From NCBI GenBank assembly GCA_903916085.1, contig CAIWVL010000163.1, positions 1-34,786 of the forward strand: a stretch of 34,786 nt of DNA, written 5' to 3'. A model generated the notes under the pieces. That model had not been told where the DNA came from. It did not search any database and saw only the letters and a list, made by a program, of their open reading frames with translations. The DNA is from an uncultured Spartobacteria bacterium (lineage in GTDB: Bacteria > Verrucomicrobiota > Verrucomicrobiia > Chthoniobacterales > Chthoniobacteraceae). Below, piece after piece: positions 1-34,786 of the stretch (position 1 is its first letter; every line of letters starts with the position of its first letter). Made by a program: the position numbers and the translations under genes.

Positions 1-1864
1 CGACATAAAACAAGCGACGCTCTTCCTCCAAGGAATCGGCATTTGCGAGGGAGCGCTGCGAAGGGAACATGCCTTCAGTGAGCCATATCACGAACACGGC
101 TTTCCATTCCAAACCCTTCGCCTGGTGCACCGAGGAAAGGGTCACCATTTCTCCGTTGGCCTCGCCTGTAGCGGCCCCCTGTTCCGGCCCCCCCATCAGG
201 GCTAACTGATCCAGAAACTCCTCCGTGTTCGGGTACTGCGAGGCGAAGACCGCCAAGGTGTTCAGATCCTCCCGACGCACGTCGTAGTCAGGGAATTGAG
301 TGCGCGCATAATCATCATACACCGCTTCCCGTACAGAGTGCAGCATTTGCAAGGGCGGACACGGGACGCCACCGGGCGCAATTTCCTCGAGTGTGTGCCC
401 GAGTTGTTTCCAGGCAGCGGCAGATCGGGCCGGCACTTTTTGTTCGGCAAACGCATCCCCGAAAGAAAAGCCAGACCGGCCTTCGCGACGCTGGGCGATG
501 AGTTCGCGTCCGAGGGGTGCGACCGCCTTCCAAAGCGCTTCTGCCGAGCGATCTCCAATGCCCGGCAAGAGACGTACCATGCGCTTAAAGGCCACTTCAT
601 CTAGGGGATTCACCACAAACTTCAGGAAGGCGCCCACGTCCTTCACGTGAGCCTGCTCAAAAAAACGGAGCCCGCTTGTAATTTGAAACGGCACACCGGC
701 ACGCGTGAGCTCCATTTGCAACTCCATGGAATGATAGTGCGCCCGGTACAAGACCGCCATGTGCTCCCAACCCAAGCCCCCCTCATGCAACTCAATCATT
801 CTAGACACCACAAACTTCGCCTGCTGACCGCCAGTTTGAAGAGGGATGATGGCCGGCAGCTCGCCGCTTGGCCGGGCGGAAATCAACTCTTTGCGCAGAG
901 GTGTCTGCATGCCTTCGATGGCTGCATTGGCGACTTCCAAGACCTCGGGCGTGCTCCGATAGTTAGTTTCAACCTTGTAAATGTGTGCCCCGGGGTAGCG
1001 TTCCGCGAAACTCAGAATATTGCGGTAATCGGCTCCACGCCAGGAGTAAATAGCTTGCGCATCATCGCCCACCGCCATGAGGTTGCGATGTCTGGCAGAA
1101 AATAAATCAATGAACCGAGACTGCAAAGGGTTTGTGTCCTGGTACTCATCGACGAGCACAAACTGGAAGCGCCGTTGATAAATTTCAGCAATGCCGGGAT
1201 GCTCCTCAAGGAGCCGTACGGTGAGCAAAAGGAGGTCATCAAAATCAAGTGCATTTGCTGCGCGCTTGCGTTTTGCGTATTGGTCAGACGCCTCCTGGAT
1301 AAGCGCCGCCCACTCTTCCAAATGAGCGAAGCGCTCAGGAATGATGTCTGCGATGGAGCGCCCCACATTGGTACTAAAACTGATCACCTCCCCGACAAGA
1401 GACGGCTTCACCGGCAATTCGGACACCTTTCCCCCGCGCATTTCCAGGAGCGCCCCCTGGAGGAGCTCATCGGCGTCCTCCCGGTCCATGACAGTGAACC
1501 CGGATTCAAACCCCGCTTCCTGCGCATGCCGCCGCAGAATCCGGTTTCCCATAGAATGAAAAGTACCGCCCCAGAGCTCCGTGAGATCGTGGGGAACAAG
1601 GGCGGCGACGCGCGCGAGCATTTCACGGGCAGCCTTGTTAGTGAAGGTGAGCAGAAGAATTTGCCCAGGCTGGACGCCGTTTTCGAGGAGATAGGCAACG
1701 CGATAAGTCAGCGTGCGAGTTTTGCCTGACCCGGCACCGGCCAGCACAAGAGCCGGTCCCGGAGGGCAAGTCACAGCAGCATGCTGCTGTGGGTTGAGTT
1801 CCTCGGCGAAATTGATGCTCGGCATCGGGGCTGCCGAAGGCCTGATTGTGTATTCACGCGCCAT
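1..1864 (-). CDS. pcrA: UvrD/PcrA-type superfamily 1 DNA helicase, 3' end cut by window edge
   Basis: ATP-dependent 3'-5' DNA helicase of the UvrD/Rep/PcrA family, expected to act in nucleotide excision repair and replication restart. Reading the minus strand from 1864 gives 621 codons with no stop. Visible in order are LNPQQ (Q-motif region, about residue 23), Walker A AGAGSGKT, motif Ia LTFTNKAAREM, the GTFHS segment, motif II VDEYQDTN, motif III VGDDAQAIYSWRGA, motif IV NYRS, and motif V TLSSVHQAKGLEW. The frame leaves the window at EEERRLFYV, just before the usual motif VI arginine, so only the C-terminal part is missing. A second Met at 1825 (MPSINFAEEL) is an equally plausible start; no Shine-Dalgarno distinguishes them. 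It is downstream of the DUF1080 gene on the same strand. Family assignment is firm; the choice among uvrD, pcrA and rep is not. Confidence 0.93.
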   Translation of the reverse strand, partial: MAREYTIRPSAAPMPSINFAEELNPQQHAAVTCPPGPALVLAGAGSGKTRTLTYRVAYLLENGVQPGQILLLTFTNKAAREMLARVAALVPHDLTELWGGTFHSMGNRILRRHAQEAGFESGFTVMDREDADELLQGALLEMRGGKVSELPVKPSLVGEVISFSTNVGRSIADIIPERFAHLEEWAALIQEASDQYAKRKRAANALDFDDLLLLTVRLLEEHPGIAEIYQRRFQFVLVDEYQDTNPLQSRFIDLFSARHRNLMAVGDDAQAIYSWRGADYRNILSFAERYPGAHIYKVETNYRSTPEVLEVANAAIEGMQTPLRKELISARPSGELPAIIPLQTGGQQAKFVVSRMIELHEGGLGWEHMAVLYRAHYHSMELQMELTRAGVPFQITSGLRFFEQAHVKDVGAFLKFVVNPLDEVAFKRMVRLLPGIGDRSAEALWKAVAPLGRELIAQRREGRSGFSFGDAFAEQKVPARSAAAWKQLGHTLEEIAPGGVPCPPLQMLHSVREAVYDDYARTQFPDYDVRREDLNTLAVFASQYPNTEEFLDQLALMGGPEQGAATGEANGEMVTLSSVHQAKGLEWKAVFVIWLTEGMFPSQRSLANADSLEEERRLFYV

Positions 1865-1938
1865 GGGGTGGAGAGGAATGAGAAGTTGACTAAAGTAGTT
1901 TTGGGAAAATCGCCGCGGTGCCGTCCAACCGCCGGAGT

Positions 1939-2625
1939 TTAGCCAGCCCCAAGGCGACGCAGGCGCAACTCACGAAAGGCTGCCCCCGTGCGAAACGTAG
2001 ATAGGCCCAACGGCGCGGAAAGATCTATTTCCCCGGGACGCAAGTCGAGCTCCTTACCAAGCGTGTCGAGATCAAGCACTCGCTCCTCATCAATCCAGGC
2101 CTGAATGCGCGCAGGCTCCACTCGGAGACGCATTTTGTACCAACGGTTGTCTTGGAAATAACGGGTACTCGTGGTCTCGTTCTGGAAAGCGTCCTGGCGG
2201 TTGATGCTCGAAATTCCCACAACGGCACCACCCCAACCGCCCACAACAAAGGTCAAAAAATGCGCTCCGACGGGAAAAGTAAGTCCGCAAAAAAAATCGA
2301 GCCCCGTGCGGCGCTGCGCCTGCCATTCCAGCTCATAGTTCTCCTTGGGTACTGGCTGCGTGCAAGTTAACCCACTCAGTTCCTCGCCCTGATCCACCAC
2401 CAAAGCGCCATCCTCAACGCGGACATCACCGCCCCCGCCAAACTCGGTACGCTTCCAGCCGGAGAGGCTTCGAGCGTCCATCAAACGCTCCCATCCCCCG
2501 GGCACGCCCGATACCTTGGCCTCAGGCGCGGCCTTAGCGAGTCTCGGCTCCTCGCCAGGAGACTCCGAGGCTGCCACCAATAGCACAAACCAGGTTAGAA
2601 AACGCCAATCGTTGAAAATCCGCAC
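1939..2625 (-). CDS. Secreted DUF1080 (3-keto-disaccharide hydrolase-like) protein
   Basis: Predicted exported protein of about 228 residues with a single DUF1080 domain, a concanavalin-like beta-sandwich common in Planctomycetes and Verrucomicrobia and often annotated as 3-keto-disaccharide hydrolase. The substrate cannot be told from the sequence. Visible features are a hydrophobic N-terminus (FLTWFVLLVAA) that looks like a signal peptide, then the family-like opening WERLMDARSLSGW, then alternating beta-strand sequence to the end (RELRLRRL). The GTG start at 2625 is chosen because it places the hydrophobic segment at the N-terminus and has GAGG just upstream. The same frame is open to an ATG at 2736, which would overlap trmL by about 50 bases and add a charged extension before the signal peptide. 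It lies between trmL and the helicase on the same strand and may be co-transcribed with them. Confidence 0.75.
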   Translation of the reverse strand: MRIFNDWRFLTWFVLLVAASESPGEEPRLAKAAPEAKVSGVPGGWERLMDARSLSGWKRTEFGGGGDVRVEDGALVVDQGEELSGLTCTQPVPKENYELEWQAQRRTGLDFFCGLTFPVGAHFLTFVVGGWGGAVVGISSINRQDAFQNETTSTRYFQDNRWYKMRLRVEPARIQAWIDEERVLDLDTLGKELDLRPGEIDLSAPLGLSTFRTGAAFRELRLRRLGAG

Positions 2626-2686
2626 ATCTCCTCTTTCACCCCAAAGAGCCTTTGTGCCAGCCAAAACCCAAACGTTTTCTTTCCCC

Positions 2687-3145
2687 TCACCCACCCACCC
2701 GGGTCTGCCTCGCCGCCTCGTACAAAACAATACCAACAGCCGTTGCCAAATTTAGGCTCCGCGTGTGAGCAGACATCGGAATGGTCACGCACCGCTCCGG
2801 ATGCGCCGCCAAAAGCGGTGCGGGTAATCCCCGCGTTTCCCGGCCGAATACCAAATAGTCCCCATCCGCAAACTCCGCATCCCAGTAACTGCGTTGGGTT
2901 TTGGTCGTTAGAAACCACATCCGAGCGGAGACCTGTTGCGCTTCAACAAAGACTTGCCAACTGCTCCAGCGACGCAGTTGCACGAGAGGCCAGTAATCCA
3001 AGCCAGCGCGTTTCAGGAGTTTATCATCCAGCGAGAAGCCCAACGGTTCGACGAGGTGCAAGACGGAGTCTGTGGCGAGGCAGAGGCGACCGACGTTGCC
3101 AGTATTGGGGGGTATTTCAGGCTCGAGAAGCACTACGTTGAGCAT
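2687..3145 (-). CDS. trmL: tRNA (cytidine(34)-2'-O)-methyltransferase TrmL
   Basis: SPOUT-class RNA methyltransferase that 2'-O-methylates the wobble nucleotide of certain tRNA-Leu species. The 152 residues match the usual TrmL length. Visible family features are the N-terminal MLNVVLLEPEIPPNTGNVGRL (the conserved PxNxGNxxR motif), the central FGRETRGLP (SAM-binding knot), and the C-terminal IPMSAHTRSLNLATAVGIVLYE, where RSLNL is diagnostic. The frame is open well upstream of 3145, but the extra sequence is only the antisense of the divergent cyclase-like gene. The ATG at 3145 starts the protein exactly where the family begins. It is the first gene of the minus-strand group and diverges from the cyclase-like gene. 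Confidence 0.95.
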   Translation of the reverse strand: MLNVVLLEPEIPPNTGNVGRLCLATDSVLHLVEPLGFSLDDKLLKRAGLDYWPLVQLRRWSSWQVFVEAQQVSARMWFLTTKTQRSYWDAEFADGDYLVFGRETRGLPAPLLAAHPERCVTIPMSAHTRSLNLATAVGIVLYEAARQTRVGG

Positions 3146-3245
3146 CGGAGAAAACCTGACACAGACGTCAGCGTTTTGCCAGCTCCGGCCTCGTTTGTGG
3201 CTCACTTCCTGCTCCCCAAAGCCTGTGTCTTCTTGGCTATCGACA

Positions 3246-4523
3246 GTGAAATGCCGTCCACTCCCCCAGAGCCTGCTCGTGGGTCTCGGTGCTTGCGCTG
3301 TCACCCTGCTGGCGCTGAAGGCGGGCTTGCTGCCGACTGTTTTCCCGGCGGAGTTCGCTTCTGAAACGGGGGGCGACACAGGTATTTTACCGACGTTCCT
3401 CCTCCCCCTTCCCCTATTTGCACTATTCACACTGTTTGCACTGGGCTCAGGCATGGCTTGGGTGGGCCTGACGGTGGAGTCGCGTTTTTGGCGCGGATTT
3501 GTGGGCGTGGGTGCACTGGCACAGTTGCTCCTGGCAATTGAGGTGGCAGAGCGTTTTGAGCATCGATTTTCAGCCTGGGCACCAGCAGTTTGTGTCACCA
3601 TCGCGTGGGCATTTTCCGAAGTTTTGCGATATCGAAACGCTCGGACCGAGGCCGGGCTTGAACTGGATCCCGCATTTTTCCAACCCGCCGCGTTCCGGCC
3701 CAACCCGATTGCCCTCGCGCAGGCGGCTGCGGTGCGCGTTGAGTCGGGCACTCCGTCACAGCGGGTGGCTTGCACGGTACTTTACTGCGAACTGACCAAC
3801 CACTCGCAGCTGGCCGACCAACTTCCCCCCGAAGCCTGTGCGAGCTTTTTGAACCGCCTACTTTTTATCAGTAACGAAACGGCGGCAGCGCATGGAGGTC
3901 GGGCTGATCGTCTCGATAGTGAAGCCTTTCGTGCTGTTTTCTGCTCCGCGCATGGTGTCGAAGAACACCCGGAAGCCGCCCTCCATGCGGCCCTCGCTAT
4001 TCGGGGGCGAGTGCAAACCCTCAGCCAGGAGTGCGCTGTGAAGTTTGGACAAGAACTCGACGTTCGCATGGGCGTGAGCACGGGCGAGGCCCTGTTGGCC
4101 GATTTCTCCCAGGGCCAGGCCATGCGACCAGGCATCGCGGGCGAAACGCCGGAATGGGCGCGACGCCTTGCCGGAGCAAACGTTCTTTACGGCTCGCAGA
4201 TTTTGATCAGCGCGCGAACGGGCCTACTCGGCGGACACTCGGTGGAACGGCGCCCCATCGACTTGCTCCAGCGCTACGAATCGCCACGCCCGCCGGAGGA
4301 GGTGTTTGAAGTCCTCGGACTCCAATACTCCCTAGATTCTGCCGCTCAAACGCGGCTGCGACTTTACAAAGAAGGCGTCTCATTTTTTCGGGCCCGCAAG
4401 TGGGCGTTCGCCCGCGCGAGACTGCTTGCCGCGCGCCCCGCTGAACGCTCGGATGAGGCGATTGAGCTTTTGCTACAACGCATTAACGAACAGGAGTCGC
4501 TGACAGAATACGCTCAAGGGTAA
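3246..4523 (+). CDS. Membrane protein with degenerate class III nucleotidyl cyclase domain
   Basis: About 425 residues. The N-terminal half has four predicted membrane segments, and the C-terminal half (about 172-360) resembles a class III adenylate/guanylate cyclase catalytic domain. Landmarks are VLYCELTNHSQLADQL, aligned with the family's VLFxDIxxFT; GGRADRLDSEAFRAVF, aligned with GGxVxKxxGDxxxAVF; VRMGVSTGEALLADF, aligned with RIGIxTGExxxG; and GETPEWARRLAG, aligned with GDxVNxAaRLE. Both metal-binding Asp positions read Glu (about residues 182 and 226), and the VN segment with its transition-state Asn is absent. The catalytic fold is recognisable but activity is doubtful. A short alpha-helical tail follows. 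The start is uncertain. The frame is open from 3072, but that overlaps divergent trmL. GTG 3246 keeps the first membrane segment; GTG 3279 and ATG 3453 are alternatives. Confidence 0.7.
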   Translation: MKCRPLPQSLLVGLGACAVTLLALKAGLLPTVFPAEFASETGGDTGILPTFLLPLPLFALFTLFALGSGMAWVGLTVESRFWRGFVGVGALAQLLLAIEVAERFEHRFSAWAPAVCVTIAWAFSEVLRYRNARTEAGLELDPAFFQPAAFRPNPIALAQAAAVRVESGTPSQRVACTVLYCELTNHSQLADQLPPEACASFLNRLLFISNETAAAHGGRADRLDSEAFRAVFCSAHGVEEHPEAALHAALAIRGRVQTLSQECAVKFGQELDVRMGVSTGEALLADFSQGQAMRPGIAGETPEWARRLAGANVLYGSQILISARTGLLGGHSVERRPIDLLQRYESPRPPEEVFEVLGLQYSLDSAAQTRLRLYKEGVSFFRARKWAFARARLLAARPAERSDEAIELLLQRINEQESLTEYAQG

Positions 4524-4606
4524 GAAAAAAAGTCGGCCCTGTCGCACAGCCCTTACTGCTTCACACTTTCAAACAACCCATTCAATTTGAGAGGTGCCCG
4601 CCCCGC

Positions 4607-5221
4607 ATGAAACGCGCCGAATACCCCCCACCCCTCAAGTCGCTCATCGAGGAACTCAAACGCCTTCCGGGCATCGGTTCACGCAGCGCGGAAAGAATCG
4701 CCCTCTGGATGATCCAATCCCCAGACGCCCATCCTGAATCTTTGGCCCGAGCGATTGAACGCGTCAAAGTCGCGGTGCAGCCCTGCTCGCAGTGCGGCTT
4801 TTTTACGGAAACAGACCCGTGCTCCCTATGTACAGATAACGCCCGTGACCCGAACGTGTTGTGCGTGGTGGAGCAGCCCACGGACGTGCTCCCAATTGAG
4901 CGCTCGGGAGCGTTTCATGGGATGTATCACGCTTTAGGAGGCAAGATTTCGCCCTTGGATCACGTCGGCCCGGAGGAACTACGCATTGCCGAATTGCTCA
5001 AGCGGCTTAAAGAAGACCCCAAACAGGAACTGATCCTTGCTCTGAGCGCCGACGTGGAAGGCGAGGCCACGGCCCATTACCTGGTGGATTTGCTGCGCGA
5101 GTTTCCCCTCAAAATTACACGCCTCGCCCAAGGTCTCCCCGCGGGAGCAGGACTTGAGTACGCCGATGAGCTCACTCTAAGTCGGGCCATGACAGGGCGC
5201 ACTTCCATGGTCTGCCGCTAA
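4607..5221 (+). CDS. recR: Recombination mediator RecR
   Basis: Recombination mediator that works with RecF and RecO to load RecA on SSB-coated single-stranded DNA. The 204 residues are of normal length. Visible in order are the N-terminal helix-hairpin-helix region LIEELKRLPGIGSRSAERIA, the C4 zinc finger (CSQC, then CSLC), and the Toprim domain starting LCVVEQPTDVLPIERSG and followed by FHGMYHALGGKISPLDHVGPEEL. The C-terminal Walker-like segment TRLAQGLPAGAGLEYADELTLSRAMTGR is also present. Start ATG 4607 gives the canonical N-terminus, though no clear Shine-Dalgarno precedes it. It lies 83 bases after the cyclase-like gene and 31 bases before corA on the same strand. No dnaX or YbaB-like gene, frequent partners of recR, is adjacent. 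Confidence 0.97.
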   Translation: MKRAEYPPPLKSLIEELKRLPGIGSRSAERIALWMIQSPDAHPESLARAIERVKVAVQPCSQCGFFTETDPCSLCTDNARDPNVLCVVEQPTDVLPIERSGAFHGMYHALGGKISPLDHVGPEELRIAELLKRLKEDPKQELILALSADVEGEATAHYLVDLLREFPLKITRLAQGLPAGAGLEYADELTLSRAMTGRTSMVCR

Positions 5222-5252
5222 TCACAACCGCTCTCCACCCAAAAAATCGTTC

Positions 5253-6329
5253 ATGTTTCGCACTGTCTATCATCTCCCCGGCACCGCCCCTGCCACGCTT
5301 TCGACTCCGGAAGACGTTTCCACGGCCGCACCGAGGCTTCGCTACACCCGCTACAACAGGGACACTTTGGAGGAAAAAGATGTCACCTCTGTGTCGGAAA
5401 TTCCCCTCCACAGCCCCGAAGGGCCCGTACTCTGGGTGGAGCTAGACGGCCTCCGTGACATCGAAATTCTACAGGCTCTAGGTGAGCGCTTCGGACTCCA
5501 CGCTCTTGCGCTCGAAGATGTCCTCAATCTAGGCCAGCGCCCCAAGGTCGAGCCGTACGAAAACCACCTTTTTATCGTCGCTCAAATGATGACAGACGAC
5601 CCTGACGGCTCCGTCTCTCGCGAACAGGTCGCTTTGTTTCTTGGACCAGGGTTCCTTCTGAGTATTGAGGAAGATCCCTCCACCGACACGTTCCGTCCCG
5701 TACACGAGCGACTGCGCACCGCCCGAGGCATGATTCGCCGCTTGGGCGCCGACTACCTCGCGTACGCGCTCATGGACGCCGTCGTGGATCACAAGTTCCC
5801 GCTGCTAGAAAAGTTGGGAGAAGCCCTGGACGACCTGGACGAGGCAGTGGTCACCAACCCGTCCATTAAACACGTCCACGAACTACACGATTGCAAACGG
5901 CTGCTAGCACATTTGCGCCGGTTTGTGTGGCCGGAGCGGGAGTTAATCAGTGCACTGCTGCATGATGAGAGCGGCCTGGTGCACCGCGAAACCAAAGTGT
6001 ACTTGCGCGACTGTTATGATCACACGGTACAAATCATGGATTTGATCGAGAGCTACCGCGACGTGGCGACGGCTAACATGGACATGTACTTATCCTCAGT
6101 CGGCATGAGGACCAACGAGATCATGCGGGTGCTGACCGTGATCTCGTCGATTTTTATTCCACTAACGTTTCTCGCAGGGATCTGGGGGATGAACTTTCAA
6201 TCCGACAAAGACATGCCGTGGAACATGCCCGAACTGCACATGCCCTTTGGCTATCCGATGTGCCTTTCGCTGATGCTGTTGATTGCAATCGCGCAGGTGA
6301 TCTATTTCAGGCGCAAAAAGTGGATTTAA
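5253..6329 (+). CDS. corA: CorA-family magnesium/cobalt transporter
   Basis: Inner-membrane divalent cation channel (Mg2+, Co2+) that works as a homopentamer. The 358-residue protein has a large soluble N-terminal domain. This is followed by the long stalk helix with the ITANMDMYLS-like segment (VATANMDMYLSSVGMRTNEIMRVLTVISSIF). Next come the first membrane helix (SSIFIPLTFLAGI), the signature loop YGMNF (here WGMNF, near residue 314) and the second membrane helix (MCLSLMLLIAIAQVIYF). A basic tail, RRKKWI, ends the protein as usual. Length and order match the family. It lies 31 bases after recR. No M-box type leader could be recognised in the short gap before it. Confidence 0.95.
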   Translation: MFRTVYHLPGTAPATLSTPEDVSTAAPRLRYTRYNRDTLEEKDVTSVSEIPLHSPEGPVLWVELDGLRDIEILQALGERFGLHALALEDVLNLGQRPKVEPYENHLFIVAQMMTDDPDGSVSREQVALFLGPGFLLSIEEDPSTDTFRPVHERLRTARGMIRRLGADYLAYALMDAVVDHKFPLLEKLGEALDDLDEAVVTNPSIKHVHELHDCKRLLAHLRRFVWPERELISALLHDESGLVHRETKVYLRDCYDHTVQIMDLIESYRDVATANMDMYLSSVGMRTNEIMRVLTVISSIFIPLTFLAGIWGMNFQSDKDMPWNMPELHMPFGYPMCLSLMLLIAIAQVIYFRRKKWI

Positions 6330-6390
6330 GAAGCGCGTATGGGATTCAAGAGGAGGAAACGAGCATCCACTAAAGAGCAATAATCCACTC

Positions 6391-7692
6391 ATGCATAACA
6401 CAGTCCCCTTGAGTCCCCTTCCCCTCCCGCTATTGAACTTCCGCTCCCTCTCCTTTCTCTACATCTCGGCACTCCTCTCGCTGGTTTGGGTCGCTCACGC
6501 AGAAGACTTCCAAGGCAGCACTCACAAAATCGACTTCGATGCCGAGCCCTTCAACTACGCCACCACGCCCGCCCACGACCCAGTCGCCAACCTCCAAAAA
6601 CAACTCCGCCAAGACCGTTCAAAAGCCTGGCTCAGCTACGACACCAAACTCGGCTACCTCCCGGTGGTGCTCGATTTACTCGGCCTCTCCCCCGCCTCTC
6701 AAATGCTGGTCTTCTCAAAGACCTCGCTCCAGCGCCAACAAATCGGTCCCGACAACCCCAGGGCGCTCTATTTCTCCGATAACATCTACGTCGGCTTCGT
6801 CCCCGGCGCGCCTGTACTTGAGGTAGCCGCCGTTGACCCCGAACTCGGGGCTGTCTTTTACACAGTCAACCAAGACAAAGACGAACCGCTCCGCTTCCGC
6901 CGCGACTTAGAATGCCTCACTTGCCACGGTGCCGCCCGTAGCATGGGCGTGCCCGGCTTCGTGTTGCGTTCCGCTGATACCACGCCCGCTGGAGAAATCC
7001 TGGCCGGAACCGACCACGACGTCATCAACCACTTCGCCCCCATCGCCTCCCGCTGGGGGGGATGGTATGTCACCGGAGCACCGGAGGACTGGGTGCATTT
7101 GGGAAACCATCCCGCAGGTGCCGAGCAACCTGAAGAAACCCTCACAGCCCGGGGCATCGACTCGACCAAATACCCGGCGCCGGGAAGCGAAACGCTCGCC
7201 CTTTTAGTGCATGATCATCAAACCCACATGCACAACTACATCACCCGCATTGGTTTCGAAACCAAGCTGCACCTCGCCATGTACGGCCACATTCGCTACC
7301 TCCGCCAACAAACCAACGCCTTCCTGCGCTATCTCCTTTTCGCCGAGGAATCCCCCCTGCTAAGCCCTCTCACCCCCAACACAGACTTCGCCGCCGCCTT
7401 CCACAGCCACGCCCGTCGGGACAAGCAAGGCCGCTCACTTCGGGATTTTGACCTCCAAACCCGACTCTTCAAATACCCCTGTAGCTTTCTCATCGAATCC
7501 GAAGCCTTTCAAAACCTGCCACCCGTGGCGAAAGAATCCCTGCTGCGCGGGCTTTGGGAGATTCTTACGAACCAAAATCAGGATCCCGCCTTCGCCACCA
7601 TCTCTGCGGAGTCGCGCCTAGCTATCCTTGAAATTCTGCGAGACACCCTGCCTAATCTCCCTGATTACTGGCAAGCGGATCGCCCCCATTAA
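6391..7692 (+). CDS. Secreted monoheme c-type cytochrome-like protein of unknown role
   Basis: A 433-residue predicted periplasmic or exported protein. The N-terminus has a hydrophobic stretch ending SLVWVAHAED, consistent with a signal peptide cut near residue 38. A single heme c attachment motif CLTCH sits at residues 175-179, in a context (RRDLECLTCHGAAR) like that of large Planctomycetes/Verrucomicrobia cytochrome domains. The later segment HDHQTHMHNY is rich in His and Met and could supply the distal ligand. The rest is not recognisable as a named enzyme domain. It is immediately upstream (31 bases) of the secreted esterase/SMP-30 fusion and on the same strand, so a shared periplasmic oxidation pathway is possible but is inference only. 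A G7 run occurs in the coding sequence near 7056. Confidence 0.75.
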   Translation: MHNTVPLSPLPLPLLNFRSLSFLYISALLSLVWVAHAEDFQGSTHKIDFDAEPFNYATTPAHDPVANLQKQLRQDRSKAWLSYDTKLGYLPVVLDLLGLSPASQMLVFSKTSLQRQQIGPDNPRALYFSDNIYVGFVPGAPVLEVAAVDPELGAVFYTVNQDKDEPLRFRRDLECLTCHGAARSMGVPGFVLRSADTTPAGEILAGTDHDVINHFAPIASRWGGWYVTGAPEDWVHLGNHPAGAEQPEETLTARGIDSTKYPAPGSETLALLVHDHQTHMHNYITRIGFETKLHLAMYGHIRYLRQQTNAFLRYLLFAEESPLLSPLTPNTDFAAAFHSHARRDKQGRSLRDFDLQTRLFKYPCSFLIESEAFQNLPPVAKESLLRGLWEILTNQNQDPAFATISAESRLAILEILRDTLPNLPDYWQADRPH

Positions 7693-7723
7693 CCTTCACA
7701 ACGTCCCCATTTTATTTCTCCCC

Positions 7724-9451
7724 ATGCGCCTCCACCCGTCCCTCGCACTAGGCCTTCTGCCCGCCGTTGTTTTCGCTCAATCCCCGGCACCAGCCCCAAA
7801 TCCGGCCGTCGCCAAGGGCGAAGTGCTCCAGTTCACTCTGGAAAACAGTAAAGTTTTCCCAGGCACAACGCGCCAGTTCTGGATCTACATTCCGGCCGCC
7901 TACAACCCCGCAAAGCCCGCCTGCCTCTACGTTCACCAAGACAGCGTGGCAAACAAGGCCCCCGAGGTCTTTGATGCACTCATCGCCAAGGGCGAAATGC
8001 CCGTCACCATCGGCGTCTTCGTCCAACCCGGTCGCCTCAAAGCCCTCACCCCAGAAACCGGTGATCGAGTCAATCGCTCCTTTGAATACGACTCCGTTTC
8101 TCCAGACTACGCAAAGTTCCTCGCCACCGAGTTGCTCCCCGCCGTGGAAAGCAAAACCGCCTCCGACGGTCGCCCCATCCGGCTCTCCGCGAACCCCGAC
8201 GACCGCGCGATTGGTGGCCATAGTTCCGGGGCCATCGCAGCGCTCAATGCTGCCTTCGAGCGTCCCGATCTCTTTCACCGCGTCTTCTCGGGTATCGGTA
8301 GCTTCACTGACATCCGGGGTGGAGATCATTTTTCGTCGCTCATACGCAAAAGCGAACCAAGGCCACTACGCGTCTTTGTGCAGGACGGTGCCCAAGACTT
8401 AAACAACTCTCACGGGGACTGGTGGATGGCAAATCAAACTCTGGAACGTGCCCTCACCTTCTCTGGGTACGAAGTAGCCCACTCCTGGGGTGAAGGCGGC
8501 CATAACGGCAAGGAAATCGCCGTCATCTTCCCAGACGCCATGCGGTTTCTGTGGAAGGACTGGCCCGCTCCAGTCAAGACTCCCGCAGGCTCGGACGCGT
8601 TTCAAAAGTTACTCATTCCTGGAGAAGACTGGCAGTTGGTGACCGAGGGCTACAAGTTCCTGGAAGGTCCAGCGACGAACGCCAAGGGAGAGCTGTTTTT
8701 TAACGATGTCCCCAACAGCAAAACCTACCGACTCAACGCTTCAGGCAAACCTGAGACGTTCGTGGAAGAGTCCGGCAAGGGGGATGGCCAGGCATTCGGT
8801 CCGGATGGTCGCCTTTACGCGGTCGCCGGGGGTGAAAACAAGATTGTTGCCTACAAGCCTGACGGCTCCATGGAAGTGGTCGCGGAGGGCTTTCGGGGAA
8901 ATGACCTGATCGTTCGTCAAGACGGCAAAATCTACGTCACCGAACCAGGCTGGAATGGAAAAGATCCCAGCAACATCTGGCTGATATTACCGGACGGCAC
9001 CAAAAAGATCGTCGACACCGGCCTCAAGTTTTCAAACGGCATCGCGCTCTCCCCAGACCAATCACTTTTATATGTCGCCGATACCAAAAGCCATTGGGTC
9101 TTCAGCTACCAGATCCAGCCAGATGGTTCGCTAGGATTTAAACAACGCTTCTTCAAAATCGCGGTGCCAGAAACTGCTGACGACTCCGGTGCCGACGGCC
9201 TCGAAGTGGACACCACCGGTTGTCTCTATGTGGCAACTCGCATGGGCATTCAAGTTTGCGATCCAGCCGGACGCGTCCAATGCATCCTGCCGATGCCCAA
9301 TGGCAAAGTGGCCAACATGGCTTTCGGCGGCCCAGAAGGCGACGTGCTATACGCCGCGTGCGGAGACAAACTCTTCAAGCGCAAGGTGCGCTCCCACGGC
9401 GTGAAGTCCTTCGAGGCACCGCTGGTGAACAAGAAGTCCAACGGCGGATAA
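7724..9451 (+). CDS. Secreted two-domain protein: putative esterase fused to SMP-30/gluconolactonase-like beta-propeller
   Basis: A 575-residue predicted exported protein. Residues 1-18 form a signal peptide (LALGLLPAVVFAQ). Residues about 35-280 are an alpha/beta hydrolase of the enterochelin-esterase (Fes/esterase D) type, with nucleophile elbow GHSSG (Ser167), an acid candidate near Asp221/225 (VQDGAQDLNN) and catalytic His260 in GEGGHNG. Residues about 300-565 form an SMP-30/gluconolaconase-like six-bladed propeller, with EGPATNAKGELFFND, FGPDGRLYAV, KFSNGIALSPDQSLLYVADT and GADGLEVDTTGCLYVAT. The two activities together suggest cleavage of an ester followed by opening of a sugar lactone, but the substrate is unknown. 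ATG 7724 is preferred over upstream in-frame starts because it places the signal peptide at the N-terminus. It follows the cytochrome gene closely. Confidence 0.88.
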   Translation: MRLHPSLALGLLPAVVFAQSPAPAPNPAVAKGEVLQFTLENSKVFPGTTRQFWIYIPAAYNPAKPACLYVHQDSVANKAPEVFDALIAKGEMPVTIGVFVQPGRLKALTPETGDRVNRSFEYDSVSPDYAKFLATELLPAVESKTASDGRPIRLSANPDDRAIGGHSSGAIAALNAAFERPDLFHRVFSGIGSFTDIRGGDHFSSLIRKSEPRPLRVFVQDGAQDLNNSHGDWWMANQTLERALTFSGYEVAHSWGEGGHNGKEIAVIFPDAMRFLWKDWPAPVKTPAGSDAFQKLLIPGEDWQLVTEGYKFLEGPATNAKGELFFNDVPNSKTYRLNASGKPETFVEESGKGDGQAFGPDGRLYAVAGGENKIVAYKPDGSMEVVAEGFRGNDLIVRQDGKIYVTEPGWNGKDPSNIWLILPDGTKKIVDTGLKFSNGIALSPDQSLLYVADTKSHWVFSYQIQPDGSLGFKQRFFKIAVPETADDSGADGLEVDTTGCLYVATRMGIQVCDPAGRVQCILPMPNGKVANMAFGGPEGDVLYAACGDKLFKRKVRSHGVKSFEAPLVNKKSNGG

Positions 9452-9460
9452 GCCGCGTGA

Positions 9461-9536
9461 GGATGGGAATCCATGCGCGGGGATGGGGCCCAAGGGAGGG
9501 AGCCAGCGACACCCGCTGCATCGCGCGCTCCCATCC
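9461..9536. repeat. Palindromic intergenic element
   Basis: Inverted repeat GGATGGGA (9461-9468) with TCCCATCC (9529-9536), enclosing a perfect small hairpin CAGCG-ACACC-CGCTG (9504-9518). The core word CAGCGACACC also occurs in the palindrome at 17429-17453, which suggests a related dispersed element. It lies just after the esterase/SMP-30 stop and may also act in transcription termination, although no T tract follows. Confidence 0.4.
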
Positions 9537-9560
9537 CAGTCCTCTCACCCCAGAAATCCG

Positions 9561-9590
9561 TTGACGCCCTGAAAGGCGAGGCACTAGGAT
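9561..9590 (+). promoter_or_regulatory. Candidate sigma-70 promoter for the NDK gene
   Basis: TTGACG (9561-9566) and TAGGAT (9585-9590) are separated by 18 bases and lie about 110 bases before the NDK start at 9703. The match is five of six and four of six to consensus. A second perfect TTGACA at 9613-9618 has no convincing -10. Prediction from sequence only. Confidence 0.3.
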
Positions 9591-9702
9591 TCCCAGCCCG
9601 AAACGTGGCCGTTTGACACGGCTAGTCAGGGATCACATGCCTGCCTTGAGTGCCCGCAAGCTGCCTTAACCCGCGCTTGCAGGATCAGGGCTTTTTTGTC
9701 TT

Positions 9703-10866
9703 ATGTCTGAAGAACTTTCCTACGTCCTAGTCACACCGCACTCCGTTCGCAAATCGCGCACCGGCACCATCTTGTCGCGCCTGATTTCTCGCACCGCGCT
9801 GGACCTCGTGGCAGCCCGGATGTTTGCGCCCTCAGCCGAACTCATCAGCGCTTACGCCGAAACGCTGGTCACCTCGGAACAACCCTCGCACCGGGGCATT
9901 CAGGATCTCCTGCGCCGCTACGTGCTCTCAAACCTGACGCCCTCTGCCAACCAGCGCCCCCGCGTGCTCATGCTCGTCTTCAAGGGCGAAAACGCCGTGG
10001 AAAAAATCCGCGCCGCCGTGGGTCACATTCTCCACGAAGACCCCAGTGGTCAGACCATCCGCGACACCTTTGGCGACTACATCACTGACTCGCACGGAGA
10101 AGTCGCCTACTTCGAACCTGCGGCCATCGCTCCCCAAGACGCTGAAAGCGCCAAAAAGGATCTCCTCCTCTGGGCGGCCCATTCCGACAAAGAAGGCGGC
10201 ATTCTCGACTCCACAGTCACTTTCCCTCCCGGGTCCCATGTCGAAAAGACCTTGGTTCTCATCAAACCCGACAATTTCCGCGTCCCAAGCACGCGCCCAG
10301 GCGGAGTCATGGACGTGTTCTCCCGCTCAGGCCTCTACATCGTGGGCTTCAAGGTACACCGCATGAGCGTGGCGCAGGCCGAACAGTTCTATGGTCCCGT
10401 GCTGGAAGTGCTCATGGAAAAACTCAAAGACCGCTCTGGCGAACAGGCTGCCAAGGCTCTGGAAGCGGAGTTCGGTCTTCCAGTATCTTCCGACACGAAG
10501 GCAAAGCTCGGAGACCTTCTCGGTCCCATCCATGGCCGCGAAAACTGGGAACAAATTGTGAAGTTCATGGCCGGCCGCAAGCCCAGCGACTGTCCCGAGG
10601 AACTTCGCAACGCTCCTGGTACCGAAAAGTGTATCGCCCTCGTCTACCAAGGCGTGGATGCCGTGCGCAAAACACGCGAGGTTCTCGGGCCCACAGACCC
10701 CTCCAAGGCGCCTCCCGGATCCATCCGTCGGGAATTCGGCCAGACCATCATGGTCAACGCCGCCCACGCCTCGGACGCCCCCGAAAACGCCGAGCGCGAA
10801 ATGGCAATCATTCAGATTGCTGAAAATAACTTCAAAGCACTCGTGGAAGACTGGTACTCCCGCTAA
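9703..10866 (+). CDS. ndk: Double-domain nucleoside diphosphate kinase with degenerate first domain
   Basis: NDK transfers the gamma phosphate of ATP to nucleoside diphosphates through a phospho-histidine. The protein is 387 residues, far longer than the usual 140 or so. Residues 182-387 carry a good NDK domain: TLVLIKPDNF (Lys188), PTDPSKAPPGSIRREFG, and the active-site NAAHASDAPENAERE (His355). It is interrupted by an insertion of roughly 60 residues around 230-290. Residues 1-160 look like a second NDK fold: SYVLVTPHSVRKSRTGTILSRL, LVFKGENAVEKIRAAVG and IRDTFGDYITDSHGEVAYFE. Here the KPD lysine is lost (VTPHS) and the histidine is shifted relative to the FG motif, so this half is probably not catalytic. 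It is preceded by a 251-base leader and followed 56 bases later by the aminotransferase. Confidence 0.88.
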   Translation: MSEELSYVLVTPHSVRKSRTGTILSRLISRTALDLVAARMFAPSAELISAYAETLVTSEQPSHRGIQDLLRRYVLSNLTPSANQRPRVLMLVFKGENAVEKIRAAVGHILHEDPSGQTIRDTFGDYITDSHGEVAYFEPAAIAPQDAESAKKDLLLWAAHSDKEGGILDSTVTFPPGSHVEKTLVLIKPDNFRVPSTRPGGVMDVFSRSGLYIVGFKVHRMSVAQAEQFYGPVLEVLMEKLKDRSGEQAAKALEAEFGLPVSSDTKAKLGDLLGPIHGRENWEQIVKFMAGRKPSDCPEELRNAPGTEKCIALVYQGVDAVRKTREVLGPTDPSKAPPGSIRREFGQTIMVNAAHASDAPENAEREMAIIQIAENNFKALVEDWYSR

Positions 10867-10922
10867 TCTATCCGCTGCCTTCAACCTTTCCGTCCCTTTT
10901 CGACTTTTATCTCCCGCTTGCC

Positions 10923-12086
10923 ATGGAACTTGCTCACCGCGCCACCATCCTCACCCCGTCCCTGACCCTCGCCATCGACTCCAAGGCCAAAGCCATGAAG
11001 GCCGAGGGCATCGACGTCTGTAGCTTCGGAGCCGGAGAACCGGACTGCGATACGCCCGAACACATCAAGGCAGCCGCCATGGCCTCCCTCGACGGCGGCT
11101 TTACCAAGTACACGCCTTCCAGCGGCATCCCCGAACTGCGTCAGGCCATCGCCGACAAGTTCAAGGCTGATAACGGTATCGACTACAAGCCCAGCCAAAT
11201 TATCGTCTCCAACGGCGCCAAACACTCCTGCTACAACGCCGTCCTCGCCGTCTGTGAACCCGGCGACGAAGTGATTATCCCCGCTCCCTACTGGCTCTCC
11301 TATCCGGAAATGGTGCGCCTCGCCGGGGGCGAACCCGTGATCGTTCAGACCACCGAAGAGAACGATTGGAAAATGACCCCCGAAGACTTCGAAAGCGCCA
11401 TGACCCCGCGCACGAAGATGGTGATCATCAACTCACCAGGCAACCCCACAGGATCCGTTTACTCCAAAAAAGAACTCGAAGCCCTCGTCGAAATCGCCGC
11501 CACAGAGGACATCTTCATCCTCTCCGACGAAATCTACGAAAAGCTTACCTACGATGGGGCCAAACACGTCTCCGTTGCCTCTCTCTCCAAGACCGCCTAC
11601 GACTTGACGATCACTGTCAACGGCTTCTCCAAAGCCTACGCCATGACAGGCTGGCGCCTGGGCTATCTCGCAGCCCCCGAGCCCATCGCCAAAGCCATCG
11701 ACGCCATCCAAAGCCATTCCACCTCGAACCCCTGTTCGTTTGCCCAACAGGGCGGTCTCGCTGCCCTCAAAGGCGATCAAACTGCCGTAGAGGAAATGCG
11801 CCAGGAATTTGATCTGCGCCGCCAATACATGATCCAACGCCTCGGCACGATTGAGCGCGTCAGCGTCGTCGAACCCAAGGGGGCCTTCTACGTCCTGGCC
11901 AACATCTCCAAGTTCGGCCTCAATTCCACCGACTTCGCAGAGCAACTTCTCGCCAAACACCATGTGGCTGTCGTTCCAGGCGTGGCCTTCGGTGATGACC
12001 GCACCATCCGCCTCTCGTACGCGACGGGGTTGGACATCATCAAAAAGGGTCTCGACCGTCTCGAAGAGTTCTGCAAATCCCTCTAA
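10923..12086 (+). CDS. Class I PLP-dependent aminotransferase (aspartate aminotransferase type)
   Basis: Cytoplasmic pyridoxal-phosphate enzyme of fold type I, 387 residues, closest in pattern to the AAT Ib/AspB group that accepts aspartate or prephenate. Visible are GAGEPDCDTPEHI near residue 37, the TKYTPSSGIPELRQAI substrate-side segment, SNGAKHSCYNAV, INSPGNPTGSVYS with the conserved Asn-Pro-Thr-Gly, LSDEIYEKLTYDG with the cofactor-binding Asp and Tyr, NGFSKAYAMTGWRLGY with the PLP lysine at residue 237, and the C-terminal IRLSYA with the alpha-carboxylate-binding Arg. The exact substrate cannot be fixed from sequence. It sits between ndk and rpoA, each separated by an intergenic gap, so it may be in the ndk transcript. 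Confidence 0.92.
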   Translation: MELAHRATILTPSLTLAIDSKAKAMKAEGIDVCSFGAGEPDCDTPEHIKAAAMASLDGGFTKYTPSSGIPELRQAIADKFKADNGIDYKPSQIIVSNGAKHSCYNAVLAVCEPGDEVIIPAPYWLSYPEMVRLAGGEPVIVQTTEENDWKMTPEDFESAMTPRTKMVIINSPGNPTGSVYSKKELEALVEIAATEDIFILSDEIYEKLTYDGAKHVSVASLSKTAYDLTITVNGFSKAYAMTGWRLGYLAAPEPIAKAIDAIQSHSTSNPCSFAQQGGLAALKGDQTAVEEMRQEFDLRRQYMIQRLGTIERVSVVEPKGAFYVLANISKFGLNSTDFAEQLLAKHHVAVVPGVAFGDDRTIRLSYATGLDIIKKGLDRLEEFCKSL

Positions 12087-12319
12087 TCCCCAGTTCTTCA
12101 AACACGGACCGAGGTAGAATTACAAAAGCATCTGTCTTTCCCCTTGCCTTTGGCGACTGCCCGGTATTGTCTCCTTCCCCCCTTAATTTTTAGTCAGCGC
12201 AACCCTGAATCCTCACCGTTGGTCCCTGGGCGTCGAACTTAAGTCCGCACGCCACATGCGCCAGGGGAAACCCGGTGAACCCCGAATCCAAAGCTGCCTC
12301 TTGGCGGCATGTTAATCCT

Positions 12320-13339
12320 ATGCCAGTTCGTCTTGGTCGATTTGAAATGCCGTCCTCCCTCGCTAAAGACGAGGCCTCCCGGTCGGATACCTACGGAAAG
12401 TTTATCGCCGAACCTTTCGAGGCCGGCTACGGACACACGGTGGGCAACTCCCTCCGTCGCGTCCTCTTGTCCTCACTCGAAGGCGCCGCCATCACCGCAG
12501 TGAAGATCCAGGGCGCGAACCACGAGTTCCAGACCCTCCCCCACGTGGTAGAGGACGTCACCGACATCATCCTCAACCTCAAAAAGGTCAAGTTCAAGGC
12601 GCACGACCACGAGATCCGGAACCTTGTCATCTCTGTAAACAAGGAAGGCGCGATCACGGCCGGCGACATTCAGGACTCCGCCCAGTGTGAAGTGGTCAAC
12701 AAGGATCAAATCATCTGTACCCTTGACAAAAAGGTGAAGTTCGACGCAGAGCTGGAAGTCCGCGTGGGCCGTGGCTTTGCTTCCGGCGACCAGAATAAGC
12801 GCCCAGAACAACCGATTGGCGTCATCGCGATCGATTCGATTTTCTCGCCTGTCACTCGCGTCAAGTACGCCGTCGAAGCCACTCGCGTGGGCCAGCGCAC
12901 CGATTACGACAAACTCGTACTCGAAATCTGGACCGACGGGCGCATCTCTCCTGAGGACGCCCTTGTGCAATCTTCCAGCATCTTGAAGCGCCACTTTGAA
13001 CCCTTCTACGGCTACGACGAAAACGCCGTCGAATTCACTGAAGAGCAGCCTCAGCAGAGCCAGGAAAACCAGAAGCTTAAGAAGCTTCTCAACATGAGCG
13101 TCAACGAAATCGAACTCTCGGTACGCGCCGCTAACTGCCTCAACAACGCCAACATCACCACCGTAGGTCAGTTGGCGCAGAAGTCGGAAGGCGAAATGCT
13201 CAAGTACCGCAACTTTGGTAAGAAATCGCTCAACGAAATCAAAGACAAGCTGCACCAGCTGGGCCTGTCGCTCGGGATGAAATTCGAGTCTGGTTTGGTC
13301 GAACCTAATTCGGCTGAGACCGCGCTGGTCCAACGTTAA
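12320..13339 (+). CDS. rpoA: DNA-directed RNA polymerase subunit alpha
   Basis: Alpha subunit that nucleates RNA polymerase assembly and contacts upstream promoter DNA and regulators. It has about 339 residues. The N-terminal domain shows FIAEPFEAGYGHTVGNSLRRVLLSSLEGAAI, FQTLPHVVEDVTDIILNLK and DKLVLEIWTDGRISPEDAL. The C-terminal domain shows NMSVNEIELSVRAANCLNNANITTVGQL and MLKYRNFGKKSLNEIKDKL. ATG 12320 (MPVRLGRFEMP) is preferred to the upstream ATG at 12275 because it matches the usual short leader. It is followed 42 bases later by rplQ, the standard arrangement. The gene before it is an aminotransferase rather than rpsD/rpsK/rpsM, so this pair is detached from the rest of the alpha operon. 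Confidence 0.97.
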   Translation: MPVRLGRFEMPSSLAKDEASRSDTYGKFIAEPFEAGYGHTVGNSLRRVLLSSLEGAAITAVKIQGANHEFQTLPHVVEDVTDIILNLKKVKFKAHDHEIRNLVISVNKEGAITAGDIQDSAQCEVVNKDQIICTLDKKVKFDAELEVRVGRGFASGDQNKRPEQPIGVIAIDSIFSPVTRVKYAVEATRVGQRTDYDKLVLEIWTDGRISPEDALVQSSSILKRHFEPFYGYDENAVEFTEEQPQQSQENQKLKKLLNMSVNEIELSVRAANCLNNANITTVGQLAQKSEGEMLKYRNFGKKSLNEIKDKLHQLGLSLGMKFESGLVEPNSAETALVQR

Positions 13340-13381
13340 GCCCCGAGCCCCAAAAGCTAACCCTCACACCCACTCCTCTTT

Positions 13382-13804
13382 ATGCGTCACAAACGGAACA
13401 CCGTCAAACTCGGCCGCTCGCAGGCCCACCGCGACGCGCTTCTGGCTAATCAGGTCATCAGCCTGATTGAACATAGCCGGATCAAGACCACGCTGGCGAA
13501 GGCCAAAGCCGTGCGTCCCTTCGCGGAAAAACTAGTCACCATCGGCCGCAAGAACTCGCTTCACGCACGCCGCTTGGCTCTCGCCTACCTCCACCACAAC
13601 CAGTCCGCTGTGCGCGATCTGTTTGAAAAAGTTGCCCCCCGCACCGTCGGACGCAATGGCGGTTACACTCGCATTATCAAGCTCGGCCAGCGTCACAGCG
13701 ACGCTTCCGAGATGGCTTACTTGGAATGGGTGGATCAGGCGCACGCAGAAGGTGAACACGCCGTGACTGCTCCCGCTGCAGAACACGCAGAAGAAGCCAA
13801 GTAA
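13382..13804 (+). CDS. rplQ: 50S ribosomal protein L17
   Basis: Large-subunit ribosomal protein bL17. The 140 residues begin with the conserved MRHKRNTVKLGRSQAHRDALL and continue with NQVISLIEHSRIKTTLAKAKAVRPFAEKLVT. The family core ends with GGYTRIIKLGQRHSDASEMAYLEWVD, followed by an Ala/Glu-rich tail (HAVTAPAAEHAEEAK) of the kind that varies between phyla. It lies 42 bases downstream of rpoA and is followed by a strong hairpin terminator, so it ends the transcription unit. Confidence 0.97.
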   Translation: MRHKRNTVKLGRSQAHRDALLANQVISLIEHSRIKTTLAKAKAVRPFAEKLVTIGRKNSLHARRLALAYLHHNQSAVRDLFEKVAPRTVGRNGGYTRIIKLGQRHSDASEMAYLEWVDQAHAEGEHAVTAPAAEHAEEAK

Positions 13805-13835
13805 GGCTCTAAAGCCACGGCATCGTTTCTATCAA

Positions 13836-13876
13836 GGGCGCGTCTTCCTGTTCCAGGAGGCCGCGCCCTTTCTCTT
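13836..13876 (+). terminator. Rho-independent terminator after rplQ
   Basis: GGGCGCG (13836-13842) pairs with CGCGCCC (13862-13868), with an additional inner pairing TCCTG/CAGGA, followed by TTTCTCTT. It lies 31 bases after the rplQ stop. Confidence 0.8.
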
Positions 13877-14051
13877 GTGGCCTTGCGGTTCTAATCCCTT
13901 TGCTCATTTATAGCCCGCCCCCGTTGCAATTCATCACTTTTGAATTAGGTTACACACCAAGCAACACGGAAATATAGCACGACAATCTCCGCCATTCCTA
14001 TTTGCCCTGATAAAAGAAAGACAACGGGGTTAACGCATTGGGTTTAACTTT

Positions 14052-14621
14052 ATGAGCCTTCCAAACCTGTTCACTCGCACGTCCGCCCCCCTCCCACCGC
14101 TCCTTCGTGCGCTCGCCGCGTTGCTGCTGCTCTCACTATGCAGTTGCGCCGGACTGCGCCGCATGGAAATGCGTCCCACGGAGGTATTTTACCTGGCAAA
14201 TACCCCAGAGCAATTTGCCCCAAAACCGCCAGACTTCCCCCTGCCCATGCTCAACCAGGCCCCCCCCAAGAGTCGCATGATCGGCACCTTCCAATTCCGG
14301 ACAGAAAAAGGTCGCGATTTCGCCATCCGCAGCGCCCTCCACAACGGTCGCCGCGTCGGAGCCGACTCCGTCTGGGTCCGCCACATTAACGAATGGGCCG
14401 AGCCATTCGCCTACGATGTACCCGCCCACTGGGAAACCCGGTGGGAAACCATCTACAGAACCCGCGTAATACGCGAAAAAAGGGGCCCCGGGATGCCTGA
14501 CGCCGTACACCAAGAGAGTTTTCCAGTCACCATCCAGCGCAACGAGTGGCATCCCACCCAGCACGTCTCGGGGTATCATCACTACACAAGCATTGATGCA
14601 CTCATGTTCCGCCTGAAATGA
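14052..14621 (+). CDS. Putative lipoprotein of unknown function
   Basis: A 189-residue predicted lipoprotein. The N-terminus has a long hydrophobic stretch (LLRALAALLLLSLCSCAG) ending in a lipobox-like LCSC followed by AG, so lipidation at the Cys near residue 32 is likely. The mature part contains TFQFRTEKGRDFAIRSALHNGRRVGADSVWVRHINEW, reminiscent of small outer-membrane lipoproteins in which a conserved Gly-Ala-Asp segment follows a helix; no named family is certain. A run of eight C bases at 14260-14267 lies inside the coding sequence (codons for Ala-Pro-Pro). It starts about 175 bases after the rplQ terminator and is followed 31 bases later by the permease gene, so it may share a transcript with the DUF318/DUF1980 pair. 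Confidence 0.75.
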   Translation: MSLPNLFTRTSAPLPPLLRALAALLLLSLCSCAGLRRMEMRPTEVFYLANTPEQFAPKPPDFPLPMLNQAPPKSRMIGTFQFRTEKGRDFAIRSALHNGRRVGADSVWVRHINEWAEPFAYDVPAHWETRWETIYRTRVIREKRGPGMPDAVHQESFPVTIQRNEWHPTQHVSGYHHYTSIDALMFRLK

Positions 14622-14652
14622 ATCCTTGCTCGCGCCCCCACCTATCATCCCT

Positions 14653-15609
14653 ATGACTTGGTTTTCATTCCATGCCGGCGACTTTGCCGTTGCGTTTCTG
14701 AGTGTGCTGCTTGAGGGCATTCCCTTCTTGCTCCTCGGCTCGCTCATCTCAGGGCTCGTGGACGCCTTCGTCTCCCCCGAGCGGCTCGCGAAGATTCTCC
14801 CTCGCAATCCTCTCGCCGCTGTCTGTATGAGTGGACTTTTGGGACTGCTCTTTCCCATGTGCGAGTGCGGAAGCGTCGTCGTGATCCGGCGCTTTCTACG
14901 CAAAGGACTCCCTGTGGGCTGCGCAGTCACCTACATGCTGGGCGCCCCCATTGTCAGTCCCATCGTTGCTCTCAGCACCTTCGCCGCCTTTCGAGGACAG
15001 CACCCGCTTGAAATGACCATGTTGCGTTTGGGAATGGGCTTTGTGATCGCAGTGGCCGTAGGTCTTATTTTGCAAAGGTTACCCGTCTCCACCGTCCTGC
15101 TTCCAGGCATCGCTGGACCCATGCCTTCCTCGCCATCCACGCGCACAGGACTACGCATCGCACCCTCCGAAGGCCAGTTCGCCGAACAACCCACCAGCCT
15201 CGGGGCGCGCCTCCAGAAAGCCGTCTATTCAGCTACGACGGATTTTCTAGATGTAGCCGTGTTTTTCATCATCGGCGCAGCCATCACCAGCGTGCTGAGC
15301 ACTGCCGTCCACCGCTCTGTGCTCGACCCGCTGGCGGCAAATCCCTTGGCCGCTATTTTTTCTTTGATGTTCGTGGCGGTCGCTCTGGCGCTTTGCAGCA
15401 CCACAGACGCCTTTATTGCCGCTACCAGTTTCCCCGCCTTCCCAATGACAGCTAAGCTCGCTTTCTTAGTTTTTGGTCCGATGTTTGACCTCAAACTTTA
15501 CTGGCTGTACGGACTCATCTTCAAAAGACGTACCGTCCTGCTTCTCGCCTTGGGATTGTTTTTCGGCATCGGTGTCACTTGCTGGCGTCTCAACAGACTC
15601 GGATTCTAA
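14653..15609 (+). CDS. DUF318 (ArsP/YraQ-family) permease
   Basis: Polytopic inner-membrane permease of about 318 residues with roughly eight hydrophobic segments. Family features visible are the N-terminal FLSVLLEGIPFLLLGSLISGLVDAFVS and the cysteine signature FPMCECGSVVVIRRFLRKGLPVGCAVTYMLGAPIVSPIV (Cys70, Cys72). A symmetrical second half contains VAVFFIIGAAITS, and LCSTTDAFIAATSF replaces the usual second CxC-like repeat. Members transport arsenicals or other unidentified solutes. It is directly followed by a DUF1980 protein, the conserved partner of this permease group in Bacillus (YcgQ/YcgR-like pair). A TTG at 14626 in the same frame is possible, but ATG 14653 gives the normal N-terminus. 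Confidence 0.88.
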   Translation: MTWFSFHAGDFAVAFLSVLLEGIPFLLLGSLISGLVDAFVSPERLAKILPRNPLAAVCMSGLLGLLFPMCECGSVVVIRRFLRKGLPVGCAVTYMLGAPIVSPIVALSTFAAFRGQHPLEMTMLRLGMGFVIAVAVGLILQRLPVSTVLLPGIAGPMPSSPSTRTGLRIAPSEGQFAEQPTSLGARLQKAVYSATTDFLDVAVFFIIGAAITSVLSTAVHRSVLDPLAANPLAAIFSLMFVAVALALCSTTDAFIAATSFPAFPMTAKLAFLVFGPMFDLKLYWLYGLIFKRRTVLLLALGLFFGIGVTCWRLNRLGF

Positions 15610-15627
15610 CCCTGCGCTTCACTGACC

Positions 15628-16590
15628 ATGACCTCCCTATTCACTCGCTGGATACCGTCGCTCACGCTTGCCATTTGGAGCGCCGTGTTGCTGGGAACCT
15701 ATTTCACGGGACGCCTCACGGCCTTCCTCCATCCATCGTTTCGCCCCGGTGTCGTGTTAGCAGGAGTCGTTTTAGCGGTACTGGCGGCCTTTGTCGCTTC
15801 CCGTCCCACTCCGCCAGAATGCTGTGCTGATGCGGATTGCACCCACCCCCTTTCGAGATCAAAAGGCGGCCGCTGGTTGACCTTCCTGATCTTAGTTTTG
15901 CCCGTGAGCGTGGCAGCGTGGCTTTCACCTGAGCACTTTAGCCAACAGGCCTTTGAACAAAGGGGCGTTGCCACCGATGCGACTGGTCTCGGTGAGCGGC
16001 GGTCCACCACTCCCACCCTCGCTGCCACAGCAGCTCCCGCGGCTACGCCTACGCCCACTCTCGCGGCCACGGTGCCTCCACTTGCGCCCCCTGAGCCAAC
16101 GACAACGGAATCAACAAACCTTACCCCCGCCCCGTCTTCTCTGCCGGCTCCAACAACACCCAATCCCTCTCCCTCTGCCGCTCAGGCGCAACCGCGCGAC
16201 AAAATGCCTGATTACCTCCAGAGAACTAGCGAAGGCTACGTTATCGTTGAGGTTCTCGACCTCCTCTATGCCGTTCAGGACTCGCAGTTGCGCAAAGACT
16301 TTGAAGGGCGTACGGTCCAGCTCATCGCACAGATGATGCCCTCTAAAGCAAGCGATGGATCTCAAACACGCTTCAAAGCGGTTCGCATGTTCATGACCTG
16401 CTGCGCAGCCGATGCCCGCCCAGTGGCCACCATGATCCAGGCAAATCCCCTCCCCGACCTCCCAGAAATGACCTGGGTGCGGATCGTAGGCAAAGCGACT
16501 TTCCCGGTGGAAAACGGCAAACGACTGGCTCTTATCGAAGCCTCCTCAGTCACTCAAACCAAACCTCCCGAGGAGACCATGCTGTTCTAG
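15628..16590 (+). CDS. DUF1980 / TIGR03943-type permease partner subunit
   Basis: A 320-residue membrane-associated protein. Residues 10-110 carry three hydrophobic segments (IPSLTLAIWSAVLLGTYF, GVVLAGVVLAVLAAFVA, WLTFLILVLPVSVAAWL) separated by a short Cys-rich loop PECCADADC. Residues about 125-190 are a long Pro/Thr/Ala/Ser-rich linker that looks flexible and is longer than in typical members. Residues 195-320 form the family's soluble domain, with GYVIVEVLDLLY, the FEGRTVQLIAQMM strand pair and the conserved FMTCCAADARP (Cys258, Cys259), then WVRIVGKAT. It starts 18 bases after the DUF318 permease stop, and together they should form one transporter. The paired Cys suggest metal or redox sensitivity; the substrate is unknown. 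Confidence 0.87.
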   Translation: MTSLFTRWIPSLTLAIWSAVLLGTYFTGRLTAFLHPSFRPGVVLAGVVLAVLAAFVASRPTPPECCADADCTHPLSRSKGGRWLTFLILVLPVSVAAWLSPEHFSQQAFEQRGVATDATGLGERRSTTPTLAATAAPAATPTPTLAATVPPLAPPEPTTTESTNLTPAPSSLPAPTTPNPSPSAAQAQPRDKMPDYLQRTSEGYVIVEVLDLLYAVQDSQLRKDFEGRTVQLIAQMMPSKASDGSQTRFKAVRMFMTCCAADARPVATMIQANPLPDLPEMTWVRIVGKATFPVENGKRLALIEASSVTQTKPPEETMLF

Positions 16591-16638
16591 CACAAGCGGG
16601 ATTGAACAAGCCTCGAAACCGACAGAGACTTCCTCTCC

Positions 16639-17343
16639 ATGCTCCCCGACATCGAACGTTTGCTGATTCTTCAGGACCGCGACAAAAAGGCGCGTCTTAT
16701 CCGTACCGAACTCAAAAATGCCCCGCTAGAACGCAAAGCGTTGGAACAAAAGCTTGCGGATGCCCGCCAACACGCAGGAGACGCCAAGCACCGTCAGCGT
16801 TCTGCAGAGGTCGAACAAGCCCGGCTTGATACAGAAATCAAAAGCCGCCACGGCCAAATCGCGAAATACGAAACACAGAAGCTCCAGACTCGAAAAAACG
16901 AAGAATACCAGGCACTCACGCATTCAGTGGAGCACGTTAAGAAAGAAATCGCAGGGATCGAGGACCGCCAACTCGACCTCATGGATACTCTCGAAAAGCT
17001 CAAACCAGAAGTCGCGGCGGCTGATAAAGCCGCAACCGATGCAGCAGCTCTGGTTCAACGACAGATTACCGACCTCGAAACCAAGTGCGCCAACCTCGAG
17101 TCACAATTGACTGAACTAGATGCCACACGCACGAAATTCACGGATGGTTTGGACGAAGATTTATTGGACACCTACAAGCGCCTATTCACCACCAAGACCG
17201 AAGCTGTCGTCGCATTAAACCACGAGGTGTGCGCAGGCTGCCACATGAAGGTGACAGCCTCTACGGCACTCGCAACGAAAGTGGGTAAATCAGTGGTCCA
17301 CTGCGAACAGTGCAACCGGATTTTGTATCAGGGTGAACATTAA
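16639..17343 (+). CDS. Zn-ribbon coiled-coil protein (DUF164 / zf-RING_7)
   Basis: A 234-residue protein. Residues about 1-185 are a long antiparallel coiled coil rich in Glu, Lys, Ala and Gln (for example QTRKNEEYQALTHSVEHVKK, the most conserved part of the family). Residues 195-230 hold a C4 zinc ribbon with CAGCHM (Cys198, Cys201) and CEQC (Cys222, Cys225), ending NRILYQ. This matches the widespread bacterial DUF164 family, whose cellular role is not well settled; nucleic acid binding or a chaperone-like role has been suggested. ATG 16639 gives the usual start. It is 48 bases after the DUF1980 gene. No terminator-quality hairpin with a T tract was seen after it. Confidence 0.9.
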   Translation: MLPDIERLLILQDRDKKARLIRTELKNAPLERKALEQKLADARQHAGDAKHRQRSAEVEQARLDTEIKSRHGQIAKYETQKLQTRKNEEYQALTHSVEHVKKEIAGIEDRQLDLMDTLEKLKPEVAAADKAATDAAALVQRQITDLETKCANLESQLTELDATRTKFTDGLDEDLLDTYKRLFTTKTEAVVALNHEVCAGCHMKVTASTALATKVGKSVVHCEQCNRILYQGEH

Positions 17344-17428
17344 GAACCTCATGGGTTCTGAGGCGCATCCTTATCCGCCCTTTTCATGACAGTCAACGCA
17401 TCTGCCTGAACCCAAGGGGTTCACAGCG

Positions 17429-17453
17429 GGTGGTTGAGCGCAGCGACACCACC
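17429..17453. repeat. REP-like palindrome, GGTGGT...ACCACC
   Basis: A 6-bp stem GGTGGT (17429-17434) / ACCACC (17448-17453) closes a 13-base GC-rich loop containing GAGCGCAGCG. A structurally similar element is at 23865-23899 and the word CAGCGACACC recurs at 9504-9513. This pattern suggests a dispersed palindromic repeat, but other genomic copies cannot be checked here. Confidence 0.45.
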
Positions 17454-17611
17454 GGAACACACGCACATAGCCGAAGGCCCCCCAGTCCGGACGCCAGCGA
17501 CCGATCACGGTCAATACAAGGCAAACCAGTGGAGAATCTCCTGCATTCGCCGAAAATCTCCTGTTCGCTAGCCTCTATCCTTCAGAAGGTTAACGGATTT
17601 CCGAGCCGCAA

Positions 17612-17629
17612 CTGATGACAAAACATCAG
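17612..17629. promoter_or_regulatory. Small palindrome upstream of the beta-barrel gene
   Basis: CTGATG (17612-17617) and CATCAG (17624-17629) form a perfect 6-bp inverted repeat separated by ACAAAA, about 50 bases upstream of the candidate -35 at 17681. The position fits an activator or repressor site, but no family can be assigned. Confidence 0.25.
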
Positions 17630-17680
17630 ACAAATATGGCAAATGACCAAACGCCGTCATCCAAAGCGCACAAAATCGAG

Positions 17681-17708
17681 TTGACCTCCATGGGGGGGGG
17701 GGTAAAGT
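17681..17708 (+). promoter_or_regulatory. Candidate phase-variable promoter with G11 spacer
   Basis: TTGACC (17681-17686; five of six to the sigma-70 -35) is followed 16 bases later by TAAAGT (17703-17708; four of six to the -10). Eleven of the 16 spacer bases are an uninterrupted G tract (17692-17702). The predicted transcript would start near 17715, giving a short leader before the beta-barrel ATG at 17749. Slippage by one base would change the spacer between 15, 16, 17 and 18 and should alter strength. Confidence 0.5.
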
Positions 17709-17748
17709 GACATTGTTGCATACGTGCACAAAACAAACTTACTCATAC

Positions 17749-18396
17749 ATGAAAACCACCTCAAACATCCTCCTCGCACTTTTCGCAGCCGCCACCCTCG
17801 GGAGCTTGTCAGCTTCCGCTTCCGCAGAAGGCGTCTACATGCAAGTAGACGGCGGCGTAGCGATCACACCCGATGTCGGCGTAAAACTAAACACACATAC
17901 AAACCTCGGCACAATTTCGGGACGCCTCAAAACGAAAACAGGTTACGACTTCAATTATGTCTTGGGCTATCGCACCGCTGAATCCATTGCATTGGAACTT
18001 GAAACGGGTTACCAGGAGAACAGTTTCAGCGCTGTGTCTGGTTATGGAGCTCAACTCGCGGTAACAGGGAGCGCTAGCGCTGTTCCAGTGCTGCTCAATT
18101 TCGTTTGGACGCCAAAACTCTCTGAGTCGCTCAGTGCCACTTTCGGCGCAGGCGCAGGTGCCTCGGTAATAACGGCGGACATCGGCCTCCCCGGCGTCGG
18201 CAGTCTTCCGAGCGACACGAAAGTTGTTTTCGGCGGGCAGGCGAAAACTGGCCTTTCGTATAAGATCAGTGAAACTGTCTCAGCAGATCTTACCTATCGC
18301 TTGAGAGTATCGCAGGGTCCCAATTTTTCTTCTGGCATCGAGGCCAGCAAAATCACCAGTCATCTTGTGACAGCCGGTCTTTCCATCAAGTTCTAA
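17749..18396 (+). CDS. Outer-membrane beta-barrel protein
   Basis: A 215-residue predicted outer-membrane porin-like barrel. MKTTSNILLALFAAATLGSLSASASAEG is a clear signal peptide cut after ASA. The mature part is Gly/Ser/Thr-rich with alternating hydrophobic residues typical of eight to ten beta strands (YMQVDGGVAITPDVGVKL, YDFNYVLGYRTAESIALELETGY, SATFGAGAGASVITADIGL, GGQAKTGLSYKISETVSADLTYRLRV). It ends HLVTAGLSIKF with a terminal Phe, the usual beta-signal for BAM insertion. The fold resembles OmpW/OmpA-like small barrels; the ligand is unknown. ATG 17749 is favoured over GTG 17707, because the latter overlaps the candidate -10 and adds residues before the signal peptide. The promoter region carries a G11 tract and a strong terminator follows. 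Confidence 0.87.
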   Translation: MKTTSNILLALFAAATLGSLSASASAEGVYMQVDGGVAITPDVGVKLNTHTNLGTISGRLKTKTGYDFNYVLGYRTAESIALELETGYQENSFSAVSGYGAQLAVTGSASAVPVLLNFVWTPKLSESLSATFGAGAGASVITADIGLPGVGSLPSDTKVVFGGQAKTGLSYKISETVSADLTYRLRVSQGPNFSSGIEASKITSHLVTAGLSIKF

Positions 18397-18420
18397 CCGA
18401 ATTTCCGTAGGTGTGTGTTT

Positions 18421-18454
18421 CGCCGACGAGCCGACAACGCTCGTCGGCGTTTTT
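18421..18454 (+). terminator. Rho-independent terminator after the beta-barrel gene
   Basis: CGCCGACGAGC (18421-18431) pairs perfectly with GCTCGTCGGCG (18439-18449) across a 7-base loop, followed by TTTTT. An 11-bp GC-rich stem with a T tract is a strong intrinsic terminator. It could also serve the convergent lspA transcript. Confidence 0.93.
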
Positions 18455-18474
18455 ATGTCCGAATACGGCTTCCG

Positions 18475-19089
18475 CTACGGCTTAGCTGGGTTGCTTTTAC
18501 GCATGTCTTGAAACGAGGCGAGAAACAACAACACGACAGCCACGCAGATGCAACTATCCGCAACATTAAAAGCCGGCCACGGATTAAACGGTGGGAATCC
18601 CAAATCGAAATAAAGGAAATCCACTACGTAACCGTGGATTAGGCGATCGGTGAAGTTACCCAGAATCCCAGAGATCAACAGCAGCACGGCAGCCAAATTG
18701 AGACGGCCGGGAAAAATGTTGCGCTTTAGCGCCCAGCTCAACCCAAGCAGCGCTACAACCGACAACCCGATAAAGAAGCGATTGCTGTCCTGAAGTACCC
18801 CAAAAGCGGCGCCCGTATTGCTAAAGTGGACCCAGTGAAACCAATTAGGGGCCACCTCAATATGGTCACCGAGCGCCAGATGCTGACGCAGCACCGGCCA
18901 GCCGGGACGCCCAAAATCCAGCCCGGCAGTCCATAGCTTGGTGGCCTGATCCAAAAGGTACAGAACCGCCACAAAGCTAACAGCAGCGAACCACGCTAAG
19001 CTGCAACACTTTAGCGGAGCGGGAATGGCCTCAGGCTGAGGCGGCGAAGGATCCGCGATTGCACCCGATGATGGGGGATGATCACTCAT
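18475..19089 (-). CDS. lspA: Lipoprotein signal peptidase (signal peptidase II)
   Basis: Inner-membrane aspartyl protease that removes signal peptides from prolipoproteins after diacylglyceryl transfer. About 204 residues with four membrane helices. Family motifs are VLYLLDQATKLW (helix 1), NWFHWVHFSNTGAAFGVL, the catalytic block ISGILGNFTDRLIHGYVVDFLYF (first catalytic Asp in FTDR), and AFNVADSCICVAVVLLF (second catalytic Asp in VAD). The N-terminus has about 30 extra Pro/Ser-rich cytoplasmic residues. The start ATG at 19089 overlaps the ileS stop as ATGA, indicating translational coupling; ileS-lspA adjacency is common in bacteria. An in-frame extension to 19182 lies inside ileS and is rejected. 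Confidence 0.95.
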   Translation of the reverse strand: MSDHPPSSGAIADPSPPQPEAIPAPLKCCSLAWFAAVSFVAVLYLLDQATKLWTAGLDFGRPGWPVLRQHLALGDHIEVAPNWFHWVHFSNTGAAFGVLQDSNRFFIGLSVVALLGLSWALKRNIFPGRLNLAAVLLLISGILGNFTDRLIHGYVVDFLYFDLGFPPFNPWPAFNVADSCICVAVVLLFLASFQDMRKSNPAKP

Positions 19090-21875
19090 ACGCTCGCCAT
19101 CACACCTTGGCACGGTTCGCACAGCTCGGGAAACACCACAGAGCGTCCTACCGAAGGCTTGTGGCGCCAGCACCGCGTGCACTTGGCGTTGGTATTGCGT
19201 TGCACACGCGCCACAGTGAGTGCGCCTCGACGGATCTCCAAATGGCTAAGAATGAGCACTTCTTCCAGTTCCTCCACAGCGCCCTCGGTAGACGCAAACA
19301 CCGCGTCATCGCTGATTTCCAGTTCCACCTCGGCCTCCTGTGCATTGCCAATGAGCTTCTGCTGACGGGCCGGCTCCAGCGCCTGGGCAATGACCCCCCG
19401 CAACTCGAGCCATTGCCCAAAGCGCCTTGCCGCCGCCTCATCCCGCAATGTCGGATCGGACTCTGGAAAAAGCGTCAGGTGCACCGAGCCCGAACGACCC
19501 GCGTGCTCCCAAGCTTCGTCCGCCGTGAAAACGAGGACAGGCGCAAGAAGTCGGCAGACCGCATCAAACACCTTGGCCATCACAACTTGCGTCGCCCGAC
19601 GTTTTGGAGAATCAGCGCGATCGCAATACAAACGGTTCTTGGTCATGTCCACGTAAAGCGCAGACAAATCGACGGTGCAGAACTGGTTCAGCGTTTGGAA
19701 CACCTTGCGGAAATCAAACACGCGATACGCGGCGCGGCACTCCTCGATCACGTCCTGCAAACGATTAAGCATCCAGCGGTCCACGGTCGTGGCCCCCTCC
19801 AAGGAGGCCCCTTCGGGTGGAAGGTCGTGCAGATTTGCCAACAAGATCCGGAGAACATTTCGAAACTGGCGGTAAGCGTCTGTAAGCAACGCAAAGGACT
19901 CCTCCGAGAACGGCACTTCATGCGTGAATTCCACGCTGGACGCCCACAGACGCACGACATCTGCGCCGTACTTGTCCACAAAATGGGCGGCATCCATCGG
20001 TTTAACGTAGGTGCCTTGCGCAGATTTAGAGACCTTCTTGCGCGTATCCTTATCAACAACAAAGCCATGCGTGATCACGGTGCGATACGGCGCTTCGCCA
20101 CGCAACGCAACCGCAGTCAAAAGCGAAGACTGGAACCAACCACGATGTTGATCCGTTGCCTCAATGTAGACGTCTGCGGGAAAGTGCAGTTCTGGATGAC
20201 GGCGCAGAACGGCTTCATGCGAAACACCCGAGTCCATCCAAACGTCCAGGGTATCCATTCGGCGCATGCTACCGATAGGCAACCCCAACTCGGCGCACCA
20301 CCAAGCGTCGTCCCGCTCAAACCATACGTTCGTACCGTGTGTCTCCACAACATCGGCGACTTTACGGGCGGCATCAGCGTTTAGAAGAGGTTCGCCCGCA
20401 GCGGTGTAAAACACGGGAACAGGTACCCCCCAAGTGCGCTGCCGGGAAATGCACCAGTCGGCCCGAGCTTCCACCGTACCGGACATTCGGGTGCGACCCC
20501 AGGCGGGTAACCATTCCACCCCTTGAATCGCCTCCACAGCGCCTGCGCGGATGGCGTCAATGCGGATAAAGAGCTGCTCCACCGCCCGGAAGACGATTGG
20601 CGTTTTGGATCGCCAACAATGCGGGTAGCTATGCTTGTAGATTTGTTGTCCGACAAGTGCGCCGAGTGCCGCAAGATGTTCCACCACCAATTTGTTGGCG
20701 TCGAACACGTTAACTCCGACCCATGCGTCAACTCCAGCCTCCTCAGTCAAGCGCCCGTGTTCATCCACAGGCGAGAGCACCGGCAAACCGTTCTGCATCC
20801 CCGCCATGTAATCGTCCGCTCCATGCCCCGGAGCAATGTGAACCTGACCAGTGCCCGATTCAGTCGTGACAAATTCAGCAGTGATAACACGCGAAGTGCG
20901 CGGAAGAAAAGGGTGCTGCGCCTCGGCTCCAGCAAGAGCACTCCCGAGAACCTCCGCGACCGCCCCATGAGGGAGCAGCAGATCGCCCACCCCCGCCGGT
21001 AGCGCGTCGGGTAACGCGGCATCGGCAACCGACACCAAAACGGCACCGGTCGCCGCTTGGAAGGCCTCAACCAGCTTTTCGGCAACTACGAGCGTCCGTT
21101 CCCTGCCTGCTACTAAAAAGCGGCAGACTAGGTAGCGTTCGCGAGGATGCACTGCAATGGCGACATTCGCTGGCAAGGTCCACGGAGTCGTTGTCCAGAT
21201 GACCATCGAAGCCTGCCCAGCCAGAGGGCCGCTCACGAGAGGGAACTCCACAAAAATCGCGGGGTCTTCTCGATCGGCGTATTCGACTTCAGCCTCGGCT
21301 AGAGCGGTTTGCGCACCGGTGCTCCAGTAAACGGGTTTTTTACTCTGATAAACGAGCCCCTTCTCGAGCAGACCGGCAAAGCTCCTGATGATGTCCGCTT
21401 CATAAGAAGCGTCCATTGTCAGGTAGGGCTTATCCCAAGAACCAAGCACACCCAAGCGGCGGAACTGGCCCCTTTGAATGTCGATGTATTTTTGTGCATA
21501 CTCGGCAGAGCGACGCCGGATTTCCACCGGAGCCAGCCCCTGCGCCTGCTTCACCACTTTGAATTCAATCGGCAATCCATGACAGTCCCAGCCCGGAACA
21601 AACGGGGCACGAAACCCAGCCATACTACGCGACTTTACAATGAGGTCCTTGAGCACCTTGTTGAGGGCGGTCCCCATGTGCACGTCACCGTTTGCAAACG
21701 GCGGACCATCATGTAGCAGAAAGCTAGGGCAGCCCTTTCGAGCCTCCAAAATCTGCGCATACAAACCCTCAGATTCCCAACGGGCTAGCCGCTCAGGCTC
21801 CCGTTTCACCAAATCCGCCTTCATCGGAAAGTGGGTTTTGGGCAGTAGCAAGGTATCTTTGTAATTCTGGCTCAT
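19086..21875 (-). CDS. ileS: Isoleucyl-tRNA synthetase
   Basis: Class I aminoacyl-tRNA synthetase charging tRNA-Ile, with an editing domain. The 929 residues match the normal bacterial length. Visible in order are FLLHDGPPFANGDVHMGTALNK (HIGH motif as HMGT), PGWDCHGLPIE, the CP1 editing region with TTTPWTLPANVAIAVHP and HIAPGHGADDY, then GWFQSSLLTAVA, and VSKSAQGTYV near residue 620 (KMSKS motif as KVSKS). The anticodon-binding region follows (EAWEHAGRSGSVHL), and a C-terminal zinc finger CTRCWRH ... CEPC is present, as in bacterial type IleRS. Its stop overlaps lspA. No T-box leader was recognisable in the roughly 100 bases upstream. Confidence 0.98.
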   Translation of the reverse strand: MSQNYKDTLLLPKTHFPMKADLVKREPERLARWESEGLYAQILEARKGCPSFLLHDGPPFANGDVHMGTALNKVLKDLIVKSRSMAGFRAPFVPGWDCHGLPIEFKVVKQAQGLAPVEIRRRSAEYAQKYIDIQRGQFRRLGVLGSWDKPYLTMDASYEADIIRSFAGLLEKGLVYQSKKPVYWSTGAQTALAEAEVEYADREDPAIFVEFPLVSGPLAGQASMVIWTTTPWTLPANVAIAVHPRERYLVCRFLVAGRERTLVVAEKLVEAFQAATGAVLVSVADAALPDALPAGVGDLLLPHGAVAEVLGSALAGAEAQHPFLPRTSRVITAEFVTTESGTGQVHIAPGHGADDYMAGMQNGLPVLSPVDEHGRLTEEAGVDAWVGVNVFDANKLVVEHLAALGALVGQQIYKHSYPHCWRSKTPIVFRAVEQLFIRIDAIRAGAVEAIQGVEWLPAWGRTRMSGTVEARADWCISRQRTWGVPVPVFYTAAGEPLLNADAARKVADVVETHGTNVWFERDDAWWCAELGLPIGSMRRMDTLDVWMDSGVSHEAVLRRHPELHFPADVYIEATDQHRGWFQSSLLTAVALRGEAPYRTVITHGFVVDKDTRKKVSKSAQGTYVKPMDAAHFVDKYGADVVRLWASSVEFTHEVPFSEESFALLTDAYRQFRNVLRILLANLHDLPPEGASLEGATTVDRWMLNRLQDVIEECRAAYRVFDFRKVFQTLNQFCTVDLSALYVDMTKNRLYCDRADSPKRRATQVVMAKVFDAVCRLLAPVLVFTADEAWEHAGRSGSVHLTLFPESDPTLRDEAAARRFGQWLELRGVIAQALEPARQQKLIGNAQEAEVELEISDDAVFASTEGAVEELEEVLILSHLEIRRGALTVARVQRNTNAKCTRCWRHKPSVGRSVVFPELCEPCQGVMASV

Positions 21876-21978
21876 GACAGGGTTAGGGCAAAAAAGGACG
21901 TTCCGGGTAAACCCTAGTTCGCAAGTGGGAAAGGGTCAACTTAGGCAGCAACCGAGTTGACGAAGTTTCACGGAGAAA

Positions 21979-22896
21979 TCACAGCTGCGAGGCCTTAATC
22001 CCAACAATCCAAGCGAGTCCCAAAATAAGTAAGACACACAATCCGCAAATGCACTGTAGCAACCTGCTGTTTGGGTTCGGCTTGCAAATCGCGATTCCAA
22101 GCCCCAGAGGCCCTCCCACCACAAACCCCCACAAATGCGCCAGGACATCCACGTTCCCCTTGCCCTCGCCAGCTCCGAGAAACGCCAACAAAGAAACGCC
22201 CGCTCCGAGCGGCAGCATCCAGCACCACCAAGAACGCCCCGTTCGCCGCTGCACAAGTCGCCCCAGAGCGTCGCCCACCAGCAGACCCAGGGCCCCGAAC
22301 ACTGCGGTAGACGCCCCCAGACTGCAGTGCGGCTCTGGAAAATACGCCCATGCTGTCAGCGCGTTACCCAACGCGCCCGCTAGCACCACGCTGAGCCATG
22401 CTAATCCTTGCCCAAAGGAGGTAATGAGCAGTCCACCAAACAACAATCCCGCGCACAAATTCGCCACCACATGGGGGACATCCGCGTGCAGCGTAAGCGC
22501 GGTCACTGTGCGCCACCACTCTCCCCGCTCGCAAACCAACGGCGAAGAAAGCACACCCGCAGCCCGCCAGATGTCGCCCATTTCCGCCTGAGTCACCGCA
22601 AACCCAATCACAATCACGGCCACGATCGCTAAGGACCAATGAGGCACAGCGGGAAACACCTCCTCCACTGGAGCCTCGCGTCCGGCTAGCTCAGCCTCGT
22701 AAGCCGCAAGCTCGGAAACGGCCCGTGACAGATCCTGTCTTGCGATTTGCAGGAACCAGTCGTCGCCATCTCTTCCAATAGCATGGGTAACGCCGCACGC
22801 AGCGAGCACTAACCCACGCTCCCGCGCGTCACTAAGACGGGTAAAGCGCCCAAGTTCCACAACCGGCGGTGAGCCCATTGGCGGATTATTTTCCAC
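21979..22896 (-). CDS. Rhomboid-family intramembrane serine protease
   Basis: A 305-residue protein. A soluble N-terminal part (about 1-85) is followed by six or seven membrane segments. Active-site features are TLHADVPHVVANLCAGLLFG (the HxxxN oxyanion-hole segment in helix 2), CSLGASTAVFGALG with the catalytic Ser in GAS (helix 4), and DVLAHLWGFVVGGPLGL with the catalytic His in helix 6. All expected catalytic residues are present, so it is probably active. The substrates are unknown. The N-terminal part contains SRAVSELAAYEAEL, a helical region resembling the cytoplasmic domain of some rhomboids. It lies upstream of ileS on the same strand and is divergent from the methyltransferase gene. 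Confidence 0.9.
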   Translation of the reverse strand: MENNPPMGSPPVVELGRFTRLSDARERGLVLAACGVTHAIGRDGDDWFLQIARQDLSRAVSELAAYEAELAGREAPVEEVFPAVPHWSLAIVAVIVIGFAVTQAEMGDIWRAAGVLSSPLVCERGEWWRTVTALTLHADVPHVVANLCAGLLFGGLLITSFGQGLAWLSVVLAGALGNALTAWAYFPEPHCSLGASTAVFGALGLLVGDALGRLVQRRTGRSWWCWMLPLGAGVSLLAFLGAGEGKGNVDVLAHLWGFVVGGPLGLGIAICKPNPNSRLLQCICGLCVLLILGLAWIVGIKASQL

Positions 22897-22904
22897 GCAG
22901 GAAC

Positions 22905-22951
22905 CTCTACACTCCCCGAGCGCGTGAGCAAAGCGCGCGCTTCATGTAGAG
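22905..22951. repeat. Two-part palindrome between divergent genes
   Basis: CTCTACA (22905-22911) pairs with TGTAGAG (22945-22951), and within it AGCGCG (22919-22924) pairs with CGCGCT (22936-22941). It lies between the starts of the divergent rhomboid and methyltransferase genes and could be a regulatory site or a member of the palindromic repeats seen elsewhere in the window. Confidence 0.4.
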
Positions 22952-23006
22952 CGCCACAAGACCTCGAAGGACATACGATTCAAAAGTAGGAGGCGAGCCA
23001 TTTTTT

Positions 23007-23759
23007 ATGAACCAAGTTATTGATAGAATCCACAAAATAGGCACTACAAAAAACAAAACTAACACCCCTCAAACATTACAATCTACCATCGAAAAACAGA
23101 TGGGCGCATTTATTTCAATGATCATTAAAAATGATTTATCCATCAAAAAAACACTAGAAATAAGTTCCAACTACGGCTTTTCCGCACTCCATGTTTGTTC
23201 GGCGACAAAAGATCGACCGGGCGCTCACCATACAATCATCGATCCCATTCAAACCGCCCGAGGAGACAGAACATACATTCAAAACCTCTCGGAGGCAGGG
23301 ATTGCAGGATTTCATTTAGTCGAAAAAAGGTCCGAGTTTGCGCTCCCTGAACTAGCCCAAACCCAAATGGGGCAGTTTGATTTTATCTTCCTCGATGGCT
23401 GGCACACCTTCGACCATTCTCTGCTAGACTGTCACTATGCCACCCGCCTTTTAAGAGTGGGAGGCTATCTAGTCGTCGGTGACCTTTCCGTCCCCTCTGT
23501 ATTGCACGTGGTTGATTTTATTAAATCGTGGCCCTGTTACAACGAGCAAAGCTCCCTGTCTAAGCCCCTTTCGGACTCTCGCAATAAACAGCTTAGTCGA
23601 CTATTGCTTTCCTCCATCAGCCGCCAAACTTGGGAGCACTTTCTGGCTCCCCGTCTATGTCGACATATTTTCCAAGGCGATGCTCTACAGATGATCGCAC
23701 TCAAAAAAGTGTGCGAAGATAAACGCGACTGGCACTGGCTAAATCACCGCTTCCCCTAG
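23007..23759 (+). CDS. Class I SAM-dependent methyltransferase
   Basis: A 250-residue Rossmann-fold methyltransferase of the Methyltransf_24 type. Motifs visible are KKTLEISSNYGFSALHVCSA (motif I region, with EISSNYGFSA in place of the usual ExGxxxGxS), HHTIIDPIQTARGDRTY (acidic residue after the second strand), FDFIFLDGWHTFDHSLLDCHYATRLLRVGGYLVVGDL (DG-H-TF, typical of the family) and a C-terminal MIALKKV strand. The substrate is unknown; relatives modify sugars or small molecules. The first 250 bases are clearly AT-rich compared with neighbours, and codon use is different, which suggests horizontal acquisition. It stands alone between the divergent rhomboid gene and the convergent MFS gene. 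Confidence 0.83.
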   Translation: MNQVIDRIHKIGTTKNKTNTPQTLQSTIEKQMGAFISMIIKNDLSIKKTLEISSNYGFSALHVCSATKDRPGAHHTIIDPIQTARGDRTYIQNLSEAGIAGFHLVEKRSEFALPELAQTQMGQFDFIFLDGWHTFDHSLLDCHYATRLLRVGGYLVVGDLSVPSVLHVVDFIKSWPCYNEQSSLSKPLSDSRNKQLSRLLLSSISRQTWEHFLAPRLCRHIFQGDALQMIALKKVCEDKRDWHWLNHRFP

Positions 23760-23864
23760 TAGGCAGTACCGGCAAGAAAGTCGGATCTCCGATGAATACC
23801 TTTGGACTGGACCTTTATTAATTGACTAGTCCTTCCGAAGCCCCACGGCATGAGGCTAAGAAAG

Positions 23865-23899
23865 CCGGTGGTGACGCGAGGAACGAGCGGAACCACCGG
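23865..23899. repeat. REP-like palindrome, CCGGTGGT...ACCACCGG
   Basis: An 8-bp perfect stem CCGGTGGT (23865-23872) / ACCACCGG (23892-23899) encloses a 19-base loop with an additional CGC/GCG pairing. It shares the GGTGGT...ACCACC architecture with 17429-17453, suggesting a common repeat family. Confidence 0.5.
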
Positions 23900-23971
23900 T
23901 GATGCTTCACTACAGAGCCGAGTAGTCTGTTGCGCACCTAAGTTTCTTCGGTTCTGAACCAGAAGCTCCAA

Positions 23972-24062
23972 CCCTCCGTTTTCTCTGCTCCCTTCTGTTA
24001 ATTCCTCCCAGACTTCCCAGACGGAACAGGAGACCTATCCTTGAACGAGAGGAAACGGAGGG
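23972..24062. repeat. Long inverted repeat, possible bidirectional terminator or structured RNA
   Basis: The 15-base arm at 23972-23986 pairs with 24048-24062 with one G-U wobble, and inside it 23992-23999 (CTTCTGTT) pairs with 24025-24032 (AACAGGAG) with one wobble. The position between convergent genes favours a terminator or a mobile-element remnant with inverted ends; no T tract follows either arm. Confidence 0.5.
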
Positions 24063-24133
24063 GGAGGAAATTTCTGAGATTTTGTTCTCGGGGGAGGCCG
24101 CCCTAGATCCGGCTTACACTACCGTACTGACAA

Positions 24134-25501
24134 CTAATCCTCTGGTAAAGGATGCCCCTTGGTTTCAGGCGCAAACGGCAGCGTGAGGAGTGCCACGAGG
24201 AAAATAGCGCACATCGTCATGGCCGCGTAACGCAAGGGCAGTGAAGGATCAACCGCCTTGTACGAGCCATACACGTCAACAGTGAGCTTGGCGGAAAAGA
24301 AACTGCCAGCAGCGGCAGCAAACCGGCCGAAATTGTAACAGAAAGAAGTTCCCGTGCTGCGGAGTCTGCTGGGGAACAACTCGGGGAGATAGATTGCAAA
24401 TCCGGCGAAAACACTAAGTTGCGCCATTCCCATCAGCGGCATCATCCAATAGGCATCCATCGGAGAGCTCATTTTCCAATAAACAAGGAAGGTGATCACC
24501 AGGGCTGCGGAAAATCCGATCGCAAAAGCGAGCTTACGGCCCAACGCGGCGATCCGGGTGAACAAAGTCATGCCAAGCGCAGCGCCGAGCATTTGGAGGA
24601 GGTACGCTTTGGTGATCGCTCCATCCACATTCGCCTTAACAGCTTCGGCAGCCACAGTCGTTTCAAAGTAGGTCTTGAATACAACCTTTTGCAAATCAAC
24701 GGCATACTCCCCGATGCCCCAAAGTCCAACAACACCCGTACCGGAAATGAGTGCTCCAACCAGAAGATTTTTGCGCCAACGTTTTTGCGCCAAAAGACTC
24801 ATGTAGGGACCAAAGATGCTCCCCTGAGGCAGTCCGCCCTGCTCCTTCAACCGCAACCAAGGTTCGGGCTCCTTAAGTTTTTTGCGCGTCAGAATAATCA
24901 GTAAAGCGGGTAGAGCACCGATGAGAAACATCCAGCGCCAACCCGTCCCTGCGACCAGAGTACCATTTGCCTCGAGGCTATCGATCCCCATTTTAGCAAA
25001 GCCAGCAGCCACGTTTCCAACAGTAGAAAGCACCTGAAGCAGACCAAGTGACTGAGCTCTAGCCTCGCTGGGCACGGTTTCCGCAATCAATGCAACCGCC
25101 AGACCAAACACCCCGCCGACTCCCAGCCCGGTTAAAAACCGGAACACCGTAAAGTCGGTTTGAGTTTGACTGAAATAACTCAGCCCTGTGAAAGCCGAGT
25201 AAATCAAAATTGTGAGCGTCAACATCTTGGCTCGACCGTACCGATCCCCGAGGGCACCAAAAATCATGCCTCCCACGCCCCACCCAATCAGAAAACACGC
25301 CGTTACAATCTTCCCAAATCCCTGAACCTGAGTGTCTGTTGGGGGAAGATGCATGAGACTCGTCAACGCAGGAATCCGAGCCAGAGAAAACAGTCGTTGA
25401 TCTAGGCAGTCGAAAAACCAAGCAGCCGAAGCCACGATGATCACAAACCAGTGGTAAGACGACAGATGACTCCACCAAGGGCGGGATAAAGCTTTTTGCA
25501 T
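24134..25501 (-). CDS. MFS transporter (sugar/acid-like)
   Basis: Inner-membrane transporter of the major facilitator superfamily, about 455 residues with 12 predicted membrane segments. Visible are the motif A loop GALGDRYGRAKMLTLTI between helices 2 and 3, FRFLTGLGVGGVFGLAVALIAETVPSEARAQSLGLLQ (helix 4-5 signature of the sugar porter-like group), a central hydrophilic loop KKLKEPEPWLRLKEQG, and the C-terminal half with YLPELFPSRLRSTGTSFCYNFGRFAAAAG, which corresponds to the second PE-R-RxTG signature. It ends PFAPETKGHPLPED, matching the PETKG ending of sugar porters. The substrate is not predictable. ATG 25501 (MQKALSRPWW) is chosen; an upstream in-frame ATG at 25594 adds an unlikely extension. 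Confidence 0.92.
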   Translation of the reverse strand: MQKALSRPWWSHLSSYHWFVIIVASAAWFFDCLDQRLFSLARIPALTSLMHLPPTDTQVQGFGKIVTACFLIGWGVGGMIFGALGDRYGRAKMLTLTILIYSAFTGLSYFSQTQTDFTVFRFLTGLGVGGVFGLAVALIAETVPSEARAQSLGLLQVLSTVGNVAAGFAKMGIDSLEANGTLVAGTGWRWMFLIGALPALLIILTRKKLKEPEPWLRLKEQGGLPQGSIFGPYMSLLAQKRWRKNLLVGALISGTGVVGLWGIGEYAVDLQKVVFKTYFETTVAAEAVKANVDGAITKAYLLQMLGAALGMTLFTRIAALGRKLAFAIGFSAALVITFLVYWKMSSPMDAYWMMPLMGMAQLSVFAGFAIYLPELFPSRLRSTGTSFCYNFGRFAAAAGSFFSAKLTVDVYGSYKAVDPSLPLRYAAMTMCAIFLVALLTLPFAPETKGHPLPED

Positions 25502-25788
25502 GAGGGGAATAAGGTGCAGTTTAAGGAAGGAGACGCCGCCCACTTTCCAGAGTGAAAACCCCCACCAGCCCTTGATCGACAGTGATCGACCCAAGGGGAT
25601 CCAGTGAAGCCTCGTGCTGGAAAAATGCAGCGGGCCGATTAAAGCGGTTCATTGGGAAGCTGAAAGCCACAAATTCAAACAAGTTTCCCAACCACCCGTT
25701 CCTTGACAAGATTCAGAAAAGTCCACAGCCTGCCCGCCGGCATAGGATTTAAACCGCCTCTCTTTTCGTGCCGCTAAAATACGAGCTT
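25502..25788. other. Divergent intergenic region
   Basis: 287 bases between the divergent MFS and repeat-protein genes. It contains CCCTTG/CAAGGG (25569-25597) enclosing two direct GATCGAC copies (25574-25580, 25584-25590), which looks like an operator, and TTGACA at 25703-25708 without a well-spaced -10. No gene is supported. Confidence 0.4.
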
Positions 25789-26217
25789 ATGAAGCACCTT
25801 TCAAAGCGATTTCTCCGCACCCTCGCAAGACTCGTCGCACTGGCACTATTCATTTTTGGCAATTGCACTATGGCATCGGACTCCTACATCCAGCGTTACC
25901 AAGGGTCGCGACTCTATGCTTGGGACGGAAAGTATCTTTCCCAATATCAAGGCAGCCGATTGTACGAATGGGACGGCCACTTTATTAGCAAATACCAAGG
26001 CAGTCGGCGCTTTGAATGGGATGGCAACTATGTTTCTGAGTACCAAGGCTCCCGCATCCTGGAAATTTCAGGAAAACGGATACGCAAGTACCAAGGAAAC
26101 ACTCTTTTTGAGTGGGATGGAGAGTACCTGCAATCCTACCAAGGCGGACGGATTTTTAGCGTAGAAGGCTCGGTTCCCCAAGTCATTTTAGCACTGCTGG
26201 CCGCGGGTTACCTCTAG
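25789..26217 (+). CDS. Small secreted protein with six 16-residue YQGSR/WDG repeats
   Basis: A 142-residue protein, family not recognised. Residues 1-29 are a signal peptide (LARLVALALFIFGNCTMAS). Residues 32-127 consist of exactly six consecutive 16-residue repeats with the pattern x-Y/F-L/I/V-x-x-Y-Q-G-S-R-x-Y/F-E-W-D-G (for example KYLSQYQGSRLYEWDG and HFISKYQGSRRFEWDG), corresponding to 288 bases (25882-26169). The fourth to sixth copies diverge most. A short hydrophobic tail VPQVILALLAAGYL follows. The regular aromatic/Gly pattern suggests repeated beta-hairpins forming a small closed beta structure, like beta-flower-type repeat proteins; this is inference. ATG 25789 is chosen over a GTG at 25768 because it directly precedes the basic signal-peptide head. 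It is convergent with the glycosyltransferase cluster. Confidence 0.8.
   Translation: MKHLSKRFLRTLARLVALALFIFGNCTMASDSYIQRYQGSRLYAWDGKYLSQYQGSRLYEWDGHFISKYQGSRRFEWDGNYVSEYQGSRILEISGKRIRKYQGNTLFEWDGEYLQSYQGGRIFSVEGSVPQVILALLAAGYL
25882..26169 (+). repeat. Six tandem 48-bp coding repeats
   Basis: Six in-frame units of 48 bases encode the repeats of the secreted protein. The DNA copies are imperfect, with synonymous and non-synonymous differences, so the array is old rather than a freshly expanded satellite. Conserved words are TACCAAGG and TGGGA(C/T)GG. Confidence 0.85.
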
Positions 26218-26231
26218 CCCTTTGCCAAAAC

Positions 26232-27347
26232 TTAACCGTTTTGCAGCGCCTCCCGGTACACTGCGGCCACCTGCTGCGCCATTCGACTCAGATTAAAGCG
26301 GCTACGCCAGCGATGCAGCCCACCTGAACCAAGCCGGGAACGCAGCTCGGGATGAAGCAAGAGGGTTTGAAGTTTGCGCGCAAGGTCACGGTTGTCCTCC
26401 GGAGTGAAAAGCAGCCCGCACTCCGAATTGACAATCTCTAAAGGTCCACCAGCTGCGGCAGCGATGACGGGCACCCCACGACTCATCGCCTCCGTTAAAA
26501 CCAGCCCAAACGGCTCGTCAGGGCTGGGTAAAACGAGCAAGTCCGAGGCACGCATCCACGTCCCTGGGCTTTGCTGGTGGCCCTCAAGTCGGACTGACTG
26601 CTGTAGGCCCAAAGTGTCGATCCTGCGCTGAATCTCTGATTTCAGAGACCCATCCCCAATCAAACATGCCCGAAACGCGATATTTTCCGCGCCCAGCATT
26701 GCCAAAGCATTCAGGAGGGTGGAGTGCCCTTTTTCAGGCTCCAGCCGCGCGGCACACAGAATCAAACGCGTGTTTTCTTCAATCCCCAGTAAACTTCGAG
26801 CGGAGACTCGATCCGGCTCTTCCGCTGGGGGAGCCCCAACTCCATTGTGAATTAATCGAATACGATTAAACGAAGCATCACCTCTAGACGTCATAGCTGC
26901 GGCCACCGCTCCGGAAATTGCAATCCAACGAGAGATTCGTGCACTCATCCAATGGTGCGCGCACTGGGAGGCTAAGCGGGGCAATCCGCGGCGAGACGAG
27001 CGAGCTGGTTTAATAAAATGTTGAGTAGCAACGACAGCGCCGCGCCCCGCGCGCGCAACCGCAGCGCACGACAATAAAGCGGCGACTCCATTGTGCGCGT
27101 GCACCACATCCACGGCCCTCTGCCGCAGCAAGGAAGCCAACCGTTGAACAGAGCGCACTGGGGCTCGGGATGCGTCCAGACTTTCCCATCCCCCCCCATT
27201 TTCTGAGACCTTTGCAGCCAACGGGGAGCCAACTCTCGCTCCGATGCAAGAGTCCACCCCGATCTCCCGCAACCCAGTATGAAGGTCAAAACAGTGCCGT
27301 TCGGTTCCGGCAAAACGATCTGAATCGGTCCAAATTATCACTCGCAT
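26232..27347 (-). CDS. GT4-family glycosyltransferase
   Basis: GT-B fold glycosyltransferase of 371 residues, probably adding a sugar to a lipid-linked surface glycan. The N-terminal domain has FAGTERHCFDLHTGL (nucleotide-independent acceptor side) and VVHAHNGVAALLS. The C-terminal donor domain has LILCAARLEPEKGHSTLLNAL, the ACLIGDG strand, LLVLPSPDEPFGLVLTEAMSRGVPVIAAAAGGPLEIV (E-x7-E at EPFGLVLTE) and LLFTPEDNRDLARKL. Eight consecutive G bases on the coding strand (27190-27197) fall at codons 51-53, so a single-base slip would shift the frame early in the gene. It is the last gene of the glycosyltransferase cluster and converges with the repeat-protein gene, whose stop is 14 bases away. Confidence 0.92.
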   Translation of the reverse strand: MRVIIWTDSDRFAGTERHCFDLHTGLREIGVDSCIGARVGSPLAAKVSENGGGWESLDASRAPVRSVQRLASLLRQRAVDVVHAHNGVAALLSCAAVARAGRGAVVATQHFIKPARSSRRGLPRLASQCAHHWMSARISRWIAISGAVAAAMTSRGDASFNRIRLIHNGVGAPPAEEPDRVSARSLLGIEENTRLILCAARLEPEKGHSTLLNALAMLGAENIAFRACLIGDGSLKSEIQRRIDTLGLQQSVRLEGHQQSPGTWMRASDLLVLPSPDEPFGLVLTEAMSRGVPVIAAAAGGPLEIVNSECGLLFTPEDNRDLARKLQTLLLHPELRSRLGSGGLHRWRSRFNLSRMAQQVAAVYREALQNG

Positions 27348-27547
27348 GGATTCCCCTTAAATACGAATACAACAACTTCTCCAAAAACACATGAGAACAA
27401 CGACACCACAAAATCCGTAAATTTAGAGAGTAAAAATAAATTCAATAGCCAGCTAGCCGAGTAATGCAATCCGAAACCATCAAAGAATAAATATCTATAA
27501 TTCTCAGAAACCAAACATTTAAACTCTCGACATAATTTTAAAATCAT
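27338..27547 (-). CDS. Possible small hydrophobic protein in the glycan cluster
   Basis: A 69-codon frame that fits the packing of the cluster: it starts 18 bases after the stop of the upstream glycosyltransferase and its TGA overlaps the start of the next one. It is Phe/Leu/Val-rich with two potential membrane segments (SASWLLNLFLLSKFTDFVV and FGEVVVFVF). The DNA is strongly AT-rich, so such a hydrophobic reading could be chance, or a remnant of a flippase-like gene. If it is not a gene, 27348-27565 is an AT-rich intergenic region that may hold the promoter of the last glycosyltransferase. Confidence 0.25.
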   Translation of the reverse strand: MILKLCREFKCLVSENYRYLFFDGFGLHYSASWLLNLFLLSKFTDFVVSLFSCVFGEVVVFVFKGNPCE

Positions 27548-27565
27548 TATTTTAATAAAATTTTA

Positions 27566-28756
27566 TCATACCACTGAGCGCAGGACTGCTTCGTAACAAG
27601 TTAAAATTTTTTCCCACGCGTACTCCATCACCGAAGCGGCAATCAGTTGCCCCGACCAGGCCACGCCCTCGCGCAGCCTACGCAATCCGTGCTCTACCTC
27701 CTCACAGGACCCCGGCTCGTCCAAAAGGTATCCGCTCCGGCCCTCAGAGACCGCAACGGAAGCACCGGCGGTACGACTGGTCAAAACCGGCAGTCCAGAA
27801 GCTAAGGCTTCCACAATCACCATGCCCCAAGCCTCATACGAGGTAGGCAGGGCAAAAACGTCAGCCATGCCAAACCAACGATTAATCCGACCAGTTGAAC
27901 CGACCACGTGCACCCGCCCTCTCAAGCCCAGTCGTGAAGCCCTGCCAAGAATGTATCTCGGAGGTAAGCGCCCAGCGGCCACAATGTGTACGTCCGAATC
28001 ACCCAACGCAGCAACCGCCTCCATCAGCGGCAGCAACCCTTTGCGCTCCCACTCATTCGCGACAAACAGCACGACCCACGAGGAATCAGGAATCCCGAGA
28101 TGCTCACGCATGGCGCGCCTGTATAAGGAGCGGAGCTCGGGATTAAACTCCTCGGGATGGAATCCGTTGGGCAAAATGTCCACATCGCTTGGAGCAACCT
28201 GATAAAACCGTAATAAGTCCTCTCTTACCGCAGACGTTAGAGCAATCAGGCGACGGTACTGTCTTTTACGCAATAGGTTATCTTCCATAGCGAGGACAAC
28301 TTTATGAAATGGGTTCCAAGATTGCAGCAGACGAGTTCCCCCCCGACGGCGCATGCGGGAGTGTTCCCACCAAGCAGCGTGCACGCTTTGCATCCACACC
28401 ACGCTCCCTTCGGGTGCCTGCACCCCAAAACCCGCCACCACATCCTGAGGGTTACCGCTGAGGTAACGATGCGTCCGGTACCTCGTTGCAGGCAAACCCA
28501 AGCCCAAGGGCAGGTCTAATCCCCCGAGTCGAACCAGATTAACGCCCAACGGTAATTCTTGGGGTTCGGAACACGACTGAACGACAACGGACACGCTACA
28601 ACGGGTGCGCAGATGACGGGCCGCCTCGAGGAGCACCCGCTCAACCCCACCCCGTCTGTGACATCCCGAATAGCACAACGCGACCTTCAACGTATCTGAC
28701 TCAACACACAACGTTTGATTGTTTAACGAATCCTGCGAGATAGAGTTCGTCTTCAT
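27566..28756 (-). CDS. GT4-family glycosyltransferase
   Basis: GT-B glycosyltransferase of about 396 residues. The N-terminal domain shows KVALCYSGCHRRGGVERVLLEAARHL (acceptor-domain Gly loop) and QSVHAAWWEHSRMRRRGGTRLL. The C-terminal domain shows VDILPNGFHPEEFNP, VLFVANEWERKGLLPLMEAVAAL, VHIVAAGRLPPRYI, and the donor-binding EAWGMVIVEALASGLPVLTSRTAGASV with E-x7-E. It is expected to extend a surface polysaccharide; the sugar is unknown. ATG 28756 is preceded by GGTGAAAAG and lies 7 bases after the O-antigen ligase stop, so the genes are probably co-transcribed. An in-frame ATG at 28879 would overlap that gene by more than 100 bases and is rejected. A G7 tract lies at 28338-28344. Confidence 0.92.
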   Translation of the reverse strand: MKTNSISQDSLNNQTLCVESDTLKVALCYSGCHRRGGVERVLLEAARHLRTRCSVSVVVQSCSEPQELPLGVNLVRLGGLDLPLGLGLPATRYRTHRYLSGNPQDVVAGFGVQAPEGSVVWMQSVHAAWWEHSRMRRRGGTRLLQSWNPFHKVVLAMEDNLLRKRQYRRLIALTSAVREDLLRFYQVAPSDVDILPNGFHPEEFNPELRSLYRRAMREHLGIPDSSWVVLFVANEWERKGLLPLMEAVAALGDSDVHIVAAGRLPPRYILGRASRLGLRGRVHVVGSTGRINRWFGMADVFALPTSYEAWGMVIVEALASGLPVLTSRTAGASVAVSEGRSGYLLDEPGSCEEVEHGLRRLREGVAWSGQLIAASVMEYAWEKILTCYEAVLRSVV

Positions 28757-28763
28757 AAACTTT

Positions 28764-30002
28764 TCACCGGTTTGCGGAGAGTCTGAGCCGCCTCTTATCG
28801 ATTGGACCTTTAGGTAACGGTCTTTCAGCGCTGGATTCAGGGCGGTGCGCCCATCTATCCTCAAACAGGGCCATCCCAACGGCCGCCCAAGCGATCATAA
28901 TTGCGCCTCTACTCCAGTAATGATCGACCAATCCGTGGACGAACTTACCCAGGACCAGAGCGCCAGCCAAAGCCAATGCCGAGGATTCCCCTTTTCTTGC
29001 CATGTGCCGACGCATCCAAACGCCGCCGACTAATCGTATGTGGACAGAAAGGAAGGCGAGCAACCCGAGAGGACCCGTCTCGGCAAGCGTAAGCCAGAGC
29101 ACATTCGTAGCGTCAAATTCCTTGCGCAACCCGGTGCCCACACCAAGGAGAGGACTCCCCTTCCACTGTTCGATAGCCCACTCCGTGTTTAAGGCGCGAG
29201 CCTTAATGTTGTAGCGGTTGGGATCAAAGCTTGTGGCGTACTCGCGGGATGTTTCTGGAAGTAACGCCCACACGAGAGCAATCACGGGGATCATCAATAC
29301 GGAGAGTTGGAGCAGGCGGCGATACTGCCCTCTCCATGCTAATAGAAACCCGATTCCAACGCCGGCCGCGATCCAGGCCCCACGCGAGAGCACAAGCGTT
29401 AGCCCGGCGGCTGTCAAAATAACTGCCGCCAAGTATCTCCACCGTGAGCGTGCCGAGGCTGCGGACCAGCATTCGACGCTCACAATCAGTGCAGAGGCGA
29501 GCGATGCGCCCACTCCATTTTTATTGAGTCCCCAGAAGTAGCTGGCACGGTACACCAAAGCCCCCACGGCAAGTAGCACGCCCACAGCAATCAAGGCATG
29601 CAGCACCAACTGCACATCTCGCATTTGACGCGGAAACTGCTCAAACACGGCCACAGCCGCTATCCAATAAAGCCCCATTTGAATGAGGGACACCGCAGAA
29701 TTGTCTCTCCAACTTGGAACCGTCAGCAGGAAGGTCAGTAACAATCCTCCCCAAAGCATAGAGCTCATCCAGCCTACGCTACCACGCCAACCTCGGAGCA
29801 CTAGAAGCGGCACGGCCAACAGCAGATGGACCTCCGAGAGCGAAAAGTGCAGCCCTCCAAAGCCAGACACATCATTTTGAAACGGGGCCAAACCAAACAC
29901 CAGGACCAGCGGCAGCCAGGGCACCCACAGTGAAACCATCCAAAAAATCAGCACGTAAGCGATGCCCAAAGGCACAGCTAGCCACGCAAGGTCGGGAGCC
30001 AT
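28764..30002 (-). CDS. O-antigen ligase/polymerase-like membrane protein (Wzy_C family)
   Basis: A polytopic inner-membrane protein of about 412 residues with roughly 11 to 12 hydrophobic segments. Family features are AVILTAAGLTLVLSRGAWIAAGVGIGFLLAW (the LSRGAW segment typical of Wzy_C) and a large periplasmic loop after it. That loop contains YATSFDPNRYNIKARALNTEWAIEQWKGSPLLGVGTGLRKEF, where the R/K-rich loop and PLLGVGTG are the most conserved part. The sequence continues WLTLAETGPLGLLAFL, and then the final helices. It should either polymerise the glycan or ligate it to a carrier; sequence alone cannot say which. ATG 30002 is preceded by GAAGGA 10 bases upstream. It is downstream of the GT2 gene and immediately upstream of a GT4 gene. 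Confidence 0.88.
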   Translation of the reverse strand: MAPDLAWLAVPLGIAYVLIFWMVSLWVPWLPLVLVFGLAPFQNDVSGFGGLHFSLSEVHLLLAVPLLVLRGWRGSVGWMSSMLWGGLLLTFLLTVPSWRDNSAVSLIQMGLYWIAAVAVFEQFPRQMRDVQLVLHALIAVGVLLAVGALVYRASYFWGLNKNGVGASLASALIVSVECWSAASARSRWRYLAAVILTAAGLTLVLSRGAWIAAGVGIGFLLAWRGQYRRLLQLSVLMIPVIALVWALLPETSREYATSFDPNRYNIKARALNTEWAIEQWKGSPLLGVGTGLRKEFDATNVLWLTLAETGPLGLLAFLSVHIRLVGGVWMRRHMARKGESSALALAGALVLGKFVHGLVDHYWSRGAIMIAWAAVGMALFEDRWAHRPESSAERPLPKGPIDKRRLRLSANR

Positions 30003-30120
30003 AATAGATGTGTCCTTCGGACGGCAAAACCACTGCACATTTAAAAAATTTGTGGCTTAAAGACTTCTAAAAAAGTTATCTCGGAGGGGCGCTCGAAAGA
30101 ACAGAATGCGCCCCAAAAAA

Positions 30121-31125
30121 TCATGCGCCACCTCGGTTCAGGGGCGGTGGACGAGCCTCAACTCGGGGCAACGCGCTAGTGGTCTGCCGCCGAAAAATCC
30201 AGGCAGCGTGGTCGGGACGGCCTCCCGGAAGAATACACTGTCGAGCCCAGCGTAAGGCGGCACCGGCTGTGGTGGCTAATCGAAGCGAAAACACACCAAA
30301 CAAACCATGATGTTTAAGAAAATAGCGATCCGCGCCTTGAAAAAACCACTCCCTCACAGCCTCTTTTTGATTACCACCACTCTCCCCCCCAAGGTGCGTG
30401 ACGGATGCTTCCGGCACCCAGTGAATCTCCCACCCAGCCTTATTGATCCGAAACTGCCAATCGGTCTCCTCGGCATACAGAAAAAAGTTTTCATCAAACC
30501 CCTGCGTCTGTTGCCAAACCTCTCTTCTGACCATTAGGCAGGCTCCGCTCAGCCAGTCAACCGCACCCGCCTTGAGCGCTTTGATAGCACCCAATTTTTG
30601 CAGTAGTCCAGAAATACCCAAGTTGTCGGCCCAAGCGCGCGCTGGACTTGGAAATGGATACCGTGATTCCTGGAACGTGGCATCACGATTTAAGAGGCGA
30701 GGGCCGACGACCCCCACGCTTGGATGGGCCTGAAGATAGTTGCGCAGAACTTCTAGTGCTCGATCTCCAACAAAGGCGTCGCTGTTTACCAACGCGATAA
30801 AAGGCGCGGTTGTGACACTGAACCCGTGGTTGTTGGCGGCACCGAATCCTCTGTTGCTTGTTAAGGGCTCGACGCGAAGTTTCTGAGGTTGCCCCAGTTG
30901 AATCCGAGCCCACAGGCACAGGGCATCAAGCGACCCATCGCTCGAAGCGTTATCTACGACACAAACCGTTGCCACGGAGGCATCAAGAAAAGCATTTTCT
31001 ACGCAGCGTAAAGTTAGGTCCAAGGTGTTGAAACTAACAATCACTACATCGACGGCATCGATGGCATCCACCGCACTTGAGGCGCTTAGCGCGCAGACTC
31101 GTGAACCCCTGGCTGTTCCTTCCAC
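30121..31125 (-). CDS. GT2-family glycosyltransferase
   Basis: GT-A fold, family 2 glycosyltransferase of 334 residues, rhamnosyltransferase-like. Features are VDVVIVSFNTLDLTLRCVENAF, VCVVDNASSDGSLDAL, SNRGFGAANNHGF, FIALVNSDAFV (DxD-equivalent NSD), DWLSGACLMVRREVW and GFDENFFLYAEETDWQFRINKAGWEIHWVPEASVTHLGG (ED-W-R catalytic segment). A basic tail follows the catalytic domain. GTG 31125 is supported by an unusually strong Shine-Dalgarno, GGAAGGAGGT, six bases before it, although the gene then overlaps the preceding glycosyltransferase by 40 bases. The overlap suggests translational coupling in an operon running from 32408 to 26232. Confidence 0.92.
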   Translation of the reverse strand: MEGTARGSRVCALSASSAVDAIDAVDVVIVSFNTLDLTLRCVENAFLDASVATVCVVDNASSDGSLDALCLWARIQLGQPQKLRVEPLTSNRGFGAANNHGFSVTTAPFIALVNSDAFVGDRALEVLRNYLQAHPSVGVVGPRLLNRDATFQESRYPFPSPARAWADNLGISGLLQKLGAIKALKAGAVDWLSGACLMVRREVWQQTQGFDENFFLYAEETDWQFRINKAGWEIHWVPEASVTHLGGESGGNQKEAVREWFFQGADRYFLKHHGLFGVFSLRLATTAGAALRWARQCILPGGRPDHAAWIFRRQTTSALPRVEARPPPLNRGGA

Positions 31126-32408
31126 GGTTGACCTCCTTCCATCTCAGGCGTCCAATGCTCCGAAGTTGTTGTGTGCCCCCAATTTTCCGGGCGAGGTTCC
31201 CGGACTGGCTGCGTGGAGCGACGCGGACGCGGTACCGGGCGCCCCAACCAGCCTTGCTGCCGGAATACCTCTAGCAGTTGGTCTGCGCGCGCCTTCCAAG
31301 AGTTGGCCTCCGCCTCCTTGATGCGAACGGAAGCGCGCGAACCGTCCTCGCGCAGAGCGGCAGCACAGGCTGCGATAAACGCGCCGGGGCCGGATCCCAG
31401 ATGGCAGAGGTGCGCCATTTCTCGAAAACCCGCGACAGGGGTAGCCGCAACGGGCTTACCACTGGCAAGATACTCCCAAAGCTTGATGGGATTCAGGCTT
31501 TCGGTAAACGGCGTGCAAAGGTGCGGCAGAATGCACACGTCGAATCCGCGAATCACCTCTGGCACAGACTCATAGTGCACAGCTGGTCTGATCTCCACAT
31601 TAGGCACAGAGAGAAGCTTTTCTCGTTCGTTTGCGGAAAAGAGATCAGGCCCACAGAGAACCACCTTTCCCCGAGGCCAGGCTCGGGCGAGGGCCGCCAC
31701 AAGGCCTAGATCGAGGCGATCTCCGTGGAGAGTGCCCACATATCCGAACACGGGAGCGTTTGTGGTGCTTGGACTAACAGCTTTAGAGGAACCTTCGGAC
31801 GTGTCCCTGCAGGAGAGGTAGTGAGCTGGGTCTACGCCGTTTTGAACTCTCACGATGTTGCGACACATTAAATTTCGCGATTTTTCAAGCGCCGCTGAGC
31901 AGACAACAACCAAGTCAGCCCTTGAGCAAAGGGCATTGTCGGCTGAGCGAATGCGGTCGCGTTCGGCTACGCCGATTGCAGGCATGAGGGTCCAGTCATC
32001 GGTGATGTCATAGATAACGGCACGCTCCTGAAGGCGGCCCACGAGCGGAGCCGCGAAATGATCGTTAATCCAAAGCAGCGGCGAGCGAAGGCCCGCTTTC
32101 GCTGTAGCCTTACGGATTTGGCCTTCTAACAAGCTAAGGTTTATTTTCCGGCACAGTGCGAGGGAATTGGGGAGTGGCTTAAAAGGGTTAAGAAAGGAGA
32201 GGCCAAGAAAATCAAGGCTTGGACGGAAGCCTGGTTGACGGAAGGCGGCAGCCGAACGAGTGCGCACGGCGTTAGAAAAGTCGCGGGAACGTCCGACGAA
32301 GAGCATTCGCATGCTGGGAAAGCGGCGAAGCCATTCGGCGCATAAGAACTGATTGCGCCGCCAGACTCCGTCCCAGTTTTCCAACGAAATAAAAATAACA
32401 TCCCGCAT
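31086..32408 (-). CDS. GT1/TuaH-like glycosyltransferase
   Basis: GT-B fold glycosyltransferase of 440 residues with the N-terminal pattern DVIFISLENWDGVWRRNQFLCAEWL and the middle PLLWINDHFAAPLVGRLQERAVIYDITDDWT, which resembles TuaH-type teichuronic acid glycosyltransferases. The donor domain shows NIVRVQNGVDPAHYLS, APVFGYVGTLHGDRLDLGLVAALA, VVLCGPDLFS, and the PIKLWEYLASGKPVAATPVAGFREM segment in place of a classical E-x7-E. The C-terminal tail is Pro/Arg-rich and of low complexity (GRPVPRPRRSTQPVREPRPENW), which is unusual. It is the first gene of the glycosyltransferase cluster. Its end overlaps the GT2 gene by 40 bases. A candidate promoter with an 8-base G tract lies about 100 bases upstream. 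Confidence 0.87.
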   Translation of the reverse strand: MRDVIFISLENWDGVWRRNQFLCAEWLRRFPSMRMLFVGRSRDFSNAVRTRSAAAFRQPGFRPSLDFLGLSFLNPFKPLPNSLALCRKINLSLLEGQIRKATAKAGLRSPLLWINDHFAAPLVGRLQERAVIYDITDDWTLMPAIGVAERDRIRSADNALCSRADLVVVCSAALEKSRNLMCRNIVRVQNGVDPAHYLSCRDTSEGSSKAVSPSTTNAPVFGYVGTLHGDRLDLGLVAALARAWPRGKVVLCGPDLFSANEREKLLSVPNVEIRPAVHYESVPEVIRGFDVCILPHLCTPFTESLNPIKLWEYLASGKPVAATPVAGFREMAHLCHLGSGPGAFIAACAAALREDGSRASVRIKEAEANSWKARADQLLEVFRQQGWLGRPVPRPRRSTQPVREPRPENWGHTTTSEHWTPEMEGGQPWKEQPGVHESAR

Positions 32409-32706
32409 AAGCTGCAGGCCACGGCCTGAATTTTAGGTTTTTAGAGATGAACTGCTACCAACAGTCCCTCCCACCTACTTGTTACGGAACTGGGCGGGCG
32501 CTTGGTTTCATAAAAGTCCCCCCCCACTGCACAAAATCACGTGCGCACCAAGCATCACAAACACACCAAGACGCGCCCTGAACTTGTACAAACCAGCCCG
32601 TGGCAACCAGATGGCCATCCTGCCAGGAGCATTCCTGGTGGGGGGTCAGTATAATTTCGAGCCTGAGCAGCCCAAGCCCCTAGAGCGGACCAGGGGAGTG
32701 CGCCCT
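32409..32706. other. Intergenic region before the glycosyltransferase cluster
   Basis: 298 bases between the Fur-family stop and the first glycosyltransferase start, both on the minus strand. It should contain the promoter of the cluster. A C8 run is at 32518-32525. A plus-strand open frame of 95 codons (32479-32766) runs into the Fur gene antisense and is not supported. Confidence 0.5.
32507..32534 (-). promoter_or_regulatory. Weak candidate promoter with G8 spacer for the glycan cluster
   Basis: On the minus strand TTGTGC (32534-32529) and TATGAA (32512-32507) are separated by 16 bases that contain eight consecutive G (C8 on the plus strand, 32518-32525). The matches to consensus are only three and four of six, so this is tentative. 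It lies about 100 bases before the first glycosyltransferase. Confidence 0.25.
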
Positions 32707-33180
32707 CTAGCGGGAGCCTGCTGCGAGCCTGGTTTGACAGCAAACGCAGGTGCCAAAGAGTTCTAAGGTGTGGGTCACGTTGGTGTATCCCATTTGCCGG
32801 ACAAGACGCTCTAGTCCGGCGGCAAAACAGGCGTCGAGAGTCTCCACGCTGGAGCATTGTCGACAGATAACATGATGATGGTGATGTTCACCCGTATTGA
32901 ACTCAAAGCGGTATGTGCCATCCCCAAAATCACAGCGTCTCACCAGATGAATTTCTTCCAAAGCCACCAGGGAACGATACACGGTGACGGGATCGCACAT
33001 ACCTGAGGGAAGACGCCGGTGGAGTTCATCTGCGCTGAAAGGCCCGTGTTCGTGAATGAGAAGATCCAAAAGCGCCCGTCTGGGGGCGGTGATTCTGTAG
33101 CCTGCTTTTTTTAGGGTCAGCAAAGCATGGTTCAAACGTTCGCTGGCACAGGCCGGAGAAGCGTCGTGAGAAGCATCCAT
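32707..33180 (-). CDS. Fur-family metal-responsive transcriptional repressor
   Basis: A 157-residue metalloregulator of the Fur/Zur/PerR family. The winged-helix DNA-binding domain covers about residues 15-85 (LLTLKKAGYRITAPRRALLDLLI, FSADELHRRLPSGMCDPVTVYRSLVALEEIHLVRRCDF, with the recognition helix at VTVYRSL). The dimerisation and metal domain has RFEFNTGEHHHHHVICRQC (His cluster and first CxxC) and a second Cys group, FGTCVCCQTRL. Both Cys pairs of the structural zinc site are present. Whether it senses Fe, Zn or Mn cannot be decided from sequence. It is the last gene of a compact minus-strand set with VOC, trpF and a holin-like gene, starting 17 bases after the VOC stop. Confidence 0.92.
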   Translation of the reverse strand: MDASHDASPACASERLNHALLTLKKAGYRITAPRRALLDLLIHEHGPFSADELHRRLPSGMCDPVTVYRSLVALEEIHLVRRCDFGDGTYRFEFNTGEHHHHHVICRQCSSVETLDACFAAGLERLVRQMGYTNVTHTLELFGTCVCCQTRLAAGSR

Positions 33181-33197
33181 GCGGTCCGCAGCGATGA

Positions 33198-33548
33198 CTA
33201 CCGGTGGCGCGCCCTAGTCAACATGATCTCGTTGCCCTCAGGATCTACACACATTGCGAGGTGGGCGGGTTCTTCGGGGGTATCGACAGGATCCCTTAAC
33301 ACGATTCCGCCGTGGCTTTTAATAAGAGCGCAGCCCTCAAACAGGTCTGCGACTTGGAAGGCTAGTCCGGTCCATGTTCTCTCTGATTCTCCTCCAGAAT
33401 GGATGCCGATGATGGAATTGGCGATGCGCAGCTCGCATACCACTTCGTTCTCACGGACGATTTCGGCATCAAAAACTTCACGGTAGAAGCGTGCTGCGCG
33501 CCCCATGTCTTTTGCCCAGATGATGTACTTCAGCCGTTCCACGTGCAT
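33198..33548 (-). CDS. VOC-family (glyoxalase/dioxygenase superfamily) protein
   Basis: A 116-residue single-module vicinal oxygen chelate protein. Visible are MHVERLKYIIWAKDMGRAARFYREVFDAEIVRE at the N-terminus (the beta-alpha-beta start with the FY motif), LRIANSIIGIHSGG, GLAFQVADLFEGCALIKSHGG and the C-terminal LAMCVDPEGNEIMLTR with the metal-ligand Glu in the conserved DPxGN-x-E segment. Proteins of this type include glyoxalases, resistance proteins and uncharacterised enzymes; the function here is unknown. ATG 33548 is chosen because upstream in-frame sequence to 33752 overlaps trpF and does not match the family. It sits between trpF and the Fur-family gene. Confidence 0.88.
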   Translation of the reverse strand: MHVERLKYIIWAKDMGRAARFYREVFDAEIVRENEVVCELRIANSIIGIHSGGESERTWTGLAFQVADLFEGCALIKSHGGIVLRDPVDTPEEPAHLAMCVDPEGNEIMLTRARHR

Positions 33549-33597
33549 TTGTCGAAGGTAGCTCAAGTAGCGACGAATTCCAGAGAAGAAGTAGAGA

Positions 33598-34308
33598 TCA
33601 GGTGAGAGTGACTGGAGGTACCGCGACAGCCTGCACGAAGGCATGCATTTTTTGTGCATCCTTACGCCCAGGTGAGGCCTCGACACCGCTGGCAACGTCA
33701 ACAGCGTAAGGGCGAACACGTTGTACTGCCTCGGCAACATTCTCAGGCTCAAGGCCTCCAGCGAGGGTGATGCTCAAATTTGGGCAGGCAGCGACTGCCT
33801 CAGCTGCAAGGCCAAGGTCGAGTCGCGCCCCGGTGCCGCCAAAGGCCCCTGGCACAGAGGCGTCTAAAAGAATCTGTCGGGTGCTCCAATTCGCTAGGCT
33901 GGCGGATTGAGTTGGATTCTCGAGCCGAATGGCGCGCACGAAGGAGTGACCTAGCGCAGCAAATTCCTCGCAGTACGCCATGGTTTCATCGCCATGAAAC
34001 TGGATCACATCGATGAAAGGAAGTGTCGCGATGCGACAGGCTTCTTGAAGGGGCAGATTCACGCACAGGGCGACTCGGGTGACAAAACTGGGGAGTGCTT
34101 TGATCCAGCCTGCGGCCTGATACAAGTCAAGGTAGCGCTTGCTGCCGGGCCAGGTGTTGAATCCGAGAGCATCCGCGCCTGCATGGATGGCGGCTTCTGC
34201 GTCCTGGGCAGTGGTGAGACCGCAAATTTTGACACGTACCCTTTGGGGACTTTGGGGACTTTGGTTAGACACGGTTGAGGAGAGAGACTGCTGCGAAGAA
34301 AGGCTCAT
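33598..34308 (-). CDS. trpF: Phosphoribosylanthranilate isomerase
   Basis: Cytoplasmic (beta/alpha)8 enzyme of tryptophan synthesis that isomerises phosphoribosylanthranilate to CdRP. About 236 residues. Landmarks are RVRVKICGLTTAQDAEAAIHAGADALGFN (catalytic Cys in KICG), VALCVNLPLQEACRIA, DVIQFHGDET, QILLDASVPGAFGGTGARLDL (catalytic Asp and phosphate-binding GGTG), ITLAGGLEPENVAEAV and YAVDVASGVEASPGRKD (phosphate-binding, conserved SGVE...G.KD). The N-terminus has about 20 extra Ser/Gln/Pro residues, partly encoded by a short repeat of CTTTGGGGA near 34239-34264. The ATG at 34308 overlaps the upstream holin-like stop as ATGA. No other trp gene is in the window. Confidence 0.94.
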   Translation of the reverse strand: MSLSSQQSLSSTVSNQSPQSPQRVRVKICGLTTAQDAEAAIHAGADALGFNTWPGSKRYLDLYQAAGWIKALPSFVTRVALCVNLPLQEACRIATLPFIDVIQFHGDETMAYCEEFAALGHSFVRAIRLENPTQSASLANWSTRQILLDASVPGAFGGTGARLDLGLAAEAVAACPNLSITLAGGLEPENVAEAVQRVRPYAVDVASGVEASPGRKDAQKMHAFVQAVAVPPVTLT

Positions 34309-34703
34309 GGGACCTTGAGCATGGAACCATGGTAGGTGATCCAGTGCCAGTGCCCATCGTGGGTGCGGAACCGAGCGGAGGCAGCCCAAGTGAGTGAGGT
34401 TGCCACCAAAACTGCGACGGCAAGGGGACAGGGGTCGAGTTTACCCGAGACGGGCAAGCAGGTGGAAGCCGAGATGAAAAGGAAGGTGTTTAGCAGGGCT
34501 AAAGCCACGAGAAGCAGCCAAAGAACAGGGGTACCTTTAACGCCCAAGCGCAGCACTAGGGGACGGAGGAGAGCGTTCCAAAAACCCATCCAAAGAATCA
34601 CGAGAACCAATCCCAAGGGGCCGCCCACGCTCACTCCAGTCACGGCAAACACCCCCGCGCAGGCTAGGCCCGCAAACAACCAGCGTCCGGTAAACTCGGC
34701 CAT
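34305..34703 (-). CDS. Holin-like small membrane protein (phage holin 4 superfamily / YvlD-like)
   Basis: A 132-residue membrane protein with four hydrophobic segments: WLFAGLACAGVFAVTGVSVGG, LGLVLVILWMGFWNALLRPLVLRLG, VLWLLLVALALLNTFLFISAS, and AVAVLVATSLTWAASARF. The LxxLxNALLRPLV-type stretch is like the bacterial chromosomal 'phage holin family' proteins (PF04020), which are generally not phage-derived in context. Function is unknown. The TGA stop overlaps the start of trpF by the ATGA arrangement, so the two are probably translated together. ATG 34703 is chosen; the 80 bases upstream contain no obvious gene. Confidence 0.7.
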   Translation of the reverse strand: MAEFTGRWLFAGLACAGVFAVTGVSVGGPLGLVLVILWMGFWNALLRPLVLRLGVKGTPVLWLLLVALALLNTFLFISASTCLPVSGKLDPCPLAVAVLVATSLTWAASARFRTHDGHWHWITYHGSMLKVP

Positions 34704-34786
34704 GTTACAAACTTAGCACGGAACTCAAAGGTGGCAACGGAAGGTGCCTATGAAATTGAGAAACCATCCTCAAATCTACTCCCAGA

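Follow-up and report, generated by a model that had tools for sequence, protein, structure and literature searches.

A G11 tract in the predicted promoter of a small outer-membrane barrel gene from an uncultured Spartobacteria bacterium: a candidate slippage switch

The window, as the whole stretch of 34,786 nt analysed here is called, carries at 17681–17708 a sequence that is best explained as a slippage-switched promoter from which an outer-membrane beta-barrel gene is transcribed on its own, a reading to which we assign a probability of about 0.62. Read directly, the site consists of TTGACC, 16 bp and TAAAGT, with 11 of the spacer bases forming a pure G run. This run ends 46 bases 5' of the ATG at 17749, and 40 bases lie between the end of the TAAAGT hexamer and the same codon. 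The site, the run and the 46-base distance are as given in the initial annotation of this DNA. The switch would probably be of the kind known from Neisseria and Treponema. The features are as follows.

17681..17686, + strand: predicted -35 element, TTGACC (direct read; TTGAC position kept in 4/7 genus homologues)
17687..17702, + strand: predicted promoter spacer of 16 bp, TCCAT followed by G11 (direct read; equal in length in the congener G010)
17692..17702, + strand: G11 homopolymer, the presumed slippage tract (run counts in window and genome)
17703..17708, + strand: -10-like element, TAAAGT (TAAGGT in G010), a weak match to the consensus (4/6)
17749..18396, + strand: predicted barrel gene, 215 aa, with an N-terminal signal-peptide-like sequence (PF13505, E 3.1e-10; without a paralogue in the genome)
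18421..18449, + strand: predicted intrinsic terminator, an 11-bp stem and a T run, 3' of the barrel gene

The run is the sole G11 or C11 in the window; shuffled versions of the window hold 0.11 such runs on average, and 8/100 contain one. Across the whole genome (3,701,156 bases) there are 31 runs of G or C of at least 9 bases: 19 have 9 bases, nine have 10, one has 11 and two exceed this. The run at 17692–17702 is the longest internal one. Poly-G/poly-C runs of 24 and 20 bases occur at contig ends (C138:1-24 and C269:16-35), and these are probably assembly or sequencing artefacts. Because runs of 10 are about half as frequent as runs of 9, the length of G11 fits the tail of this distribution and is unremarkable by itself. 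Judged from the comparisons described below, it is the placement of the run, not its length, that makes it more than chance. At 11 bases it passes the threshold of at least 8 bases applied to mononucleotide tracts of promoter-spacer homopolymer genes (the porA, opc and tp0126 kind), and it lies between the predicted -35 and -10 elements at a near-optimal spacing of 16 bp. Elsewhere in the genome, on contigs C354 and C379, there are two copies of a repeat that reads TTAGTGTAAGTTGA..GATGCTTGG..GGATTC and is then followed by G9 or G10.

A promoter scan of 17344–18480 returned the G-run site as the only sigma-70-like site (9/12 match), which agrees with the promoter architecture originally proposed. 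Since shuffles of this region yield 0.7 such sites, the hexamers by themselves are not significant; the significance of the promoter call derives from the recurrence of the pattern before the homologous gene of G010 and from the conserved position of TTGAC. On this evidence 17681–17708 is very probably a real promoter, with TAAAGT, and above all the TAAGGT of G010, classed by their sequences as weak -10 elements. The strong terminator predicted after the barrel gene suggests a one-gene transcript. In the genome as a whole, G8 runs near TTGAC are no more frequent than matches to the reversed control (3 compared with 4), so that at most a single-locus switch is to be expected in this organism.

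The product of the gene at 17749 scores 40.9 bits against PF13505 (OMP_b-brl; gathering threshold 28.7), with profile positions 2–175 of 175 covered, and this bears out the earlier assignment to the outer-membrane barrels and makes the protein a predicted cell-surface component. The gene is single copy. Membership of the OmpW family was considered and rejected (NCBIfam OmpW, E 0.061, 12.6 bits where the cut-off is 287), and AlphaFold models were set aside (pLDDT 40 with one sequence, 28 with two).

Relatives of the window's genome (G000) were searched with the pattern TTGACN{3,15}G7TAANGT, in 12 genomes from the genus and 40 from the family. There were two matches in the 40 family genomes, one each in G000 and its congener G010, and none for the reversed control. 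Both stand before homologues of one barrel gene, the proteins being about 31–36% identical. The G010 element reads TTGAC-16 bp-TAAGGT with G9, and the 28-base elements of the two species align ungapped with 23/28 identical positions; the run in G010 is G9 since a C after the ATG interrupts the matching 11-base stretch, and the total spacing is 16 in both. No conserved gene neighbours of the barrel were found, so the promoter travels with the barrel gene.

TTGAC is found 63–72 bases 5' of the ATG in 4/7 genus homologues, namely those of G000, G010, G001 and G002 (the last two being the genomes with the closest homologues of the G010 barrel gene). In shuffles the mean is 0.11/7 and 0/20,000 reach 4, a statistic that overstates independence, as the G010, G001 and G002 homologues are related. 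The barrel genes of G001 and G002, 66% and 55% identical to that of G010, keep TTGAC and are without the G run, which is present in only 2/7 genus homologues. It follows from this comparison that the -35 element is to be regarded as old and the G run as lineage-dependent, a feature that comes and goes and would have arisen on two occasions or else disappeared more than once. In another genome of the same family (G025), TTGACATAGCGAC-G8-TAA is located ~120 bases 5' of an autotransporter-like gene, the protein of which has a PATR repeat just under the cut-off; the family may thus have another poly-G promoter here.

The proposed switch would operate as follows. The promoter at 17681–17708, its spacer consisting mostly of the G run, would drive the one-gene transcription unit for the small outer-membrane beta-barrel. 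Replication slippage would add or remove one or two bases of the run, and run length would set the distance between -35 and -10, from 16 bp at G11 (the assembly) to 17 at G12 or 15 at G10. Each shift in spacing would change the affinity of RNA polymerase, giving rise to cells with differing levels of the barrel. Promoter activity, slippage and a graded or on/off expression of the barrel gene are all steps that we infer. G12 would give a 17-bp spacing, the published optimum for tp0126, and this is consistent with an added G raising expression. Slippage is an inherent tendency of long pure runs of G. The genome carries mutS, the presence of which would dampen slippage at G11 and so counts against a switch.

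The alternative that survives best, unlikely as it is in our estimation, is that the promoter is real and the length of its G-rich spacer is held constant by selection, for example for tuning of promoter strength or for contact with a regulator, with no switching involved. The same 16-bp spacing occurs without gaps in two species, G000 and G010, whose barrel proteins share about 31–33% identity, the equivalent 11-base stretch is interrupted by C in G010, and mutS is present, all of which would suit a fixed spacer. Against this, the equal spacing rests on two sequences only, the slipperiness of long pure G runs would work against constancy, and the genes of G001 and G002 indicate that the run is unnecessary for having a promoter. 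The phase-variation reading of the initial annotation is upheld only in part: the layout and the barrel family support it, as does the independent instance in G010, but the 16-bp spacing is equal in both species. The comparison of tract length in relatives is similarly divided, with G11 in the window, G9 in G010 and absence in G001 and G002 on the one side, and a constant total spacing in the G-run species on the other, each species being represented by one assembly. The observation that the initial annotation named as refuting its reading, a G run kept in relatives at unvarying length, is matched in part by G010.

Slippage switching of the promoter is preferred also to two much weaker accounts. 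A coincidence, with a long G run of the usual sort falling between hexamers that arose by chance, gains some credit from the abundance of G9–G10 runs (29 internal or short runs of 9–11 in the genome) and from the 0.7 hexamer matches expected in the region, but is rendered very improbable because the layout recurs before the homologous gene of G010 and in none of the other family genomes searched, and the TTGAC position is conserved. Least credible of all is translational phase variation, by which a tract of G9 or G12 would bring the ATG at 17690, directly 5' of the run, into the reading frame of the barrel and fuse the two: at these lengths the window does have 19 or 20 codons free of stops ahead of the annotated ATG, and an ATG is found at the equivalent place in G010, but tract lengths of 7 to 12 give no fusion in G010, where the matching frame has stops, the extension would sit ahead of the signal peptide, and the ATG at 17690 is upstream of the predicted transcription start, with no better upstream promoter seen.

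Promoter-like sites with G runs occur more widely. GTDB r220 was scanned with TTGACN{4,10}G8TAARGT and gave 44 stretches, reduced to 26 when repeated genomes and G010 were dropped. Of these, 15/26 have A as the sixth base of the -35 hexamer, which the pattern leaves unselected (P 4e-4 against 1/4), and 15/26 have a spacing of 16–17 bp (P 0.002 against 2/7); these two excesses are as expected of real promoters. By eye, many of the matches precede genes for secreted or lipoprotein-like products. The pattern TTGACN{3,9}G8TAA has 6 matches across 384 genomes of the class, compared with 1 for the reversed control; apart from that of the window, all have TTGACA, and one of these five is the G025 site. 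The counts are small, and the choice of pattern was made once the window had been seen.

Many poly-G promoter-like sites were noticed in uncultured Bacilli MAGs (Lapin-032 bin38 and bin41), where one genome of 1.5 Mb gives 59 raw matches to TTGACN{1,6}G8, from 33 distinct runs, and 0 to the reversed pattern. They have the form TTGACTTA-G8..10-(8 bp)-TATAAT, with a spacing of 19–20 at G9–G10 (17 would need G7), and precede genes for paralogous membrane-anchored proteins (MKLEKYVDKSKKKRK...); a genome-wide poly-G promoter switch system is probable in these Bacilli. Here TATAAT lies just beyond the TAAAGT that follows the G run, so the TAAAGT is apparently not the -10 element, and for this reason TAAAGT should not be assumed to act as one; no such alternative was seen in the window. 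Lachnospiraceae MAGs carry near-identical TTGACAGAAGGCA-G10-TAAAGT sites with 17-bp spacing, in two genomes, which precede paralogous transporter-permease-like genes. Treponema and Spirochaetaceae MAGs, spirochaetes other than T. pallidum, have promoter-spacer runs of G8–G13, most of them before genes for lipoprotein-like or secreted proteins.

The best-documented switches based on G runs in promoter spacers come from pathogens adapted to a host. If true, a conserved case in this lineage would extend them to the Verrucomicrobiota, and homologues that share the -35 element but either have or lack the run would provide a natural comparison for the origin and loss of such a switch. We tentatively picture, with somewhat less than even confidence, a Verrucomicrobiota lineage not known as a pathogen in which a single spacer G-run switch controls a barrel, the run having been repeatedly gained or lost on a conserved promoter and serving something other than evasion of host immunity, such as phage receptor variation.

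Within the same phylum, slippage phase variation has been proposed for Akkermansia muciniphila from long G/C tracts (PMC3048395), but the tracts reported there are inside genes, while that of the window is in a promoter spacer. That spacer G tracts of surface genes can work in this way, as the initial annotation had stated, is documented by porA and tp0126. The stretch between -35 and -10 of porA holds 11G in Neisseria meningitidis strain 8047, and under antibody selection variants with 9G and 10G arise and expression levels change (PMC3639595). Both cases have a G run within the promoter spacer of a gene for an outer-membrane barrel; the difference is that PorA is a large porin of a pathogen under immune selection, whereas here a 215-aa PF13505 barrel belongs to an uncultured species represented by one assembly. 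The tp0126 gene of Treponema pallidum encodes an OmpW homologue and, according to PMC7864442 (citing Giacani 2015), has a poly-G between -35 and -10 and is transcribed best at 17-bp spacing. On that account it resembles the present case in the position of its poly-G before a small barrel gene, and differs in that the window protein is not a recognisable OmpW, belongs to another phylum and is known here from sequence. It and porA are the closest precedents for the G11 promoter.
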